Part shown: one piece after another, positions 1 to 64,000 of the stretch
Position numbering within the stretch: the first letter of the stretch is position 1
Layout: every line of letters starts with the position of its first letter
Assembly (NCBI RefSeq): GCF_016859125.1
Contig: NZ_CP069338.1
Location: 5,085,501-5,149,500, forward strand
DNA length: 64,000 nucleotides
Direction of reading: 5' to 3'
DNA from: Archangium violaceum
GTDB lineage: Bacteria; Myxococcota; Myxococcia; Myxococcales; Myxococcaceae
Notes under the pieces: model-generated
Seen by the model: the letters and a program-made list of their open reading frames with translations, nothing else
The model's database searches: none
Told to the model about the DNA's origin: nothing
Program-made: the position numbers and the translations under genes

Positions 1-70
1 TATGCTGGCGCGGGACCGCGAGATCACCTCGCGGCCATCCGACGCAGCACCTACCCCCGGGAGAATGGAC

Positions 71-685
71 ATGTTCGGAAAAATCGCCGCCGATGCCCTC
101 GGCCTCAGCGACATCGGCTCGGTCATCGCCCCGACTGATTACAACAAGGTGGACGCCGACGACTACGTGATGCACGAGGACCAGGAGAAGATCTTCTTCC
201 TGATCAAGTCCAAGTCCGACGAGTACTGCTTCACCAACAAGGCGCTCATCCACCTCGATGGCACCAGTGCGGCCAGCAAGAAGCGCACGCTGCGCCGCTA
301 CAACTACAGCGCCCACCCGGTCTCGCACGTGCTGCTCGAGACCGCCGGCAACATCGACATGGACGTGGAGATCAAGTTCAGCCTCGGCTCGAAGGACTTC
401 TCCATCGACGTGCACAAGAAGCACCTCGAGCAGGTGAAGGACCTCTACAAGGCCCTGTTCCGCATTTCCGAGCTGATGCTGGAGAACGAAGTGGCGCTCG
501 GCCACGCCAGGGCCAGCATCGAGGTCGCCTCCACCACCCTCGGTCGCGGTCAGGCGGGCTCCACGCCGCTCGTGGAGTCCTTCAAGGAGCTCAACCAGGC
601 CGCCTTCGCGTGGCTCGTCGGCGCTCAGCAGAAATACGTCGTGAAGGATTTCGGCTCCGTGTTCGAGCGGTACATCAAGGCCTGA
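71..685 (+). CDS. bacterial PH-domain (DUF1696/YvbH-like) protein
   Basis: A 204-residue soluble protein with the pattern of the bacterial pleckstrin-homology fold. After a short MFGKIAADALGLSDIGSVI start comes an acidic stretch, the phrase EDQEKIFFLIKSKSDEYCFTNKALIHLDG, and then basic strands (KKRTLRRYNYSAHPVSHVLLE). Family members are cytosolic and their ligands are unknown. The ATG at 71 is preferred because GGGAGA at 59-64 sits six bases upstream; ATG at 65 in the same frame would leave almost no spacing. The reading frame is open further upstream to the window edge, but that part looks non-coding. There is no signal peptide. The fold assignment is fairly safe; the function is not known. 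Confidence 0.8.
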   Translation: MFGKIAADALGLSDIGSVIAPTDYNKVDADDYVMHEDQEKIFFLIKSKSDEYCFTNKALIHLDGTSAASKKRTLRRYNYSAHPVSHVLLETAGNIDMDVEIKFSLGSKDFSIDVHKKHLEQVKDLYKALFRISELMLENEVALGHARASIEVASTTLGRGQAGSTPLVESFKELNQAAFAWLVGAQQKYVVKDFGSVFERYIKA

Positions 686-701
686 GGTCGTGAAACGAGA
701 C

Positions 702-727
702 CGGGCGGCGCCGGGAGGCGCTGCCCG
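702..727 (+). terminator. GC-rich hairpin after the PH-domain gene
   Basis: CGGGCGGCGCC and GGCGCTGCCCG pair over 11 positions (one G-T wobble) around a GGGA loop, 17 bases after the stop codon. No T-run follows, so it is a terminator-like or mRNA-stabilising hairpin. The rest of 686-957 shows nothing clear except the ribosome-binding site of the next gene. Confidence 0.45.
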
Positions 728-957
728 CGTAACGGCTTCGGGTCGGTGGTTGACGTCCCTCCGTGGAATAGTCCGTCCATCATGTACCGCCTGCTGGAAC
801 GGGGACCTGGACGCTCCCACGAAGGATTCTTTGACGATTCTTGAGACGTGGAGCGGCGCGTCCCCTCCTCTGGATGAGCTCCCCTCGCACCGGTCTTCCG
901 CGAGGCACGGAGCTACCCATCACACGCGCGTGAGCGTGACGAAGTCCGGAGGAATCG

Positions 958-2931
958 ATGAAGAACAGGCCAGGAATGGTCGTGCTCGCCGCCTCGCTGG
1001 CATTGGCGCAGGCCTGCGACACGAACGAGCAGCAGGACGCATCCGTGCTCCCCACCGCCGCGGTGGACGTGAAGGAGACGGAGACCGCCGCACGCGAGGA
1101 TGACTCCTTCGATGCGCTCTTCAAGGAGGCGGGCCAGGATTTCGACGTGCCGCCCGCGCTCCTCAAGGCCATCTCGTTCGTCCAGACGCGCTACCAGATG
1201 GTGGAGGGAGCCGAGGAGTTCGAGGGGCGCCCGGCCGCCTACGGGTTGATGGCGCTCTCGGGGGCGCAGCTCGAGGAGGGCGCGAAGCTGGCCGGCGTCA
1301 CGGTGGAGCAGGCCAGGACCGACGCGCGCTCCAACGTCCGTGCGGCGGCGGCGCTGCTGTCGCACCGCGCGGATGCGCTCCAGATCGACCGCACGCAGGC
1401 GGCGAAGTGGGCGCCAGCGGTGGGTGAGGTGTCCGGCATCCAGGATGAGGAAGGCCGTCGCAGCTTCGTTCACAACGAGGTCTTCCGGGTGGCCCGTCTG
1501 GGATTGGGGACGCTCTCGAAGGAGTGGGCCGCGAGTGGAGAGGGTCTGGCCGTGGAGGAGCTGGGGCAGCAGACCCAGGCGCTCGCTGGTCCGGACTACG
1601 CACCGGCCGTGTGGCGGCCCTCGCCCAATTACAACAGCCGCCCAATGGCTCCGCGCATGGTGGTCATCCACACCTGTGAGAGCGGCTACTCGGGGTGCTG
1701 GAGCTGGCTGACCAACAGCACCTCGCAGGTGAGCGCGCACTACGTGGTGCGGGAGGACGGCGGGGAGATCAGCCAGCTGGTGCGGGATGGGAGCCGGGCC
1801 TGGCACATCGGTGCCACCTACCAGTGCGGCAACAACAGCAACATGGAGTGCGCGCTGAACGGGAAGAGCTCCAACGACTTCACCATCGGCATCGAGCACG
1901 GAGGGTATGCGTCGCAGAAGACGTTCCCGGCGGCGCAGATCGACGCCTCGGCCCGGCTGCTGTGCGACATGACGCGTGACCACGGGATTCCCCGTGACCG
2001 CTACCACGTGGTGGGGCACGGACAGCTGCAGCCCTACAACCGCACGGATCCCGGTTCCAACTGGCCGTGGGCGGACTACCTCAGCCGGGCCAACGCATAC
2101 TGCGGCACCGGTTGCGTGATCACGGGGAGCATCAAGGCGAAGTACGACGCGGTGAACGGACCGGTGCTGCTGGGAGCGTGCAAGGCCGGAGAGCTGGCGA
2201 CACCAGACGGAGTGGGGCGCTACAACCACTTCGAGCGGGGCAGCATCTACTGGACGCAGGCGTTGGGCGCGCACGTGGTGATGGGAAGCATCCGTGCGAA
2301 GTGGGAGCAGCTGGGGTGGGAGCGCAGCATCCTGGGCTACCCCATCACGGACGAGATGGCGACGCCGGATGGGCGAGGGCGCTACAACCACTTCCAGGGG
2401 GGAAGCATCTACTGGACGCAGGAGACGGGGGCCTGGGAGGTGCACGGAAACATCCGTGCGAAGTGGGAGCAGTTGGGGTGGGAGAGGTCGGCCCTGGGCT
2501 ATCCGACGACAGGTGAAATGGTGACGCCGGACGGGCGAGGGCGCTACAACCACTTCCAGGGGGGGAGCATCTACTGGACGCAGGAGACGGGAGCGCACGC
2601 GGTGAGTGGCTCCATCCACGTGAAGTGGAGCCAGTTGGGGTGGGAGACGGTGTTGGGCTATCCGCTCACGGACGAGATGAAGACGCCGGATGGGGTGGGG
2701 CGCTACAACCACTTCCAGAAGGGAAGCATCTACTGGACGCCGACGACGGGAGCGCACGAGGTGCGTGGCGCCATCCGTGCGAAGTGGGAGGCATTGGGCT
2801 GGGAGACGGGCCCGCTGGGCTACCCGGTGTCCGACGAGTACGCCGTCACCGGTGGCCGCGAGAGCGAGTTCCAGAAGGGCTTCCTCACGCTCAACACCGC
2901 CACCAACACGGTGTCCGTGCGCATGAAGTAG
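958..2931 (+). CDS. N-acetylmuramoyl-L-alanine amidase with LGFP repeats
   Basis: A 657-residue secreted enzyme predicted to cleave the amide bond between muramic acid and the stem peptide. The start has a strong GGAGGA site at 948-953. Residues 1-21 form a lipoprotein-like signal (LALAQAC). Residues ~45-220 are helical and resemble a lytic-transglycosylase-like region (FDVPPALLKAISFVQTRYQ). Residues ~225-390 are the Amidase_2 fold, with the metal-ligand His in VVIHTCES (about 238), EHGG, and GHGQ followed by TDPGSNW. From ~395 to the end there are about five LGFP repeats (for example GRYNHFQGGSIYWT and KWEQLGWERSILGYP), modules thought to attach proteins to the cell envelope. It may remodel the wall or lyse prey, but no partner gene is adjacent. 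Confidence 0.9.
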   Translation: MKNRPGMVVLAASLALAQACDTNEQQDASVLPTAAVDVKETETAAREDDSFDALFKEAGQDFDVPPALLKAISFVQTRYQMVEGAEEFEGRPAAYGLMALSGAQLEEGAKLAGVTVEQARTDARSNVRAAAALLSHRADALQIDRTQAAKWAPAVGEVSGIQDEEGRRSFVHNEVFRVARLGLGTLSKEWAASGEGLAVEELGQQTQALAGPDYAPAVWRPSPNYNSRPMAPRMVVIHTCESGYSGCWSWLTNSTSQVSAHYVVREDGGEISQLVRDGSRAWHIGATYQCGNNSNMECALNGKSSNDFTIGIEHGGYASQKTFPAAQIDASARLLCDMTRDHGIPRDRYHVVGHGQLQPYNRTDPGSNWPWADYLSRANAYCGTGCVITGSIKAKYDAVNGPVLLGACKAGELATPDGVGRYNHFERGSIYWTQALGAHVVMGSIRAKWEQLGWERSILGYPITDEMATPDGRGRYNHFQGGSIYWTQETGAWEVHGNIRAKWEQLGWERSALGYPTTGEMVTPDGRGRYNHFQGGSIYWTQETGAHAVSGSIHVKWSQLGWETVLGYPLTDEMKTPDGVGRYNHFQKGSIYWTPTTGAHEVRGAIRAKWEALGWETGPLGYPVSDEYAVTGGRESEFQKGFLTLNTATNTVSVRMK

Positions 2932-2955
2932 CGGGCTCCCAGAAGCCTTCATCCA

Positions 2956-2995
2956 GCGCGCCAACTTTCCCAACTTCTCGGAAATGTTGGCGCGC
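2956..2995. terminator. inverted repeat downstream of the amidase gene
   Basis: GCGCGCCAAC at 2956-2965 pairs perfectly with GTTGGCGCGC at 2986-2995, and the inner TTTCC/GGAAA can extend the stem. It lies 25 bases after the amidase stop and has no T-tract. It is probably a transcription-end or mRNA-stabilising structure. Confidence 0.45.
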
Positions 2996-3081
2996 AGGTA
3001 CTGCATGAGGCCGACGAGCGCGGTCCCTCGTGCCCACACCAACACGAGTTGAAGTGATCGCGTCCCGCGTTTCGAACCCTT

Positions 3082-3111
3082 TGACACCATCCCGGGTGAC
3101 ACCATCCCGGG
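3082..3111. repeat. tandem duplication of a 15-bp unit
   Basis: TGACACCATCCCGGG occurs twice back to back (3082-3096 and 3097-3111). It lies in the 380-base gap between the amidase and the beta-propeller gene. The following bases, about 3112-3165, are strikingly AT-rich for this genome and probably carry the promoter of the next gene, although no clean -10/-35 pair could be chosen. Confidence 0.6.
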
Positions 3112-3314
3112 TGCATTACGAATTCATTTCATTCTATTTCCATTTATTTCGCGGCGAATTGCGAGTTGCCCGGCAATGCACAAGCTCCTTAGAGTGAGTC
3201 ACCCTCTCGGAACACGGGTGGCCCCCGCATCCGTAGCAATGCCGGCCCCATTCGAGGCCCGGCAGTAAGCTCATACACACTGGATCCGAAAGGGGCGAAC
3301 CAGGAGAGAGTGTG

Positions 3315-5180
3315 ATGCATCGTCGTGAGTTTCTTTTCGCCCTCCCGGCTGCGGCCCTGTTGGCCCGTCAAGCATTCGCCTCCGCGCCAGAGCCGACCCG
3401 GAAGAAGGGCGTCATGCTCATGAACCGGATCGGCCCGTCGACCTCGGAACTCTTCATCGCCAATGCCGACGGATCCGGCGAGCGCAAGTTCCTGCAAACC
3501 TCGGGCTTCGACTATCACGCCTCCTGGGCCCCGGATGGCAGAACGGTGCTCTTCACTTCCGAGCGCAACGGTGACGGCCAATCGGACATCTTCTGCAGCC
3601 GCCCGGACGGGACGGGCATCCATCCGTTGGTCACCGGCGCTCCGATGGACGATGCCGCGGTGCTTTCGCCTGACGGGACCCGCCTGGCGTTCGTTTCGAC
3701 CCGCGAGGGCTACCTCGCGAATATCTGGGTGCTGAACCTCAGGACCGGGCGCATGCTCAATCTGACGGGGGGCAAGAGCACCCAAGGCGACCTGAATGGT
3801 CCGCACGGCTTCTTCCGGCCCTCCTGGTCCCCCGACGGGAAGTGGCTCGCCTTCTCCAGCGACCGCAACACGCCCTGGCGTGGCCATGACCAGGGCCGTG
3901 GCTGGGAACACACCCAGGAACTCAGCATCTACGTGATTCGCGCCGACGGCACGGGCTTCCGCCGCGTCGCTTCGAAGCCGGAATACTGCCTGGGCTCACC
4001 GAAATGGTCACCCGACGGTCGCCGGATCGTCTTCTACGAAATCACCACGGAAGGCACGTGGGGCGCGCATCGCCCCGAGTGGATCGGCCGGGTCGAATCG
4101 CAGATCGTCTCGATTGACGTTGCCACGGGCGAACGGATCGAACACACGACTGGCCCCGGCCTCAAGCTGCTCCCTCAGTTCCTGAGCACGCAAGAGATCG
4201 GCTATCTCATCAAGGGAGGCCCGGAGGAGGGGCTGGCCTACACGTCCGGCAGAGCCGCCGTCAGACGCGCGTTGCGGTCGCCCAACTGGTCGCCGGATGG
4301 CAGGATGGTCATCTACGAGAAGGTCGGTTTCACCGCGCGCCCGCAGAACAAATCGCTCTACAGCTGGGACAAGGACTGGGAATACCGCCACACCGACGTG
4401 TTCCCGATCCTTTCGCGCGACGGCACGTTGGCGATCACCGAAAAGCAGCTCGGCAATTCCTCGATCGTGATCATGAATCCGGACGGCTCCAACCGCCGGG
4501 TCGTGTTCGACGTCGAAGGCAAGGGCCTCGACCCGGAGCTGGTGAAGAAGGGGCTCGCCGGAGCCTTCCAGCCGGCCTGGTCGCCGGACAGCCAGTGGAT
4601 CGCGTTCGGCATCGGCACCTGGTTCCAGGAGCGCCGTCACGGCAAGGCGACGCTGATGCGCGTGAGCCGGGACGGCACGTTCTGGGAGCCGCTCACCGAC
4701 GGCACGGCGCATTCGGGTTTTCCAAGCTACTCGGCCGACGGCAGGCAGATCGTGTTCCGCGTTTGGGGCGAGGACCAGAAGGGCCTGCGTATCCTCAATC
4801 TGGAGGACCGCGGCATTCGGGTGCTGACCACCGAGTACGACAACCTGCCGGGATGGTCGCCCGATGGCAGCCGCATCGTGTTCACGCGCAAGGTGGATGC
4901 CGTGAACTTCGACATCTTCACGATCCGGCCCGACGGAACCGACCTTCGGCGGCTCACGACGCATGGCGCCAATGACGGCCACGCCGTCTGGACCGCGGAC
5001 GGAAGAATCATGTGGAGCAGCGGCCTGTACGGCTTCCGCGACGAGGCCGCGCTCTACGACAATACCTTCCAGCCCTATGGCCAGATCTTCATCATGAACG
5101 CGGACGGCAGCGACAAGCGCATCATCACCGACAGCCTCTGGGAGGATTCCATGCCGCTCTACCTCCCAAGGGCACGCTGA
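3315..5180 (+). CDS. Tat-exported TolB-like beta-propeller (PD40) protein
   Basis: A 621-residue protein that starts MHRREFLFALPAAALLARQAFA, a short n-region with a twin-arginine and hydrophobic core, so export by Tat is likely. The rest is a chain of PD40/WD40-like blades. The phrases SPDGxxLAFxS and IFIMNADGSDKR recur about ten times, for example SWAPDGRTVLFTS, SWSPDGKWLAFSSDRN and GWSPDGSRIVFTRK. Such propellers resemble the C-terminal part of TolB and the N-terminal part of prolyl-oligopeptidases. No catalytic Ser-Asp-His domain follows, so this is a stand-alone binding or scaffold protein. AGGAG at 3302-3306 supports the start; GTG at 3312 is an alternative. Confidence 0.8.
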   Translation: MHRREFLFALPAAALLARQAFASAPEPTRKKGVMLMNRIGPSTSELFIANADGSGERKFLQTSGFDYHASWAPDGRTVLFTSERNGDGQSDIFCSRPDGTGIHPLVTGAPMDDAAVLSPDGTRLAFVSTREGYLANIWVLNLRTGRMLNLTGGKSTQGDLNGPHGFFRPSWSPDGKWLAFSSDRNTPWRGHDQGRGWEHTQELSIYVIRADGTGFRRVASKPEYCLGSPKWSPDGRRIVFYEITTEGTWGAHRPEWIGRVESQIVSIDVATGERIEHTTGPGLKLLPQFLSTQEIGYLIKGGPEEGLAYTSGRAAVRRALRSPNWSPDGRMVIYEKVGFTARPQNKSLYSWDKDWEYRHTDVFPILSRDGTLAITEKQLGNSSIVIMNPDGSNRRVVFDVEGKGLDPELVKKGLAGAFQPAWSPDSQWIAFGIGTWFQERRHGKATLMRVSRDGTFWEPLTDGTAHSGFPSYSADGRQIVFRVWGEDQKGLRILNLEDRGIRVLTTEYDNLPGWSPDGSRIVFTRKVDAVNFDIFTIRPDGTDLRRLTTHGANDGHAVWTADGRIMWSSGLYGFRDEAALYDNTFQPYGQIFIMNADGSDKRIITDSLWEDSMPLYLPRAR

Positions 5181-5230
5181 GCGAAGCGGCTCGCCGGGGC
5201 CCTACCCAAGCCTCTGCCTCGGGCATCACT

Positions 5231-5262
5231 CTCGCCCCCTTCGCTTGGGGGCGAGCTGTTTC
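5231..5262 (+). terminator. terminator after the beta-propeller gene
   Basis: CTCGCCCCC (5231-5239) and GGGGGCGAG (5247-5255) form a perfect 9-bp stem with a 7-base loop, followed by CTGTTTC. It lies 50 bases after the stop codon. Confidence 0.65.
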
Positions 5263-5343
5263 GGCCCGGTCACTCGGGTTCAGAGTCTCTTAAGAACTCA
5301 CCGCTACAAGCCATCCCGCGAGATCTTGCTCAAGGGGTAGTGA

Positions 5344-6588
5344 ATGCAACGACTTTCCGTCAAATGGCTGTGTCTCGGTGTGAGTTGTTCCATCCTGGCG
5401 CTCGGCGCTTGCAACGGAGACTCGGACCCGGGAACCGGGGACCCCGGCACGGGTGATGGAGGGACCACCACGGAGGACTGCTCGACCGCCACGACGCACA
5501 TCGAGCAGGTGGTCTGCGCGTCCAATGCCTTCCTCTCCACGCTGACGGAGGCCCAGAAGGCCTCGGTCCTCTACGCCTGGACGGACCAGGTGGCGAAGAC
5601 GTACTGGTCCAACCTGCCCGGCGTCACGCGCAATGGCCTGAAGTGGGGCACGCTGAGCGCCGAGAGCAAGGAGGCCGCGCTGACGCTCGCCGCCCTGGTC
5701 CTCACCCCCGAGGGGTACGCGGACATGACGGGCGTGTTCGCGGCGGATGACTACCTCGACTCGCTGGGCGGTGGCACCGGCGGCGATGGTGGCTTCGGCG
5801 GCCCGCCTCCCGGGAGCGATGGTGGCTTCGGCGGCCCTCCGCCTGGCGCTGACGGGGGCATGGGCGGTCCTCCCGGTGGAGGGGGCGGCGGTATCGCGCT
5901 CGACTACTCGTCGGACAACTACATCATCGCGTTCATCGGGACGCCGTCCTCGACGGGGAGCTGGATGCTCCAGATTGGCGGCCACCACATGGCCTACAAC
6001 GTGACGTACCTCAACGGCACGGGCTACCCGACGCCCAACCACATCGGCGCCGAGCCCAAGACGGCCTTCACCCTCAACGGCGAAACCTACGCGCCGGTCG
6101 CCGACGAGGGCGACGCGATGGTTGCCCTCTACAACTCCCTGAGCACCGAGCAGCTCGACGCCGCCTACCTGTCGGGGACCTTCTCCGATGTCGTGCTCGG
6201 GCCCGTGGAGTTCGGGACCGGCAGCTATTCGAAGGTCGTCTTCCCGGCCCAGGCCGGCGTGCTCGTTTCCACGCTTTCCGAGAGCCAGCAGGCACTGGTG
6301 ACGGCGGCCATCAAGAAGTGGGTGAGCGACTTCGCGCCCGCGGTCTCCGAGCCGCTCGTGGCGGCGTACACCTCACCGGACGCCTACGCCCACACCTACG
6401 TGGCCTGGGGCGGCACGAAGTCCGCGGGCGTCAACGTGGACGTCAGCGGCACGTACATGCGCATCGACGGGCCCCGCGTCTGGATCGAGGTGGCGTGCCA
6501 GGGGGGCGCCGTCATCAGGAATCAGACGCACTACCACACCATCTACCGTGACAAGCAGACGGACTACGGGAACCAGCTGACCCCATGA
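5344..6588 (+). CDS. DUF3500-family lipoprotein
   Basis: A 414-residue putative lipoprotein (lipobox LALGAC, Cys at about 23). The region from about residue 60 matches my memory of DUF3500 proteins: FLSTLTEAQKASVLYAW, WSNLPGVTRNGLKWG, and a late IDGPRVWIEVACQGG. Residues ~140-185 are an insertion of three near-copies of a Gly/Pro-rich unit (GGFGGPPPGSD type) that splits the domain. The gene overlaps the downstream reading frame by four bases (ATGA at 6585), so it is probably translationally coupled to the HupE/UreJ-like gene. Family function is not established; metal-related export is only a guess from the neighbour. Confidence 0.8.
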   Translation: MQRLSVKWLCLGVSCSILALGACNGDSDPGTGDPGTGDGGTTTEDCSTATTHIEQVVCASNAFLSTLTEAQKASVLYAWTDQVAKTYWSNLPGVTRNGLKWGTLSAESKEAALTLAALVLTPEGYADMTGVFAADDYLDSLGGGTGGDGGFGGPPPGSDGGFGGPPPGADGGMGGPPGGGGGGIALDYSSDNYIIAFIGTPSSTGSWMLQIGGHHMAYNVTYLNGTGYPTPNHIGAEPKTAFTLNGETYAPVADEGDAMVALYNSLSTEQLDAAYLSGTFSDVVLGPVEFGTGSYSKVVFPAQAGVLVSTLSESQQALVTAAIKKWVSDFAPAVSEPLVAAYTSPDAYAHTYVAWGGTKSAGVNVDVSGTYMRIDGPRVWIEVACQGGAVIRNQTHYHTIYRDKQTDYGNQLTP

Positions 6589-6611
6589 GCACCGCCCCTG
6601 CCAGGAGAACG

Positions 6612-7865
6612 ATGAAGGGTTGGGCATGGACGCTGGGCCTCGCCGTGCTCCTGTCGGGGGGGGCCGCCCGCGCGCACCTCGCGCGCAACACGGCCGTGCT
6701 CCTCGACATCGGGGAGCGCTCCGTGGAGGCCGAGCTCCAGATGCCCCTGGACCAGCTCGCGCTCGCGCTGACGCAGTCGTTCGACGCGGTGCCCGCCGAC
6801 GTCATCCGCGAGCGGGCCGCGGAGCTTCCGGCCTACGTCCGGGAGCACCTGAAGGCGAGCACGCCCGACGGCCGGCCCTTCGAGGTCGAGGTCGGCACCG
6901 TGGGCGTGCAGCGCGTGGAGGATGGGGACTGCCTCGTGGCGCATGTCACGCTGCGGGCGCCTCCGGGAGCCTCGGCGCGCGCCTTCACGCTCACCGACAC
7001 GCTGGTGCTGCACCAGGTGATGAACCACCGGGCCCTCGTGTCGGTGCGGCGCGACTTCCACACCGGCCTCTTCGGTGAGAGCCAGGAGGTGGTGGGCGTG
7101 GCGAGCGCGCAGATGCCGTCGCTCCTCATCGACCGGACGCACGGCTCGTGGTGGACGGGCTTCCGGGCCGTCTTCCGCCTCGGCCTGCGCCACATCGCCG
7201 AGGGGACGGATCACCTGCTGTTCCTGCTCGTGCTGCTGCTACCCGCGCCGCTGCTCGCGCATGGGGGCCGGTGGCGGGAGCCGGACCGGCTGGGCGCGAG
7301 CCTCGCGCGCGTCCTCGGCGTGGTGACGGCCTTCACCGTGGGCCACTCGCTCACGCTGGCCGCCGCCGCCGTGGGGGTGCTGCGTCTGCCGAGCCAGCCC
7401 GTGGAGGTGCTCATCGCGGTGAGCATCCTCGTGTCCGCCGTGCACGCGGTACGTCCGCTCTTCCCGGGCCGGGAGCACCTCGTGGCGGCCGGGTTCGGGC
7501 TCGTGCACGGGCTCGCGTTCGCCACGGTGCTCGCGGGCATGGGGTTCGACTCGGGCGCGCTGGCGATGAGCATCCTGGGCTTCAACCTGGGCATCGAGAC
7601 CATGCAGGCCGCGGTGGTGCTGCTCGTCCTGCCCTGGCTCCTGCTGTGGAGCCGTGCGCCCGGCTTCACCGTGCTGCGCATCGGCGGCGCGGCCGTGGGA
7701 GGCGCCGCCGCGTGCGGCTGGGTGCTCAAGCGGGCGCTGGATGTGAGCACGCCGCTCGGGCCGTGGGCCGAGGCCGCCTCGGGGCATGCCTGGGTGGGGC
7801 TCGTCGTCCTCGCGGCCGTGGCGCTGGCGATGTCCAGGCGCGGCCGGAGGGCGGCCCTCGGGTAG
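6612..7865 (+). CDS. HupE/UreJ-like membrane protein
   Basis: A 417-residue protein. A signal peptide (about residues 1-21) is followed by a ~170-residue exported domain and then about seven membrane helices. The helices carry HupE/UreJ_2 phrases: LRHIAEGTDHLLFLLVLLL, VVTAFTVGHSLTLAAA and FGLVHGLAFATVLAGMG. The conserved His/Asp residues in the helices (HIAEGTDH, GHS, HG) are the usual metal-handling candidates in this family, which includes nickel/cobalt permease-like proteins. The start at 6612 has AGGAGA at 6603-6608; a coupled start at 6585 is possible. It ends just before a strong bidirectional terminator. Confidence 0.85.
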   Translation: MKGWAWTLGLAVLLSGGAARAHLARNTAVLLDIGERSVEAELQMPLDQLALALTQSFDAVPADVIRERAAELPAYVREHLKASTPDGRPFEVEVGTVGVQRVEDGDCLVAHVTLRAPPGASARAFTLTDTLVLHQVMNHRALVSVRRDFHTGLFGESQEVVGVASAQMPSLLIDRTHGSWWTGFRAVFRLGLRHIAEGTDHLLFLLVLLLPAPLLAHGGRWREPDRLGASLARVLGVVTAFTVGHSLTLAAAAVGVLRLPSQPVEVLIAVSILVSAVHAVRPLFPGREHLVAAGFGLVHGLAFATVLAGMGFDSGALAMSILGFNLGIETMQAAVVLLVLPWLLLWSRAPGFTVLRIGGAAVGGAAACGWVLKRALDVSTPLGPWAEAASGHAWVGLVVLAAVALAMSRRGRRAALG

Positions 7866-7880
7866 CGGAACACGCCGTCC

Positions 7881-7915
7881 GCGGCACTTCGCGCACACTC
7901 CGCGCGAAGTGCCGC
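7881..7915. terminator. bidirectional terminator between convergent genes
   Basis: GCGGCACTTCGCGC (7881-7894) and GCGCGAAGTGCCGC (7902-7915) are perfect 14-bp arms with a 7-base loop. They sit exactly between the stop codons of the HupE-like gene (plus strand) and the GH5 gene (minus strand). There is no T-tract on either side. Confidence 0.7.
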
Positions 7916-7924
7916 CGGGAGACC

Positions 7925-9892
7925 TCAGGGCTTGCCGAGGTGCCGCTCCAGCACCTCCGCCTGCGACAGCGGAACGAACGAGGGCTCGATCTGGTAGACG
8001 GTGTTGATGTTGACGTTGGACCTGGACGCCTGCTCCCAGGTGCCCGTCGTCCACATCGTCGCGCCCATGCCCACCTGGTCGAGGAACTGGAAGAGCCTCT
8101 CGCCATCCGCGTTCCAGGCGGCGCTCTCGCTCGGGCGCCTGACCGAGTTGGGCCAGCCGAGCTCACCGATGAAGCCCTGGGTGTTCTGCGCGGCCACCCA
8201 GTCGGTGAAGTTCTTGAGCCGGGCGATGCCCAGGTCGCCCACCGACGCGTAGCCCCCGCTCTTGGCCTGGTTGAGCAGCGCCGCGTGGCTGATCTCGTAC
8301 TTTCCGCTCCGGTCGAAGTAGAAGTGGGCGTGGTACATGATGTTGTTCAAGGAGTCGTTGACCCACTTGACCGGGTGGTACTTCGGCCACGACTCCGCCG
8401 AGCTGTAGGCGTAGCCCTCCACCATGATGAGCTTCTGCTCGCCCAGCTGGCGGATGGCATCCACGGCCGCCTGGGAGTAGGTCTCCCAGACCCGCTGGGG
8501 CGGCAGCTCGCCGCTCTGCGTGCCCTGGGCCACGTTGTCGAGGTAGAAGACCAGCGGGGCGCTGCCGTCGCTCCCATCGACGATGAACTCGATGGAGAAG
8601 CTCCGGTTGAGGTTCCACGTGGCCTCCGGGGGCTTGAAGTACACCCGGTTCTCCACGCCCTTCGTCACGGCGAACTCCTCTCCAAACTGGTACTTGTAGG
8701 AGCCATCCACCATCAGAAGCCGGGCCCGGATGGTGCCCGGAGTGGTGGTGGGCACGAAGACCTTCGCCTGGAAGGTCGGGCCGTTGGTGAGGGACGCGCG
8801 CTTCGTCGACGCGGGGAGCGCCGCACCGAGCACCAGGCCGCTCCCGGAGGTGGCCCGGGTCGTGATCTGCAGGGAGCCCTGGTTGTTGCGCACCACCCGG
8901 CTCACCGTCGTGCTCGAGGAGTCCCTCGGCACCCAGCCCTCGGTGCCGGACTCGAAGCTCGAGAACGTGACGGGGTACGAGAAGGTGCCCTCCAGGTACG
9001 GCAGATCATGCGGCTCGTTCATGATGTCGTACGCGTAGATGGAGTTGTACGCCGCCGGGTTGCTCCGGATGGCCGTGACGATCCGCCGCCAGGCATCCGC
9101 GTACTGCTCCTTCGTCGGAGCGCCGGAGCTGCCGAAGGCCCGCGTCACGCCACCGGACGTGAAGCGCGCGTAGTTGTGCATATCGACGATGACGCGCAGC
9201 CCCGCGCTGTTGGCGTGCTCGAGCGTCTCCAGCAGGTAACCCAGGTAGGTGGTGTTCAGGTTGCCGTTGAGCACCGGCTGGATGCGCTCCCAGAGGAACG
9301 GGATGCGGACCACGTCGAGCCCGCGCGCCTTCAGCCGCTGCATCCCCGCCAGGGTGGGCTTGGGGTAGTTGGTGCCGAGGATGCCCGGCAGCGCCTTGCC
9401 CGCATTGCCCAGGTCCATGATGTTGATGCCACGCGCGTAGCGCCTGGCGGCCACCCCATCCACGTGGAAGGTGTAGTTGGTCTCGGTCCTCGCCAGGTTC
9501 AGGTAGACGACCGAGCCCGTGGCGTTGGTCGCCCTGGTGACCCAGACGTACTCGCCGGTCGCGAGCGAGGAGGGAACCGTGAAGCTCGAGGTGTACCGCT
9601 TCCTCTCATTGGCCGCGAAGCTCTGCCCCGTCAGCGTATTCGTATAGACGACGGTCGACGAGATGGCGCCGCCAGGCGTGTACGGCCTCACCTGGAAGGA
9701 GACCGTGACATTGGAGACGGCCTCCGCGGAGAGCAGCTCCATGATGTAATGGACCGTCTGCCCCGTGGCCGCCGTCCTCGGGCTGGTGTACGCGCCCGCG
9801 TTCACGAGCGTGAGGGCGCTCGCGGACAGGGGAAGACACGCAAGCAATAGCGAAGCAGAAAACAAGAAAGCCCTTCTCGCTACCTGATTCAT
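7925..9892 (-). CDS. GH5-type secreted glycoside hydrolase with nested beta-sandwich
   Basis: A 655-residue secreted enzyme expected to cleave beta-1,4-linked polysaccharides such as cellulose or mannan. It has a signal peptide (about 1-26), an N-terminal beta-sandwich (~27-148), and a GH5-like barrel starting at RGINIMDLGN. Catalytic acid/base Glu is in DIMNEPHD (about 293); the nucleophile is in GFIGELGWP (about 577). Between them, at about 304-455, lies a separate beta-rich block (FSSFESGTEGWVPRD ... LVFYLDNVAQG) that looks like a family 4/9-type carbohydrate-binding module, placed right after the acid/base strand. The start at 9892 was chosen for GGAAGGGA nine bases upstream; longer starts add unlikely N-terminal sequence. 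Confidence 0.85.
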   Translation of the reverse strand: MNQVARRAFLFSASLLLACLPLSASALTLVNAGAYTSPRTAATGQTVHYIMELLSAEAVSNVTVSFQVRPYTPGGAISSTVVYTNTLTGQSFAANERKRYTSSFTVPSSLATGEYVWVTRATNATGSVVYLNLARTETNYTFHVDGVAARRYARGINIMDLGNAGKALPGILGTNYPKPTLAGMQRLKARGLDVVRIPFLWERIQPVLNGNLNTTYLGYLLETLEHANSAGLRVIVDMHNYARFTSGGVTRAFGSSGAPTKEQYADAWRRIVTAIRSNPAAYNSIYAYDIMNEPHDLPYLEGTFSYPVTFSSFESGTEGWVPRDSSSTTVSRVVRNNQGSLQITTRATSGSGLVLGAALPASTKRASLTNGPTFQAKVFVPTTTPGTIRARLLMVDGSYKYQFGEEFAVTKGVENRVYFKPPEATWNLNRSFSIEFIVDGSDGSAPLVFYLDNVAQGTQSGELPPQRVWETYSQAAVDAIRQLGEQKLIMVEGYAYSSAESWPKYHPVKWVNDSLNNIMYHAHFYFDRSGKYEISHAALLNQAKSGGYASVGDLGIARLKNFTDWVAAQNTQGFIGELGWPNSVRRPSESAAWNADGERLFQFLDQVGMGATMWTTGTWEQASRSNVNINTVYQIEPSFVPLSQAEVLERHLGKP

Positions 9893-9945
9893 CAAACGCA
9901 TTCCCTTCCAGTGAGAAATCGACGGGAGACACCATGCCCCCGTCC

Positions 9946-9989
9946 CCGGCTTCCAGTTTTTGAGAGGAGGGGGAAATCCTGGAAGCCGG
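9946..9989. other. inverted repeat between the protease and glycosidase genes
   Basis: CCGGCTTCCAG (9946-9956) pairs perfectly with CTGGAAGCCGG (9979-9989) over a 22-base spacer. It lies downstream of the minus-strand protease gene and upstream of the glycosidase start. It may end the protease transcript or be an operator. Nothing else clear was seen in 9893-10168. Confidence 0.4.
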
Positions 9990-10168
9990 TTCTTCATGTT
10001 CTGTGGGGGTTATCGCGCCTGCGACGCCAGAGTTTCGGCGTGCGAAAACAATTCTTCCGGCAGGGAGCCGAGCACGGCCGCCCCAACTCCAGTCATGTCG
10101 TCTCGAAGAGCTCGCCCGGCTGGGGCCGTGCCGCTCCAGACCGGGCGCGTGCTCCTGGTGCGGATGCT

Positions 10169-12007
10169 TCAATCCACCCAGAGGTAGATGGAGTCCGAGG
10201 CGGAGAGGCCCGCCGAGGTGACGGTCACGCGCAGGTCCGTCGCGTCACAGACCTGCTGGCCGTAGCTCGGGCCGGAGCCCACGTCCCTCCATGTCCCGTT
10301 GTCGTTCCTCTGCCAGAGGTAGGTGTAGTTGCCGTCACCGCCAATGGGATGCGCTGTCCAGGCGCCCTCCCAGCACCAATACCCCGCGGCGCTCGGACCA
10401 TCGATCCGCACGGCCAGGGTGCCGTTGAAGAGCTGAGCGATGGCCTGGCGCAGGTCGGGCAGCGGGCCGATCTTCCGCGAGTCGGAGGCCTGGGGCGTAC
10501 CGGTGCTGACCAGCAGCGAGCGCACGGTGCGCGAGTCGAGCGCACCACGGCCGTAGGCGAGGGAGATGCCCTGGAGGCTGGCGGCCGCGCCCGTCGCGAT
10601 GGGCGAGGCGCTGGAGGTGCCACTGAAGGTGGCCGTGTAGTACTGGTCCACGCCGCTGGAGAACAGGTCGCCGTACCCCATGGACACCACCTGCTCACCC
10701 CAACCGTGAACGTCCACGCGGCTGCCGAAGTTGGTCCAGCACATGGGAACACGCGTGGTGGCGGTGCTGGCGCCCACGAGGATGGCGCCCGAGTCCCGCA
10801 CCGCGCGGTTGAAGGCGTTGTTGTATGCGGCGGCATCCAGGTTGGCGCTGCCGTTGCCCGCCGCCTCGAGGACGATGACTCCGTTGGCGGTGGCCTGGGC
10901 GATGATGTCGTAATCGGCCTGCCAGTACTCCACGGCGACGTAGTTGCACTGACTGGTATTGCAGGTGCACGCCGTCCCATCGCTCGGCCCTTGCCGGTGG
11001 ACCTCGACGAGCAGAAGGCCGCCGGGGCCCGCCGCCGTCGCCGCTCGCGAGAGGGCGTTCGACAGCCCCTGGCTCAGGTGCGATTCGATACCCACCTGGG
11101 CCGAGTGAACGATGCCCGTCACGCCATAGCCATTGGCCGCGCCCACCAGCTCGCCGAGCACGGCGGTGCCATGGTCTCGCTTGTCACCCGCATCGCCGAT
11201 GTAGAAGAAACCGGGCATGTCCTCGTGCGTGGTGTTCCAGCCACTCTCGACGTCGACGATGCGCACGCCCGAGCCGCTGCCGCCGAGCACCGTCCAGGCG
11301 TAGCGCGCATCGATGCCGCGGGGCGCCGCGTCGAGGTAGCCCTGACGGCTCTCGTACAGCGGTGTGGTGGGGGGAAGGTCCGAGGCGGCCAGCAGGCTGC
11401 TCACCACGGTGTCGAGGCCCGCGCCCACCACCGCGGGCTCCGCGGGGGGCTCGGCATAGGCCACCTCCACGCTTTCCACGGCATTGAGCGCCTCCACCAG
11501 AGCGGCCACGCGTTCAGCGGTGGTGCCCGGCAGCAGAGGCACTTCGAAGTAGAGGTTGAGATCGGCGAGCTGCCGGCCGCTGGCGGACTCACCGGAGAGC
11601 TGGCGCGCTTCCAGCACGGCCTCGTCCTCCTGCAACAGGCGCCGGAGGCCATGCGTGCGCGGGGCGCGCTCGAGCAGGGACTGGACGGACCGGAGGTCGT
11701 CCGTGAGCCGCGCCTCGGTCAGTCCACGCCCGAAGAACCGGCTGCGCTCGGAGGAGGAGCGCTCGGAGGCGAGCGACGCCAGGGCGTTGCCACGCAGACG
11801 CACGCGGCTACCCTCGTGGAACTTGACGACGAGGCGCTCGACGAGCGTGTCGGGGGGCAGCTCGCGGCCGGAGTGCTTGACGACGGCGGCGCGAGGCATG
11901 AGGGGCCGGCTCGCGCGCTGCCGGGTCTGGGCTCCGGAGGCGCTGGCCCATAGGGCCACTCCCACCAACGCGACAGTGCGGCAATACGCCAGGTGCGATG
12001 ACTTCAT
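10169..12007 (-). CDS. secreted subtilisin-like (S8) serine protease
   Basis: A 612-residue exported protease with signal peptide ending near GAQTRQR and a long pro-region (~25-235) that probably acts as an intramolecular inhibitor. The S8 catalytic residues are visible: Asp in RIVDVESGW (about 251), His in DHGTAVLGE (about 279) and Ser in SGTSSASP (about 465). An oxyanion-type Asn is in EAAGNG. After the catalytic domain a small Ig-like region follows (residues ~530-612, GNYTYLWQRNDNGTW). Cys residues in a TACTCNTSQC stretch may form disulfides. GAGGAG five bases upstream sets the start at 12007. It is likely used in predation or nutrition, as is common for such enzymes in this group. Confidence 0.9.
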   Translation of the reverse strand: MKSSHLAYCRTVALVGVALWASASGAQTRQRASRPLMPRAAVVKHSGRELPPDTLVERLVVKFHEGSRVRLRGNALASLASERSSSERSRFFGRGLTEARLTDDLRSVQSLLERAPRTHGLRRLLQEDEAVLEARQLSGESASGRQLADLNLYFEVPLLPGTTAERVAALVEALNAVESVEVAYAEPPAEPAVVGAGLDTVVSSLLAASDLPPTTPLYESRQGYLDAAPRGIDARYAWTVLGGSGSGVRIVDVESGWNTTHEDMPGFFYIGDAGDKRDHGTAVLGELVGAANGYGVTGIVHSAQVGIESHLSQGLSNALSRAATAAGPGGLLLVEVHRQGPSDGTACTCNTSQCNYVAVEYWQADYDIIAQATANGVIVLEAAGNGSANLDAAAYNNAFNRAVRDSGAILVGASTATTRVPMCWTNFGSRVDVHGWGEQVVSMGYGDLFSSGVDQYYTATFSGTSSASPIATGAAASLQGISLAYGRGALDSRTVRSLLVSTGTPQASDSRKIGPLPDLRQAIAQLFNGTLAVRIDGPSAAGYWCWEGAWTAHPIGGDGNYTYLWQRNDNGTWRDVGSGPSYGQQVCDATDLRVTVTSAGLSASDSIYLWVD

Positions 12008-12191
12008 GCGGTCTCCTCGGGAGGAATGCGGGGGGCCTGCTTGGGTGGCGGCGGGTCCTCGCCTCCCGTGCACAGGGACCTCGCGTCACGCATGCATCGT
12101 GGTACACGGGTCTGACGCTGAATCAACGTTACACATGTGTTACATGAATCGCGGGGATTGGAGAGGCCTTGTCGCTCACCTCACGACCTGC

Positions 12192-12926
12192 TCAACGTCC
12201 CGCGGCTCCGGGCTCGAAGCGCGCGAGGAAGACCTTGTATTGCAGCGAGAGGAAGATCGGACGCGGCGCCACCAGTCCGGTCCGGGCGAACATCGCGAAC
12301 AGGGCGGCATCGGACTCGATGGGCCGCATCATCGCGAAGAGCTGGCGCCGATGCTCCAGCTTGTCCGGGGGGATTCCATACGCACGCCACCGCCGCAGCT
12401 CCACGTTCGTCAGCTCGGGATCCTTGCCAACACGGCAGCCCAGGACGAGGGGCGCTCCAGGCTTGAGCCGCCGGGTCACCTCTCGCAGCAGCTCGAGGCG
12501 GGCCTCCTCGCCCTCCACGTGGTGCAGTACCCCCATCATCTGCGCGCCGTCGAACGGGGGGCCGGGAGGCAGGGTGTGCAGCTCGCCCACGTGCAGGTGC
12601 GTGCGCGAGAGCATTCCCTCTGCCTCCAGACGCTTGCGGGCGACGGCGAGCATGGCGTCGGAGGGATCCACGCCCGTGAAGCGCCAGCCCGGCACGTCGA
12701 AGCGGGTGTAGGGCATCAGCTCCGCGCCCGTGCCCAGTCCCACGAAGAGCAGCGACGCCGTGTCCTGGCCGTCGAGCTGGGCTGTCAGCGCGCTGACGCC
12801 GAGCTCGTACGCCGCCTGGGTGCCGGCGAGGCTGACGGATGCCTGGGTGTCGTAGTGGGCGGCGCGGTCGGCGCCAAAGCCCTGCACGATGTGGTGGACG
12901 GAGGGGGCGGGGTGTTCGTGAGTCAT
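12192..12926 (-). CDS. class I SAM-dependent methyltransferase
   Basis: A 244-residue cytosolic protein with the Rossmann-like methyltransferase order. Motif I is LLFVGLGTGAEL, followed by the acidic residue of beta2 (FTGVDPSDAMLAVARKRLE), and motif IV is around FDGAQMMGVLHHVEGE. A late strand reads APLVLGCRV. The substrate cannot be read from the sequence; the early lines (HHIVQGFGADRAAHYDTQA) resemble family members acting on small molecules. The start has GAGGA about eight bases upstream. It stands alone between the protease and the cationic/acidic protein pair. Confidence 0.85.
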   Translation of the reverse strand: MTHEHPAPSVHHIVQGFGADRAAHYDTQASVSLAGTQAAYELGVSALTAQLDGQDTASLLFVGLGTGAELMPYTRFDVPGWRFTGVDPSDAMLAVARKRLEAEGMLSRTHLHVGELHTLPPGPPFDGAQMMGVLHHVEGEEARLELLREVTRRLKPGAPLVLGCRVGKDPELTNVELRRWRAYGIPPDKLEHRRQLFAMMRPIESDAALFAMFARTGLVAPRPIFLSLQYKVFLARFEPGAAGR

Positions 12927-13124
12927 GACGTGTCCTCGGGAGGCCCGCGGGAGGCGGGCGATCGGACCGGAGGATGCGTCGGGACCCCGATGAAGGGGAG
13001 AGCGGGGATTCAGGCCGGATCGGCGGAGATTCCGGTCCCGCCGAGCTCGCGCACGAACCGGCCGCTGCCGGTGACCGCCTGGTCATCGACTCCACCGGAC
13101 CCGTTCGTCCGGCCATGGAGGTGC

Positions 13125-13166
13125 CCAAAAGAAAAAGGGGTGCACGCTCGTGAGCGTGCACCCCTT
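13125..13166 (-). terminator. intrinsic terminator for the 13645-13190 gene
   Basis: Read on the minus strand, AAGGGGTGCACGCT and AGCGTGCACCCCTT form a perfect 14-bp stem with a CACG loop (13135-13166). It is followed directly by TTTTTCTTTT (down to about 13127). It is the clearest rho-independent terminator in the window. The rest of 12927-13189 shows nothing else. Confidence 0.9.
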
Positions 13167-13189
13167 GGAGTGAAGCGGAGTCGGGCCGA

Positions 13190-13645
13190 TCAGGCGGCGC
13201 GGAGCAGGTTGGCGACCTGGAACGCCGCGAACTGGCTCAGGTTGTACTTGTCGCCCTGCGCGGCAGGCGACTCGTCGCCCTTGCGGGTGCTCATCAGGCC
13301 CTTGACCAGGTCCAGGACCCCGCCCGTGCTGTTGGTCTGCGAGCCCAGGCCGATCACGGAGCCGAGACCCGTCTTGCTCAGGAGCGAACCCGCCTTGCCG
13401 AGCAGACCGCCAGCGAAGTTGTCCACGAGGCCGCCGATGATGCCCTTGAGGCCACCACCGTTGATGACGCTGTTCGCGATGCCGACGACCTTCGAGGCGG
13501 CCGCGATGAAGGGCCCGACGCCCGGGATGAACGAGGCAATCTTCCCGAGGGGTCCATTGAGAATCTTGCTCGCGAAGCCGACCGCCTTCTTGAAGACGCT
13601 GCCGATCTTCTTGAACGCCTTACCGATGCCCTTGATGAAACCCAT
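13190..13645 (-). CDS. cationic, Gly-rich amphipathic protein of unknown function
   Basis: A 151-residue protein with no family that I recognise. The first 30 residues (MGFIKGIGKAFKKIGSVFKK...) have Lys at 3-4 residue spacing between hydrophobic faces, the layout of a membrane-active amphipathic helix and reminiscent of magainin-type peptides. Residues 31-110 are hydrophobic and Gly-rich (FIPGVGPFIAAASKVVG, GGGLKGIIGGLV, GGLLGKAGSLLSK). The tail (about 115-151) is polar. No classical signal peptide or Cys-based modification motif is seen. It follows an acidic protein gene on the same strand by 127 bases and ends at a strong terminator, so the two are likely one transcript. It could be a bacteriocin-like or structural membrane-binding protein. 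Confidence 0.75.
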   Translation of the reverse strand: MGFIKGIGKAFKKIGSVFKKAVGFASKILNGPLGKIASFIPGVGPFIAAASKVVGIANSVINGGGLKGIIGGLVDNFAGGLLGKAGSLLSKTGLGSVIGLGSQTNSTGGVLDLVKGLMSTRKGDESPAAQGDKYNLSQFAAFQVANLLRAA

Positions 13646-13660
13646 GGCGGACCCCTCTTG

Positions 13661-13700
13661 TGTGGAAAGTTGAGTGCTGCTGTGGAAAGGAAGGTGCTGC
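13661..13700. repeat. tandem 20-bp imperfect repeat
   Basis: TGTGGAAAGTTGAGTGCTGC (13661-13680) is followed immediately by TGTGGAAAGGAAGGTGCTGC (13681-13700), 17 of 20 identical. It lies in the leader of the cationic protein gene and could affect translation or be a slippage product. Confidence 0.7.
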
Positions 13701-13772
13701 TTTGAAGGGATTATCGTGGGCAGCGGTAGGATGTTGTCTGCGGAAGGAATATTTCTCGAAAACCCAGTGAAA

Positions 13773-14198
13773 TCAAGGCTTTAGCGTGGTTCGGCTCTTC
13801 TTCACCGAATCATCGAGGTCGGGATCTGCCTTGGGTTTCACGGCCTCGCCGCCCTGGCCAGCCAGGTCCACGGCCTTCTTGCGAGGAGCCTCGAAACCGC
13901 TCGGGGACTGGCCGGCCTTGATGGCCTCGACGCTGGCTCGCACGTTGGCCTCGATGGCCTCGGCGGTGGGCGGCTCGACACCCATCTTCCTCAGGTTCTC
14001 GTCGCTGACCACGAGGAATGCGGGCTCCACACCCGGGTTGTTCAGGTAGTAGCCGACGGAGTTGACGAACTCGTCGATGTCCATCTCGAGTTCCGCGGCG
14101 ATCTTCGCCACGTTCGGATCCGCGAGGATCTTCGCGCGCAGCTCGGCGGAGATCGGCGGGGGGGCGTCGAGTTGCTCGATTTCGGTGTCATTGCTCAT
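13773..14198 (-). CDS. acidic hypothetical protein, partner of the cationic protein
   Basis: A 141-residue soluble protein that I do not recognise. The first half is acidic and helical (ISAELRAKILADPNVAKIAAELEMDIDEFVNSVGYYLNN) and somewhat resembles the nitrile-hydratase-leader style of some RiPP precursors, though no core peptide follows. The second half is disordered with Lys/Asp pairs. The start at 14198 has GGAG six bases upstream. Its acidic character complements the downstream cationic gene. An immunity, chaperone or co-secreted role is possible but unproven. Confidence 0.7.
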   Translation of the reverse strand: MSNDTEIEQLDAPPPISAELRAKILADPNVAKIAAELEMDIDEFVNSVGYYLNNPGVEPAFLVVSDENLRKMGVEPPTAEAIEANVRASVEAIKAGQSPSGFEAPRKKAVDLAGQGGEAVKPKADPDLDDSVKKSRTTLKP

Positions 14199-14229
14199 TC
14201 GAGGCTCCAGTGAAATGTTGGACGCGGAG

Positions 14230-14259
14230 AGTATGGTGGTGTCGTCCCGCCGTTGTCGA
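14230..14259 (-). promoter_or_regulatory. possible sigma-70-type promoter for the acidic/cationic pair
   Basis: Reading the minus strand, TCGACA (14259-14254), an 18-base spacer and CATACT (14235-14230) match the -35 and -10 consensus at 5/6 and 4/6. The predicted start point is about 25 bases before the ATG at 14198. The rest of the divergent gap up to 14526 shows nothing clear. Confidence 0.4.
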
Positions 14260-14526
14260 TGGGTAGCCTTGCCGGGCCACGGCGCCGTCACCAGTCAATC
14301 GAAGCACGGCCCCAGCATCAGGCCGCGGTCCCCTCGAACGAGAACTTCTTCTCCACTTCGGAATCTGGAGGTCGCCATGCGAGTCACGTGTGGCGCTTCT
14401 CTTGAGCCACGTGGGCGCCGGACGAGCTGGGGGCGGGCGCTGTGTCGGCCTCCTCATCCGGTCAGGCAGCCGGGTTGCAAATACAAGTCAGGTGCGACGG
14501 ACGAAGCGCGCCACTATCCTCCAGGG

Positions 14527-15657
14527 ATGCTCAGCCGCGCGAGAGGTGGGGTCTTGTCACGATTCTCCTGGGGGCCGTACGCGGCCCGCTGGTGGTGCCT
14601 GGTCATGATGCTCCTGTCGGGAGCCGCCTTCGCCAGGGCGCCTCGCGGGGATTTCTCCATCGGGCCCATCGTGGCGAGGCCAGGCACCGCCGCGTCCGGC
14701 CGGCTCCCCGTCCCGGAGGGGGTGGACCCGGGGACCTTCATCCCCATCACCCTCATTCATGGCTCGCGGCCGGGCCCCGTGTTGGCGTTGATCGCCGGTG
14801 TGCACGGCTCCGAGTACGCGCCCGTCCTGGCGCTCCAGCGCGTGCGGCCCCTGCTCGAGCCTGGCCGGCTCGCGGGGACCCTCATCCTGGTGCATGCCGC
14901 CAATGTCCCGGCGTTCCTCGGCCGCACCGTCTACACCGGCCCGGTGGATGGGAAGAACCTGAACCGGAGCTTCCCGGGCAATCCCGAGGGCACCGTCACC
15001 GAGCGCATCGCGTATGTGCTCCGGGAGCAGATCCTCCGCCGCGCCGACGTCGTGGTGGACCTGCACGCCGGGGACGCCAACGAGGCCCTTCGCCCCTGGA
15101 CCGGTTACTACGCGAAGCACGGGTCTCCCGAGGTGATCGCCCGCTCACGTGAGCTGGCGCTCGCCTTCGGGGTGGATCACATCGTGCTGTTCCCGATGGA
15201 GAACCTGAGCTTCGACAAGGCCCTCTACACGGGCGCGGCGGCGGTGGCGCTCGGCAAGCCCTCGTTCGATGTGGAGGTGGGTGGGCTCGGACGGGCGACC
15301 CCGGAGCAGCTCGCCCTCATCGAACGCGGCGTCCTCAGTCTGCTGCGCCACCTGCGGATGCTCGAGGGCAAGCCCTCCCCGGTGGAGCACCCGATCTTCA
15401 TCGCGCGACGCGCGAACCTGAAGAGCGAGGTGGAGGGCCTCTTCTACCCCACCGTCGAGGTCGGACAGTGGGTCCGGACGGGCTCGCTGCTGGGCTACGT
15501 GACCGACTTCTTCGGCAACCGCATCGCCGAGCACCGGGCACCGCACGGTGGTGTCGTGCTCGTCCTCTTCGGGACGCCACCGGTACGTCCGGGAGAGACT
15601 GTTGCCGTCGTGGGGGAGGTGCACGACCCGGCCCCTGCTCCCGCGCAGGCTCCTTGA
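14527..15657 (+). CDS. secreted succinylglutamate desuccinylase/aspartoacylase-family zinc protein
   Basis: A 376-residue protein with a signal peptide (WWCLVMMLLSGAAFARA). It carries the AstE/AspA-type M14 zinc site: His and Glu in GVHGSEYAP and the third ligand in VDLHAGDAN. The substrate-binding phrase DGKNLNRSFPGNPEGT is also typical. The C-terminal part (NLKSEVEGLFYPTVEVGQWVRTGSLLGYV) is the small beta domain that follows in this family. The signal sequence suggests action outside the cytoplasm, unlike arginine-catabolic AstE. It probably deacylates or cleaves an amide on an unknown compound. The start at 14527 is chosen because it places the signal peptide at the N-terminus; the site is weak (CCAGGG). 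Confidence 0.85.
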   Translation: MLSRARGGVLSRFSWGPYAARWWCLVMMLLSGAAFARAPRGDFSIGPIVARPGTAASGRLPVPEGVDPGTFIPITLIHGSRPGPVLALIAGVHGSEYAPVLALQRVRPLLEPGRLAGTLILVHAANVPAFLGRTVYTGPVDGKNLNRSFPGNPEGTVTERIAYVLREQILRRADVVVDLHAGDANEALRPWTGYYAKHGSPEVIARSRELALAFGVDHIVLFPMENLSFDKALYTGAAAVALGKPSFDVEVGGLGRATPEQLALIERGVLSLLRHLRMLEGKPSPVEHPIFIARRANLKSEVEGLFYPTVEVGQWVRTGSLLGYVTDFFGNRIAEHRAPHGGVVLVLFGTPPVRPGETVAVVGEVHDPAPAPAQAP

Positions 15658-15720
15658 GCGGGCGGGTCCTCCTTCAGGTTTGTCTGACGGCCTGGCGTGC
15701 GCCTCGTGAAGTCGTCTGGT

Positions 15721-15948
15721 TCAGTGTCTCAGGGGGGGGCCTTGATGCGTCCGGTCTCGCGACAGGCCCCAGGCCACCAGGGCGACGATGATGATGGCGA
15801 GCACCGCCAGCCACAGCCAGCCCAGGCCCCAGCGGGTGGACTCGTACCTCTCATAGGGCTCGATGGGCTCGGCCGTCTGCGCGAGCGCCAGCGCCGGAGT
15901 GAAGAAGATCGACCACAGGAATGCCTGCAACGCGCGGAGATTCAGCAT
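15721..15948 (-). CDS. small membrane protein
   Basis: A 75-residue protein with an N-terminal signal-like segment (LWSIFFTPALALAQ) and one membrane helix (WLWLAVLAIIIVALVAWGL), ending in a short basic cytosolic tail. GGGAG lies about eight bases upstream of the ATG. I recognise no family. It lies convergent to the zinc protein gene and downstream of the sigma-54 activator gene on the same strand. Confidence 0.6.
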   Translation of the reverse strand: MLNLRALQAFLWSIFFTPALALAQTAEPIEPYERYESTRWGLGWLWLAVLAIIIVALVAWGLSRDRTHQGPPLRH

Positions 15949-16083
15949 GGGGGACTCCCGCGGCCTGCGTGCGGCCCGGCCGCTCTCCCTTCACGGTCTT
16001 CACCTTTGGCGGCGCGCGCAAGGCTCGGTTCCTCAGCGCCCGGGGGAGCGGTGGCTCACGGAGGTGAATACGGTGGGTATATA

Positions 16084-16117
16084 CCCTCACCCCGTCCCTC
16101 TCCCAGTGGGAGAGGGG
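16084..16117. repeat. dispersed palindromic repeat, copy 1
   Basis: The core CCCTCTCCC-AGT-GGGAGAGGG with the lead-in CCCTCACCCCGTC matches a second copy at 56370. Such elements are common in myxobacterial and related genomes. The copy contains the stop codon of the overlapping activator gene and encodes its last residues (SPTGRGTG). Confidence 0.75.
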
Positions 16118-17733
16118 TGGTTGCTCGAGGGGTTGCTCGGTTTTGGGATTCCGAGTGCCTTCATTCTCGAGGCCAGTGTCGTGGGTCGTATGCCCAGCAG
16201 CGCGGCGGCTCCCTCTCGGCCGTAGATCCTTCCTCCCGCCGCATCCAGCGCGGCCTGGAGGTTCTCCCTCTCCCTCCGGCGGAATTCGGCGTCCGTGACG
16301 AAGGTCGGCACCGGGGATGTCGCTGGCCTGGGTGTGGGTGCTCGCACGCGTCTCGCGGTTTCCGGTAGGGCCAGGTCCAGGCGCAGTGTCTCCGCGCCCT
16401 GCGAGAGGATGACGGCTCGCTCGATGACGTTCTCCAGTTCGCGCACGTTGCCCGGCCAGTCGTAGCGTTGGAGCGTCTCGATTTGCGCCGCACCGAGCGC
16501 CAGGGTGGGGCGGCCGAGTCTCGCGCGGGCCTGGCGCACGAAGTGGGCGGCGAGCAGGGGGATGTCTTCCTTTCGCTCGCGCAGCGGTGGCACCTCGATG
16601 GGGAAGACGCTGAGCCGGTAGTAGAGGTCCCTCCGGAAGCGGCCCTCCTGGACTTCTCGTGTGAGGTCGCGGTTCGTGGCGGCGATGACGCGCACATCCA
16701 CCCGGCGTGTCACGTCCTCGCCCACGCGCTCGAAGGTGCCCTCCTGCAGCACGCGCAGCAGCTTGCCCTGGAGCTCCAGCGGAATCTCCCCCACCTCGTC
16801 CAGGAAGAGCGTGCCTCCATCCGCGAGCTGGAAGCGTCCGGCCCGGTCCTTCAGCGCCCCGGTGAAGGCTCCCTTCACATGGCCGAAGAACTCGCTCTCG
16901 AAGAGCTCCCGGGGAATGGAGGCGCAGTTGACTCGGATGAGTGGCCGGCCCCGTCGGGGGCCTCGCTCGTGGAGGGCTCGCGCCACCAGCTCCTTGCCCA
17001 CGCCCGACTCCCCGAGGATGAGCACGCTGGCGTTCGTGGCCGCCACCGGCTCGAGCTGCTGGAAGACGCGTTGCAGGGGTGCGCTCCGTCCCACGATGTC
17101 CCCGAAGGACAGCGCGTCCCGGACCTCCTCGCGCAGGTAGTCCCGCTCCTGCTCCAGTCGCTCGCGCAGCCGCGCCAGCTCCTCGAAGGCTCGCGCGTTC
17201 GTGATGGCCACCGCCGCGTGGTCCGCGAAGGTGCGCAGCCAGGAGAACTCGCGCGCGCCCAGCTCGCGGCGGCTGAACACGGCCAGCACGCCCAGCACCT
17301 CGCCCCGGAAGACGAGCGGTTGTCCGGCGAAGGCCCGGATGCCCTCGCGCTCGGCCCAGGCCCGGTCGACGAGCCACCCCGCGTCCCCCTCCAGCCGCTG
17401 TAGCAGCACGCCCTGCCCCGTGGTGGCGATGCGCCCCACCTTCCGCACGCCCAGTGGGAATCGGCGGAAGCGGCCATCGAGGCGTGTCCACTGCCTGCGC
17501 GCCTGCCGGGGTGTGCCCGCGCTGGCCACCAGATGCAGGCACCGCGAGGTGTCGGGACACTCGGCGCGCATGGGGCAGGCGGCGCACAGGTCGCCGGGCC
17601 GCGTCAGCCACAGGCGGGCGAGCGCCCATTCCGGCTGGGCCGCCAGTCCGCGCACCACGGCGTCCAGCACCTCGTCCACCGAGCGCACCTGCGCCACCGC
17701 CAGTGCGATGGATTGGAGTGCTTCCGAGAGCAT
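16087..17733 (-). CDS. sigma-54-dependent transcriptional activator with GAF domain
   Basis: A 548-residue enhancer-binding protein. Residues ~1-180 form a GAF-type sensor with a Cys cluster ([16 protein letters not shown]) that could bind a metal or sense redox state. Residues ~200-430 are the AAA+ domain: Walker A GESGVGKE, the sigma-54 contact loop GAFTGA, Walker [12 protein letters not shown] and the arginine-finger region [10 protein letters not shown]. The C-terminus is a Fis-type helix-turn-helix ([25 protein letters not shown]), followed by a tail encoded by a dispersed repeat. ATG at 17733 is used; GTG at 17748 is in frame. It is divergent from a DUF1348 gene with palindromes between them, so that gene is the likely target. 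Confidence 0.9.
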
Positions 17734-17775
17734 CCAGTCACCGTGCACGAGAGTTCGGGGCGCCGCAACGACATC

Positions 17776-17799
17776 TCGTGGACCACGAATTCTCGTGGT
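17776..17799. promoter_or_regulatory. overlapping palindromes, probable activator-binding site
   Basis: TCGTGG-A-CCACGA (17776-17788) overlaps ACCACGA-ATTC-TCGTGGT (17782-17799), giving three half-sites. A related GCACGAGAG lies at 17745-17753. The position, about 70-90 bases upstream of a GG-N10-GC element, is what a sigma-54 enhancer site would show. Confidence 0.6.
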
Positions 17800-17867
17800 T
17801 CCTTCTCATGTCCACCCCGAGAGCCAACCCGTGGATTCGACAGGGGTCGTGGTTCCCGGCAATGCCA

Positions 17868-17881
17868 GGCATGGGAACTGC
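17868..17881 (+). promoter_or_regulatory. possible sigma-54 (-24/-12) promoter
   Basis: GG at 17868-17869 and GC at 17880-17881 are exactly ten bases apart in AGGCATGGGAACTGCT, a fair match to the TGGCAC-N5-TTGC pattern. The start point would fall near 17893, only a few bases before the ATG at 17896. Either the message is nearly leaderless or the match is fortuitous. Confidence 0.4.
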
Positions 17882-17895
17882 TATCGGAGCCCTTC

Positions 17896-18345
17896 ATGAC
17901 CACTCCACACACCGCCGCTGCTCCCTCCTCGGCTCCAACCATCCTCCGCCCTCCCTTCACCGAGGAGACGGCGCGGGCGAAGGTGAAGGCGGCCGAGGAC
18001 GCCTGGAACTCTCGAGACCCCGAGCGGGTGGCGCTCGCGTACACGGAGGACTCCGAGTGGCGCAACCGCACCGAGTTCTTCCGCGGGCGCGAGGCCATCA
18101 AGGCCTTCCTGCGGCGCAAGTGGGAGACGGAGCTGGACTACAAGCTGATGAAGGAGCTGTGGGCGTACACGGGCAACCGCATCTCCGTGCGCTTCGAATA
18201 CGAGTGGCGCGACGCTCGGACGGGGCAGTGGATGCGCACCCATGGCAATGAGCACTGGGAGTTCGACGACTCCGGGCTCATGCGCCGCCGGGACATGAGT
18301 GCCAATGACTACCCCATCCAGGAGTCCGAGCGCCGTTACCGGTAG
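17896..18345 (+). CDS. DUF1348 (NTF2-like, SnoaL-fold) protein
   Basis: A 149-residue protein matching the DUF1348 signature almost throughout: [26 protein letters not shown], the strand [19 protein letters not shown], and [24 protein letters not shown]. It should fold as an NTF2-like cone with a ligand pocket. The family has no agreed reaction. It is divergent from a sigma-54 activator, and the gap holds palindromes and a -24/-12-like element, so conditional expression is likely. GGAGC at 17886-17890 precedes the ATG. Confidence 0.85.
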
Positions 18346-18350
18346 CCCGC

Positions 18351-19139
18351 TCAGAGCGCCGGATTGACGTACGCGCCGTCCTTCTTGGTGTAGTCCTCGA
18401 TGTAGACGCGATCGGACGTCTTCTTCCCGCCAGCGGGCTTCTTCGCCCTCTTCACCTTCTTTCTTTCCTGGTGGGGCGCGCTCTCGGGTTTGGGCTGGGG
18501 CACGCTGACCGTGATCGTCTTCATCTCGGCCGTGGAGGCGCGGGCCTTGTCGAGGGCACTCTTGTCATAGATGGAGATCCACCATCCCCCGAAGGCATCG
18601 TCCGCGGTCGGTGGGGTGACCTCGAACGTGAGGCCGGCGCGCTCGAGCTGATCCTTCTCGAGCGCCAGGCCGTGGACCACCTCCCGGTCGGCCGCCTTCT
18701 GGAGGAGTCCGGCCATCACGCTCCGGACCTCTTGTTTGGTGCCGTCCTTGCCGGCGTAGACGCCGATCTCCACCGCGGCCGGGTGCTGGGGGTCTCCGTA
18801 GATGTTGAGCTGGTACTGCTCCGCCTCGTACGAGAGGTAGGGGACATACCGGAGGATGCCGTTGTCGATCACCTCCGAGGGGACCTGCTGGAGGCCCTTC
18901 CTCCCGAACTTCCCCGCGAAGGTCTCGATGATGAGCCCGGAATCGACGAGGCGGCCCTCGGTCACGGGGTGGCTGGACGCGCTGGCGGCCGGCGCGGACA
19001 GCGGAGCCGGGGTGCTCTTCATCGCCTGGGGGGCGGGCTGTGGGGTCGCCTCACGGCGCTGTGCGCGGTTCGGGTTGGGGCAACCGCCCAGCAGGGACAT
19101 CGTGAGCAATCCACTGGCTACAACCCACTTCGGGTTCAT
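18351..19139 (-). CDS. hypothetical lipoprotein
   Basis: A 262-residue lipoprotein (lipobox SLLGGC, Cys at about 20). A Pro/Ala-rich linker (residues ~30-60) leads to a compact domain (~62-215; VDSGLIIETFAGKFGRKGLQQVP, YQLNIYGDPQHPAAVEIGVYAG, FGGWWISIYDK). The C-terminus is strongly basic (RKKVKRAKKPAGGKK). I do not recognise the family. GAGGGAAG precedes the start. It is convergent with the DUF1348 gene with only five bases between stops, and expressed independently. Confidence 0.7.
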   Translation of the reverse strand: MNPKWVVASGLLTMSLLGGCPNPNRAQRREATPQPAPQAMKSTPAPLSAPAASASSHPVTEGRLVDSGLIIETFAGKFGRKGLQQVPSEVIDNGILRYVPYLSYEAEQYQLNIYGDPQHPAAVEIGVYAGKDGTKQEVRSVMAGLLQKAADREVVHGLALEKDQLERAGLTFEVTPPTADDAFGGWWISIYDKSALDKARASTAEMKTITVSVPQPKPESAPHQERKKVKRAKKPAGGKKTSDRVYIEDYTKKDGAYVNPAL

Positions 19140-19221
19140 CTCTTCCCTCGCACGGGATGGAATCGGGAGTGCGGGGACTCTACTGGAGGCGCGCGCGGGG
19201 TCCTACCCCCCGGGTGGTACG

Positions 19222-20103
19222 TCAGCCGTTGGGGCCCGAGAGCGGCTGCGAGGTGTCGCCGGGACCGGGGCGCAGCCGGCGGATGGCGCGCAGCAGCAGC
19301 TCGCCATCGAGCGGATTGGAGACGTAGCCCCTCGCTCCCAGTTGGTGGGCCCGAGCGAGGTCCTCGTCCTCCGAGGAGCCGGAGAGCAGCAGCGAGCCGG
19401 CGATCCGCGCCTCTCCCGCGAGCAGCCCCTCCATGGCCTGCACCGGGGCGAACACGAGGTCCGCGGCGGTCGTGTGCATGACCTCCAGCGGCGTGGCGAC
19501 CCGGGTCCGGATGCCGTGCCGCGCGAGTGTTCGCGAGATGAGCGTGGCGGTGACGGGCGGCCAGGCATAGAGCAGCAGGGGCGGATCCGGGCCACGTTCC
19601 GGAGTGGAGCCAAGGGTCGGCTGCTGGAGGTCGTCCTGGAGGCCGTAGAGCGCACCGAGCGCGTGGGTCAGGGCCGTGTCCGAGGCGAGGTGCGGCTCGA
19701 TACGGGGCTTGCCGGAGACCGCTCGCACCGCGTCCAGGGCCTCGAGCGAGGCCGGAGCGGGGATGGCGATGTGCAGCACCTCGCGCTCGCCCTTCTCGAG
19801 CCGCAGCGGGACCACCCGGTACTGCCGGGCGATGCGCTTGGGCACCAGCCGGGTGAGCTTCGCGTCCAGGGGTTCCCGGTCGAGGTCGATGGCCTCGATG
19901 CCAAGTTGCAGCGAGAGCGCGCGCAGGATGTCGGCCTCGGTGCACACCCCTTCACGGACCAGCGCCCGCCCGAGCGGAACGTGGGTCTCGTGGTGGTGCA
20001 CCAGACCGAGACGGAGCTGGGCGCGGTCGATCAGCCCCAGCTCCATCAAGATCTCTCCCAGCATGCGCCTGGACCCGAGCTGCATGCTCGCAATCGTGGC
20101 CAT
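19222..20103 (-). CDS. GspE N-terminal (MshEN) domain protein with degenerate receiver
   Basis: A 293-residue cytosolic protein. Residues ~12-150 are a GspE/PilB-type N-terminal domain (MLGEILMELGLIDRAQLRLGL ... PLGRALVREGVCTEADILRALSLQLG), a fold that binds cyclic di-GMP in some relatives. Residues ~175-285 resemble a response-regulator receiver (LLLYAWPPVTATLISRTLARHG ... AHQLGARGYVSNPLDGELLLRAIRRL). The strand that should carry the phospho-acceptor Asp reads ADLVFAPVQ, so that residue is absent. No ATPase domain follows, so this is not a secretion motor but probably a signalling or localisation protein. Confidence 0.75.
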   Translation of the reverse strand: MATIASMQLGSRRMLGEILMELGLIDRAQLRLGLVHHHETHVPLGRALVREGVCTEADILRALSLQLGIEAIDLDREPLDAKLTRLVPKRIARQYRVVPLRLEKGEREVLHIAIPAPASLEALDAVRAVSGKPRIEPHLASDTALTHALGALYGLQDDLQQPTLGSTPERGPDPPLLLYAWPPVTATLISRTLARHGIRTRVATPLEVMHTTAADLVFAPVQAMEGLLAGEARIAGSLLLSGSSEDEDLARAHQLGARGYVSNPLDGELLLRAIRRLRPGPGDTSQPLSGPNG

Positions 20104-20184
20104 GGGGCCCGTACCCGGCCATGGGTATCCAGGTCAGCCCCTGGCCCGCCGCCTGCCCTCCTGTCAGGGCGCGATGTGACGCCG

Positions 20185-20973
20185 CTAATGGTGCGAGCCC
20201 AGCACGTGCCGCTCCACCACGCCGGCCGTGGCCACGAGCGCGAGCCCCAGCAGGAAGCCCAGCAGGCGGCCACGGGCCTCTTTCGGTGTGGAGCCATGGC
20301 GCAACTCCGGGAGCAGATCCGTGGCGCCGATGTAGAGGAAGGTGCCGCTGGCGAGCGCCAGGATGATGCCCTCCAGGCCCCGCACCGCTTGCGAGCCCAG
20401 CAGCACCGCGCCGGCTCCGGCCACCGCGGTGAGCTGTACACCCCCGAGCAGCAGCAGGGCACGCGCGCGCGACATCCCCGTGGCCCGTAGCAGCGCGTAG
20501 TCCCCCACTTCCTGGGGCAGCTCGTGGGCGATCACCGCCACGGCGGTGGCCACTCCGGCTTGCGGTGACACGAGGAAGGCCGCCGCCACCGCCGCGCCGT
20601 CCCCGATGTTGTGCAGCGCGTCCGCGGCCAGCAGGGAGGGCACCACGGGTGAGGAGGGGCCCAGGTGCTCCTGGTGATGGGGATGGTCTGGCTTGTGGTG
20701 GGAGTGGTCGTGGTGGTGGGGCCCGAGGAACCACCCGACGAGGGTGAGGGCCAGGAAGCTGACGAGCGCCCAGCGGAAGGCCGCCGGCCCCGCGCTCTCG
20801 ACGGCCTCGGGGAAGATGTCCAGGAACACCGCTCCCAGCAGCGCTCCGGCCGCGAAGGCCACCAGGGCCGACAGGTGCCGGGACAGCCATCGCTCCGAGA
20901 GGAGCCCCCCCGCGAGCCCCGCGAGGCCGTCGGCCAGGACCGCCAGCCAGATGAGGAGGGGGGTGGAGATCAT
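20185..20973 (-). CDS. ZIP-family metal transporter
   Basis: A 262-residue membrane protein with about eight helices. The metal-pathway helices read LLAADALHNIGDGAAVAAAF and VAVIAHELPQEVGDYALL, the classic HNxxDG and HExPxE signatures of ZIP transporters of zinc or related divalent metals. The loop after helix 3 is His-rich (HHHDHSHHKPDHPHHQEH), a usual regulatory metal-binding segment. The ATG at 20973 overlaps the stop of the preceding hydrolase gene by four bases (ATGA), indicating coupled translation. Confidence 0.9.
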   Translation of the reverse strand: MISTPLLIWLAVLADGLAGLAGGLLSERWLSRHLSALVAFAAGALLGAVFLDIFPEAVESAGPAAFRWALVSFLALTLVGWFLGPHHHDHSHHKPDHPHHQEHLGPSSPVVPSLLAADALHNIGDGAAVAAAFLVSPQAGVATAVAVIAHELPQEVGDYALLRATGMSRARALLLLGGVQLTAVAGAGAVLLGSQAVRGLEGIILALASGTFLYIGATDLLPELRHGSTPKEARGRLLGFLLGLALVATAGVVERHVLGSHH

Positions 20974-21746
20974 GAGAGGAGCCAGCGCAGCAGCGCGTCC
21001 GGCGCGTCCACGTGGACGAAGTGGCCCGCGTCGGGGAGCGTTGCCACCGGATGGCCCAGGGCCTCCAGCCGCGCCAGGTCCGCGTCGGAGACGTAGTGGG
21101 CCCGGCCGCCACGGATGCAGCGCACCTTCGCGCCCGGGCGCTCCACCGCCGCCCACAGGTCCTCTCCATTCACCCGCCCGTGGAATTCGGCGAGCGACTC
21201 GCGGTGGAAGCGCCAGCGCACCCCGCCCTCGGGGTTGGGCTCCAGGTTCATGACGAGCCAGTCCGACAGCGGTCCGGACAGTCCGCGTCCCGTCAGCTCC
21301 GCGCGCATCGCCCTGCGGTCGGGCGCGCTGGCGGGCGCGGTCAGGAGGATCTCCATCACCCTGCCGCTCTCGGACTGACTCGTGGCGATGGGGCTGGGGG
21401 AGATGTCCAGCAGCGTCACGCTGGCCACGTCGGCGGGGGAGCGCAGGCTCGCGGCGAGCGACACGCGGCCCCCCAGCGAGTGCCCCACCAGCTCCAATGG
21501 CCCCTGGAGTCCCGCCGCGCGCGCCGTCTCCAGCACGTCCCCGGCCACCGTGGACAGCGTGGCCCCGGGCGGCAGCCGCGGCGAGGTGCCGTGGCCCGTC
21601 ATGTCGACCAGCAGGAAGCGGCGGCTCTTGTCCGCCTCGCTCCATGCCGTCGCCAGCGAGCGCAGGTTGCGCCCCGTGCCGAGGAAACCATGCAGCAGCA
21701 CCGTCGGCCGCTGCCCCTCTCCTACCTGGAAGCTCTCGAGAATCAC
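20970..21746 (-). CDS. alpha/beta-hydrolase (YbfF-like esterase)
   Basis: A 258-residue cytosolic hydrolase. It has the oxyanion strand LLHGFLGTGRN, the nucleophile elbow GHSLGG (Ser about 98) and the terminal His in AGHFVHVDAP. The length and spacing fit YbfF-type thioesterase/esterases or MenH-like enzymes; the substrate cannot be assigned. The gene is the first of a two-gene unit with the ZIP transporter. Confidence 0.85.
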   Translation of the reverse strand: MILESFQVGEGQRPTVLLHGFLGTGRNLRSLATAWSEADKSRRFLLVDMTGHGTSPRLPPGATLSTVAGDVLETARAAGLQGPLELVGHSLGGRVSLAASLRSPADVASVTLLDISPSPIATSQSESGRVMEILLTAPASAPDRRAMRAELTGRGLSGPLSDWLVMNLEPNPEGGVRWRFHRESLAEFHGRVNGEDLWAAVERPGAKVRCIRGGRAHYVSDADLARLEALGHPVATLPDAGHFVHVDAPDALLRWLLS

Positions 21747-21792
21747 GGTCGCCTCCTATAGCCCGAGAGCCTCTCCAGCGCAGCGCCTTCGC

Positions 21793-23157
21793 TCACATCC
21801 CGAAGGGCCAGGTGTCCGCCGCATCCTCCTCCTCGTGGCCGGCGTCCCGGTCCAGGGGGTGCACGGCACGGGTGACGTCATAGTGCAGCACCGCGTCGAA
21901 CTGCGCGGGCAGGTCCGCGTAGAAGTAGTGGCTGTGGCGCTCGCTGTGGGGCGCGTAGATGACGCCGATGGCCCGCTCCAGCCGCCGCTCGCGCAGGCCC
22001 GAGCCCGCCTCGCCCAGGTCCTCCATCCTCAAGAGGAATCCGGGGAGGCCCACCTCGTGGAAGAGCGTCTCGTAGCTGCCCCTGAGCGCCGGCCGCACCC
22101 GCCGCCTCTGGCCGGGCATGTCCCACTCGCGCGCGGCGATGACGGTGCCCGAGTACGTGGTGAAGCCCACGTTGTACGTCTCCTTGCCGTGACGCTCGCG
22201 CAGCAGTTGTCCCAGGTTGAGCTCGCCCTGGTCCCCCATCTGCGTGGCGCGCGCGTCACCCAGATGCGAGTTGTGCGCCCAGATGACCAGGCGCGCCGGG
22301 TTTCCATGGCGGCGGCCGAGGTACTCGGCCAGGGCATCCGCGGTGTCCGCCATGTGCGTGTCGCGCAGGTTCCAGGACTCGTCGCGCCCCGCGTACATCG
22401 TCCGGTAGTAGGCCTCCGCGTCGCGCGCCAGCCGCGCGTTCTGCTCCGCGTAGAAGAGCGCGTCCTCCTCGCGCACCCCGTCCATTACCACGCGCTCGCG
22501 CAGCTCCATCAGCTGGGCGATGACCGCGGACTCACAGGTGTCCGCGAAGCCATAGGCCGAGGCGTGGCCGTAGGCCTGCGGGTCCGTGCCGTAGCGGTCG
22601 AAGCAGGCGTAGCGATCCCTCGCTCGCGCGGCCGCCACCGGATCTCTCGGCTCCAGGTAGCGCACCACCTCGCGCATGGAGGCATGAAGGCTGTAGAGAT
22701 CCAACCCGTAGAAGCCCACCTTGGGCGCGTCCTTGCCCCGCGCGGCGTTGTGCGCGCGCATCCACTCCACCAGCTCCAGCACCTCCTGGTTGCGCCACAT
22801 CCACCGGGGGAAGCGCTCGAAGGTGTCGAGCGCCCGCTTCGCCTCCTCGCCCATCTCCTCCGCGTGCACGTACTGGTTGATCCGCAGCGCGTCCGGCCAG
22901 TCCGCCTCCACCGCCACCGCGCTGAAGCCCCGCTCGACGATGAGCCGGCGCGTGAGCGCGGCGCGGGCCTTGTAGAACTCGTGCGTGCCGTGGGTGGCCT
23001 CGCCCAGCAGGACGAAGCGCGCATCGCCGATGCCCTCGAGGAGCGCGTCGAAATCCGAGTCGTCGTCCTTCAACGCGATGGCCGCGGTGCGCACGCCCTC
23101 GATGAGCTCCGGACGGAAGTCCCGGGTATCTCCCTTGTCTTCATCGAACGGATTCAT
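21793..23157 (-). CDS. erythromycin esterase-family protein
   Basis: A 454-residue cytosolic enzyme. Family signature residues are GEATHGTHEFY (His and Glu of the metal-like catalytic site), VAVEADWPDA and WAHNSHLGDAR. Plasmid-borne relatives hydrolyse the macrolide lactone, but most chromosomal members like this one (succinoglycan-biosynthesis-related type, about 450 residues) have unknown substrates. The start at 23157 places the conserved region at normal distance; the ribosome site is weak. Macrolide resistance should not be assumed. Confidence 0.85.
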   Translation of the reverse strand: MNPFDEDKGDTRDFRPELIEGVRTAAIALKDDDSDFDALLEGIGDARFVLLGEATHGTHEFYKARAALTRRLIVERGFSAVAVEADWPDALRINQYVHAEEMGEEAKRALDTFERFPRWMWRNQEVLELVEWMRAHNAARGKDAPKVGFYGLDLYSLHASMREVVRYLEPRDPVAAARARDRYACFDRYGTDPQAYGHASAYGFADTCESAVIAQLMELRERVVMDGVREEDALFYAEQNARLARDAEAYYRTMYAGRDESWNLRDTHMADTADALAEYLGRRHGNPARLVIWAHNSHLGDARATQMGDQGELNLGQLLRERHGKETYNVGFTTYSGTVIAAREWDMPGQRRRVRPALRGSYETLFHEVGLPGFLLRMEDLGEAGSGLRERRLERAIGVIYAPHSERHSHYFYADLPAQFDAVLHYDVTRAVHPLDRDAGHEEEDAADTWPFGM

Positions 23158-23297
23158 GTCTCTGAAAGTGGACAGGAGATGGGGAAGTGCCCAGGGAGAG
23201 CGGCCGGGCTGGAGGGCTGACTGGCCCCTCCCGGGCGGGCGGGCGAGCCCTCGCTGCCGAACCCCGGAATAAGCGGGGCTGTTCGCCCCGAAGGGCC

Positions 23298-23897
23298 ATG
23301 TCCACCTTGGACGACATGGAGCACGGGCGACGGGAAGAGAAGGGTGGAACGGGGAAGGCTGTGCGCGGCGTCCGGTGGCTGGTGCTGGTGCTGATGTTGA
23401 TCGCGGGAACGGCGGCACAGGCCAGGGCCATCGCGGGAGTCCGGATGCCGGAAGCCATCCGCCTCCAGGGCAGGGAGCTCCTGCTGGACCACATGGCGCT
23501 CAAGAAGAGGCTCTTCTTCGATATCTACGTCTGGGGGCTCTATCTGGAGCAGGCACCGGACTCGACCCAGGAGGCCATCGCCTTCACGGGGCCCAAGCAG
23601 CTCCAGCTCCACTTCCGGCGCAGCATCAAACGGGAGCAGTTGGTGGATGCCTTCCGCGGCTTCCTCTCGCATAGCGCGGCGATGCGCTCGCCGGAGATGC
23701 GGCGCCACTCGGAGCAGCTCGTCCAGTCGCTGCGCGGCGTGCGCAAGGGCGACACGCTCCTCATCACCTATCTACCGGGCCAGGGGCTGCTCATCTCCGG
23801 TGACGCGAGCCGGGGCGTGATGATTCCCGGCAAGGCCTTCGCGGACGCGCTCTTCACCGCCTGGCTGCGGGAGAACCCCATCTACGAGCGCCGCTGA
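23298..23897 (+). CDS. chalcone isomerase-like periplasmic protein
   Basis: A 199-residue protein with a signal segment (VRWLVLVLMLIAGTAAQARA) followed by the bacterial chalcone-isomerase-like fold. Typical phrases are RLQGRELLLDHMALKKRLFFDIYVWGLYL, KQLQLHFRRSIKREQLVDAF and the C-terminal SRGVMIPGKAFADALFTAWLR. Bacterial members are thought to bind fatty acids or lipids rather than make flavonoids. AAGGG lies close to the ATG at 23298; ATG at 23316 is an alternative. The gene is divergent from the erythromycin-esterase gene. Confidence 0.8.
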   Translation: MSTLDDMEHGRREEKGGTGKAVRGVRWLVLVLMLIAGTAAQARAIAGVRMPEAIRLQGRELLLDHMALKKRLFFDIYVWGLYLEQAPDSTQEAIAFTGPKQLQLHFRRSIKREQLVDAFRGFLSHSAAMRSPEMRRHSEQLVQSLRGVRKGDTLLITYLPGQGLLISGDASRGVMIPGKAFADALFTAWLRENPIYERR

Positions 23898-23923
23898 CGC
23901 GCGGCACGGGGCTCTCGCGGGGC

Positions 23924-25180
23924 TCAGATGAGGAAGGAGCCCTGGACCTCGGCGCCCTCGGCGAGCATGGCGGCCGTCCGGTCCAGTCGCTCGCGGCTGA
24001 GCTGGGTGAGCGCGCGGCGCACCTCGGGGTGGGGCAGCACCAGTTCCTTGACGGTCTCCTGATCCAACACCAGCAGGAGGCACGGGGTGGCGGACCGCAC
24101 GGTGGCGGTGACGCGCAGGTCGAGCAGCAGGGAGATTTCTCCGAAGAGGGCGCCCTCGGTCATGTCCGGGTAGGACCGCTCGGTGCCCTCGGGGTCCTGG
24201 TGCACCACGAAGCAGCGCCCGCGCAGCAGCAGGTAGAGCGCGTTGCTGCGCTGGCCCTGCTGGAGCAGCACGGTGCCCGGCTCGACGGAGCGGCTCTGGA
24301 AACGCTGGGAGATGGCCCGCTTCTGCTCGTCGGAGAGCGGTTGGAAGAGGGGGTTGGACCTGAGCAGGTCGTCGAGCAGCCGCTCCTTGTAGAACTGGTG
24401 CACCACCTGCTCGAGCGAGGGGAAGTGGGTGCCGAGCCGGGTGAGCATCTCGCGCGTCACTTCCAGCAGGGTGCAGTCCCGGGTGGCGATCACCGTGGCC
24501 GTGCGCGGGGTGTCCGAGATGAGCGCCATCTCGCCGAAGAAGGAGCCCTCGCTCAGCTCGGCGAGCGTGTGCGGCAGGGAGTTCTCGGGCGTGTGCACCA
24601 CGCGCACCGTGCCGTGGACGAGGATGAACATGGAGCTGCCCCGTTCTCCCTCGGTGATGATGGGCTCGCCACCGGGAACCCGGCGCACCTCCAGCATCCC
24701 GAGCAGGGCCAGGAAGACCTCCCGGGGGAGCTGGGAGAACAGGGGCGTGGGCGCGGGCTTGTCCAGAGGGGCGGCCTCGGTGCCCTGCTCGGTATCCTGC
24801 ATCGCGATGAGGCTGGCCAGGTTCTCCTGCGTCTCCTGGTGGCCCGGGTCGAGGGCGAGGATGAGCTTGCAGGCGGCGATGGCGTGCAGGGTCTGCCCCT
24901 CGGCGGCGTAGCGGATGGCGAGGTGGTGGAACTCGCGGACGGCCTCCTGGCGCTGCCCGAGCTGGGCGAGGAGCTCGGCCACCTTGAGGCGCGCGGCGGA
25001 GTCGTTGGGGGAGAGCTCCACCACCTTGCGGTAGTCGGCGAGCGCCTCCGCGGGCTTTCCCTGGAGGATGTTGGCGGCGGCGCTGTCCTTGTATTGGCGG
25101 ACGAGCTGCTGCGCTTCAGAGGGGGGGAGCGCCACGGGAACCTCCAGGATGGATGTTTCGGGTGCGACGGTGTGGCGCAT
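23924..25180 (-). CDS. TPR protein with two cyclic-nucleotide-binding domains
   Basis: A 418-residue protein. The first ~125 residues are tetratricopeptide helices (AAANILQGKPAEALADYRKVVELSPNDSAARLKVAELLAQLG). Two CAP-like cNMP domains follow: residues ~145-265 (IITEGERGSSMFILVHGTVRVV, SFFGEMALISDTPRTATVIA) and ~275-395 (VLLQQGQRSNALYLLLRGRCFVV, ALFGEISLLLDLRVTATVRS). The FGE-(x)nRTAT pattern of a phosphate-binding cassette is intact in the first and altered in the second. No effector domain is attached, so it likely acts by protein contact. Confidence 0.85.
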   Translation of the reverse strand: MRHTVAPETSILEVPVALPPSEAQQLVRQYKDSAAANILQGKPAEALADYRKVVELSPNDSAARLKVAELLAQLGQRQEAVREFHHLAIRYAAEGQTLHAIAACKLILALDPGHQETQENLASLIAMQDTEQGTEAAPLDKPAPTPLFSQLPREVFLALLGMLEVRRVPGGEPIITEGERGSSMFILVHGTVRVVHTPENSLPHTLAELSEGSFFGEMALISDTPRTATVIATRDCTLLEVTREMLTRLGTHFPSLEQVVHQFYKERLLDDLLRSNPLFQPLSDEQKRAISQRFQSRSVEPGTVLLQQGQRSNALYLLLRGRCFVVHQDPEGTERSYPDMTEGALFGEISLLLDLRVTATVRSATPCLLLVLDQETVKELVLPHPEVRRALTQLSRERLDRTAAMLAEGAEVQGSFLI

Positions 25181-25288
25181 GATCGACGAGATGGCGGGCC
25201 GGGTAAAGGCACAGGGTGAGCCGGGTTCGGCCTCAACCTCCCAAGTCATTTCCCACGGGCCGTTTTTTGAGGTAGTGTCGGCCGGAAC

Positions 25289-25654
25289 ATGGATGACCTC
25301 GAAGACGTGAAGCGCAAGCTGGGAGCCGCGCTCCTGGCGGCCCGGGAGCGTTCAGGACTCACCCAGGCGGATGTGTCCTCCATGGTGGGGCTGGTACCCG
25401 CGGTCTACGGCCGCATCGAGCGCGGGCAGATGCTGCCCAGCGTGCCCACGCTGTACAAACTCTGCCTGTCGTTGCACATCTCCGCGGATGTGCTCCTGGG
25501 GTTCGGCGCCGAGCAGCTCCTGGTTGAGTCCCCTTCCTCGGCGTCGGTCTCGCCTCCGGAGCTGCTTCGCCTCACGAAGCTCCTGCGCGAGCTTCCACCC
25601 GACTCGCTCCGGACGCTGGGGGCGCTCGCCTCCGCCATCGCCCAGCGCGGGTGA
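25289..25654 (+). CDS. XRE-type helix-turn-helix protein
   Basis: A 121-residue protein with an N-terminal HTH_3 domain (LGAALLAARERSGLTQADVSSMVGLVPAVYGRIERGQMLPSV) and a short helical tail (PPELLRLTKLLRELPPDSLRTLGALASAIAQ). This layout is common for small transcription factors in myxobacteria. It is divergent from the cyclic-nucleotide-binding gene, which it may regulate, and convergent with the SRPBCC gene. Confidence 0.85.
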   Translation: MDDLEDVKRKLGAALLAARERSGLTQADVSSMVGLVPAVYGRIERGQMLPSVPTLYKLCLSLHISADVLLGFGAEQLLVESPSSASVSPPELLRLTKLLRELPPDSLRTLGALASAIAQRG

Positions 25655-25666
25655 GCCCGCGGACGC

Positions 25667-26083
25667 CTACGCCCGGCGCCTGATGGCGAGGTAGCGCGCC
25701 AGCGGGCTCCAGTAGGTCGTGCGCCAGCCCTCGTCCATCCACTCATAGGCGTCCGACGGCACTCCCAGTTGCGTGAAGGTGAGGCGCGTGCCCCTGCCCA
25801 TGGGCATCAGGTCGAAGGTGGCGATGGAGTAGTGGTGCTCGGACCAGTCCCGGTGTCTCCACGCCTGCACGATGCGGCGCCCGGGCACGAGCACCAGCGT
25901 GTAGCCGATGTTGCGCCCACTCCCCGTGGTGAAGGCGCCGCCCTCGCGCGCGTCGATCTCCGCATCGAAGCCGGTGAAGGCCGCGTGCTGCTGGGCATCC
26001 ATCAACGCGGTGTAGACGGCGTCCGGCGGAGCCGCCAGCTCCACCGTCTGCTGCACGTTGCGGACCTCGAGAGGCTGGCTCAT
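25667..26083 (-). CDS. SRPBCC (AHSA1-like) protein
   Basis: A 138-residue START-like domain protein. It has the pattern of the activator-of-Hsp90-homologue group: QTVELAAPPDAVYTALMDAQQHAAFTGFDAEIDAREGGAFTTGSG, then IVQAWRHRDWSEHHYSIATFDL and the closing helix YEWMDEGWRTTYWSPLARYL. Members bind hydrophobic ligands or chaperone clients; no specific partner is indicated. It lies 12 bases from the convergent XRE gene. Confidence 0.85.
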   Translation of the reverse strand: MSQPLEVRNVQQTVELAAPPDAVYTALMDAQQHAAFTGFDAEIDAREGGAFTTGSGRNIGYTLVLVPGRRIVQAWRHRDWSEHHYSIATFDLMPMGRGTRLTFTQLGVPSDAYEWMDEGWRTTYWSPLARYLAIRRRA

Positions 26084-26141
26084 GGTTTTCCGCTTAAGAG
26101 CCTATTTCGGGGAGGATGCCAAGTGCTCTCCGGCGGTCCGT

Positions 26142-27164
26142 TCAGTGGGGCAACTGGGAGGTGGGCGTTGGTGTGACGAGCGCCTCGACGGCGCACTGGA
26201 GCCCCTGCACCACCCTGGCCATGCGCGCGTAGTCGAGCGTGTCCCAGGTGTCCTGGGGCGTGTGGTAGTGCGGGTTGCGGAAGAGGGCGGTGTCGGTGAC
26301 CATGACGGCCGGGTAGCCCTCGTCCCAGAAGCTCGCGTGGTCGGAGAAGTCCACGCCCTCGAGTCCACGCGGGGCGGCGAGGGACTCGGAGGGTAGGTCG
26401 TTCTTCGCGGCGCGCAGGGCCCGGTGCACGGTGTCTATCAAGGCCTTGTCGTCCCCCTGGCCCACCACGGCGATGAAGTTGCCCTCGGAGGGGTAGCGCA
26501 GCCTCAGCGCGGCCACCGGGTAGCGCTGGCTGTCGGGCGCGTCGGAGAAGTAGCCGATGCTCTCCACCGAAATCATCGCGCGCACCGCCTCGCCCCGCGT
26601 GCGCAGCGCCCGCGCGTGGACCTTGCTGCCCATGGTGCCCCGGCGGAAGTGGGGCGGTTCCTCCAGGGTGAAGCCCACGAGGTCCACCCTCATGGGCGGA
26701 GGGTTGCCGCCGAGGAGGGCCGCGAGCTCCAGCAGGCCGGCCACCCCGCTGGCGTTGTCATCCGCGCCAGGGGCCCCCTCCGCCGCGTCGTAGTGCGCGC
26801 CGATGACGAGCCGCTCCCCACCGTCCGGGCCGAAGGTGGCGATGACGTTGCGGTAGCTCTTCCCGCCCGCCGTATAGGGCTCCGGGCGCACGCGTCCGCC
26901 CGCTCGCGCGAGCGCGTCGGCGATGTAGCTCGCGGCGCGCTCGAGGTTCTCCGGGTGCGCGTGGTCGCGCGGTTGGAACGTCTCGCTCAGGGTCCGCACG
27001 TGGGCCTTCAGCCGCTCGGGGTCCACGCGGCCGGGAGTGCAGCGCGTGGCCACGGGCTCGGGGGCGGAGCGTCCCAGCCATACGGCCGACGCGCCGACCA
27101 CGGCGAGCCCCGCGAGCGCGCCGAGCACGAGGTTGCGTCTTCGGTGGGGGCGAGGGTTGTCCAT
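26142..27164 (-). CDS. exported M28-family zinc aminopeptidase
   Basis: A 340-residue protein with a basic start and one hydrophobic segment (NLVLGALAGLAVVGASAVWL), so secreted or membrane-anchored. M28 metal ligands are seen in order: His/Asp in VIGAHYDAAEG, Asp in GADDNASGV, the Glu pair in LEEPPHF, Glu in ISVESIGYF, and His in HYHTPQDTWDTL. The family removes N-terminal amino acids or cyclises Gln. The start at 27164 is chosen since upstream frame residues look non-coding. It is divergent from peptide deformylase by about 60 bases. Confidence 0.85.
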   Translation of the reverse strand: MDNPRPHRRRNLVLGALAGLAVVGASAVWLGRSAPEPVATRCTPGRVDPERLKAHVRTLSETFQPRDHAHPENLERAASYIADALARAGGRVRPEPYTAGGKSYRNVIATFGPDGGERLVIGAHYDAAEGAPGADDNASGVAGLLELAALLGGNPPPMRVDLVGFTLEEPPHFRRGTMGSKVHARALRTRGEAVRAMISVESIGYFSDAPDSQRYPVAALRLRYPSEGNFIAVVGQGDDKALIDTVHRALRAAKNDLPSESLAAPRGLEGVDFSDHASFWDEGYPAVMVTDTALFRNPHYHTPQDTWDTLDYARMARVVQGLQCAVEALVTPTPTSQLPH

Positions 27165-27225
27165 GGGGTGACGAAGCCATGAATGGCGGGTGTCCGCCAG
27201 TCCCGGCACGCTATCCTCGCGGGTC

Positions 27226-27828
27226 ATGATGCTGAAGATCGTCCAGGCGGGAGAGCCGGTGCTGCGCCGGCGTGCGAGAGATCTCACCCCCGAGGAGATG
27301 ACGAGCCCCGGGGTGCGACAGCTCATCGCCCTCATGCGCGACACCATGCGGGACGCGCCCGGCGTGGGGCTGGCCGCGCCGCAGGTGGGCGTGGACGTGC
27401 GACTCGCGGTCATCGAGGACCGGGCGGAATACCAGGCGGGTGTTCCGGCGGAGGAGCTGGCCGCGCGAGAGCGCAAGCCCGTGGACTTCCATGTCCTCAT
27501 CAATCCGCGCCTCGTGGTGGAGGACCCCACCGAGGTGGAGTTCTACGAGGGGTGCCTGAGCGTCAGCGGCTTCTCCGCGCTGGTGCGGCGGGCGCGTGGG
27601 GTGCGCGTGGAGGCCTTCGACGAGAACGGCCAGGCCCTCACCGTCTCCGCGCGGGGCTGGTATGCCCGCATCCTCCAGCATGAAATCGACCATCTGGATG
27701 GCATGCTGTACATCGACCGGATGGAGCCCCGCAGCTTCACCACCCTGGAGAACCATCGCCGCCATTGGGCCATGCGCCAGGTGGCCGAGGTGCGTCAGGC
27801 GCTCGGCCTGCCCGAGCGTCGGGGCTGA
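27226..27828 (+). CDS. def: peptide deformylase
   Basis: A 200-residue enzyme that removes the formyl group from nascent protein N-termini. All three motifs are present: GVGLAAPQVG, EGCLSV (Cys ligand) and QHEIDHLDG (two His ligands and the catalytic Glu). Compared with housekeeping forms it has a ~20-residue insertion around EYQAGVPAEELAARERKPV and no fmt gene beside it, so it may be a second, accessory deformylase. ATG codons at 27226 and 27229 are both possible starts. Confidence 0.92.
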   Translation: MMLKIVQAGEPVLRRRARDLTPEEMTSPGVRQLIALMRDTMRDAPGVGLAAPQVGVDVRLAVIEDRAEYQAGVPAEELAARERKPVDFHVLINPRLVVEDPTEVEFYEGCLSVSGFSALVRRARGVRVEAFDENGQALTVSARGWYARILQHEIDHLDGMLYIDRMEPRSFTTLENHRRHWAMRQVAEVRQALGLPERRG

Positions 27829-27941
27829 GCCCCTCGACCCTGGCCGCTCGCACGCCGAGCCGCCGTCCCGGGTGCCCTCCGCCTCTGGCCGCCCCGCCAT
27901 GCCTACCGTGTTGCGAGGAACCCCTTCCTCACGAGAGAGCC

Positions 27942-28211
27942 ATGGCGGACACACGCAAGACTCCGGATGCACACGAGGGCCCACGCGCCATTTCCGAGGA
28001 GCGATGGGAGAAGAGCGCTCAGGCCGAGCGGCGGCTCGACGAACTGACCCGGGACGGCGTTCCCCCTCGGGACGCGGCGCCCTCTCCTCCCAGCACCTAC
28101 GGTGACGAGAACCTCCCGCCCGAGCTGAAGCAGGCGGTCCATGAGGATGACGAGACCATCGCCGAGCAGAGCCGGGCGGGGATGGAGGACCGGGAGCGGG
28201 AGCGCACGTGA
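27942..28211 (+). CDS. small hydrophilic protein of unknown function
   Basis: An 89-residue, highly charged, Pro-containing protein without hydrophobic core (DTRKTPDAHEGPRAISEERWEKS ... LPPELKQAVHEDDETIAEQSRAGM). It looks intrinsically disordered. GAGAG precedes the ATG. I recognise no family; codon use fits a real gene. Confidence 0.6.
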   Translation: MADTRKTPDAHEGPRAISEERWEKSAQAERRLDELTRDGVPPRDAAPSPPSTYGDENLPPELKQAVHEDDETIAEQSRAGMEDRERERT

Positions 28212-28361
28212 TGATGTGATGACGGAGTCCCTCCCCGGAGGGCATGCACGCCCGTTAACAGGGAGCGCTCCTGGCGCGCACGCGTGTGTCGGGGTTCCGG
28301 GTAAGGTAGAGGGCGAAGCTCCGGTGGGGCGGGCATGGGGCCCTCCCGACGCGAGTCGCGC

Positions 28362-29597
28362 ATGCGTGCCCCTGTCCTCTTGGTTTTGCTGCTCACGGTG
28401 ATGGCCTGTGGCGAGGACGCCCTGGAGGTGCTCCAGGAGGAGGCCTCGGACTGTCCCGCCCTGCCCGAGATGCGGCTCGGCGCGGCTCCCTCCGCGGCCG
28501 TGGTGCTCAACGCGTACTACCTCCAGGAGGATGCCACGCGGGACTTGCGGCGGGGCCGCACCGAATCCCCCTCCGTGGAGGAGACGTTCGCCAAGGCGGC
28601 GGCGCTCGGGGCGTGGGCCGTGCGCACCAATGGCTACAACGACGCGGCCGACAAGCGGGGCGACACCACCATCCAGGTGGCTCCGCTGGTGTACGACGAG
28701 CTGTCCCTGCGGGGGTTGGACCTGGTGCTCACCCGGGCCGCCGCGCATGGGGTGAAGCTCGTCCTTCCGCTGGGCAATTACTGGGATGCCTACGGAGGCG
28801 CGCGGCGGTACGTGGAGTGGGCGGGGCTGCCCGAGCCGGTGCAGGGAGACCCGCGCTTCTTCACCGAGCGCGCCGTCATCGACCATTACAAGGCGCACCT
28901 CGCCCGGCTGCTCTCGCGCGTCAACACCTTCGATGGGCTGCGCTACGGCGAGCACCCGGCGGTGCTGGCCTGGGAGCTGCTCAACGAGCCGCGCGGCAGG
29001 GGCTTGGACCCGGAGGGCGCGGCGATGCGCGCGTGGGTGGACGAGGTCGCCACGGTGGTGAAGACGTATGCGCCCGGGCACCTGGTGGGGACAGGAGAGG
29101 AGGGCTTCGACACCTCCTCCGCCGGCTATGACGCGCTCTTCTGGCGCGACGCGGCCTCCGCCTCCCTCTTCGGGGAGGGCATCAGTTTCCGCCGCAACAC
29201 GGCCTCGCCCGTCATCGACTTCGCCAGCGTGCATTTCTACCCGGAGGCCTATGGCGTGCGACGGGAGGAGACGGCCCGCGCGGGCGCGCACTGGTTCTCC
29301 GAGCACGCCGCCATCGCCCGCGACCTGGGCAAGCCGTTGTTCATCGGCGAGTTCGCCTTGCGCAACCGCGAGGGCTTCACGCTCGACGAGCGGCGCGCCA
29401 TGTACCGCGGTTGGTTCCGCTGTGCGTGGCGCACCGGGGTGGGCGCCAGCGCGCCGTGGATGTTCGCCAACGATGCCCGGCCGGATGAGTGGGACGACTT
29501 CACCTTCTACTTCCGCGACGGCACCGTGCCGGCCGATCCGCGCAATCGTTATGCGGACCTCGTCATCGAGGCCGCGGCCCTCTCCGGCAAACCCTGA
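28362..29597 (+). CDS. GH5-like (mannanase-type) lipoprotein
   Basis: A 411-residue lipoprotein (MRAPVLLVLLLTVMAC) with a glycoside-hydrolase clan A barrel. Markers are AWAVRTNGYND, LPLGNYWDAYGG, the acid/base Glu in WELLNEPRG and the nucleophile in LFIGEFALR. The wording LNEPR/ a long loop after the acid/base is typical of GH5_7 beta-mannanases, but the polysaccharide is not certain. The enzyme is probably tethered to the outer membrane. The start at 28362 is chosen to place the lipobox properly; upstream Met at 28335 would give a long n-region. Confidence 0.8.
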   Translation: MRAPVLLVLLLTVMACGEDALEVLQEEASDCPALPEMRLGAAPSAAVVLNAYYLQEDATRDLRRGRTESPSVEETFAKAAALGAWAVRTNGYNDAADKRGDTTIQVAPLVYDELSLRGLDLVLTRAAAHGVKLVLPLGNYWDAYGGARRYVEWAGLPEPVQGDPRFFTERAVIDHYKAHLARLLSRVNTFDGLRYGEHPAVLAWELLNEPRGRGLDPEGAAMRAWVDEVATVVKTYAPGHLVGTGEEGFDTSSAGYDALFWRDAASASLFGEGISFRRNTASPVIDFASVHFYPEAYGVRREETARAGAHWFSEHAAIARDLGKPLFIGEFALRNREGFTLDERRAMYRGWFRCAWRTGVGASAPWMFANDARPDEWDDFTFYFRDGTVPADPRNRYADLVIEAAALSGKP

Positions 29598-29672
29598 GGC
29601 GCTCCTCGCACGTTCTTCCTCTCGGCTCCCCCTTCGTTGCCATAAATAAAAGGTGCATTGGGGTTGTCAGGA

Positions 29673-29701
29673 TTGACGGAAATGACCAGTTTTTCAATAA
29701 A
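29673..29701 (+). promoter_or_regulatory. sigma-70-type promoter
   Basis: TTGACG (29673-29678), a 17-base spacer and AATAAA (29696-29701) match the -35 and -10 consensus at 5/6 and 4/6, inside the most AT-rich stretch of the window (about 29,640-29,710). The predicted start point near 29708 gives a 20-base leader containing the GGAAGG site of the hydrolase gene. Confidence 0.55.
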
Positions 29702-29728
29702 GTCAGTCTTATGCGGAAGGATAGTGTT

Positions 29729-31135
29729 ATGAGAATTCCAAGCTGGATGGCCGCGTGGGTGTGTATCGGTACGCTGGGGCTTGGGGCGCAGGTTCGCGCA
29801 GAGGATGAGCCGTCGTCGCTGGTGCTCTCGGTGGAGCTCGGGCTGACGTGTGATGAGGACGACGACGACCTCAAGAGAGACGGCGACGACGACGATGATG
29901 ACGACGACGACGAGGGTGAGCCCTGCAACCTGGGAGCCCCCGAGCGCCGGCACATCGTCGACAACGTCTTCGAACACACCTATCGCGTCCGGGTGGGGCG
30001 CGGCGCCTACGACTTCATCACCCTCCACCGCGTGGTGCGTGAGACGGTTCTGGGGACGCCGATGCCCTCGCCGAAGTCGGTGTTCTTCGTGCATGGGGAC
30101 TTGTTGGGCTTCCGGGGCGCCTTCCTGGGCAGCGCCGGGAGCGTGGCGGTACCGCGGCGGCAGTCCATCGCCGTCTTCCTGGCGCGGCAGGGCGTGGACG
30201 TGTGGGGGATAGACCTGCGCTGGGTGCACGTGCCGGCCTCGACGACGAACTTCTCCTTCATGAAGAATTGGAACCTGGGCATGCATGCGCGGGACGTGGG
30301 CACCGGCCTGAAGCTGGCGCGCAGCACGCGTCTGTTCACCGGCAGCGGTGGGGGGCAGATGGTGCTGCTGGGCTGGAGCCGCGGCGCCACGGTTTCCTAC
30401 GCGTATCTGAATGGAGAGACCCAGCTGCCAGCGGTCAGGCGTCAGGTGAGTGGTTTCATCCCCGTGGACATGGCCTATACGTTCGCGCCGGAAGACAGGA
30501 CGGAGCGCCAGATGGCGTGTGCATTTCATGCCGTGCTCGCGCAGCTCCAGGCCGCGGGGGAGTACGAGGCGGGCGGAGTCGGTCTGCTCGTCCAGAGCCT
30601 GGGGCGGCTCGCCATGACCCAACCGGACGCGCCCTCGCCCTACATGTCGGGGTTCACGAACCGGCAGGCCGCGCTGACGTTCGGCGGGGCCACGTTCAGG
30701 TTGCAGGAGCCGGTCATCATTCCGGACTACCACTGGACCGGCGCCATGTTCAGCGAGGTGGCTCCCACCGGCCTGGTGTGGACGAGCGAGCGCCTCTTCG
30801 TCGACAGCATGGTGCAGGCGTTGCCCTATCAGAGCCTGGGTGAGCAGGTGGATACCCTGGCCATGTGGTGCGGCAAGCCGGATGTCCCGTATGACGATCA
30901 CCTGCGCAAGGTGAAGGTGCCGGTGCTGTACGTGGGCGCCGCGGGCGGCATGGGCACCTACGGCCTCCACAGCCTGTCCCTGCTGGGAAGCAAGGATGTC
31001 ACCCCGTACGTGGTGCAGCGCTTCGAGGACGAGGCCGCGCGCGCGGTGGAGTACGGCCACGCGGACCTGTTCCTGGCGGATGACGCGGAGGCGTTGGTGT
31101 GGACGCCCATCCTGGACTGGGTGCTGCGCCACTGA
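29729..31135 (+). CDS. secreted alpha/beta-hydrolase with poly-Asp segment
   Basis: A 468-residue exported protein. After the signal peptide (MAAWVCIGTLGLGAQVRA) there is a run of Asp residues around positions 45-70, with two Asp blocks of four and nine. The hydrolase fold follows: oxyanion strand SVFFVHGDLLGFRG, DVWGIDLRW, and the nucleophile elbow LLGWSRGAT (Ser about 221). The terminal His is in EYGHADLFLADDA, preceded by a strand with VLYVGAAGG. The acidic run may bind calcium or act as a spacer. GGAAGG at 29715-29720 supports ATG 29729. The substrate is unknown; lipase or polyester hydrolase activity is possible. Confidence 0.8.
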   Translation: MRIPSWMAAWVCIGTLGLGAQVRAEDEPSSLVLSVELGLTCDEDDDDLKRDGDDDDDDDDDEGEPCNLGAPERRHIVDNVFEHTYRVRVGRGAYDFITLHRVVRETVLGTPMPSPKSVFFVHGDLLGFRGAFLGSAGSVAVPRRQSIAVFLARQGVDVWGIDLRWVHVPASTTNFSFMKNWNLGMHARDVGTGLKLARSTRLFTGSGGGQMVLLGWSRGATVSYAYLNGETQLPAVRRQVSGFIPVDMAYTFAPEDRTERQMACAFHAVLAQLQAAGEYEAGGVGLLVQSLGRLAMTQPDAPSPYMSGFTNRQAALTFGGATFRLQEPVIIPDYHWTGAMFSEVAPTGLVWTSERLFVDSMVQALPYQSLGEQVDTLAMWCGKPDVPYDDHLRKVKVPVLYVGAAGGMGTYGLHSLSLLGSKDVTPYVVQRFEDEAARAVEYGHADLFLADDAEALVWTPILDWVLRH

Positions 31136-31147
31136 GGCGCGGCGGGC

Positions 31148-32398
31148 TCAGAGGGACGCCGCGGCCCGCCCGAGACCCTCGGCCACGGAGGTGAAGGCGT
31201 CCCGGGTGCGCACGCGCGCTTCGCCGAAGCGCTCGGTGTAGAGCCGGCGCACGGCGGGAATCTGCGACGAGCCGCCGGTGAGGAAGACGGCATCCACCTC
31301 ACCGGCGCCCTCGCAGCGCTTCAGCAGCCCCTCCGTCACCTCGCGCAGCTCGGTGAGGAGCGACTCGGAGGCGGTCTCGAACTCGGCGCGGGTGATGGGC
31401 TCGTGCAGGTGGATGCGGGCCTCCTCGAAGTCGAGCGTGGCCTCCTCACTCGAGGAGAGCTGTACCTTGACGGCCTCGATGGCGCGGAAGAGCCGGTAGC
31501 CGAGGTTGTCCATGACGAGGTCGTACAGGGCCTCGGCCTCCGCGGGCTTGTCGCTGGACTCGAGCATCAGCTCCAGCAGCTCCTGGGTGGACTTCTCGCG
31601 GATGAAGGACATTTCGTGCCAGGAGAGCAGCTTGGACATGACGTGCTGGGGCACGGCCAGCCGCTTGTCGCTGAAGCCCCGCACCTTGTAGGTGGAGCCG
31701 GCGCCGAAGCGGGGCAGCAGTTTGTGGCGCATGATTTCCGCGTCGAAGCGGTCACCGCCGATGCGCACGCCGGTGGAGCCCACCACGTCCGCGCGCCGGT
31801 CCGGGTTGCCGCGGCGCGAGGGCCCCAGCCGCATCAACGTGAGGTCCGTGGTGCCGGCGCCGAAGTCGGCCACCAGGACGAGCTCGTCGCGGGTGAGCTG
31901 GGACTCGTAGGAGAGCGCGGCGGCGATGGGCTCGATGAGGAACTGGATGTGGGTGAAGCCGGCGATCTCCGCGGCGCGGCGCAGGCGCTGCTCGGCGAGC
32001 GCATCCGCCTCGGGGTCCGGGGCGAAGAGGGCGGGGCGGCCGAGCACCACGGACTCGGGGGCCGCGCCCATCTGGGAGGCGGCGGCGTCGCGCACGCGGC
32101 GCAGCAGCAGGGCGACGAGATCCTCGATGAGCCAGGTGCGGCCGCGAATCTGGGTGGCGCGGAAGGAGGCGCTGTGGAGGAAGGACTTCACCGACTGGAT
32201 GAAGCGGCCGGAGTGGTCCTCGAGGTAGCGGGTGATGGCGGGGGCGCCAGTGTACACCTCGCGCTCATCCTCGGGGAAGAAGATGACGGAGCGGTAGAGG
32301 CGCGGGTCGCTGTAGCCGGGGGAGATGGGGAGCACCGTCCCGTCCGGGAGAGCGATGGCCGTATTGCTGGTTCCAAAGTCGAGTCCGCAAGCGCTCAT
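31148..32398 (-). CDS. Hsp70-family (YegD-like) ATPase
   Basis: A 416-residue protein containing the actin-like ATPase of Hsp70 without the substrate-binding domain. Phosphate-1 reads CGLDFGTSNTAIA, phosphate-2 LVADFGAGTTDLTL, and the adenosine motif VFLTGGSSQIPAVRRLY. The region after EPIAAALSYE is conserved. The length and GTSNTAIA wording match E. coli YegD-type proteins, whose clients are unknown. It stands alone, with a kinase-family remnant immediately upstream on the same strand. Confidence 0.85.
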   Translation of the reverse strand: MSACGLDFGTSNTAIALPDGTVLPISPGYSDPRLYRSVIFFPEDEREVYTGAPAITRYLEDHSGRFIQSVKSFLHSASFRATQIRGRTWLIEDLVALLLRRVRDAAASQMGAAPESVVLGRPALFAPDPEADALAEQRLRRAAEIAGFTHIQFLIEPIAAALSYESQLTRDELVLVADFGAGTTDLTLMRLGPSRRGNPDRRADVVGSTGVRIGGDRFDAEIMRHKLLPRFGAGSTYKVRGFSDKRLAVPQHVMSKLLSWHEMSFIREKSTQELLELMLESSDKPAEAEALYDLVMDNLGYRLFRAIEAVKVQLSSSEEATLDFEEARIHLHEPITRAEFETASESLLTELREVTEGLLKRCEGAGEVDAVFLTGGSSQIPAVRRLYTERFGEARVRTRDAFTSVAEGLGRAAASL

Positions 32399-32458
32399 GG
32401 GGGGCGCACCTCTACGCGCAAACGGCGTCCATGGGTAGTGCCGAGTAGGGGATACGTT

Positions 32459-32976
32459 TCATGGCCTGCCCGGTCCCTTGGTGGTGAGCGGAATCTCCAA
32501 CGTTGCCGTGGCACCCAGGTACGGCCCCGCGCTCTCCAGCGACAGGTGGCCTCCCAGCATCTTCGCCGCCAGTGCGCTCGAGTGCAGCCCGAAGCCATGG
32601 CCCTCCTTGCGCGTGGTGAAGCCGTGCGCGAAGAGCCTCGCGCGGAGCTCGGGCTCGAAGCCGATGGTCTCCAGGCTGTAGCGCACCTTCCCGCGGGAGG
32701 TGGAGAAGTTGTGGCGCTCGACGACCTCGAGGGCGAGCTCCCCGAAGGCCTGGCCCTCACGGTACTTCTTGAACCGCTCCCCCAGCACCATGCCGTACCA
32801 GCCATGGCCATGCGCGGAGGCCTCGGTGTTTCCATGAAGCAGGGACAGGGTGACCATCCGGCACAGGTGGAGGATGAGCAGGTTCTGGCTGGTGAAGTAC
32901 GCGGGCGTGAACAGGGCCGTCAGAACGCTCATCACCGTCTTCGTGTGCGGGTCGGTCTGGTCTGCTCGGGAGACAT
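32459..32976 (-). pseudogene. remnant of a giant kinase/histidine-kinase gene
   Basis: The open stretch 32935-32459 (158 codons) fuses two distant pieces of a protein like the intact kinase at 34267-39567. Its first ~80 residues match the region after AAA (DPHTKTVMSVLTALFTPAYF versus DPDTEAVMSVLGALFVPALL; HGWYGMVLGERFKKY). The rest matches the extreme C-terminus of the ATPase domain (RLFAHGFTTRKEGHGFGLHSS versus RLFSQGFTTRENGHGLGLHSS). The junction at about GKVRYSLET/IGFEPEL removes some 700 residues in frame. Upstream, 32976-32959 encodes MSPEQT, a kinase-domain motif, in another frame. It is therefore a deletion derivative, probably without function, though the short frame could be translated. 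Confidence 0.8.
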
Positions 32977-33078
32977 GATGAGGGATGTACCGACGCGGGG
33001 TGATGGTCGCGCTGTACTTCCGGTGAAGACCCCTCCAGCGCCCGAGGGAGGTGCTCGCTTGCTACGCCGAGGGGCGCG

Positions 33079-33627
33079 CTAACGACGGGTCTTCTCCTCA
33101 TACGCGGCGGATGCCTCCTGGACCATCCGCTCGGCGGCTTCCGGCCCTTCCCAACCGAGGATGCGCACGTCCTTGTCCGCGAAGGCGACGGCGGCGGTGA
33201 AGAAGTGCTCCAGCTCCTCGCGCTCCCGGCGGGACAGATCCTTGAGGGAGCTCAGGTTGTCCGCGCGCGCCGCGATGACGGGTACGACGAGCAACCGATC
33301 ATTGCGCTCCCGGCCGCCGCCGCGCTTCTTCTTTTGATCCACCTTCAGCACGCCGAGCGCGCGGCAGGGGAGCACCACGCCGGGATAGGTGGACTGATCC
33401 CAGTACACCAGCGCGTCGAGCGGGTCTCCATCCGGGGCCAGGGTGCTGGGGACGAAGCCCCAGTCGAAGGGGTAGCGCAACCCGTGCACCAGGGGCTTGG
33501 AGACGGTGAAGGCTCCGAGCGCAGGCTCGTACTTGAGCTTCACCGTGGCGCCCTGGGGCGACTCGACGACGACGTGGAAGGCGCCCCCCTTGCCACGCAG
33601 GGGCAGCCGGGTGAGGTCCGTGTTCAT
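33079..33627 (-). CDS. ppa: inorganic pyrophosphatase-family protein
   Basis: A 182-residue soluble pyrophosphatase of family I type. Recognised phrases are VVVESPQGATVKLKYEPALGAF (substrate Lys/Glu), RYPFDWGFVPSTLAPDGDPLDALV (the DxDPxD metal site) and LGVLKVDQKKK. A basic insertion (KKKRGGGRERND) follows. The gene start overlaps the stop of the upstream membrane-protein gene by four bases, so translation is coupled. It may be the main or an accessory enzyme; it is somewhat divergent from the canonical DGDPxD-GD-xKxxx set. Confidence 0.85.
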   Translation of the reverse strand: MNTDLTRLPLRGKGGAFHVVVESPQGATVKLKYEPALGAFTVSKPLVHGLRYPFDWGFVPSTLAPDGDPLDALVYWDQSTYPGVVLPCRALGVLKVDQKKKRGGGRERNDRLLVVPVIAARADNLSSLKDLSRREREELEHFFTAAVAFADKDVRILGWEGPEAAERMVQEASAAYEEKTRR

Positions 33628-34100
33628 GGTGTCGAGGCCGTCAGGAGGGAACGCCGGGCGGCGCGCGCGGCGCCGAGGCCTCCCAGCGTGTACCAGGCCA
33701 CGGTGAGGAGGGCGGTGCTGCGTCTGGCGCGGCTGGGGCGCGCGCCGAGCCCGAGGTAGGGAGGAAGCACCACGGCTCCGACGCCCGCGAGCACCCCGAG
33801 GAGGGCACCTCGCAGGTAGATGCGGCGCGGGCGACCCATGGCGACCAGCGCGTAGTAGAGGGTGTTGCTCACCAGGTCGCCGATGAGACTCTGCCGGTAC
33901 AGCGCGCGGCCATGGGCCGGGCTCCGGCCGAGCCAACGGGAGAGCTTCTTCAGCGAGCGCATGCCGAGCACGTCCATGCGCGGCGGGTGTTTCAGCACGG
34001 CGCGCGCGCCCTGGTGGACGAGCGTGAGGGAGACGGCGCCCACGAAGCCGGGGCCGAGGGACTGGAAGAATCCGCGGGGCTGGGAAACGAGTTCACTCAT
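33624..34100 (-). CDS. hypothetical membrane protein
   Basis: A 158-residue protein with two or three membrane segments (GFVGAVSLTLVHQGARAVL, YLRGALLGVLAGVGAVVLPPYLGLG, ALLTVAWYTLGGLGAARAA) and basic loops. I recognise no family. It precedes and overlaps the pyrophosphatase gene by four bases, so the two are an operon. Confidence 0.7.
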   Translation of the reverse strand: MSELVSQPRGFFQSLGPGFVGAVSLTLVHQGARAVLKHPPRMDVLGMRSLKKLSRWLGRSPAHGRALYRQSLIGDLVSNTLYYALVAMGRPRRIYLRGALLGVLAGVGAVVLPPYLGLGARPSRARRSTALLTVAWYTLGGLGAARAARRSLLTASTP

Positions 34101-34266
34101 GGTGCCCTCAAGCTAGGCACCGGGAGCGCCGTATTCCGGGTTTGGGATGGATGCTCGTCTGGTGGGGGCGCGAGGAGGCTGTATTCACCCCTGGGTTTGT
34201 GGCGAATATACCCGCCCCCCTCTCCCCCGAACTTCCCCCCAGGGACCCGCGTTGTTCCATCACAGC

Positions 34267-37200
34267 ATGTTGCACCTTCCCGGCTACACACTTCGCGGGG
34301 CCATCAAGGCCACCGGCACCAATCTGATCTTCCACGCGGTCCGCGATGCCGATGGCCGCCCCCTCATCCTCAAGACGCCCGTGGCGTCCTCCCTGGGCCC
34401 ACGAGAGCTCGAGCGCTACCACCGGGAGCACGACATTCTTCAGCGGCTCCAGGACGTGCGCGGCGTCACCCGCGTGCATGCCCTCGAACGGCTCCATGAG
34501 CGCCCGATGCTCCTGTTGGAGGAGGTGGAGGGCGAGCCCCTGTCCGAGCTCACCGGCCGCCCCTTCGAGGTGCTCCGCGCGCTGGAGCTGACGCTCTCCC
34601 TGGCGTCCACCCTGGCCGAGCTCCACCGCCGCGGCGTCATCCACAAGGACCTCAAGCCCTCCAACGTCATCGTCACCCCGTCGGGCGAGACACGGCTCAT
34701 CGACTTCGGCACCGCCACCGTGCAACTCGTCGAGCACGTGGATGCCGCCCCCGCGGCGCTCATCGAAGGCACCCTGGCCTACATGTCCCCCGAGCAGACC
34801 GGGCGCATGAACCGCGCGGTGGACTACCGCACCGACCTCTATTCGCTGGGTGTCACCCTCTACGAGCTCCTGACCGGAGATCGGCCCTTCCAGGGACGCG
34901 ACGCGCTCGAGTGGTTCCATGCCCATATGGCGCAGGCGCCCCAGCCACCGCTGGAGCGTGTTCCGGGCCTGCCTCCCGTGCTGTCCGCCATCGTGATGAA
35001 GCTGCTGGCCAAGGTCGCCGAGGAGCGCTACCAGAGCGCCGACGGGCTCAAGGCCGACCTCGAGCGGTGCCGGGACGACCTGCTCCGGGGCGTGCACGAG
35101 GACTTTCCCCTCGGAGTGCATGACTACTCCGCGCGCTTCCAACTTCCCCAGCGCCTCTATGGGCGGGACTCCGAGGCCGCGGCGCTGCGCCAGGGTTTCG
35201 AGCGCGTGGCTCAGGTTGGACGGCCCGAGCTGTTCCTGGTCCGGGGTTACTCCGGCATCGGCAAGTCCGCCGTGGTGCACGAGCTGCACAAGCCGGTGGT
35301 GCGCCAGCGTGGCTTCTTCCTCAGCGGCAAGTTCGACCAGTTCCAGCGGGACATCCCCTACTACACCCTGGCCCAGGCCATCCGCGGCCTGACGCAACAA
35401 CTGCTCGCGAGCACCGACGAGGAGCTGGCCCGTTGGTGTGCGCACGTGAACGAGGCCTGGGAGGGACAGGGCCAGGTCCTCGTGGACGTGGTGCCGCAGC
35501 TCGCGCTCGTCGCCGGCAAACAGCCCCAGGTCCAGGAGCTGCCGCCCTCGGAATCCCAGCACCGCTTCAATCGCGTCTTCCGCAAGTTCCTCGGCGTCTT
35601 CGCCAGCCCCGAGCACCCCCTCGTCGTCTTCCTGGATGACCTCCAGTGGGCCGACCTCGCCAGTCTCCAGCTCCTCCACCACCTGCTCACCCACCCGGAG
35701 ACGCCTCCGGTCCTGCTCATCGCGGCCTACCGCGACAACGAGGTCGATCCCGCCCACCCGGTGGCGCTGGCGTTGGAGGGCCTGCGCAAGGCCGGTGCCC
35801 GGATGACCGACCTCCAGCTGAAGGCGCTGGGCCTCGAGGAGGTGCGTCAGCTCGTCGCCGATGCGCTCCCGGGCGCGGACGCCGCGGTCCTCGAGCCGCT
35901 CTCGGCCCTGGCGCTCGAGAAGACCGGAGGCAACCCCTTCTTCCTGCTGCAGTTCCTGCTGACGCTCAACCAGGACGGGCTCCTGGTCCGCACGCCCGAG
36001 GGCCCCTGGCGCTGGGACGCCGAGGCCACCCGTGCCAGGGGCTACTCTGACAACGTCGTCGACTTCATGGCCGGCAAGCTGCGCCAGCTTCCCCTGGGGA
36101 CCCAGCACCTGCTGCGGCTCGCGGCCTGCGTGGGCAATGCCTTTCCGCTCCAGTTGCTCGGCCTCATCTCCGACACCAGGGAGTCCTCCGAGGTGGAGCG
36201 GGGCCTGGAGCCCGCGCTCCTGGAGGGCATGCTGGTGCGGGCCGGTCCGGAGCAGTACCGCTTCCTCCACGACCGCATCCAGCAGGCGGCCCATGCCCTC
36301 ATCCCCGAAGCGGAGCGCAAGGCCGTCCACCTGCGCATCGGCCGGCTGCTGCTGGCGAGCCTGTCTTCGGAAGCGGTGCAGGAGAAGCTCTTCGACGTCG
36401 TGAGCCAGTTCAACGCCGGGGCGGAGTTGCTCGACGACCCCGAGGAGCGGCTCCGGGTGGCTCGCCTGAACGCCAAGGCCGGACGGAAGGCCAAGGCCTC
36501 CACCGCGTTCGGCTCGGCCATCGCCTATCTCACCACGGCCTTCCAGCTCCTCCCGGGAGACCCGTGGGAGACCGACGCCGGGCTGGCCTTCAGGATTCAG
36601 CTCGACCGGGCCACCTGCGAATTCATGAGCGGCAACGCCGCCGAGGCGCGCCGCCTGGTGGAGGAGCTCCGGCCCCGGGCCCGCACCTGCTCGGACACGG
36701 CGGCCGTCTACCGCTTGAAGGGCAACCTCCACATCGCCGCCAGTGAGATTTCCGCGGCCATCGCCTGCCTCCTGGAATGTCTTGCCCAGATGGGCATGCC
36801 CATCTCCCCGAGCCCCTCATGGGAGGAGGTCGTGGCCGCCAACGAGGAGGTGGGGAAGCTCCTGGGAGAGCGCCCCATCGCGAGCCTCGTCGACCTGCCT
36901 CGTATGGAGGACCCGGACACGGAGGCGGTGATGAGCGTGCTGGGCGCCCTGTTCGTGCCGGCGCTCCTGACCGACCCGAACCTGCTCATCCTCAACCTGT
37001 GCCGGATGGTCTCCTTGAGCATCCGCCACGGAAATAGCGGCTCGGCCGCACAGGGGTATGGCTGGTACGGCGTGGTGCAGGGCTCCACCTTCAATCGCTA
37101 CCAGGAGGCCCATGCCTTCGGCCAGCTCGCGTGGGCCATCGTCGAGCGCTACGACCTCTCCGCCTTCCGGGGAAAGATTCTCTACATCCAGGAGACCATC

Positions 37201-39567
37201 AACAACTGGACCGAACCCCTGTCCAACTCGCTGGAGGCCAACCGCAGGGCCTTCCATCTCGCGCTCCAGGGCAGTGATCTCCAGATCGCGAGCTACTGCG
37301 CCAATCACCTCGTCACGCTCCGGCTCATGCTGGGGCACGACCTGGAGGAGGTCTACCAGGAGTCGGTCGTCCGCCTCGCCTTCATGCGCAAGGCGAGCTT
37401 CCCGGACATGCAGTACATCCTGCACCACCAACAGCTCTACGTGCAGCAGCTGCGCGGCCTCTCCCCCTCGTTCGGCTCACTCACGGGAGAGGACTTCGAC
37501 GAGGCGTCGTTCGAGGCCGGGCTGAGCCCCGCCCGCCTGAGCAACATGCGGTACTGGTACTGGACCCTCAAGATGCAGGCGCGCTTCCTGCGTGGTGCCC
37601 ATGCCGAGGCGCGCGAGGCGGGAGCCCGGGCCGCGGAGCTGAGGTGGTCCTCGCTCGGGCAGGTCCGGCGCCTGGACTTCCACCTCTTCCACGCCCTGAC
37701 CCTGGCCGCCTGCTACGGCGACATGTCACCCGAGGAGCAACCCCGGACCCTGGAGGTCCTGCGCGAGCACCAGCAACTGCTCGCCGAGTGGGCCAACCTC
37801 CAGCCCGCGACCTTCCGTGCCCCCGAGCGGATGGTGTCCGCGGAGCTGGCCCGCATCCTGGACCGTGAGGGCGAGGCCCTCCGTGCCTACGAGGAGGCAC
37901 ATCAGTCGGCCCGGGAGCACGGCCTCATCCAGCACGTGGCCCTGGCCTGTGAGCTCGCCGCCCGCTTCTGGTACGAGCGGAAGGTGCCGACGCTCGCGGA
38001 CACCTACGCGCGCAAGGCCCGGGAGGCGTACCTGCGCTGGGGCGCCAGGGGCAAGGTCGCGCACCTGGACTCCCAGTGGCCCCACCTGGCCTGCTCCGCC
38101 GGCTCCGAGGGGACCACCACCGAGACGGACTCCACCCAGATCGACGCGCTCACGGTGGTGAAGGCCCAGCAGGCCATCTCGGGTGAAATCGTCCTCGAGC
38201 GGCTGGCGGCCACGCTGCTGCGCGCCGCCCTGGAGAACGCCGGGGCCCAGCGTGGCGCCCTGTTGTTGCCTCGCGGCGACAAGCTCTCGGTGGTCGCCAC
38301 CGCGGGCACTTCGCCGGAGGACTCCGCCTCCAGCGCGGACGGAGTCCAGCTGCCCTGGACCCTCATTGCCTACGTCAGGCGCACGTGCGAGCACCTGCTC
38401 ATCGGTGACGTCTCCCAACCCCATCCCTTCTCGTCCGATGAGTACCTCGAGGACGGCCGCGCCCGCTCCGTGCTCTGTCTGCCCCTGCTGCGCCAGGAGG
38501 GGTTCCGCGGCGTGCTGTACCTGGAGAACGGACTGGCCACCAACGCCTTCACTCCCGCCCGCATCGCCCTGCTCGGGCACCTCGCCAGCCAGGCCGCCAT
38601 CTCCATCGAGAACGCCCAGCTCTACGCCGAGGTCCAGCGCGCGGAGAGTGCCCTGCGCAGTGCCAATGACGAGCTCGAGCGGCGCGTGGAGGAGCGCACG
38701 CAGGAGCTCAAGAAGACCCAGGCCCGCCTGGTGGACTCCGCGCGCGGAGCGGGGATGGCCGAGGTGGCCGTCAACGTGCTCCACAACGTCGGCAACGTCC
38801 TCACCAGTGCCGTCATCAACCTCCAGTCCATGCTCGAGCTGGTGAACACCTCGCGCGTGGGCCGGCTCAAGCAGGTCACCTCCCTGTTCGAGGAGCACCG
38901 GGGAGATCTGGCGGACTTCTTCACCCGGGATCCGCGTGGCGCCCAGCTTCCGGCCTATCTCTCCGCGCTCGGAGACGAGCTGCTCCGCGAGCAGAAGACG
39001 CTCCAGGAGAGCATGGGCGCCATGGGCAAGCACATCGAGCACATCCGCGCCATCGTCCAGGTCCAGCAGACCTATGCGCGCAACACGCTCGTCATCGAGG
39101 AGTGCGATCTCTCCCTCCTCGTCGAGGATGCCCTGAGCATCCAGCTGCCCTCCCTCCACCGCCACGGCATCACCGTCACCCGGGAGCTGTCCTCGGTGCC
39201 CAGGCTGCGGCTCGACAAGCACAAGGTGGTGCAGATCCTCGTCAACCTCATCAGCAACGCCAAGAACGCCATGCAGGCCCTTCCCAACAGGCGGCCGCAC
39301 CTGCACGTCCGGCTCGTGGCCGAGGGCAACACGGCCCTCATCCAGGTGGTGGACAACGGCATGGGCATCGTGCCGGAGATCCGCGAGCGGCTCTTCTCCC
39401 AGGGCTTCACCACCCGGGAGAACGGGCACGGTCTGGGGCTGCACTCCAGCGCACTGGCGGCGAAGATGTTGGGGGGGCGGATCCTCCTGGCGAGCGAAGG
39501 GCCGGGCAAGGGCGCCACGGCCACCCTCGAGCTGCCGCTCGCGCCGGGTGGCTCGAGCAAGCCATGA
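34267..39567 (+). CDS. Ser/Thr kinase - AAA ATPase - GAF - histidine kinase hybrid
   Basis: A 1766-residue signalling protein. Order: Ser/Thr kinase domain (~1-280; HKDLKPSN with catalytic Asp about 130, DFG about 146, YMSPEQTGRMNR); AAA_16 ATPase (~295-600; Walker A GYSGIGKS about 327-334, Walker B VVFLDDLQWAD about 456); a long helical TPR-like middle (~600-1290); GAF domain (~1310-1455); coiled linker; dimerisation helix with phospho-acceptor His in VLHNVGNVLTS (about 1505); HATPase_c with NLISNAKNAM, DNGMGI and GHGLGLHSS. All catalytic motifs look intact. No transmembrane segment is present, so it senses a cytosolic signal. The N-lobe lacks a clear Gly-rich loop. Two broken relatives lie on either side, on the opposite strand. 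Confidence 0.92.
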   Translation: MLHLPGYTLRGAIKATGTNLIFHAVRDADGRPLILKTPVASSLGPRELERYHREHDILQRLQDVRGVTRVHALERLHERPMLLLEEVEGEPLSELTGRPFEVLRALELTLSLASTLAELHRRGVIHKDLKPSNVIVTPSGETRLIDFGTATVQLVEHVDAAPAALIEGTLAYMSPEQTGRMNRAVDYRTDLYSLGVTLYELLTGDRPFQGRDALEWFHAHMAQAPQPPLERVPGLPPVLSAIVMKLLAKVAEERYQSADGLKADLERCRDDLLRGVHEDFPLGVHDYSARFQLPQRLYGRDSEAAALRQGFERVAQVGRPELFLVRGYSGIGKSAVVHELHKPVVRQRGFFLSGKFDQFQRDIPYYTLAQAIRGLTQQLLASTDEELARWCAHVNEAWEGQGQVLVDVVPQLALVAGKQPQVQELPPSESQHRFNRVFRKFLGVFASPEHPLVVFLDDLQWADLASLQLLHHLLTHPETPPVLLIAAYRDNEVDPAHPVALALEGLRKAGARMTDLQLKALGLEEVRQLVADALPGADAAVLEPLSALALEKTGGNPFFLLQFLLTLNQDGLLVRTPEGPWRWDAEATRARGYSDNVVDFMAGKLRQLPLGTQHLLRLAACVGNAFPLQLLGLISDTRESSEVERGLEPALLEGMLVRAGPEQYRFLHDRIQQAAHALIPEAERKAVHLRIGRLLLASLSSEAVQEKLFDVVSQFNAGAELLDDPEERLRVARLNAKAGRKAKASTAFGSAIAYLTTAFQLLPGDPWETDAGLAFRIQLDRATCEFMSGNAAEARRLVEELRPRARTCSDTAAVYRLKGNLHIAASEISAAIACLLECLAQMGMPISPSPSWEEVVAANEEVGKLLGERPIASLVDLPRMEDPDTEAVMSVLGALFVPALLTDPNLLILNLCRMVSLSIRHGNSGSAAQGYGWYGVVQGSTFNRYQEAHAFGQLAWAIVERYDLSAFRGKILYIQETINNWTEPLSNSLEANRRAFHLALQGSDLQIASYCANHLVTLRLMLGHDLEEVYQESVVRLAFMRKASFPDMQYILHHQQLYVQQLRGLSPSFGSLTGEDFDEASFEAGLSPARLSNMRYWYWTLKMQARFLRGAHAEAREAGARAAELRWSSLGQVRRLDFHLFHALTLAACYGDMSPEEQPRTLEVLREHQQLLAEWANLQPATFRAPERMVSAELARILDREGEALRAYEEAHQSAREHGLIQHVALACELAARFWYERKVPTLADTYARKAREAYLRWGARGKVAHLDSQWPHLACSAGSEGTTTETDSTQIDALTVVKAQQAISGEIVLERLAATLLRAALENAGAQRGALLLPRGDKLSVVATAGTSPEDSASSADGVQLPWTLIAYVRRTCEHLLIGDVSQPHPFSSDEYLEDGRARSVLCLPLLRQEGFRGVLYLENGLATNAFTPARIALLGHLASQAAISIENAQLYAEVQRAESALRSANDELERRVEERTQELKKTQARLVDSARGAGMAEVAVNVLHNVGNVLTSAVINLQSMLELVNTSRVGRLKQVTSLFEEHRGDLADFFTRDPRGAQLPAYLSALGDELLREQKTLQESMGAMGKHIEHIRAIVQVQQTYARNTLVIEECDLSLLVEDALSIQLPSLHRHGITVTRELSSVPRLRLDKHKVVQILVNLISNAKNAMQALPNRRPHLHVRLVAEGNTALIQVVDNGMGIVPEIRERLFSQGFTTRENGHGLGLHSSALAAKMLGGRILLASEGPGKGATATLELPLAPGGSSKP

Positions 39568-40480
39568 GCTGGAGCATCAGCTCGCGCGCTTCGGCAGTGT
39601 CACCATCCTGGATGGCCTGGAAGAGGGATTCGTAGGGGATGTTCCGCCTGAGCTGATCGAACTTACCGGAGATGAAGTATCCGCGGCGTTCGACGAGCGG
39701 CCTGTGCACCTCGTGGGCGAGCGCACTCTTCCCAATGCCCGAGTAGCCGGCCACGAGGACGAGCTCCGCCCAGCCTTCGGACACACGATCGAAGATCGCG
39801 AGGAGTTGCTCACTCTCACGCTGGCGCCCGTAGAGTTTCCGCGGGAGCTGCAAGCGCTCGGAGACATCTCCGCGTCCGAGTCCGAAGGACGAGATGGAGC
39901 CCGTCGCACGTAACTCCTCGCGACATCGCCGGAGGTCTCCAACGAGAGCCCAGGCGCTCTGGTAGCGGTCCTCCGCCCTGACACGTAGGGGAGAGACCCT
40001 TCGAGTCCCCTCGGGCCGAAGACAGCTGGAGTCTCGTGCGACAGCTCTGTCGCGATACCGAAGTCGATGAGCTTGAGCTCATCGGTGCTCGGGTTCCAGA
40101 TGATGTTGGAGGGGTTGATGTCCTTGTGGATGACGTGGCGCCGGTGGACACGCTCAGGATCTCCGCGAGCCGAAGTGCCGGCTCCAGGAACCGCGGGAGC
40201 TCCACTGGGCGGCCCTTCAGGAGGCGGGCCAGGGACTCCGCGCCGAAGTCCTCGAGAATGATCGCCACGCTCGTGCCGAACCGCTCCAGGGCGAGCACCT
40301 CGATGATGCCCTCCATCGCGAGCTCTCGTGTCAGCCGGTACTCGCGGTGAAGCCTGGCAACCTGCTCGGTGCTGGGGAACTCCGCGTTCAGGACCTTGAG
40401 GATCACGGGCCGCGCGTCGGCGGTTCGGGTCGCCCGGTAGATGAGGGATTTGGTGCTGGTGAAGAGCGTCTCCCTGACTG
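39568..40480 (-). pseudogene. degenerate second giant kinase gene (N-terminal part)
   Basis: Reading the minus strand from about 40480, three frames in turn encode parts of a kinase like the intact neighbour. First comes the N-lobe (SLIYRATRTADARPVILKVL ... SLARLLKGRPVELP), then after a frameshift near 40150 the catalytic loop VIHKDINPSNIIW and LIDFGIATEL. After GSLPYV the C-lobe is missing. Sequence resumes in another frame with RYQSAWALVGDLRRCREEL, LPRKLYGRQRE and a Walker A GYSGIGKSALAHEV, and stops being homologous after IPYESLFQAIQ. At least two frameshifts plus deletions rule out a functional product. Its end abuts the end of the intact gene. Confidence 0.85.
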
Positions 40481-41110
40481 TTCACCTGGTGGGATGCCGC
40501 CTCTCAAAGAGAGATGGCCAGGTTGTCTATGCTCGAGTTTCGCAGTCTCGGGGGATGGAGAGCGCGTCAGCAGGACATGAGAGGGCATGTGGCCCTCATG
40601 AGCATGTAAGTAGAAACCGAGGAGCCGGGCGAATGAGCCGTCACAGCGCCGTCACGCCCCTTGCGGAAGAAGGCGTGCGCCCAGGCCGGTGCAACAACGA
40701 CAACGCGTATTCACGAAGACAGGGGGTACAACACCATGAAGAAGATTCAATGGATGGGAGCCCTGGAGTTGCCGTTGGCGGCGTAGGAGCTGGCGGTGGG
40801 CCGCGGCGACCCTGGCCAGCCAGACCCATGAGCGCCGGATTGCCCCTTGCATCTCTTGCTGGACAAGGCCGGCTGCACACCGCGACGTCCGTTCCCTGCA
40901 ACTCGTCGCACGCCTTGAGATTTATCTGCTGGGCTTGCCCAAGCAGGGATCGGAACTCAAGGCGGGGGCCCTCGCCCGCCGCTTCCGGCTCCGTTTTTAA
41001 AAATTTACTACAGTCCTGGTGCTTCTGTGTCATAAGCGCCTGGCTTCCGCTTGGGATCGCCTTACTTCATCGGCGCTGCCAGCGCGACTTTTCGGGGGGG
41101 ACCGAACTCT
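40481..41110. other. gene-poor accessory stretch
   Basis: No convincing gene was found here. Open frames exist on both strands but show no domain, no coherent hydrophobic pattern and poor start sites. A short MKKIQWMGALE frame at 40737 has a signal-peptide-like start but stops after about 16 codons, so it may be the remnant of an exported-protein gene. Local AT-rich bases occur at about 40,995-41,010. Confidence 0.5.
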
Positions 41111-41129
41111 ATGACACAGAAGTACCAGG
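41015..41129. repeat. 20-bp inverted repeat enclosing a leader region
   Basis: CCTGGTGCTTCTGTGTCATA at 41015-41034 pairs with TATGACACAGAAGTACCAGG at 41110-41129, 19 of 20 matching, with 75 bases between. The right arm contains the ATG at 41111, and the G-rich ribosome-site-like bases at about 41092-41101 lie in the loop. It could be a mobile-element trace or an RNA hairpin covering a start codon. No target-site duplication is visible. Confidence 0.65.
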
Positions 41130-41221
41130 TCATTGCCACGAAACGTGGCTGGCCGATTGCGCAGCCATTGCTGCTCTCTGGAGGGGGGAATGTGATCAAC
41201 ACCAACCGCACGCACTTTTAA
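41111..41221 (+). other. 36-codon frame, likely the frameshifted 5' end of the next gene
   Basis: ATG at 41111 opens MTQKYQVIATKRGW... and ends at TAA (41219-41221). The stop follows CAC TTT T. A one-base forward shift at TTTT (41216-41219) joins this frame to the open frame that continues into the gene at 41280 without another stop. Either the gene has a one-base insertion, or the shift occurs during translation as in prfB-type sites, or this is a separate peptide. Confidence 0.5.
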
Positions 41222-41279
41222 TACGCGCACTGTCCATCCATATCATTTCATCACGCATCATCATCACAAGTCGGGCCGC

Positions 41280-41822
41280 ATGTTCGAGGCGAAGGTTCGC
41301 GTGGACTTCAGCCGTCTGTATCTGAACTACCAGGAGGTCTCGCGCGGCGGCATTCTCTGGGGCAGCGACCGTCGGTACTTCTTCGAGCGCGAGGTGCTGT
41401 GCACGCACAAGCCGGCGGATCGCAAGAACGAGTGCGGCGTCTTCATTGAGTACACGGATCTCGTGACGGGCAGGCGCGTCGCCACCCCGACGCTCGACCC
41501 GAACAACCTCGAGGAGCAGAAGATGGTCCTGCAGGCGGCCGAGCGCCTGTACCAGCAACTCAACGACGAGCTGTTCAGCGGGGTCTCGCAGCCGGCGCCC
41601 TGGTTGGGCGCGCCCCCGCGGCCGCTCTTCGGGAGCCGCGTGCGCGCGCAGTCGTTCACCAGCTACCAGCAGATCGTGAGGGAGTACGTGTTCCAAAGCC
41701 CGCAGTCGATCAACGTCGGAACGACTGAGCTGCCGGCTGTGGTCTCCTGCGTCCGCCGGAACGTGGACGGACTGATCGAACGAGACATGCGTTACCCGTG
41801 CAATACGTACTGGGAGGGCTGA
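41280..41822 (+). CDS. hypothetical protein, gene A of the 41-44 kb cluster
   Basis: A 180-residue frame with no family that I recognise. It is rich in aromatic and charged residues (MFEAKVRVDFSRLYLNYQEVSRGGILWGSDRRYFFERE, GVFIEYTDLVTGRRVATP, YQQIVREYVFQSPQS) and has four Cys residues. It lacks a signal peptide when started here, and the ATG has no ribosome site. The frame is open upstream to about 41190 and could be reached from ATG 41111 through a single frameshift, so the true N-terminus may be about 57 residues longer. It is followed after 185 bases by a secreted-protein gene. Confidence 0.7.
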   Translation: MFEAKVRVDFSRLYLNYQEVSRGGILWGSDRRYFFEREVLCTHKPADRKNECGVFIEYTDLVTGRRVATPTLDPNNLEEQKMVLQAAERLYQQLNDELFSGVSQPAPWLGAPPRPLFGSRVRAQSFTSYQQIVREYVFQSPQSINVGTTELPAVVSCVRRNVDGLIERDMRYPCNTYWEG

Positions 41823-42007
41823 TGCCCGGGGTGTGACGTCTGTCTGTGCCTTATGCTTCTGGGGTCCAGGTTGTCTGTTCTTCAGTGCATTGTCTGTCCT
41901 GAAGGACATGTCTTGTTCTTATGTACCAGGAGGCGACAGCAGCGACCTGGGCCTCTCCGTTGATTGTGCTAAACGCTTTGAACCCTTACGAAGGAAGAAG
42001 GTGCAGG

Positions 42008-42841
42008 ATGAGGTCGAGATTCGTACTGCTATCGGTGTTGGCAGCTATCGCCCTGGCCCCCGCCGCATGGGCGCAGACCGAGGTGAGTGCGACCACGCTG
42101 GTCGAGACGACCGACGCGGTGTTCTTCAGCAAGCAGGAGCAGCCGAGTGCGGTGTATTACTTCGCCAAGACGCAGACGGTGCTTGAGGAATTCTCGGTGC
42201 CGGGCGGCGCGTACCGCCGCTTCCGCGTGCAGGAAAAGCTGAGGACGCTGAAGCTCCCCTTGGACCTCGGCACGCTCCACCCGAGCTGGGCGGGTCGCAC
42301 CGCGCTCCCGTTCACCCTCACCCCGAGCCAGTCGTGTACGCTGAATACCAAGCCCGAGATGCTCCTCGTGGCCCGGCAGGCCGACATGAAGGACCGCGCG
42401 ATCGCGGGCAACACGCTGGTCGCGCTGTGCCAGTTCTCGTTCAACCTCCGCAACGACATCGGCGACGCCTACGTCGAGCAGCTCCAGGAGGACGCCGCCG
42501 CGGGCAATCTACTCAACGCGCCGTTGCCGCTCACCGTCATCGTGTCGGGCACCCTCCGGTGGTCCGACCTGCACGCTGAGATCGAGAGAGGCGCGCAGGA
42601 GCTCGCTGAGAATCCGATGTCGCGGGATGACGCGCTCGTGCTCATCGGCTGGGCGCTGAGCCGTACGCCCAGCGGTGCGGCTAGCTACCTGCAACTGTCG
42701 GAGACCGCGAGGGACCAGTTCGTTGAGACCGCGTTGGCGAAGCTGTTCTCGAAGCCGACCTTCGACACGTATGTGCTGGCCGAGGTGGCGCAGGACGGTG
42801 AGTTCCCCGGCTGGATCGTCACGCGCACCATCGAGCTCTAA
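42008..42841 (+). CDS. secreted hypothetical protein, gene B
   Basis: A 277-residue exported protein: signal peptide MRSRFVLLSVLAAIALAPAAWAQ, then a mixed alpha/beta domain with no family that I recognise. Notable phrases are LVETTDAVFFSKQEQPSAVYYFAKTQTVLEEF, PLTVIVSGTLRWSDLHAEIE and a helical tail (MSRDDALVLIGWALSR). Two Cys residues may pair. AAGGAAG lies upstream of the ATG. It is spaced 21 bases from gene C and is likely co-transcribed. Confidence 0.75.
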   Translation: MRSRFVLLSVLAAIALAPAAWAQTEVSATTLVETTDAVFFSKQEQPSAVYYFAKTQTVLEEFSVPGGAYRRFRVQEKLRTLKLPLDLGTLHPSWAGRTALPFTLTPSQSCTLNTKPEMLLVARQADMKDRAIAGNTLVALCQFSFNLRNDIGDAYVEQLQEDAAAGNLLNAPLPLTVIVSGTLRWSDLHAEIERGAQELAENPMSRDDALVLIGWALSRTPSGAASYLQLSETARDQFVETALAKLFSKPTFDTYVLAEVAQDGEFPGWIVTRTIEL

Positions 42842-42862
42842 AGCCTCTGCCGGGGAGACCCC

Positions 42863-43723
42863 ATGAAAGACAACCGTATGAACAAGCGGACGGGAGCGCC
42901 TGCAGCCCACCGGTTCGGCCCCGGCCGGGGTCGCAGACGATGGATCGCGGGAGGGCTCCTGGTGGGCGTCGCGGTGCTCCTCTACGGGGCGACGCGATGG
43001 CGTCGAGCCCCGGACGTCGAGAGCACGCCGTCGTCGCCGCAGGCCATCCTCGAGGCGGCGGCTGAGAATCGCTTCGCGTCCGTCACCCCGCGCATCCCGA
43101 GCCGCGACGGGAAGATGCGCCCCGTCACGGACGAGAGGCAGGTAAAGGCGCTGAAGGTGATGCACCTCAAGGAGGTGCTGGCCAAGGAGGAGCTTGCGCA
43201 AGACCCGGAGTTCGAGCTCCGTGCCGAGGAGCGCCTGCGCGAGCAGCGCCCCGCGGCCGTGAAGATCGAGTGGCAGACGCCAGCCGGAAACGAGTGGATC
43301 GAGACCATCGTCGCGGATACGGTCGGCTGCGGCCTTGCCGATCTCACGGAGCCCAAGAGCTTCACGCTCGAGCAGTTCCAGAAGCTGTCATGTTTGTACT
43401 ACGAGAACGAGGAACTCTGGAAGGGCGTCGCCACCTCGGTGACGGTCTCGCAGACGCCAATCGAGGAGTACAGACCCGAGTGGGAGCAGCTCAAGAGCGA
43501 GCAGATGCGAAACATGGCAGCCATCTCGTTCATCGAGCGTAGTCAACGGCAGCGGAAGGCACAGGAGTGTGGACATGAAGCGCTTTCCCGCGATGTGGCT
43601 GATCTTCGTTGTTGTCTGCGCATGTACCGATCCAGGACCGACCCCCATCGATGCAGGGCCGACCCCCACAGAGTGCGGCCCGGACGAGCTCCCACCTGTC
43701 GAAGCGAGCAGCGCGTTGTGTGA
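42863..43723 (+). CDS. membrane-anchored hypothetical protein, gene C
   Basis: A 286-residue protein with one N-terminal membrane segment (RRWIAGGLLVGVAVLLYG) after a basic start, then a soluble helical domain (AILEAAAENRF, VMHLKEVLAKEELAQDPEFELRAEERLREQ). Residues after ~240 (RCCLRMYRSRTDPHRCRADP) look like off-frame sequence, because they overlap the lipoprotein gene D by about 150 bases. The natural stop may have been lost by a small frameshift near 43,560. GGGGAGA precedes the start. Confidence 0.7.
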   Translation: MKDNRMNKRTGAPAAHRFGPGRGRRRWIAGGLLVGVAVLLYGATRWRRAPDVESTPSSPQAILEAAAENRFASVTPRIPSRDGKMRPVTDERQVKALKVMHLKEVLAKEELAQDPEFELRAEERLREQRPAAVKIEWQTPAGNEWIETIVADTVGCGLADLTEPKSFTLEQFQKLSCLYYENEELWKGVATSVTVSQTPIEEYRPEWEQLKSEQMRNMAAISFIERSQRQRKAQECGHEALSRDVADLRCCLRMYRSRTDPHRCRADPHRVRPGRAPTCRSEQRVV

Positions 43724-43883
43724 GGGGACGACCGTCGTGCTCCCGGCGCTGGCGCAGTGCACGCCGGCCTCCACGCGCGTCGTGGACGTCGTGGTCGCGA
43801 ACGCGGCCTTCTTCTCGACGCTGACGGCGGAGGCCGCCACTCGCCTGTACAGTGACTGCATCCAGGCGCAGAGCAAGCCTTGA
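43575..43883 (+). CDS. small Cys-containing lipoprotein, gene D
   Basis: A 102-residue putative lipoprotein (MKRFPAMWLIFVVVCACTD), followed by a PT-rich duplicated linker (DPGPTPIDAGPTPTECGP) and a short domain with two Cys that may pair (ALCEGTT, AQCTPAST). AGGAG at 43562-43566 supports ATG 43575; ATG 43569 is also in frame. It overlaps gene C by about 150 bases. Function unknown. Confidence 0.7.
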   Translation: MKRFPAMWLIFVVVCACTDPGPTPIDAGPTPTECGPDELPPVEASSALCEGTTVVLPALAQCTPASTRVVDVVVANAAFFSTLTAEAATRLYSDCIQAQSKP

Positions 43884-43896
43884 CGTGATGGTCAGC

Positions 43897-43917
43897 GCGC
43901 CCGAGCACTGCGGGCGC
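43897..43917. terminator. hairpin after gene D
   Basis: GCGCCCG (43897-43903) and CGGGCGC (43911-43917) form a perfect 7-bp stem with a 7-base loop, 13 bases after the stop of gene D and between convergent genes. Confidence 0.45.
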
Positions 43918-44021
43918 GGTGTCCTTCTCGGGGCACGAGGGCTACTGCGCCCACCAGCGCATCCGCTCGCTCCTTCAGGTCGCCCGAAACTGCGAAACTC
44001 GAACTGAGCCGGTGTGCTTGA

Positions 44022-44885
44022 TCAGCTTCCTACCCCCGTCAACTCGGAGCTCTTCTGCCAGAGCGTCTCCGCGGCCTCGTCGTTCTGCGCGGCCCTGGAT
44101 TCCTTCGCCACCTTGCTCTTGATGAAGTACCTGCCGTTGATGCCCTCCACCTCGGGCGAGGAGGCCAGGTACACGGAGGTGCGGGCGCCGCCCTCGGCCG
44201 ACAGCATGAAGGGCGCGGCCAGCTTCACCAGGTGCTTGAGGATGCCTTCGGAGTTGAGGCCGAAGCCGGAGCGTACGACGCCCGGGTGCAGGCTGTTGGT
44301 GGTCACCTTCGTGCCCTCCAGCCGCCGCTTCAGACCCCGCGTGAAGAGGATGTTGGCGAGCTTCGAATTGCCGTAGACCCGCGTGCCGCTGTAGCCGCCA
44401 CGCTCGGCCTGCAGGTCCTCGAGGAAGTCGAGCGAGCCCATGCGGTGGGCCTCGGAGGAGACGTTCACCACGCGGGCGGCGCCGCTGGACTGGAGCAGGC
44501 CCAGGAGCAGGTTCGTCAGTAGGAAGTGCGCGAGGTGGTTGGTGGCGAAGGTGGCCTCGAAGCCATCCGCCGTCACCTTGCGGCGGTCGATGATGAGGCC
44601 CGCGTTGTTGAGCAGTACGTCCAGGCGCGAGTACTTGCGCTGGAATTCCTCCGCGAGCTTGCGCACGGAGTCCAGCGAGGTGAGATCCGCGAGCATCAGG
44701 TCCAGCTTCGCGTCGGGGACGGTGCGGCGCACCTCCGCGAGCGCGGCCTCGCCGCGGCCCTTGTCACGTCCGGATAGCACCACCGTGGCTCCCTGGCTCG
44801 CGAGCGCTCGAGCCGACTCCAGCCCGATGCCCGAGGTCGCTCCGGTGATGAGACAGACCTTCCCTTGCATGTTTCCCGGCGTCAT
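44022..44885 (-). CDS. short-chain dehydrogenase (retinol dehydrogenase-like)
   Basis: A 287-residue NAD(P)-dependent oxidoreductase. The cofactor motif is TGATSGIG, with SGRDKGR favouring NADP. It also has LLNNAG, the catalytic Ser in VVNVSSEAH and YGNSK for Tyr/Lys. The wording and length resemble retinol dehydrogenase/WW-domain oxidoreductase-like bacterial SDRs. The substrate is unknown. ATG 44885 or 44870 may be the start. It stands downstream of the Dps gene on the same strand. Confidence 0.9.
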   Translation of the reverse strand: MTPGNMQGKVCLITGATSGIGLESARALASQGATVVLSGRDKGRGEAALAEVRRTVPDAKLDLMLADLTSLDSVRKLAEEFQRKYSRLDVLLNNAGLIIDRRKVTADGFEATFATNHLAHFLLTNLLLGLLQSSGAARVVNVSSEAHRMGSLDFLEDLQAERGGYSGTRVYGNSKLANILFTRGLKRRLEGTKVTTNSLHPGVVRSGFGLNSEGILKHLVKLAAPFMLSAEGGARTSVYLASSPEVEGINGRYFIKSKVAKESRAAQNDEAAETLWQKSSELTGVGS

Positions 44886-44969
44886 CCGATGTGGCCCTCC
44901 AGAAAGGAGGGCCCTCTATAATCCGCCGGGTGGCCCGCGCGCATGCTGGCGAGCGGGCCGTGAAGCGGG

Positions 44970-45524
44970 TCAGGCGGTGGGGGAGGGGCGATCCTCGCGG
45001 ATGATGGGGGGCGCGACCTCCTCGCGTCCGGTGGCGGCCGAGCCGTACAGGTGGCTCTCCAGGAACCACAGGTCCTGCTCCACCTCGGCGAGGATCCGGG
45101 TGAGGAGATCCGAGGTGACCGGGTCGTCCACCTCGTCGCAGCGAGTGATGCCCGCGCGGATGCCGGAGGCGTAGGTGGAGACGCGGTCCACGAGCGCACG
45201 GACGTGGTCGTCGCCGTTCACCGCGTTCAGGTCGTACTCCTCGATCTCGCTGTTCTTGGCGGCCAGGCGGATGGTGCCCTCGGCGTAGCCGCCCAGGTTG
45301 CCGGCGCGCTCGGCGAAGTCATCGGCGTGCTTGCGCACGTGGTCGGCGATGTCATCGAAGAGCTCGTGCCGGCTGATGAAGTCGCGGCCACGGATGTTCC
45401 AGTGGGCCTGCTTCACCTGCCAGTGCAGGTCGATCGCGGTGGCCAGACAGGTGTTGAGCAGCTCGACGAGCTCCTCGCGGATCTCGCGTGGCAGGTTGAT
45501 GTGGCTGGGGAACTTCGTGGTCAT
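44970..45524 (-). CDS. dps: Dps-family ferritin-like protein
   Basis: A 184-residue Dps protein that oxidises and stores iron and may protect DNA. Ferroxidase residues are visible: LHWQVKQAHWNIRG (His), FISRHELFDDIADHVRKHADDFAER (His/Asp/Glu). The later helices LTRILAEVEQDLWFLESHLY complete the four-helix bundle. GAGGGA precedes ATG 45524. An in-frame extension upstream looks non-coding. Confidence 0.9.
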   Translation of the reverse strand: MTTKFPSHINLPREIREELVELLNTCLATAIDLHWQVKQAHWNIRGRDFISRHELFDDIADHVRKHADDFAERAGNLGGYAEGTIRLAAKNSEIEEYDLNAVNGDDHVRALVDRVSTYASGIRAGITRCDEVDDPVTSDLLTRILAEVEQDLWFLESHLYGSAATGREEVAPPIIREDRPSPTA

Positions 45525-45725
45525 ACGTCCCTCGTCATGGTTCCGCACGGCAGGGCCGTGGGCAGTCTCGTCGTAGACGGTGGGGACGGAGGAGGCTCTC
45601 GCCAACCCGGGGCCGGCGCGCCCGAAGGACAGGCGGGCCCAGTCAGGTCAGGGGCCGGCCAGTCAAGCCCTTCTCTCTCTGTATCCTCCTGCCTTCCATG
45701 GGTGTCGTCAGGGCAGGAGGAACTC

Positions 45726-45999
45726 ATGGGGAGGATGTCCATGGTGCGAGCCCTGCTGTTGGGGCTGTTCATGCTGCTGCAGGCCTGTGCGGCGGGGGGC
45801 GATGGCCTCCGGAGGGCTGTTGCCCTCCACGGCCTGGGTGCCGGAGGGCACCCAGGGGGTGCTGTTCCTCCGCGAGCAGCGCAGGGGGGAGTCGGAGTTG
45901 TCCGAGGCCCGGAGCGCGGAGGCCGTGTGCTCCCTGGCGCATGTGTGGGGACTTGTCCGAGCGGTGGACGAGGTGGGGGCGAGGGTGGAACTGCGCGCC
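45726..45999 (+). pseudogene. lipoprotein gene, frameshifted and truncated by a repeat
   Basis: ATG 45726 opens a clear lipoprotein signal (MVRALLLGLFMLLQAC). The frame is then broken at a run of six G (45794-45799). With one G fewer the reading continues as MASGGLLPSTAWVPEGTQG and LREQRRGESELSEARSAEAV up to VELRACP, a coherent protein. At 45997 the dispersed repeat begins and the original 3' end is gone. It is therefore a disrupted gene. The G-run could also be a sequencing error or a phase-variable tract. Confidence 0.6.
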
Positions 46000-46136
46000 T
46001 GCCCCGATTTTGCCTCTCCTTCAGCTTGTGTGAACCCGGGGCGCATGAGGATGGCTGCACGACAGAGGCTTGGCCTGTTCGCCGCTGCGGAATCACATGA
46101 AGTGCGTGCGGGAGAGCCACAAAATCGGGGCAGGCT
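45997..46136. repeat. island-flanking repeat, copy 1, with 16-bp terminal inverted repeats
   Basis: The element is bounded by GCCTGCCCCGATTTTG (45997-46012) and its exact reverse complement CAAAATCGGGGCAGGC (46121-46136). The inside is nearly the same as 51,650-51,783, in the same orientation (GGGGCGCATGAGGATGGCTG, TGTTCGCCGCTGCGGAATCA). No plausible protein is encoded. It looks like a miniature inverted-repeat element. Confidence 0.8.
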
Positions 46137-46224
46137 CAGCGGGGGGCCACCATGTGGAGAGGCCGGGGCTCACCGCCCACTTGGCGTGCAGGACCATTCA
46201 TGCAGCCGTAACCCGGCCCTGACA

Positions 46225-47505
46225 TCATGGCCAGCTTCGCATTCCCCATTCCTGCCGCCAGCGGGCAAGGGCTTGATGCTGGCGGCGCACAGGCCAATCA
46301 GGCTCGAAGCCGATAGGATGTTGGATGCGCACCTCCAACTCCAAGGCGGCTTGAGCCCTGCAAGTATAGGGACTTCGTGGATTCGAGAGTTCCTCGATGC
46401 AGACGATGGGCGCGTGCGGTTGGCCTCGTCGGAATCGCTTGCTGCCGACGAATCTCTCACGATGGGTCTGCCACCATCGCCGCCATTCCGATGCGTTCGT
46501 GCTTGGCTCCTCCAACTCCTGCTCTGGAGGCTCGTCATCGTTCATAGGCTCCGTCAGCACACGCCTCTGGGTGAGGTCTGCGCCTGTGAGCAGAGTGAGC
46601 GCGGAGGCCGCAGCCCCGCGTGTCGCAGGCGCCTTGGCCGACAGGTACTCGAGGAGGAGTGGTACCGCTGTGGGTACGCCCTGGATTCCGAGTGACTCGA
46701 GCGCCGTGGGGTTCTCTCCGGAGTCACACAGCCTGCGTAGAAGCTGGAAGTCCTCAGGTGCTCCCGCGAATGCGAGGAGACGCGGGTGGAATGAAAAGGC
46801 CATGCTACCGGACCGGCAGGCATCACGGCAGACGTGCAGGGCAACCTGGGAGCCAAGCAGGAGCGCGCCGCGCCAGAGTGTCTCCTCCTGCCGCATCGGG
46901 TCCTGCTGGAGCTTTCTTTCGATGAGGGGGAGTGCTTGCCGCTGGCCGAGCTTGCCAAGGGCCAGAGCAGCGGCGCCCGCGACCTGCGGCTCATCCTCCA
47001 GTAATTCGCGGAGGCGGGCACCCTCTCCTTCTCGCCGCCACCCCAGCAGGTTCGCGGCACAGGCCCTTAGCCACGGACGCGGCGAGCCGAGCAGTGCGGT
47101 CAGTTGCTCCACCCACCCAGGACGCTCCACCAGAAGCAGGGCTTTCTCCCAGAGCGGGGCCGACTCCGCGGGCGCTGCCTCCATTGCATGGACGAGCCCT
47201 GGCCAGCCCTCCTCCTCCGGCGACAGGCTGGCCAATGTGAGGGCCGCCGCCATCCTCTCACCGTCATCCCCATCGGAGAGCAAGGGGTGCGCGCACGCCA
47301 CCGCGATGTCACTGCTGGTTCGCAAGGCCTCCAGGTGCGTGGCGAGTCGCTCCTCCACCCCTGCTGCCTCCATCCAGCGCGGCTCCGGGCCCTGTAACCG
47401 CCTCTGTCGCTGTTGGAGGAGGAATTCCACCTCTGACAGGTGCAGTTCCTGGAAATCTCGCAAGAATGTCTGCGCCTCGGGATGGTTCAGAAGCAGGAGA
47501 CTCAT
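46225..47505 (-). CDS. TIGR02270-type HEAT-like repeat protein
   Basis: A 426-residue protein of the type named TIGR02270, found in T6SS-associated clusters. It begins MSLLLLNHPEAQTFLRDFQELHLSEVEFLLQQRQRRLQGP and continues with HEAT-like helices, for example LSDGDDGERMAAALTLASL, AACANLLGWRREGEGARLRELL and GIQGVPTAVPLLLEYLSAKA. The C-terminus has WRRWWQTHRERF and a conserved late GKPYDPFAVL-like region. The specific role in secretion is not known. It is the last gene of the cassette, three bases after the SMI1/KNR4 stop. Confidence 0.8.
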   Translation of the reverse strand: MSLLLLNHPEAQTFLRDFQELHLSEVEFLLQQRQRRLQGPEPRWMEAAGVEERLATHLEALRTSSDIAVACAHPLLSDGDDGERMAAALTLASLSPEEEGWPGLVHAMEAAPAESAPLWEKALLLVERPGWVEQLTALLGSPRPWLRACAANLLGWRREGEGARLRELLEDEPQVAGAAALALGKLGQRQALPLIERKLQQDPMRQEETLWRGALLLGSQVALHVCRDACRSGSMAFSFHPRLLAFAGAPEDFQLLRRLCDSGENPTALESLGIQGVPTAVPLLLEYLSAKAPATRGAAASALTLLTGADLTQRRVLTEPMNDDEPPEQELEEPSTNASEWRRWWQTHRERFVGSKRFRRGQPHAPIVCIEELSNPRSPYTCRAQAALELEVRIQHPIGFEPDWPVRRQHQALARWRQEWGMRSWP

Positions 47506-47508
47506 GAT

Positions 47509-48255
47509 TCAATTCCGTGCTGCTCTGTCGGAGAGGATCTCTCGAATGCGCAGGATCTCATGCTCATCCTTGCCCGTGAGCGTGGCGGCGACCCTTCCAA
47601 TTGCACCTCCCTTCGCGTAGATGGCTGCGTCGTGTCGGTCGAGCATCAGGGCCGTCGGTGTTGAGTAGGGGAGTTTCTGGAAGCCTAGGTGGAGGGCTGC
47701 CTGCTCGAAATCAGCCAGGGCACCCAGAGGGTTGTCGCTTTTCTTCTCGAGTCGGGGATAGGTGAGGATTGCGATCTCCTGGTGGTGAAATCGGCCCAGA
47801 CACTTGCAGAGGAACGCCAGTTTGAGGAAGAGGGCCTTCAGGCTGGGTGCTTGTTCATGCACATGGCGTTCGTCCAGTTCGTGCGCTTCGAGCGTGCTGT
47901 CGAACGAGACGACGCGGCAATCCCCATCGTCGTTCAGCGTGTCGAGATCCAGGAAGTAGTGATAATAGGGGTCCTGTTTGTGCTCGGCGATCATGAGGAA
48001 TCGCGAGGGCCAATCGTACGCACTCCCCTCTTCTTCGAGGAACCTGAGCAGGTTGTTGATTTCGAATTCGACGGCGGCGATGCCAATGCCTCCCATATCC
48101 CTGCCCATGTGCGACAGAAGCTCCCGGTAGACATCCGGAAGCTTGCGCTCGGAGAGTTGCTCCAGCCGAGCAATCTCTTCAGGGGAAGCCCCTTGAATCC
48201 TTCCGGTGAACGCGGGGTCGCACCTGCTGGCGAGTCCGATGAGTTCTTTCATCAT
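47509..48255 (-). CDS. SMI1/KNR4-like protein, probable immunity protein
   Basis: A 248-residue protein. The first half shows the SMI1/KNR4 (SUKH) pattern: GASPEEIARLEQLSERKLPDVYRELLSHMGRDMGG, then FEINNLLRFLEEEG and YYHYFLDLDTLNDDGDCRVVSFD. The second half (SLKALFLKLAFLCKCLG ... GRVAATLTGKDEHEILRIREIL) is an additional helical part. SUKH proteins commonly neutralise the toxin encoded next to them. This gene starts 20 bases after the DUF4150 protein, so it is the best immunity candidate. ATG 48255 or 48252 is the start. Confidence 0.8.
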   Translation of the reverse strand: MMKELIGLASRCDPAFTGRIQGASPEEIARLEQLSERKLPDVYRELLSHMGRDMGGIGIAAVEFEINNLLRFLEEEGSAYDWPSRFLMIAEHKQDPYYHYFLDLDTLNDDGDCRVVSFDSTLEAHELDERHVHEQAPSLKALFLKLAFLCKCLGRFHHQEIAILTYPRLEKKSDNPLGALADFEQAALHLGFQKLPYSTPTALMLDRHDAAIYAKGGAIGRVAATLTGKDEHEILRIREILSDRAARN

Positions 48256-48275
48256 GGCGGTGGACGCTGGGCGTG

Positions 48276-49436
48276 TTAAGCGCAGGAGGTTTCGGTGTTG
48301 TTGCAGAGCATGGGAGTGAGGATGACCTGGCACGAGGCACAAGAGGGGACACTCTCGTTGTGGCCAAAGCTCATCAACTCCTTGATGATTTTCTTCTCGG
48401 CGTCTTCCTGACTCGTGTAGGTCACGAGTGTCGTGACGGACTCGGGCTTGGTCGGGCTGTAGAAGACTTCCGTCATGGAGAGCGGGTGGTGACCGGCTTG
48501 ACGTGCTGTCTGGATGAGCTTGGGAGCGGCGCAGTTTCCCGGAGTTGGACGGTTCAGAGGCTTTCTTCCCCCGCTTCCATCGTCGACCAATATCTCGGGT
48601 ATTCCAGCGACCAGGTTTTCGAAGAATTTTGCGTCTGGCTTCATGTCGGGGGCACAGAGCGCCTGGTTGAGGTCTACCCTCTCCCCGGCGCAGGGGGTCC
48701 AACGTGGCTCACCATCCTTGAGCGCCGCGACGGCCTTTTCGAATCCGGGGGTGTTCTTCTCTCCGGACATGGCCGCGTAGATGAGACCGCCCTTCGTGGG
48801 CTCATAGCCTTTACAGAGTAGGACGCCGACCATGAAGCCCTTCCCCTTTTTGAGTGTCGGGGCGTTGGAGTGTTTGATGCGGGAGATTTCGAGCATTCCA
48901 ATGAGAGCCCGGGCCATGGCCTGGCTATCAGGGCTTTCGGGGACCCTGTGCGTGGCTTTGTCTTTTCCGCAGTTGGAGGCAGGACACTTGTCGCTGCCGA
49001 GAGGGTCGTCACCATAGGCCCAGACGATGTCGGGTTTGCCCATCTGGATACCAATACAATTCCCGGTATTGGCATTGTGCTGGGTGGCGTCCATGAACCG
49101 AACGACGCCTTTGCCCTCGATCTTCACGTCAATGCTATAATTGCTCCATGTCACCTTGCCTTTCGTCTTGGCGGAGATGAGGCCACCACCTGCTGTGCCT
49201 GGCTCATCCCCCGTGCTGGTCGAGAGCGAGGAACTCTTCAGGGCAATGGCATTTCCTTCGATAAAGACCGAGGTACTGCCCTCGGACAGATCGCTGTCCT
49301 GGGCTACATTGACGTAGGGGACGGGAATGGGACCCGAAGGTGAAGGCGTCTTGCATACATCTGGGGTCGCGCTGACCTCGGTCTGTCCATCTCCTTGATG
49401 CACGATGGAACGGCCATTGACTGAAGTGTTGCTCAT
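48276..49436 (-). CDS. PAAR-like (DUF4150) T6SS effector with possible deaminase-like end
   Basis: A 386-residue protein. Residues ~25-120 are the DUF4150 PAAR-like tip domain (VCKTPSPSGPIPVPYVNVAQ, STSTGDEPGTAGGGLISAKTKG), which sits on the VgrG spike. Residues ~130-386 form the variable part. Near the end NCAAPKLIQTA (Cys about 302) and VPSCASCQVILTPMLC (Cys about 366 and 369) have the spacing and helix context of a Zn-dependent deaminase (Cys/His-Ala-Glu plus Pro-Cys-x-x-Cys). The catalytic Glu position holds Ala. The assignment as toxin is by position and tail; activity is uncertain. The start overlaps the upstream gene's stop by four bases. Confidence 0.8.
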   Translation of the reverse strand: MSNTSVNGRSIVHQGDGQTEVSATPDVCKTPSPSGPIPVPYVNVAQDSDLSEGSTSVFIEGNAIALKSSSLSTSTGDEPGTAGGGLISAKTKGKVTWSNYSIDVKIEGKGVVRFMDATQHNANTGNCIGIQMGKPDIVWAYGDDPLGSDKCPASNCGKDKATHRVPESPDSQAMARALIGMLEISRIKHSNAPTLKKGKGFMVGVLLCKGYEPTKGGLIYAAMSGEKNTPGFEKAVAALKDGEPRWTPCAGERVDLNQALCAPDMKPDAKFFENLVAGIPEILVDDGSGGRKPLNRPTPGNCAAPKLIQTARQAGHHPLSMTEVFYSPTKPESVTTLVTYTSQEDAEKKIIKELMSFGHNESVPSCASCQVILTPMLCNNTETSCA

Positions 49437-50485
49437 CTGGTTCCCTCCACAACGCATGCCCCGACGAGACCTCCATCGGAGCAGCCATAGACCAGGATGC
49501 GTGGAGTCTGGCCCTGTGCCGGATTCGTCCTGCTCAAGCGAAACAGCGCATACCCCAGCCCGAGAACTCCCGCGGACGCGCCTGCGTCTCCGAGCGTTTC
49601 TGCTACAAGGCTTGCTGCCAGTGGCTCCGGCATGAGAGCGGCATTGCGGAGATATGCCATGTCGAACTCATGAGCCCAGAAGTTCTCACCGGTCTGGCAG
49701 GAGAGAATCTCGTCAACGCGTCTCGTCCCCATTCGAGGATGGATGCGTAGCTGGCGGAAGGCCTCTGTCAACCCATCCGCGAGATTGGGTTTTTCCTGTA
49801 GGAAGTGATTGGGCTCTTCTGCCTGGGCATGAGCCGCCACCCATCCGTGTGGTCGAGCCCCTTTGCCAATCATGGCGGTCGTCTGGGCGACCAGGATGAA
49901 CCCGGCCCCCTCTCCCGGAATGATTCCATCACGCCGTGAGCGCCCAGGCAGACGACCCACGTTGGCCAGGTAGCGCAGCGAGGTGGTATCGCACCAGGAG
50001 TCCACGGCCCCTACCAACACACAAGACACACGCTGTGACTCGAGCATCTTTGCTGCCCGGGCCAGCGCGAGAAAGAAGCCAGCGCGCCCCTTATACAACA
50101 TATTGTCCGCGGCCACTTCCAGGCGGATGGGCGTGGAGTCTTGTAAGAGCTTCAAAAACAGCTCACTGGATACAGTTGCCCCACGACCGGGTTCCGGCAG
50201 TGCGAGGAGCAGTGGGAGCCGGCCCAGGTTCGAGCGTATTCCTTGAAGGCAGTCGTGTAGAGCGGTGGCGGCCATGGACGCCATACGCTCCGTGCGTGAA
50301 AGGGAGCAATCCAGCAGAGTCAGCACGGAGGCTCTCGCTGGCTCTGCTGTCCCTTTGTACACGTCCGTCAGGAAGAAACGGGTCGTACCTGCGGCCATCT
50401 CTACCTGGGTTGTTCTGGCCGTGAGCCCCAGGGGTGTACACAGTCCGAGCGCAAGGATGGCGAGTCCCTCTTGATGGGGGGTCAT
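49433..50485 (-). CDS. beta-ketoacyl synthase-like protein lacking catalytic residues
   Basis: A 350-residue thiolase-fold protein of the type found beside DUF2169/DUF4150 genes. The scaffold is recognisable (ILALGLCTPLGLTARTT, GAVDSW, GIIPGEGAGFILVA, GDAGASAGVLGLGYALFRL). The active-site Cys expected in the AACSSS position is absent (LEVAADNMLYKGRAG). The His of GHTxGAS is Asp (GDAGAS), and no HGTGT is seen. So it is not an active synthase and probably has a structural or acyl-group-independent role. It is coupled on both sides by ATGA overlaps. Confidence 0.8.
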   Translation of the reverse strand: MTPHQEGLAILALGLCTPLGLTARTTQVEMAAGTTRFFLTDVYKGTAEPARASVLTLLDCSLSRTERMASMAATALHDCLQGIRSNLGRLPLLLALPEPGRGATVSSELFLKLLQDSTPIRLEVAADNMLYKGRAGFFLALARAAKMLESQRVSCVLVGAVDSWCDTTSLRYLANVGRLPGRSRRDGIIPGEGAGFILVAQTTAMIGKGARPHGWVAAHAQAEEPNHFLQEKPNLADGLTEAFRQLRIHPRMGTRRVDEILSCQTGENFWAHEFDMAYLRNAALMPEPLAASLVAETLGDAGASAGVLGLGYALFRLSRTNPAQGQTPRILVYGCSDGGLVGACVVEGTR

Positions 50486-51525
50486 GTGGGAAGCTCCTCC
50501 CAGGGCTCCATCTGTCGCACGATGCCGTACTCATACCGCTCCAGGTCTCGGTTCAGTTCGATGGCTGTTCGCCAGAAGAGGGTCATGGCCCCCTCATCCG
50601 GCTCCAAGTGGATGGCATCCAGTATCAGGCAGCGTCTTTCGACGCGGTGATTGAAGCATGCCTTCATCATCAGACGGTGGCGGGGCAGTGGAAACGCGAA
50701 GCGCCCATCTGGCGAGAGTCCAGTCAGCACGACCTCTTCACCCCCCTGCAAGTGGGGGGTGGCACTGAGCCCTGGTGCGGCTGCCATGAAGAAGCGCTCG
50801 TCGAAGTCCGTGGGCCATAGGGGAGCGCGCCGAGCCACCCACGTGTCATCATACGTGCCAGCCAGGCACATTCGAGGCTGCCAGCTGCGAGCAATAGGGC
50901 CAAGACCTGCCGGCTCGATTCTCTCCGTCGGGCTCTTCAGCAGATGCAGGGGGTTCTCCAGATTGGGAAGAGGCATGTCCACCGCGTCTCGTGACGATGC
51001 GTACAAGCCTCGGCCCACGGGATTTCTGGACTCGTGCAGGGCGGAATGCCCGCCTCCCGTCAACGCATTGCCGCCCAGGCTGCGCTCATAGACCAAAGGC
51101 ATGGACTCGAAGGGTCTGGGCTCTGAAGGCTTCAGGCCAAGGAGCCCACGGCTCCACACTCTGTCCCCGAATACCTGCACGCCCTTGCGGCAGGGGCCAA
51201 CACGTACTGCCACCAGCACGTCCTTGACGGGGCGACCTCTGGGTGCCCAGGCCTGTCCAGAGACGTATATATCCGTCCCCGGTCGCCAATAGGTCGTCTG
51301 CGCCTCATGTCGTAGGCTGGATTTACCGGGCTCTCCCCAGTACAAATCACTGAGTGGTGGCGGGAGTTGCTCCGCGCATGGTGAGGGCGGCTCCGATGAG
51401 GGCTGGTCTGCCGGTGGCAGTTGGAAGCGCCCCGCCACACACACAACCAGTGCTTTCGCTCCCTGCTTCGTCATGGACAACAGGTCCACTGCTGCGAAGG
51501 GAGTGAGATTCTTCAGATTTGGCAT
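50482..51525 (-). CDS. DUF2169-family protein (T6SS effector accessory)
   Basis: A 347-residue protein with the DUF2169 pattern: NLTPFAAVDLLSMTKQGAKALVVCVAGRF near the start, WRPGTDIYVSGQAWAPRG, VRVGPCRKGVQVFGDRVW and late WVARRAPLWPTDFDERFFMAAAPG. DUF2169 proteins act in T6SS clusters as adaptors or chaperones for PAAR/effector loading. The start at 51525 is preferred; a longer frame would run into the flanking repeat. It is the first gene of the cassette. Confidence 0.85.
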   Translation of the reverse strand: MPNLKNLTPFAAVDLLSMTKQGAKALVVCVAGRFQLPPADQPSSEPPSPCAEQLPPPLSDLYWGEPGKSSLRHEAQTTYWRPGTDIYVSGQAWAPRGRPVKDVLVAVRVGPCRKGVQVFGDRVWSRGLLGLKPSEPRPFESMPLVYERSLGGNALTGGGHSALHESRNPVGRGLYASSRDAVDMPLPNLENPLHLLKSPTERIEPAGLGPIARSWQPRMCLAGTYDDTWVARRAPLWPTDFDERFFMAAAPGLSATPHLQGGEEVVLTGLSPDGRFAFPLPRHRLMMKACFNHRVERRCLILDAIHLEPDEGAMTLFWRTAIELNRDLERYEYGIVRQMEPWEELPT

Positions 51526-51649
51526 CACGCACCGGACGCCACAAGGGTGATCCCCGCAGTATAAGGAGGACTCCGAAGCGCTGTAAATACTCGCGGAGCC
51601 CCGTGGTTGAGAGAAAGTGCGTATTCCGGTCAGCGTGATCACCTTGGGA

Positions 51650-51783
51650 GTGCCCCGGTTACGTAGCTCTCCTTCGGTTTGTGTGAACCAGGGGCGCATG
51701 AGGATGGCTGTACGACAGAGGATCGCCTGTTCGCCGCTGCGGAATCACATGAAGTGCGGGAGCGCCACAAAATCGGGGCAGGC
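51650..51783. repeat. island-flanking repeat, copy 2
   Basis: This segment matches 45,997-46,136 in direct orientation with only scattered differences and a few indels. Its right end CAAAATCGGGGCAGGC (51768-51783) is identical to copy 1. Its left end TGCCCCGGTT is a decayed form of the terminal inverted repeat. It lies 125 bases upstream of the DUF2169 start. Confidence 0.8.
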
Positions 51784-51856
51784 TCACCAGGGCCGCTGCT
51801 ATCGCGGATGTCCGGCAGTTGGTGCTGCGCCTGAGTGAAGCGAGGTGAGGAGAGCC

Positions 51857-52225
51857 ATGACGCGAGAAAACGGATTGCCTGGCCTCGAGCGCTTGACGGA
51901 GGTGTGCAGGAGGAGTGGCATCCCCGCCGAGCTCGAACCGCCGAGCCTCCACCCTCCCCGGCCTGGGGAAAAGGTAGGAGACCTGCCTTTCGACCCTGTG
52001 CTTGCCGCCGTCTATGCGCGCTCGCGGCGCATGGCGTTTGGCGGTGAGCTGGATGGTTTCCATCTTTATCGGGTCGACAATGTGAGCGACCTTGTCAGGG
52101 AGAATGAGGGGGTCGCTGGGGATGGCCGGAAGTCTTTCGAACCTCCCTGCTCGTTTTCGCGGGGGAGCCGACCCTGCTCTATTCCACAGTGGGTGGGCCA
52201 GGTGCTGGCGGCGGCCAACACCTGA
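51857..52225 (+). pseudogene. frameshifted SMI1/KNR4-like gene
   Basis: ATG 51857 (GGTGAGGAGAG upstream) encodes an N-terminus MTRENGLPGLERLTEVCRR, LHPPRPGEKVGDLPFDPVLAAV, ARSRRMAFGGELDGFHLYRV. After about residue 80 the family-like ending appears in another frame (EVFRTSLLVFAGEPTLLYST), indicating a frameshift near 52,110-52,130. After that the C-terminus is lost. It resembles immunity proteins of the SMI1/KNR4 type and is probably an orphan immunity gene in decay. Confidence 0.65.
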
Positions 52226-52239
52226 CTTCCGTAGTGGGG

Positions 52240-52971
52240 CTACGGGTTCGAGGTCTTCGCCAGCGCCTCCACGGTCGCGGAGATGACGGCCGGGTTGGTC
52301 AGCATCATCTGGTGCGCGAGCACGAAGAAGGTGCGCTCGGTGGCGCCGGGCAGGCGCGCGCTGTCAGCGGGGATCACGGTGCTGTCGAGCGGCGTCCAGA
52401 AGGAGAAGACCTCGGTGTCGCCGAACGGGTTCTCGCGGCGGTTCAGCTCGCGCAGGAACTCGCTGTCCGGGCGCATCTGCACCAGCGCGGGGTCCGCCTT
52501 CAGATACGCCGCCCTCGTGCCGTGGTGCGGCCCCGAGATGGAGACGAAGCGCCTCACGCGGGGCTGGCCTCCCAACTCCTGCATCCAATAGCGCGAGGAC
52601 AGCGTCCCCTGGCTGAACGCCACCACGTCGATGCGCTCGGCTCCGGTGCGCTTGCGCAGGCCCTCCGCCGCGCGGCGGATCTGATAGGCCATCACCTCGA
52701 TGGGCAGCTGGCCGTTGTTGGGGTGCAGGCGCACCGCGTGGAGCCGCTCCCTTGGCCATCCCGCCTCCTCGAACGCGTCCCTCATCGCGAAGAAGGAGCC
52801 CGGTGTCTCGTCGGTGCCGTGCACGAACAGCACGGGTACGTACTCGGGCGGAGGCGTGGGACGGGCCTCGGGCACGCTGGCGCAGCCCGTCACGACGGCG
52901 AGCAGCGCCAGCACGAGGGCCCGCGACGCCCGGCGAGCGCGCGGAGAGAGGTGACGGAGAGCGGTGGACAT
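52240..52971 (-). CDS. lipoprotein alpha/beta-hydrolase (lipase-like)
   Basis: A 243-residue lipoprotein (LALLAVVTGC, Cys about 29) with a lipase-like fold. The oxyanion strand VPVLFVHGTDETPGSFFAMRDAF is followed by the nucleophile elbow VVAFSQGTLSS (Ser about 122), and PHHGTRAAYL is typical of lipases that act on ester lipids. The terminal His is in VLAHQMMLTNP. The family resembles triacylglycerol lipases/esterases such as LipA-type. The start at 52971 fits a lipoprotein signal. It is downstream of another lipase gene on the same strand. Confidence 0.8.
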   Translation of the reverse strand: MSTALRHLSPRARRASRALVLALLAVVTGCASVPEARPTPPPEYVPVLFVHGTDETPGSFFAMRDAFEEAGWPRERLHAVRLHPNNGQLPIEVMAYQIRRAAEGLRKRTGAERIDVVAFSQGTLSSRYWMQELGGQPRVRRFVSISGPHHGTRAAYLKADPALVQMRPDSEFLRELNRRENPFGDTEVFSFWTPLDSTVIPADSARLPGATERTFFVLAHQMMLTNPAVISATVEALAKTSNP

Positions 52972-53009
52972 GCGGGACTCCAGGTCGACGGCGGGGCCCG
53001 CTGTGTATC

Positions 53010-54146
53010 TCAGGTCTCCAGCAGGACGAAGTCCACCACGGTGCTCCACAGGCGCTCGAACTGGAGCCGGCGGAAGCCGGAGCCCGAGATGAGCCAGTCC
53101 ACGTGCGGGGGCCGGTGCGCCGGTTGGTCGAAGTGGCCGATGGCGTCCAGGTGGTCCGCGCGGACCGCCGCCAGCACCCGCCCGTACACCTGCGAGCGCG
53201 TCGGGACGATGCCGTCACAGGCCTGGGGGCCCGGCATCGCCCCGTAGGCTTCCACCAGCGCCGCCATCTGCGCCGGCGTGTGCAGGGGAATCGCCGTGAG
53301 AGGCATGTTCTGGGCTCGCCCGTAGAGGAACGAGTACACCGTGTGTGTGAGCTGGGCGTAGGGATCCAACCCCGCGCTCAGGCGCGCTCGAAACGAGGGC
53401 GGCCGGGCCTGGGTGATGACCGAGCCGTAGCGCACCCCGGGCCGGTCCTGCGTGCCCGCGTTGAAGAGATCGATGCCCTCGGGGGTGAGCTGGGGGACGA
53501 GCGAGGCGTCGTTGCCCACGTCGCCCAGGAAGCGGACCAGCTCCTCCCGGCGCTCGACGGAGAAGTCTCCCAGGAGCTGCTCGAAGAGCTGGTCCAGGAT
53601 GGTCGGGCGGAACCCGAGCTGCTCGTCCCAGCGCGTCAGCAGGCTCCCGAGCCGGAAGGCCACGGTCAGCGGCAGCCGCCCGAAGCGCAGCACGTACACC
53701 GTGAAGAGGGACAGCAGTTGCAGCAGCTTCTGTCCGAAGAGCCCCAGGAAGAAGGACGCCAGCGGCGTGCCCGCGTGAGGCGTGGACACCGTCACCACCG
53801 TGCGCACCCGGCGGGCGAAGGGCTCCGTGTCGATGCCCTCGCCCAATGAGGCGCTCGGGCTGACGAAGAGCCGCGCGTCCAGTCCTCCCGTGGAGTGACC
53901 GATGAGGTGGATGGGGCCGTCGTCGTCCCTGGCCCCGCTGGCCTCGATGGCCCTGAAGAGATCCGCGGCACGCGTGCGGATGGAGCCGGTGGGGTGCGAG
54001 AGCACCTGGACCACCTCGACCTCCACGCCGCGGCGCGCCATCTCCGCCACGAAGTAGTCGCGCACGTGCCCGAAGTAGAGCAGCTCTCCCAGGTTGGCGA
54101 AGCCGAAGAAGCCGGGGACCAGATAGATGTGGTGCTTCGTCGCCAT
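53010..54146 (-). CDS. alpha/beta-hydrolase (triacylglycerol lipase-like)
   Basis: A 378-residue protein without signal peptide. It has IYLVPGFFGFANLGELLYF (oxyanion), IHLIGHSTGGLDARLF (Ser nucleophile), STPHAGTPLASFF and HLDAIGHFDQP (His). Long helices between (LRFGRLPLTVAFRLGSLL) may form a lid. The start is close to GGGAGGA, with a short spacer; TTG at 54155 is an alternative. Likely an intracellular or surface lipase; no chaperone gene (lif) is nearby. Confidence 0.8.
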   Translation of the reverse strand: MATKHHIYLVPGFFGFANLGELLYFGHVRDYFVAEMARRGVEVEVVQVLSHPTGSIRTRAADLFRAIEASGARDDDGPIHLIGHSTGGLDARLFVSPSASLGEGIDTEPFARRVRTVVTVSTPHAGTPLASFFLGLFGQKLLQLLSLFTVYVLRFGRLPLTVAFRLGSLLTRWDEQLGFRPTILDQLFEQLLGDFSVERREELVRFLGDVGNDASLVPQLTPEGIDLFNAGTQDRPGVRYGSVITQARPPSFRARLSAGLDPYAQLTHTVYSFLYGRAQNMPLTAIPLHTPAQMAALVEAYGAMPGPQACDGIVPTRSQVYGRVLAAVRADHLDAIGHFDQPAHRPPHVDWLISGSGFRRLQFERLWSTVVDFVLLET

Positions 54147-54289
54147 TCCTCCCAACCTTCCGGGGTCTGGGCCTCCAACTCAAGCGCGACGTGCATCCTC
54201 CCGTCCATCCGCTCGGGTTGACGCCGCTCCTCTCCCGGGCAACAAGGGGCACTCCCCTTTCCCCTCAAAACCGGAAGGAATGCCCGCCC

Positions 54290-56344
54290 ATGCGACGATT
54301 GCTTGCTCTCGGCCTCCTGTGGGCCCTCCCCGCTGTCGCGGAGGAGGGCATGTGGACCTATGACGGCTTCCCCCGCGAGGCCGTGAAGGCCGCCCATGGC
54401 TTCGAGCCCTCGCAGGCCTGGTTGGATCGCTTGCGGCTGTCCTCGGTCCGGCTGGCGGGCGGGTGCTCGGCGAGCTTCGTGTCGCCGGAGGGCCTGGTGA
54501 TGACCAACCACCACTGCATCCGCTCCTGCGTGCAGGATCTGTCCTCCTCCAAGCGCGACTACCTCGCCACCGGCTTCCTCGCGAAGGAGCTGAAGGATGA
54601 GCTGCGCTGCCCCAAGGTGGAGGCGAATCAGCTCGTCGAGATGACGGACGTCACCGCGCGCCTCCAGGGCGTCACCCGGGGGCTGAGCGGCGCGGCCTTC
54701 AACACCGCCCTCAAGGCGGAGATGTCGAAGATCGAGGGCGAGTGCGCCACCGGGCCGGAGCTGCGCTGCGACGTGGTGACGCTCTTCAACGGTGGCAGGT
54801 ACCAGCTCTACAAGTACCGCCGCTTCCAGGACGTGCGCCTGGCCTTCGCGCCCGAGTTCTCCATGGCCGCCTTCGGTGGGGACCCGGACAACTTCAACTT
54901 CCCGCGCTTCGGCCTGGACGCGGCCTTCCTGCGCGTGTGGGACGCCAATGGCCAGCCGCTGAAGACCGGGAGCTACCTGCCCTGGGCGAAGGACGGCGCG
55001 AAGGAGGGGGACCTGGTCTTCGTCTCCGGCCACCCGGGCTCCACCAATCGCCAGAGCACCGTGGCGGAGCTGGAGTTCGAGCGGGACGTGTCGCTCCCGT
55101 TCTTGCTGGTCTACATGGCGGAGCGGCGGGGGATGCTGCGCGAGTATGCCTCCTCCTCGCCGGAGCGCTTCCGTACCTCGCGCGCCAGGCTGCGCTCGGT
55201 GGAGAACGCGCTGAAGGGGATGTGGGGCCGGCATCAGGCTCTCGCGGAGCCCTCGCTGCTCGCCGGCAAGCGCAAGGCCGAGGCGGAACTGCGCGCCAGC
55301 GTGGCGGCGGACCCGAAGCTGAAGGACCACGTGGGCGCCTGGGATGCCATCGCCCGGGCCCTGGACGCCTACCGCCCGCTGATGGCCGAGTACCGGCTGG
55401 AGGAGGTCGGTTTTGGTTTCGCCTCCGAGCTCTTCGACATCGCGAGGCACCTCGTGCGCGCGGCGGACGAGCGGCCCAAGCCCAACACGGAGCGGTTGCG
55501 CGAGTACACCGAGGGCCAGCTCCCGGCGCTGCGCCAGCAGTTGCTGCGCGAGGCTCCCATCACCCCGGAGTTCGAAATCGTCTCGATGACCTTCGGCTTC
55601 AACAAGCTGCGCGAGACGCTGGGCGCGGATGATCCCTTCGTCCAGGTGGTGCTCGGCCGCGAGGCCCCGGAGGACCTGGCGCGCGCGCTGGTGAAGGGCA
55701 CGAAGCTCTTCGACGTGAAGGAGCGCCAGCGGCTGCTCGAGGGTGGCAAGGCCGCGGTGGAGGCGTCGAAGGATCCGATGATCCTCCTCGCGCGCCGGGT
55801 GGACGCGCGGGCGCGTGAGGTGCGCAAGCGCTACGAGGACACGGTGGAGTCGGTGCTGAACAAGAACGGCGAGCTGCTCGCGCAGGCCCGGCTGGCGGTC
55901 CAGGGCACCTCGGGCTACCCGGACGCCACCTTCACCCTGCGCCTCAACTACGGCGTGGTGAAGGGCTGGGAGCAGAGCGGCCGGCAGGTGTCTCCGCTGA
56001 CGACGTTCGCCGGTGCCTACGCGCGCCACACGGGCAAGGAGCCCTTCCGGCTTCCGGACTCGTGGTTGAAGGCCCGGGGCAAGGTGCCCGGCGAGACGCC
56101 GCTCGACATGGCCACCACCAACGACATCATCGGCGGCAACTCGGGCTCGCCCATGGTGGACCGCGAGGGGCGCGTGGTGGGTCTCATCTTCGACGGCAAC
56201 CTGCAGTCGCTCGGCGGTGATTACGCCTACGTGCCGGAGACCAACCGCGCCGTCGCCGTTCATGGCGAGGGCCTCCTGCGGGCCCTCGAGCACATCTACG
56301 GCGCTTCGCGGTTGGTGAAGGAGCTGCGCGCCAACCAGCGGTAG
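54290..56344 (+). CDS. S46-family dipeptidyl-peptidase (DPP7-type)
   Basis: A 684-residue exported serine exopeptidase that removes dipeptides from N-termini. It has a short signal peptide (MRRLLALGLLWALPAVA), the catalytic His in SPEGLVMTNHHC, and catalytic Ser in DIIGGNSGSPMVD. Family length (about 700) fits. Eighteen residues after the Ser, the specificity position is Gly (GLIFDGN), as in DPP7-type enzymes preferring hydrophobic P1 residues; DPP11-type enzymes have Arg there. The start at 54290 has GGAAGGAA about ten bases upstream. Probably used on peptides from prey. Confidence 0.9.
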   Translation: MRRLLALGLLWALPAVAEEGMWTYDGFPREAVKAAHGFEPSQAWLDRLRLSSVRLAGGCSASFVSPEGLVMTNHHCIRSCVQDLSSSKRDYLATGFLAKELKDELRCPKVEANQLVEMTDVTARLQGVTRGLSGAAFNTALKAEMSKIEGECATGPELRCDVVTLFNGGRYQLYKYRRFQDVRLAFAPEFSMAAFGGDPDNFNFPRFGLDAAFLRVWDANGQPLKTGSYLPWAKDGAKEGDLVFVSGHPGSTNRQSTVAELEFERDVSLPFLLVYMAERRGMLREYASSSPERFRTSRARLRSVENALKGMWGRHQALAEPSLLAGKRKAEAELRASVAADPKLKDHVGAWDAIARALDAYRPLMAEYRLEEVGFGFASELFDIARHLVRAADERPKPNTERLREYTEGQLPALRQQLLREAPITPEFEIVSMTFGFNKLRETLGADDPFVQVVLGREAPEDLARALVKGTKLFDVKERQRLLEGGKAAVEASKDPMILLARRVDARAREVRKRYEDTVESVLNKNGELLAQARLAVQGTSGYPDATFTLRLNYGVVKGWEQSGRQVSPLTTFAGAYARHTGKEPFRLPDSWLKARGKVPGETPLDMATTNDIIGGNSGSPMVDREGRVVGLIFDGNLQSLGGDYAYVPETNRAVAVHGEGLLRALEHIYGASRLVKELRANQR

Positions 56345-56369
56345 CGGGACAGGGGTGGGGGATGGACGA

Positions 56370-56395
56370 CCCTCACCCCGGCCCTCTCCCCGGGA
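56370..56395. repeat. dispersed palindromic repeat, copy 2
   Basis: CCCTCACCCCGGCCCTCTCC followed by CCGGGAG matches the element at 16084-16117, here truncated on the right. It lies between the S46 gene and the convergent OsmC gene. Confidence 0.7.
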
Positions 56396-56397
56396 GC

Positions 56398-56937
56398 TCA
56401 GGCCGCGACGGAGCCGCTCGTCTTCGTCACGCGGCCGGAGATGGCCGTGGGGTTGAGGATGTTGTCGAACATCGGGCTGGTCTTCTCCGCCGCCTTGCGG
56501 ATCTCCTCCAGCGTGGCCGCGTCCGCGTCGGTGTCCACCTCGACGGTGTACTGGAGCTCGGAGAAGCCCGCGCGCACCGTCGGGTCCAGGTTGAGGTAGC
56601 CGCGCAGGTCGAACGGCGCGCTCACCTTGATGCGCAGGTTGCGGTAGTCCAGGTTGCGCATCCGCGCCTGCGTCACCCAGCCGATCGTCAGGCACGTCCC
56701 CAGCGACGCCAGCAGCAGCTCCATCGGGTCGATGTGCTGGTCCTTGCCGCCCAGCGCCGCGGGCTCGTCGGTCTCCAGCGTGAAGGAGCGGGCCCGCGTC
56801 ACCGCCTGGGCTCCATCGCGCCACTCCGTCACCGTCTCGAAGCGGCCCTTGCCCGCCTCCGGGTTGGCGGACACGTGCTCCTTCGTCTTGTGGAGGGTGT
56901 CGAGGTCGAGCGTGCAGCAGCTGCCGATGTTTGCCAT
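56398..56937 (-). CDS. OsmC-family protein
   Basis: A 179-residue OsmC/Ohr-like protein. It has DEPAALGGKDQHIDPMELLLASLGTCLTIGWV with the redox Cys, and a second Cys site is not in the Ohr position. Strands RIKVSAPFDLRGYLNLDPTVRAGFSEL and a late helix MFDNILNPTAISGRV complete the fold. Some members reduce organic hydroperoxides; this subgroup is unassigned. AGGAG seven bases upstream fixes the start at 56937. Confidence 0.85.
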   Translation of the reverse strand: MANIGSCCTLDLDTLHKTKEHVSANPEAGKGRFETVTEWRDGAQAVTRARSFTLETDEPAALGGKDQHIDPMELLLASLGTCLTIGWVTQARMRNLDYRNLRIKVSAPFDLRGYLNLDPTVRAGFSELQYTVEVDTDADAATLEEIRKAAEKTSPMFDNILNPTAISGRVTKTSGSVAA

Positions 56938-57014
56938 GGCTTTCTCCTGAGGAGGGCGAGGGACTCCGACGGTAGGTCGGCATCGTCGCGCGCCGCAAGC
57001 GACGCCCCGTGCTC

Positions 57015-57413
57015 TCACGGAGAGTGGTGGCCGGTGCCCGGACTTCGAGTCCAGGCCCAATACAGGAGCGTGCCCAGCACCCCCGCCCAGGGCACGTAGG
57101 GCGCTCCCGCGAGCACTCCCTCCATACACAAGTGAACACGGCACTCGGGCCGGTTCAGCGTGGTGCACGCGCCGAGCAGCAGCGGCACGTGGCTTGCGAT
57201 GAATCCCATGCCGAGCCCGCGAATCACGTCTCCGCGCACCCACCGGCGCTTCAGCACCCGCCACACCGTGGGCAGCAACACGAACGTGGCCAGCGCGGCG
57301 AGCGCCAGCTTCTGGTGCCGCACCTCGATGGCGAGCACCAGCACGCCCAGCGTCAGCAGCAGCGGTGGCCAGAGCGGGGCGTGTTCATCCTGTTCTTCCT
57401 CGGGCGCGGACAT
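57015..57413 (-). CDS. small multi-pass membrane protein
   Basis: A 132-residue protein with about four membrane segments (LLLTLGVLVLAIEV, LALAALATFVLLPTVW, RGLGMGFIASHVPLLLGACTTL, VPWAGVLGTLLYWAW). Acidic N-terminus. No recognised family. It lies upstream of the OsmC gene on the same strand, 78 bases away, and is divergent from the cyclase-domain gene. Confidence 0.7.
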   Translation of the reverse strand: MSAPEEEQDEHAPLWPPLLLTLGVLVLAIEVRHQKLALAALATFVLLPTVWRVLKRRWVRGDVIRGLGMGFIASHVPLLLGACTTLNRPECRVHLCMEGVLAGAPYVPWAGVLGTLLYWAWTRSPGTGHHSP

Positions 57414-57703
57414 GGACGGACCTCAACAGTAACAGGCGGACACTCGTGTGACGGCACTGTCACATCCCCGACGCATCTCCGGTCCCCGCGCTGGCCCCGC
57501 GTTGTGCGTTGCGTCAGGGATGAATTACTTTCATCGCAGTCAAAAGGTAGGGTTGAGGCGTGGTTGTGGGGCGCCTCGTCCCGACCGGGCTTTCGAGGAC
57601 GCCCGGGTTTCACTCGCCGCCAGGCTGGGGGGTCTGGAGACCAAGCGAGTATCGGTCGGGTAACATTCGCATCTGTCTGGTCGGGGGGGAAGGAGACGCG
57701 TTG

Positions 57704-58309
57704 ATGATGGCGGAGGTACCGCAACCGGAACCCAGGAAGGTAGCGACCATCATGTTCACGGACATGGTGGGGCTCAGCCCCGAAGCCCGGCGGGACGAGG
57801 CGCTCAACAATGAGCTGCGCGAGGAGCATGGACGGCTCGTGCGCGGACTGCTGTCCGGACATGGAGGACGCGAAATCAAGAGGCTGGAGGACGGCTTCCT
57901 CGTCGAGTTCGACGAGGCGCTGCCGGCGGTGGCGTGCGCGCTGGAGCTGCAGTCGGCGTTGTGCGCGCGCAACGAGTGCGTGCCGTCCGCGCGACGGGTG
58001 GAGTTGCGCATCGGCATCCACCTGGGCTCGGTGGTGCACCGGGACGGAGACGTCTTCGGCGAGGGAGTGAACCTGGCCGCGCGGCTGGAGTCGCTCGCAC
58101 GGCCCGGCTCCCTCTACGTCAGCGAGCCGGTGGTACTTCAGGTGCGCAGCCAGGTGCTGGCCCCCGTGGTGCGGCTCGGCCGGAGCGACTTGAAGAACAT
58201 CCGCCTGCCGGTGCCCGTCTACCGCATCGACCCACCCGTGCGCCGCCGCCGCCGCTCGTGGATGTCACGCCTGCGGGGCCTGCTGCCCGGAGGCCGCGCC
58301 CGGAGCTGA
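57704..58309 (+). CDS. adenylate/guanylate cyclase-domain protein
   Basis: A 201-residue cytosolic protein consisting of a class III cyclase domain. It begins VATIMFTDMVGLSPEARRDE, where the metal Asp is present, and contains IKRLEDGFLVEFDEALPAVACALELQ, with a DG metal-binding pair, and RIGIHLGSVVHRDGDVFGEGVNLAARLESLARPG. The C-terminal tail is very basic (RRRRRSWMSRLRGLLPGG). Catalytic residues for transition-state stabilisation (N/R in VNLAARLE) are present, so it may make cAMP. AGGAG at 57691-57695 precedes the ATG. Confidence 0.85.
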   Translation: MMAEVPQPEPRKVATIMFTDMVGLSPEARRDEALNNELREEHGRLVRGLLSGHGGREIKRLEDGFLVEFDEALPAVACALELQSALCARNECVPSARRVELRIGIHLGSVVHRDGDVFGEGVNLAARLESLARPGSLYVSEPVVLQVRSQVLAPVVRLGRSDLKNIRLPVPVYRIDPPVRRRRRSWMSRLRGLLPGGRARS

Positions 58310-58321
58310 GCACTCCGCGTG

Positions 58322-58347
58322 ATGGGGGCGCTAAGGTGCGCCCCCAT
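58322..58347 (+). promoter_or_regulatory. hairpin sequestering the GST start codon
   Basis: ATGGGGGCGC (58322-58331) and GCGCCCCCAT (58338-58347) pair perfectly with the loop TAAGGT. The right arm contains the first two bases of the GST start codon at 58346. It lies between the cyclase stop and the GST gene and could act as a terminator or a translational block. Confidence 0.55.
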
Positions 58348-58996
58348 GAAAGAGCTCACCCTCGTCGTCGCCTCGAAGAACTACTCCTCCTGGTCGCTGC
58401 GGCCCTACCTCGCGCTCGCCCACACCGGGCAGCCCTTCCGCGAGGTGGTGGTGCAGTTGGACAAGCCGGACACCGCCGCGAACATCGCGAAGTACTCGCC
58501 CAGCGGCCGGGTGCCCGCGCTGCTGCACGGAGACCTCGTCATCTGGGACTCGCTGGCCATCTGCGAGTACCTGGCCGAGCTGTTCCCCCAGGCGAAGCTG
58601 TGGCCCGAGGCCCAGGCCGCTCGCGCCGTGGCGCGCTCCGTCACCGCGGAGATGCACTCGAGCTTCATGAACCTGCGCAACCACATGTCGATGAACATCC
58701 GCGCCCGCCGGCCCGGGGAGGGACGAGCCCCTGGCGTCGCCGAGGACATCGCGCGCATCACCTCGCTGTGGAAGGAGTGCCGCGCGCGCTTCGGACAGGG
58801 AGGGCCGTTCCTCTTCGGCGCCTTCTCCATCGCGGACGCCTTCTACGCGCCCGTCGTCACGCGCTTCGTCACCTATGGCGTGGAGCTGGACGCGGAGTGC
58901 GCCGCCTACCGGGACGCGGTGCTGGCCCTGCCGGCCCTGAAGGCCTGGACGGAGGCCGCCCGCAGCGAGCCGCCCGTGGCGCGCTACGAGAAGTAG
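58346..58996 (+). CDS. glutathione S-transferase-like protein
   Basis: A 216-residue cytosolic GST. The thioredoxin-like half reads LTLVVASKNYSSWSLRPYLALAHTGQPF (Ser at the active position), YSPSGRVPALLHGD and the glutathione-binding DSLAICEYLAELFP. The all-helical half includes FLFGAFSIADAFYAPVVTRF, with the usual N-cap Asp. No specific substrate. The start codon lies in a hairpin and no good ribosome site is visible. Confidence 0.9.
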   Translation: MKELTLVVASKNYSSWSLRPYLALAHTGQPFREVVVQLDKPDTAANIAKYSPSGRVPALLHGDLVIWDSLAICEYLAELFPQAKLWPEAQAARAVARSVTAEMHSSFMNLRNHMSMNIRARRPGEGRAPGVAEDIARITSLWKECRARFGQGGPFLFGAFSIADAFYAPVVTRFVTYGVELDAECAAYRDAVLALPALKAWTEAARSEPPVARYEK

Positions 58997-59002
58997 GCGC
59001 TC

Positions 59003-59605
59003 CTACAAGCCCAGCGCCTTGAGCTGCGCGTCGAAGGACTGGGCGGTGGTGAAGAGGTGGCCGCGGATGCCGAGCGCGTTCGCGGCCTGGACGTACTCGT
59101 TCACGTCGTCGAAGAAGGCGGCCTCCTCGGGGGCACAGCCCGCGCGCGCGAGCGCCTCCTTGTAGATGGCGGGCTCCGGCTTCACGTGGCCCACCTCGCA
59201 GCTGAGCACCAGGCTGTCGAAGCGCTCCAACACCGGCAGCAGGGGCCGCAGGTAGGCCACGTGCAGCACGTTGGTGTTGGAGAGCAGCACCAGCTTCACC
59301 CGCCCCACCAGCCCCTCCACCCGCGGCAGCACCGCCTCGTGAATGGTGAAGTGGCAGTTCCACAGGGCGTTGAACTCGTCCATCGGCAGGTCCACCCCCA
59401 GCGAGCGGCAGATTTCGCGCCTCAGGCCCTCGGGCCCCAGCAGGCCCCGGTTGGCTGGCGTCCAGCTCGTGGCGAGCAGCCGGCTCTCGGCCTCCGCGGG
59501 CGACAGCCCCGCGCGTGCTCCCAGCTTGCGGAAGAGCAGGCCGTTGTCGTGGAAGACCAGGACATTGCCGAGATCGAGGATGACGGCGCGGAGCGGTGAG
59601 GTCAT
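59003..59605 (-). CDS. HAD-family hydrolase (YihX-like)
   Basis: A 200-residue HAD-IA phosphatase. Motif I is AVILDLGNVLV (nucleophile Asp; the second position is Gly as in YihX-type sugar-phosphatases), motif II VLLSNTNV, motif III Lys in VGHVKPEPAIY and motif IV FFDDVNEYV. YihX in E. coli dephosphorylates alpha-glucose-1-phosphate; here the substrate is unknown. The start lies eight bases after the chemoreceptor stop, so the two are probably co-transcribed. Confidence 0.85.
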   Translation of the reverse strand: MTSPLRAVILDLGNVLVFHDNGLLFRKLGARAGLSPAEAESRLLATSWTPANRGLLGPEGLRREICRSLGVDLPMDEFNALWNCHFTIHEAVLPRVEGLVGRVKLVLLSNTNVLHVAYLRPLLPVLERFDSLVLSCEVGHVKPEPAIYKEALARAGCAPEEAAFFDDVNEYVQAANALGIRGHLFTTAQSFDAQLKALGL

Positions 59606-59613
59606 GGCCCTGG

Positions 59614-61512
59614 TTATACCCGGTAGCTGCGCGCCACCTGCTCCATTTGCGAGGCCACCTCCCGCAGCGCCTCGGTGACGCGCTGGGACGCCTGGAGTCC
59701 CACCATGGTGTCGTGCATCATGGTGGACAGATCCGTCATGGCGTTGAAGATCTCCTCGATGCCCGCGTTCTGCTGACTCACGGCGCTGGCGATCTGCCTC
59801 ACCGCGTTCATGTTGTCCTGAACGATGCTGCTCAGGGCGCGGATGCTGTCGGCGCTGGTGCGCGCCTGGGCCATGCCCGCCTCCATCCGTGCCTGTCCCT
59901 GCTCGCTGAGCTCCACCGTCCGGAGGATGGCCTCGGTGATGTCCTCGAGCAGGGTGCCCACCTGGGCGGTGGACTGGATGGACTGGTTGGCCAGGGTGCG
60001 GATCTCCTTGGCCACGATGGCGAAGCCCTTGCCGTGCTCGCCGGAGCGCACCGCCTCGATGGCGGCGTTGAGCGCCAGCATGTTGGAGCGGTCCGCCAGC
60101 CCCTTCACCGTCAGGGTGATGCCGCCGATGCGCTGGGCGCGCTCGTTGAGCCGGCCGATCTGCCCGGCCATGTCGTCCACCTGCTCGCGCAGCGTCTGGA
60201 AGCCGTTCATGCTCTCGGTGAGCGCGAGCGCGCCGCCCTGGCCCAGCTCCTCGGCCCGCGAGGCCACCTGGAGCACCGCGCCGGCCCGCTCGGCGGCCAC
60301 CATCGACGTCTGTTTGATTTCCTGCGCCGTCACCTGCGTCTGCTGCAGCGCCGCGGCCTGGCGGGTGATGTTGCTCTCCTGCTGCTCGGCGGCGCGCGTG
60401 AGCTCGGCCACGGTGTCGGTGAGCACCCGCGTGCCGCGCTGCAGGCTCTCGGTCGTCTCGCGCAGGTTGCCCACCATCTGGAGGAAGGACTCGGCCAGCT
60501 CGCCCACCTCGTCCCTGGTGCGCACGTCGAACTTCTGGGTGAGGTCTCCCTCCTGCACGATGCGGCGCACCGCCTGGTTGAGCCGGGTGATGGGCTGGGT
60601 GATGCCGCGCGAGAGCAGGAAGGCGGCCAGGGCCGCCAGCGCCACCACGCCCATCACCGCCGCCACGGTGCCGGTACGCAGCTTGTGGAGCGTGGCGTAG
60701 ACCTCTTCCGGATCCGACAGCGCCACGAAGCGCCAGCCGTCTCCCACGTCCTTGATTTCCTCTCCGTTGAGCGCCTCGACGGCCACGGCGTTGGGGATGT
60801 TCCACGCGTCCTGGCCCCGCGAGTCGAAGAGCAGGGTGCCCGAGGCGGTGCGCACCTCCAGGGCGAAGCTCTCGTTCTTGCGCCCGCGGGCGCGCTCCAG
60901 CGCGGCCTTCACCACCTCGCCCACCTGGCCCCAGTCATATGCCGCCAGCAGCACGCCCAGCCGCCGCCCGCCCCGCGACTCCATCACCGGCGCCGCCAGG
61001 TGCAGCACCCGCATGCCGAAGACCGGATCCTCCTCGGTGAGCGTCTCGCTGGTGAAGCGCCCCTGCTGGGCCGCCTTGAACCAGGGGGAGTGACGCACCG
61101 CCTCGTCCTGGCCCAGGAAGGAGTCCCTCAGCGCGGGCGTGCTGGCGGAGACGGCCCGGCCCGACTCGTCGAAGAGCACCAGCCCCGTGAAGGTGGTGTA
61201 GCGCAGCTGCAGCCGCGAGAGCACCGCGTCTCCCTGCTCGTAGCTCCCCGTGAGCAGCGCCTCGCGCAGCAGCATGTCCTCGGCCCAGCTGCGCACGCTC
61301 GTCTCGCGCTCCACCAGCGAGGCCTCCACCAGGTCCTTCAGGCCCTGGGCCTCGATGCGGAGCATCTCGTGCACCTGCTCCTGCATCATCTGCTGGGTGG
61401 TGCTCGAGCCCACCCAGGTGGAGAGGAGCAGCGGAGCGATGGCCAGCAGGGTGACGTACAGCGTCAGGCGGCCACGCAGCTTGAGGGTTCCGCCGATCAG
61501 GGAAGGTCTCAT
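59614..61512 (-). CDS. methyl-accepting chemotaxis protein
   Basis: A 632-residue chemoreceptor. TM1 (LTLYVTLLAIAPLLLSTWV), a periplasmic double-Cache-like sensor (~40-285; FTGLVLFDESGRAVSASTP, VFGMRVLHLAAPVMES), TM2 (TGTVAAVMGVVALAALAAFLL), HAMP (RGITQPITRLNQAVRRIVQEGDLTQKFDV) and the signalling domain follow in order. The hairpin tip reads RSNMLALNAAIEAVRSGEHGKGFAIVAKEIRTLA, close to the consensus with a few substitutions. No cheW/cheA genes are nearby, so it acts with a remote pathway. Confidence 0.9.
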   Translation of the reverse strand: MRPSLIGGTLKLRGRLTLYVTLLAIAPLLLSTWVGSSTTQQMMQEQVHEMLRIEAQGLKDLVEASLVERETSVRSWAEDMLLREALLTGSYEQGDAVLSRLQLRYTTFTGLVLFDESGRAVSASTPALRDSFLGQDEAVRHSPWFKAAQQGRFTSETLTEEDPVFGMRVLHLAAPVMESRGGRRLGVLLAAYDWGQVGEVVKAALERARGRKNESFALEVRTASGTLLFDSRGQDAWNIPNAVAVEALNGEEIKDVGDGWRFVALSDPEEVYATLHKLRTGTVAAVMGVVALAALAAFLLSRGITQPITRLNQAVRRIVQEGDLTQKFDVRTRDEVGELAESFLQMVGNLRETTESLQRGTRVLTDTVAELTRAAEQQESNITRQAAALQQTQVTAQEIKQTSMVAAERAGAVLQVASRAEELGQGGALALTESMNGFQTLREQVDDMAGQIGRLNERAQRIGGITLTVKGLADRSNMLALNAAIEAVRSGEHGKGFAIVAKEIRTLANQSIQSTAQVGTLLEDITEAILRTVELSEQGQARMEAGMAQARTSADSIRALSSIVQDNMNAVRQIASAVSQQNAGIEEIFNAMTDLSTMMHDTMVGLQASQRVTEALREVASQMEQVARSYRV

Positions 61513-61685
61513 GAATCCGTTACGTCCGCCCGAGGGCGCCGCGGGAGGGGACTGGAGTGTCCCCCACCTGACGCAGCTCCCACCTGTACCACGGAGCGTG
61601 TCCGACGAAAGCGGTCACGTCTCCAGGTGAGCACAGGTGGGAGTCAGGACTACCGCGTGCGAGCCTCGCCCGCCTGCTTCCCTAC

Positions 61686-62120
61686 CTAGGAGAGCGGGAT
61701 GCGCTCGGGCAGCTCGCGCTCGGGCACGTTCACGTAGTCGGCCCGCATGTCCAGCATGAGCCGCTGGTGCACGCGTGAGCTGATGAGCTTGCGCAACAGG
61801 CCGAGGAAGCCCGGCGGGGCGGCGATCACCAGCCTGTCGTAGGCATGGTCGTTGAGGCCCCGCTCCAGCCGCGCGGAGAGCTCGCGGGCGAAGCGATCAT
61901 GCTCCAGCTGCTGGCGCGCATCGGGCTGATTCTCCGGTTGGGGTTTGTGCAGGGAGCCCGCGTTGGGGTTGTCCGGCTGGTTGAGGAGCTGCCGGGACAT
62001 GGCGCGGCTCTCCTCGTGAAGGAACTCCTCGCGCAACTCCCACCTCTCGGCCCGCTCATCCGTCGCGAAGAGCTTGGCCCGGCTCCCATTGGCCACCAAT
62101 ATCCACAGCGCGTCCGCCAT
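61686..62120 (-). CDS. host-attachment-family (baeRF-like) protein
   Basis: A 144-residue protein of the Host_attach (PF10116) type: WILVANGSRAKLFATDERAERWELREEFLHEESR, a polar middle with HKPQPENQPDARQQLEHDRFARELSARLERGL, and DRLVIAAPPGFLGLLRKLISSRVHQRL. The fold resembles archaeal release factor domains, and the naming after plant attachment is historical. GGAGGA seven bases upstream fixes the start. Confidence 0.85.
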   Translation of the reverse strand: MADALWILVANGSRAKLFATDERAERWELREEFLHEESRAMSRQLLNQPDNPNAGSLHKPQPENQPDARQQLEHDRFARELSARLERGLNDHAYDRLVIAAPPGFLGLLRKLISSRVHQRLMLDMRADYVNVPERELPERIPLS

Positions 62121-62314
62121 CGTTCATCCTCCTGCCCTTGAGGTGCGGACCCCCACCGGTCCCGGCAAGCTTCCTTCCCCTGGGCGGCCGTCGCTGGCGC
62201 GCCGGGCGGGCGGGCGCCGGGGCACCTTCCCTGGAGCCGGGGGCCTGGCGTATGCCCGGGTTGCGGCCGGGGATGCACCCCGGTGGTGAAGCTTTCGGTG
62301 GGAGGCCAAGGACG

Positions 62315-63478
62315 ATGCGCGAGATGGGTGAAGCGGCGGCCAGCTGGCTGGTGGGCAGGCTGGGGGAGATGGAGGAGGCGCTCGCCGCGCTGGTGGAGGT
62401 GAACTCCTGGACGGAGAACGCGGAGGGCGGCCGCAGGGTCGGCGCCCTGCTGCGCGAGCAGCTCGCCATGCCCGGCCTCCAGGCCGAGGTGGTGCCGAGC
62501 AAGCGGTACGCGGACCACCTCGTCTTCCGCTCGGAAGGGAAGGCCGGGCTCGAGCCGGTGGCGCTGGTGGGCCACCTGGACACGGTGTTTCCCCCGGGCA
62601 GGTTCGAGGGCTACCGGCGCGACGGGGCGCTGCGGCGCGGCCCGGGCGTGCTGGACATGAAGGGGGGGCTCGTCGTCATCACCTGGGCCCTCAAGGCGCT
62701 CGCGGCCTCGGGTGGGTTGGAGCGGCTGCCCCCGCTGCGCCTGGTGGTGGTGTCGGACGAGGAGGTGGGCTCGCCCGAGGGCGCCGACATCATCCGCCGG
62801 GCCATCGCCGGAGCGGGCGCCTGTCTCGTCTTCGAGTCTGGCCGGGCCGGGGACGCCATCATCACCCGGCGCAAGGGCACCGGCATGGCCACGGCGGTGG
62901 CGCATGGAAAGGCCGCCCACGCGGGCAATGCCCACCAGGAGGGGGCCAATGCGCTCTGGGCGCTCGCTCGCTTCGTGGACCGGGTGCAGCAGTTCACCGA
63001 CTACCCGCGCGGTATCACCGTCAACGTGGGCAAGGTGATGGGAGGGCAGGGGAAGAACACCGTGCCGGACCACGGGGTGGCGGAGGTGGATCTGCGCTTC
63101 TGCACCCGCGCGGACGGCGAGGAACTGGTGCGGCGCTTCCGCCAGGCGGCCGAGGAGGCCGCGGCCGGCGTCCCCGGCACCCGCATCGAGGTGAGTGGAG
63201 GTGTGGCGCGCGAGCCCCTGGAGCGCACCGAGGCCTCCGCGGCGCTGATGGCGGCGTACGGTTCGTGCGCCCATGCCTCCGGGCTGGGTCACGGCGAGGC
63301 GGCGCTGGTGGGCGGGGGCTCGGATGCCAGCACCTCGTCCGCGATGGGGATTCCGTCCATCGACGGCCTGGGTCCCCGGGGCAAGGGCTTCCACACGGTG
63401 GAGGAGTTCATCGAGGTGGATACTTTGATCCCCAAGGCTCAAGCCCTGGTGCGCTACCTCGCCTCCCGAGCGGGATGA
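62315..63478 (+). CDS. M20-family metallopeptidase (glutamate carboxypeptidase-like)
   Basis: A 387-residue zinc peptidase without signal peptide. Metal ligands are seen in ALVGHLDTVFPPG (His, Asp), GPGVLDMKGG (Asp), the catalytic and ligand Glu in VVSDEEVGSPEG, and a late His in GKGFHTVEEF. The dimerisation domain includes VAHGKAAHAGNAHQEGANA. The nearest described relative is carboxypeptidase G2. GGGAGG and AAGGA lie upstream of the ATG at 62315. Confidence 0.88.
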   Translation: MREMGEAAASWLVGRLGEMEEALAALVEVNSWTENAEGGRRVGALLREQLAMPGLQAEVVPSKRYADHLVFRSEGKAGLEPVALVGHLDTVFPPGRFEGYRRDGALRRGPGVLDMKGGLVVITWALKALAASGGLERLPPLRLVVVSDEEVGSPEGADIIRRAIAGAGACLVFESGRAGDAIITRRKGTGMATAVAHGKAAHAGNAHQEGANALWALARFVDRVQQFTDYPRGITVNVGKVMGGQGKNTVPDHGVAEVDLRFCTRADGEELVRRFRQAAEEAAAGVPGTRIEVSGGVAREPLERTEASAALMAAYGSCAHASGLGHGEAALVGGGSDASTSSAMGIPSIDGLGPRGKGFHTVEEFIEVDTLIPKAQALVRYLASRAG

Positions 63479-63542
63479 CCCCCACGTGGAATGACCGCAG
63501 GAGTGCTCCGCAGCGGGCCCTGTTCAAGGTAGAACAGGGCCC

Positions 63543-64000
63543 ATGCGTACTCCCGTCGTGTGTGTGGCCGGCCTGCTCGCGCTCGCGCTGGCCGCTGGCC
63601 CGGCCAGAGCCCAGGGCGGTCTCGGGCTCGATCTCTCGGGTGATTCGAACACCCAGACCCCCCAGGAGCAGTCCCAGGACTCCAGCGAGGATGCCGCGCA
63701 GGACTCCGGCAACCTCGGCCTGGATTTGAGCGGAGGCAGCGCCGACGCGGACCTGCAGCCGCGCTTCGCGTTGGTGGGTCTCGAGACGCCCGAGCGCGCC
63801 GGTGCCGCGGTGGCGAAGCGGTGGGTGGGCTGGCTGCAGGCGCAGGCCCTCCGTTCCGGCCGTGTGGTGAGGGTCGCGGAGACGGCCGAGGTCCGGCAGC
63901 AGTTGGAGGCGGACTACGACTCCGCCCTGCGTTGCCAGGAGGCCTCGTGCTTGCGTGGGCCCGCGGACATGCTCGACGCGGACCTGCTCACCACGGCGCG
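63543..64000 (+). CDS. secreted protein, 3' end beyond the window
   Basis: The first ~152 codons of an exported protein: signal peptide MRTPVVCVAGLLALALAAGPARAQ, then a duplicated LGLDLSG motif (GGLGLDLSGDS and GNLGLDLSGGS) joined by a Gln/Ser/Asp-rich linker. A compact domain follows (FALVGLETPERAGAAVAKRWVGWLQ). It resembles the N-terminal unit found in many myxobacterial lipoproteins and TolB-N/CsgG-like proteins (RQQLEADYDSALRCQEASCL). The stop codon is not reached, so the class cannot be set. Confidence 0.75.
   Translation, partial: MRTPVVCVAGLLALALAAGPARAQGGLGLDLSGDSNTQTPQEQSQDSSEDAAQDSGNLGLDLSGGSADADLQPRFALVGLETPERAGAAVAKRWVGWLQAQALRSGRVVRVAETAEVRQQLEADYDSALRCQEASCLRGPADMLDADLLTTA

What the first reader, a model, noticed from the sequence alone, without database searches (positions are those of the whole stretch)
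13190..14198. Cationic magainin-like protein paired with an acidic protein
The downstream protein starts with a Lys-rich amphipathic helix and continues with Gly-rich hydrophobic segments; the upstream one is acidic and helical. They share a promoter-like site and a strong terminator. The pairing recalls a membrane-active protein and a neutralising or carrier partner, and I know no family for either.
Basis: inference. Interest (0 to 1): 0.65.

Follow-up and report, generated by a model that had tools for sequence, protein, structure and literature searches.

The report
Paired acidic and cationic myxobacterial proteins
Two small neighbouring genes make an acidic protein and a lysine-rich, probably membrane-binding protein that nearly always occur together in myxobacteria and match no named family; in a few distant relatives the lysines are largely replaced by arginines and an enzyme gene of a kind that turns arginine into a lysine-like amino acid lies nearby.

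Summary
Window 13773-14198(-) encodes an acidic 141-aa protein (A, pI 4.5); 13190-13645(-) encodes a basic 151-aa protein (B, pI 10.3) with a strongly amphipathic Lys-rich start. A conserved promoter-like site precedes A, a strong terminator follows B, and a second promoter-like site lies between them.

The pair is a near-obligate unit: of 85 distinct A sequences examined, 80 have a B directly downstream and 2 have it adjacent in another arrangement. The A profile matches 91 of 195 genomes of the phylum, one to four copies each. Neither protein matches a family convincingly.

B ends in a near-invariant motif (N-x5-A-x3-A). In Myxococcaceae its first 45 residues use Lys over Arg 385:26; neighbouring genes show the opposite (278:1329). 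Near five distant pairs lies an arginase gene, and there this segment is Arg-rich (24:12; seven unlinked pairs 5:36). A sixth pair near an arginase (L066) stays Lys-only. This hints that B's helix needs primary amines: Lys, or Orn made from Arg.

Best explanation, without experiment: B is a leaderless membrane-binding protein and A its dedicated partner. Export, target and toxicity are unknown; an internal structural role remains a serious rival.

The parts
14230..14259 (-). promoter-like site P1 upstream of A (TCGACA ... CATACT)
   Evidence: 9 of 12 positions; 0.3 expected in the region; TCGAC invariant in 11 of 11 window-type loci aligned, -10-like half less strictly kept
13773..14198 (-). 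gene A: acidic 141-aa protein; helical domain about residues 11-95, low-confidence tail
   Evidence: profile matches 91 of 195 genomes of the phylum
13710..13738 (-). intergenic promoter-like element P2 (GACAAC-N17-GATAAT) ahead of B
   Evidence: largely kept in 11 aligned window-type loci; coordinates read; against it: -10-like sites are not clearly enriched over 77 intergenic regions (16 against a shuffle mean of 10.9)
13190..13645 (-). gene B: basic 151-aa Gly-rich helical protein
   Evidence: B-like gene downstream of 80 of 85 distinct A rows
13559..13642 (-). Lys-rich amphipathic N-terminal helix of B (residues 2-29)
   Evidence: helical moment of residues 2-26 reached by 0 of 5000 shuffles; helix 3-29 in the low-confidence model
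13211..13243 (-). C-terminal motif of B, N-x5-A-x3-A (residues 135-145)
   Evidence: N135 invariant, A141 and A145 at 90% or more in 68 aligned B rows; a slightly looser pattern is in the last 35 residues of 76 of 80 paired B
13135..13166 (-). intrinsic terminator after B
   Evidence: z -5.5
13127..14269 (-). whole ~1.13-kb unit, P1 to terminator, conserved as one DNA block at different places
   Evidence: five of eight related genomes give blocks starting at query 1019-1029 and ending at 2160-2170; G005 has 1028-2087 and G010 1100-2072; G004 has none; 13 loci share only A and/or B, except two pairs of loci and one weak hit

Best explanation
A and B form one two-protein module. B is made without a classical signal peptide (judged by eye) as a cationic, amphipathic, Gly-rich helical protein that binds membranes through its N-terminal helix. 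That helix prefers primary-amine side chains: Lys in most lineages, or Arg that a neighbouring arginase (and in one operon a JmjC hydroxylase) could convert to Orn or hydroxy-Orn. A is B's dedicated acidic partner: its helical domain recognises B, most simply at the conserved C-terminal motif, and keeps B soluble or harmless until it reaches a membrane. Shown: pairing, purifying selection, charge and amphipathicity, conserved motif, transcription-like signals, a co-occurrence of nearby arginase genes with Arg-rich helices in five of six such loci. Inferred: membrane binding, A-B contact, Arg-to-Orn conversion, delivery. Unknown: target membrane and export route.
For: Pairing 80 of 85 plus 2; tree agreement. 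A acidic (pI<7) in 72 of 80, B basic (pI>9) in 76 of 80. Amphipathic helix. Motif N-x5-A-x3-A kept although B rows fall as low as 16% identity with window B. Lys:Arg 385:26 in the first 45 residues of 73 Myxococcaceae B rows against 278:1329 in the first 45 of 292 neighbouring genes. Arginase-family genes (PF00491) lie beside or near five distant pairs; there B's first 45 residues are Arg:Lys 24:12 against 5:36 in seven unlinked pairs, reached by 1 of 792 relabelings (the observed one). Controls: neighbouring genes (Arg fraction 0.76 and 0.77) and A proteins (52:50 and 91:102) show no such shift, and the rest of B shows less (10:17 and 13:40). Metal-site motifs are present in 7 of 7 arginases checked. 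The arginase and JmjC genes next to A in L156 recall a published enzyme pair that makes and hydroxylates peptide Orn (PMC12257519, PMC12707348, passages).
Against: No experiment. B's fold is uncertain (pLDDT 62). A sixth pair, L066 in the own family, has a PF00491 gene about 1 kb upstream of A (other strand, one gene between) yet its B start has 8 Lys and no Arg; counting it as linked gives 24:20 and 9 of 1716 relabelings. Of the five linked loci two come from one genome (G112) and in one (L157) the arginase is about 5 kb away; the relabeling ignores kinship. Of the seven unlinked pairs three are from the own family and two lie on contigs of 3.1-3.3 kb where a linked arginase could not be seen. 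Eight Myxococcaceae B rows, all of one Gly/Ser-rich type, have more Arg than Lys. The arginases are PF00491, not the UPF0489 type of the studied peptide arginases, and a recognition-domain test of their N-termini was not positive (hhalign probability 3.7%). No secretion gene recurs beside all types; only one paralogue type has an MFS transporter gene right after B. One genome has a solo B.
Confidence: 0.4

Rival explanations
1. B is an intracellular or envelope structural protein, for instance a coat of lipid bodies, storage granules or membranes (phasin- or perilipin-like), and A is its assembly partner; nothing is exported or toxic.
For: Three of 68 B rows match Phasin_2 weakly (best 7.7e-4). 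One paralogue type keeps its neighbours over 10-12 loci, and the A profile matches 83 of 96 genomes of the family, as for a housekeeping part. M. xanthus makes lipid bodies in development (PMC4048283, start of abstract in the listing). No secretion gene recurs across types.
Against: The phasin hits are few and weak; Arg-modifying enzymes beside a granule coat would be unusual; B close to the window type is patchy (28 of 96 genomes have a tblastn match, one of them, G042, since dropped as another family).
Confidence: 0.28
2. B is a bacteriocin-like killer protein and A its immunity protein.
For: Cationic amphipathic start, acidic partner, compact unit found at different places; one of 68 B rows matches a frog antimicrobial-peptide model (3.7e-4); in one paralogue type an MFS transporter gene follows B by 76-77 bases (L073, L076, L102).
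Against: Window-type A and B are under purifying, not diversifying, selection; up to four A copies coexist in one genome; the A model shows soluble-looking helices.
Confidence: 0.14
3. A is a regulator: a helix-turn-helix protein that controls its own unit.
For: Two of 65 A rows match Sigma-70 region 3 (best 1.4e-4); the insignificant best fold hits include small DNA-binding domains.
Against: A is acidic, mostly in its helical domain (counted by eye); no fold hit is significant (best E 1.7); A and B sequences diverge in step.
Confidence: 0.1
4. The pair is a domesticated phage piece (tail or internal virion protein with a chaperone).
For: Weak PHROG hits of B rows to tape-measure models; a small acetyltransferase-like gene that starts 4-13 bases after B in four loci has relatives matching phrog_17252 (1.7e-5).
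Against: No match for window A or B in 50,697 phage records; scans of viral contigs with four proteins gave one local match, inside a 469-aa protein, judged low complexity; no phage structural gene was recognised by eye beside the pairs read.
Confidence: 0.05

Closest known systems
Leaderless bacteriocins (only a search listing seen; features recalled)
   Same: no leader, Lys-rich amphipathic start (recalled description)
   Different: B is about three times longer, Gly-rich, with a near-universal C-terminal motif and an acidic partner; activity untested
Arginase-containing RiPP pathways (OspR/landornamide, FlmR/OhkR, biphenomycin; PMC12703449 abstract, passages and section 2.1; PMC12257519 and PMC12707348 passages)
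   Same: an arginase gene, in L156 with a JmjC gene, next to or near a small ribosomal product rich in Arg
   Different: arginase of PF00491, not UPF0489; product of 128-140 aa in the linked loci; no cleavage site or other RiPP enzyme recognised beside the pairs; most pairs have no arginase
Phasins (PF09361)
   Same: small amphipathic helical protein; 3 of 68 B rows match weakly
   Different: no granule gene recognised beside the pairs; the match is not general
Secretion chaperone-client pairs
   Same: small acidic protein encoded beside its possible client
   Different: A's predicted helical fold gives no significant hit; no secretion apparatus recurs nearby

Membership tests
Leaderless bacteriocin | short peptide (recalled: about 30-60 residues) active without processing | tested here: not met
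   B is 151 aa in the window and 127-232 aa among relatives
Leaderless bacteriocin | cationic amphipathic helix at the start | tested here: met
Leaderless bacteriocin | antibacterial activity | not testable with these tools
   no assay
RiPP with peptide arginase | maturation enzyme gene linked to the precursor | tested here: inconclusive
   PF00491 gene near 5 distant pairs and near one Myxococcaceae pair, L066, with a Lys-only B start; none recognised beside the window pair
RiPP with peptide arginase | arginase of the UPF0489 type with its motifs | tested here: not met
   PF00491 in 5 of 5 linked genes, with GGDHS/DAHxD motifs; motifs of the studied type quoted
RiPP with peptide arginase | recognition domain for the precursor | tested here: inconclusive
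   N-terminal extension seen in 5 arginases aligned (3 linked, 2 not); comparison with PqqD not positive, on 5 and 3 rows only
Toxin-immunity or toxin-antitoxin pair | toxin gene does not occur without its partner | tested here: inconclusive
   solo B in G002, but that genome has A genes elsewhere
Phasin | match to a phasin model | tested here: inconclusive
   3 of 68 rows, best 7.7e-4; window B none
Phage structural protein | homologue in phages | tested here: inconclusive
   none; one local match judged low complexity

The most novel reading that the evidence does not exclude
A new class of myxobacterial membrane-active protein: full-length, leaderless, with a near-obligate acidic partner, whose helix must carry primary amines, so that lineages that encode Arg instead of Lys bring enzymes that turn it into ornithine, even hydroxy-ornithine, in a product of protein size; the unit is found at different genomic sites as a 1.1-kb promoter-to-terminator cassette.
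Probability: 0.22. Interest if true: 0.85.

Novelty: new variant of a known kind. Interest (0 to 1): 0.56.

Why it matters
A two-gene family in 83 of 96 genomes of one bacterial family, in one to four copies, without a name or function, is a sizeable gap in a group studied for predation and multicellularity. The Lys/Arg pattern gives a cheap and sharp prediction: mass spectrometry of B from an arginase-linked strain should show Arg without its guanidine. If so, ornithine formation in a product of about 130 residues by a PF00491 enzyme would extend peptide-arginase chemistry and say what the N-terminal helix needs.

Tried and rejected
Family libraries: Pfam, NCBIfam, PHROGs and PADLOC for the window proteins, Pfam for the rows of A3 and A4: only scattered weak hits. 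Solved structures by profile: for A best 0.028 (a histone); for B best 1.6e-7 to a designed coiled-coil protein, then other designs, tape-measure and glycoprotein B stretches, read as composition. Fold search with the A model: best Foldseek E 1.7, best VIA Z 2.2 over 40 residues (AtaR); an unlisted family is not excluded. The B model was too weak and was not searched.

Phage or plasmid origin: no phage-record match for window A or B, no plasmid match for two A proteins (B was not searched there).

The 387-aa protein at L092 (G042) was first picked up by a B search; its sequence has an FE-rich start and no C-terminal motif; dropped as another family.

Locus tags: the pair beside a Clp/Hsp100-like gene (L102) was guessed from memory to lie near MXAN_4832 of M. 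xanthus; a search for tags 4831-4834 found two papers naming only 4832 (listing). Not used. Other literature searches without use: no paper; spore proteins, listing only.

Lineage effect as a cause of the Arg shift: neighbouring genes and A show no shift, but kinship of the loci was not modelled and adjacency of arginases was not tested against random genes. Two close arginase relatives (G112:C206, G110:C123) have no A or B nearby by profile, the first on a 6.6-kb contig.

Counts: A rows are distinct sequences (85 from 165 hit ORFs; many loci overlap). Alignment A3 has 65 rows and A4 68, chosen from 85 and 85. Gene calls come from a simple script based on G+C by codon position, not a trained gene finder. 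The B profile was built from proteins partly found as neighbours of A, so the pair count leans on that choice; the tree agreement and the motif are the more independent signs. One unlinked B row (L149) starts too early and brings 3 of the 5 Arg of its group.

Full report
What is there. On the minus strand of the window two ORFs follow each other: A (13773-14198, 141 aa) and B (13190-13645, 151 aa). The listing's longer A ORF starts at a GTG upstream; the ATG at 14198 is taken because close relatives align from there. A carries charge -9 and pI 4.5, B +12 and pI 10.3; B is 19% Gly; residues 2-26 of B are strongly amphipathic by hydrophobic moment (0 of 5000 shuffles). Both genes are under purifying selection against six orthologues (dN/dS 0.24-0.37 and 0.24-0.56).

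Signals. A -35/-10-like site precedes A. Among 11 window-type loci aligned the DNA upstream is otherwise hardly alignable, but TCGAC is invariant and the -10-like part is kept less strictly. Between A and B a second element (GACAAC-N17-GATAAT in the window) stands out, so the two genes need not share one promoter only. Over all groups the intergenic -10-like sites are not clearly enriched (16 of 77 against 10.9 in shuffles), those before A are (14 of 79 against 4.3). A terminator with a 14-pair stem follows B, and terminator-like sites follow 64 of 80 B genes (23.4 in shuffles).

Distribution and pairing. By tblastn with the window proteins B is matched in 28 of 96 genomes of the family (one, G042, since dropped) and A in 81 of 96. 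Reading downstream of divergent A genes showed B-like ORFs there too, of different sequence types. With the A profile, 91 of 195 genomes of the phylum match: 83 of 96 in the own family and 8 of 99 outside. Of 85 distinct A rows, 80 have B downstream on the same strand; L143 has B convergent and L154 has B just upstream; L107, L150 and L151 have no B by profile. In L163 (the place of L150) and L167 (of L151) the next ORF has a similar C-terminal stretch by eye. A and B trees of 82 pairs agree (r 0.753, 0 of 2000 permutations; adjusted Rand index 0.90 for eight clusters). Genome G002 has, besides a full pair, a B alone whose matching DNA runs only from the terminator to about 20 bases before B's start; it is 96% identical to that genome's paired B. 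It reads as a recent partial copy.

A compact unit. In 13 loci (12 window-type pairs or distant kin and the solo B) nothing but A and B is shared in almost every comparison, the exceptions being L061-L067, L064-L070 and one weak hit L062-L088. Searching eight related genomes with 4 kb of window DNA gave a block from query 1019-1029 to 2160-2170 in five (G002, G003, G006, G041, G079), a shorter one in G005 (1028-2087) and G010 (1100-2072), and none in G004; where the left-hand methyltransferase was found it lay at other coordinates or on another contig. The block equals promoter-like site to terminator. No transposase was recognised beside it in the window; how it moves is not known. By contrast, another paralogue type keeps its neighbours: a SCO1-like gene in 11 loci, a truncated activator-like gene in 12, a UspA-like and a pilin-like gene in 10 each (gene names by eye).

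Genes right after B differ by type: an MFS transporter gene (Pfam MFS_1 in L102) after 76-77 bases in L073, L076 and L102; a small acetyltransferase-like gene after 4-13 bases in L075, L078, L080 and L104 (relatives match phrog_17252). The first could export something, the second could acylate Lys; neither is general.

Anatomy. A3 (65 rows) gives a confident helical domain, residues ~11-95, and a low-confidence tail; no significant fold match. Counted by eye, the negative charge sits in the domain. B's model is all helix with low confidence; its best part is the C-terminal helix 127-150. In 68 B rows N135 is invariant and A141 and A145 are kept at 90% or more. A motif shared over rows as low as 16% identical to window B asks for a common binding partner; A is the only other constant component seen.

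Lys against Arg. In 73 Myxococcaceae B rows the first 45 residues hold 385 Lys and 26 Arg; in the first 45 residues of 292 neighbouring genes it is 278 and 1329. Eight rows, all Gly/Ser-rich at the start, go the other way. Arginase-family genes (PF00491) lie beside or near five pairs outside the family: L159 and L160 (arginase, A, B in a row; the L160 gene is cut by the contig end), L156 (arginase, A, JmjC_2 in a row, B convergent), L155 (convergent with A) and L157 (about 5 kb away). The first 45 residues of those B proteins hold 24 Arg and 12 Lys; those of seven unlinked rows fetched late hold 5 and 36; 1 of 792 relabelings reaches the difference. Three of the seven are from the own family (L142, L152, L168), and two (L146, L168) lie on contigs of 3.1-3.3 kb. 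Controls: neighbouring genes have the same Arg fraction (0.76 and 0.77), A proteins do not differ (5 and 9 rows, 52:50 and 91:102), and beyond residue 45 B differs less (10:17 and 13:40). All seven arginases checked, two of them from loci without the pair, keep the metal-site motifs.

A counter-example. The neighbourhood clustering also put L066, a window-type pair of the own family, among the arginase loci: a PF00491 gene lies about 1 kb upstream of A on the other strand, with one gene between, and the B start holds 8 Lys and no Arg. Counted as linked, the contrast falls to 24:20 against 5:36 and 9 of 1716 relabelings. It is not arranged as an operon with the pair, nor is L157. Relatives of the L159 arginase occur in 165 of 195 genomes, so only close linkage can count, and that was not tested against random genes. 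The Orn idea is therefore a lead.

What the literature adds. Peptide arginases are known from RiPP pathways; the studied ones carry motifs of another family (PMC12703449 section 2.1; PMC12707348 passages). In biphenomycin-type synthesis an arginase makes ornithine and a cupin (PMC12257519) or JmjC (PMC12707348) enzyme hydroxylates it (passages). The gene pair in L156 thus has a precedent, on a short peptide. An N-terminal extension of these arginases looked to me like a RiPP recognition domain, but comparison with PqqD domains of the own genome gave 3.7% probability. A paper on in silico antimicrobial peptides of myxobacteria treats peptides of 20-80 residues (PMC9839799, passages), which would leave out full-length B. 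Searches that listed nothing recognisable on this pair: (listings); most subscription papers and all supplements are outside them.

Reading. The evidence supports a real, widespread two-protein module whose B has a selected Lys-type cationic helix and a near-universal C-terminal motif. Membrane binding is the natural use of such a helix, and an acidic partner encoded upstream is the natural keeper; both are inference. Sequence alone cannot separate an exported membrane-active protein from an internal membrane or lipid-body protein: no secretion or granule gene recurs across types. I give the module reading 0.40, the structural rival 0.28, and keep the ornithine part as the sharpest testable prediction.

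Noticed in passing
L205:6352-17369 (G062:C1, about 4.936-4.947 Mb): Myxococcus cluster with arginase-like genes alternating with JmjC-like genes and a radical-SAM-like gene, no A-B by profile; resembles a biphenomycin-type RiPP cluster (names by eye; arginase matches)
   Followed up: partly
L092:13045-15378 (G042:C14): Two proteins with FE-rich acidic starts followed by Arg-rich amphipathic parts; no Pfam hit for the first; recalled as typical of contractile-injection neighbourhoods
   Followed up: no
L155:10646-12485 (G112:C762): A DUF1521-like protein (22.6 bits, just under the 23.6 cut-off) and a 137-aa unknown stand directly upstream of B; DUF1521 is recalled as an autocleaving domain of secreted proteins
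   Followed up: no
L075, L078, L080, L104 (4-13 bases after B); L097 (divergent from A); L083 (about 3 kb upstream of A): A small acetyltransferase-like protein recurs near pairs; two of its members match phrog_17252
   Followed up: partly
L073:8222, L076, L102:8669: MFS transporter gene 76-77 bases after B on the same strand in one paralogue type
   Followed up: partly
L088:6873-7328 (G002): A second B copy without A beside it, 96% identical to the paired B of the same genome, with terminator but without the intergenic element
   Followed up: partly
G039:C1:738454, G041:C32:62033, G040:C180:4111: A-family matches with an in-frame TAG inside the profile match: decayed copies, or only matches that run past the gene's end
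   Followed up: no
window:7925-9997 and 10169-12073: Large secreted-looking proteins further downstream of the pair: one cellulase-like by eye, one S8 subtilase
   Followed up: no
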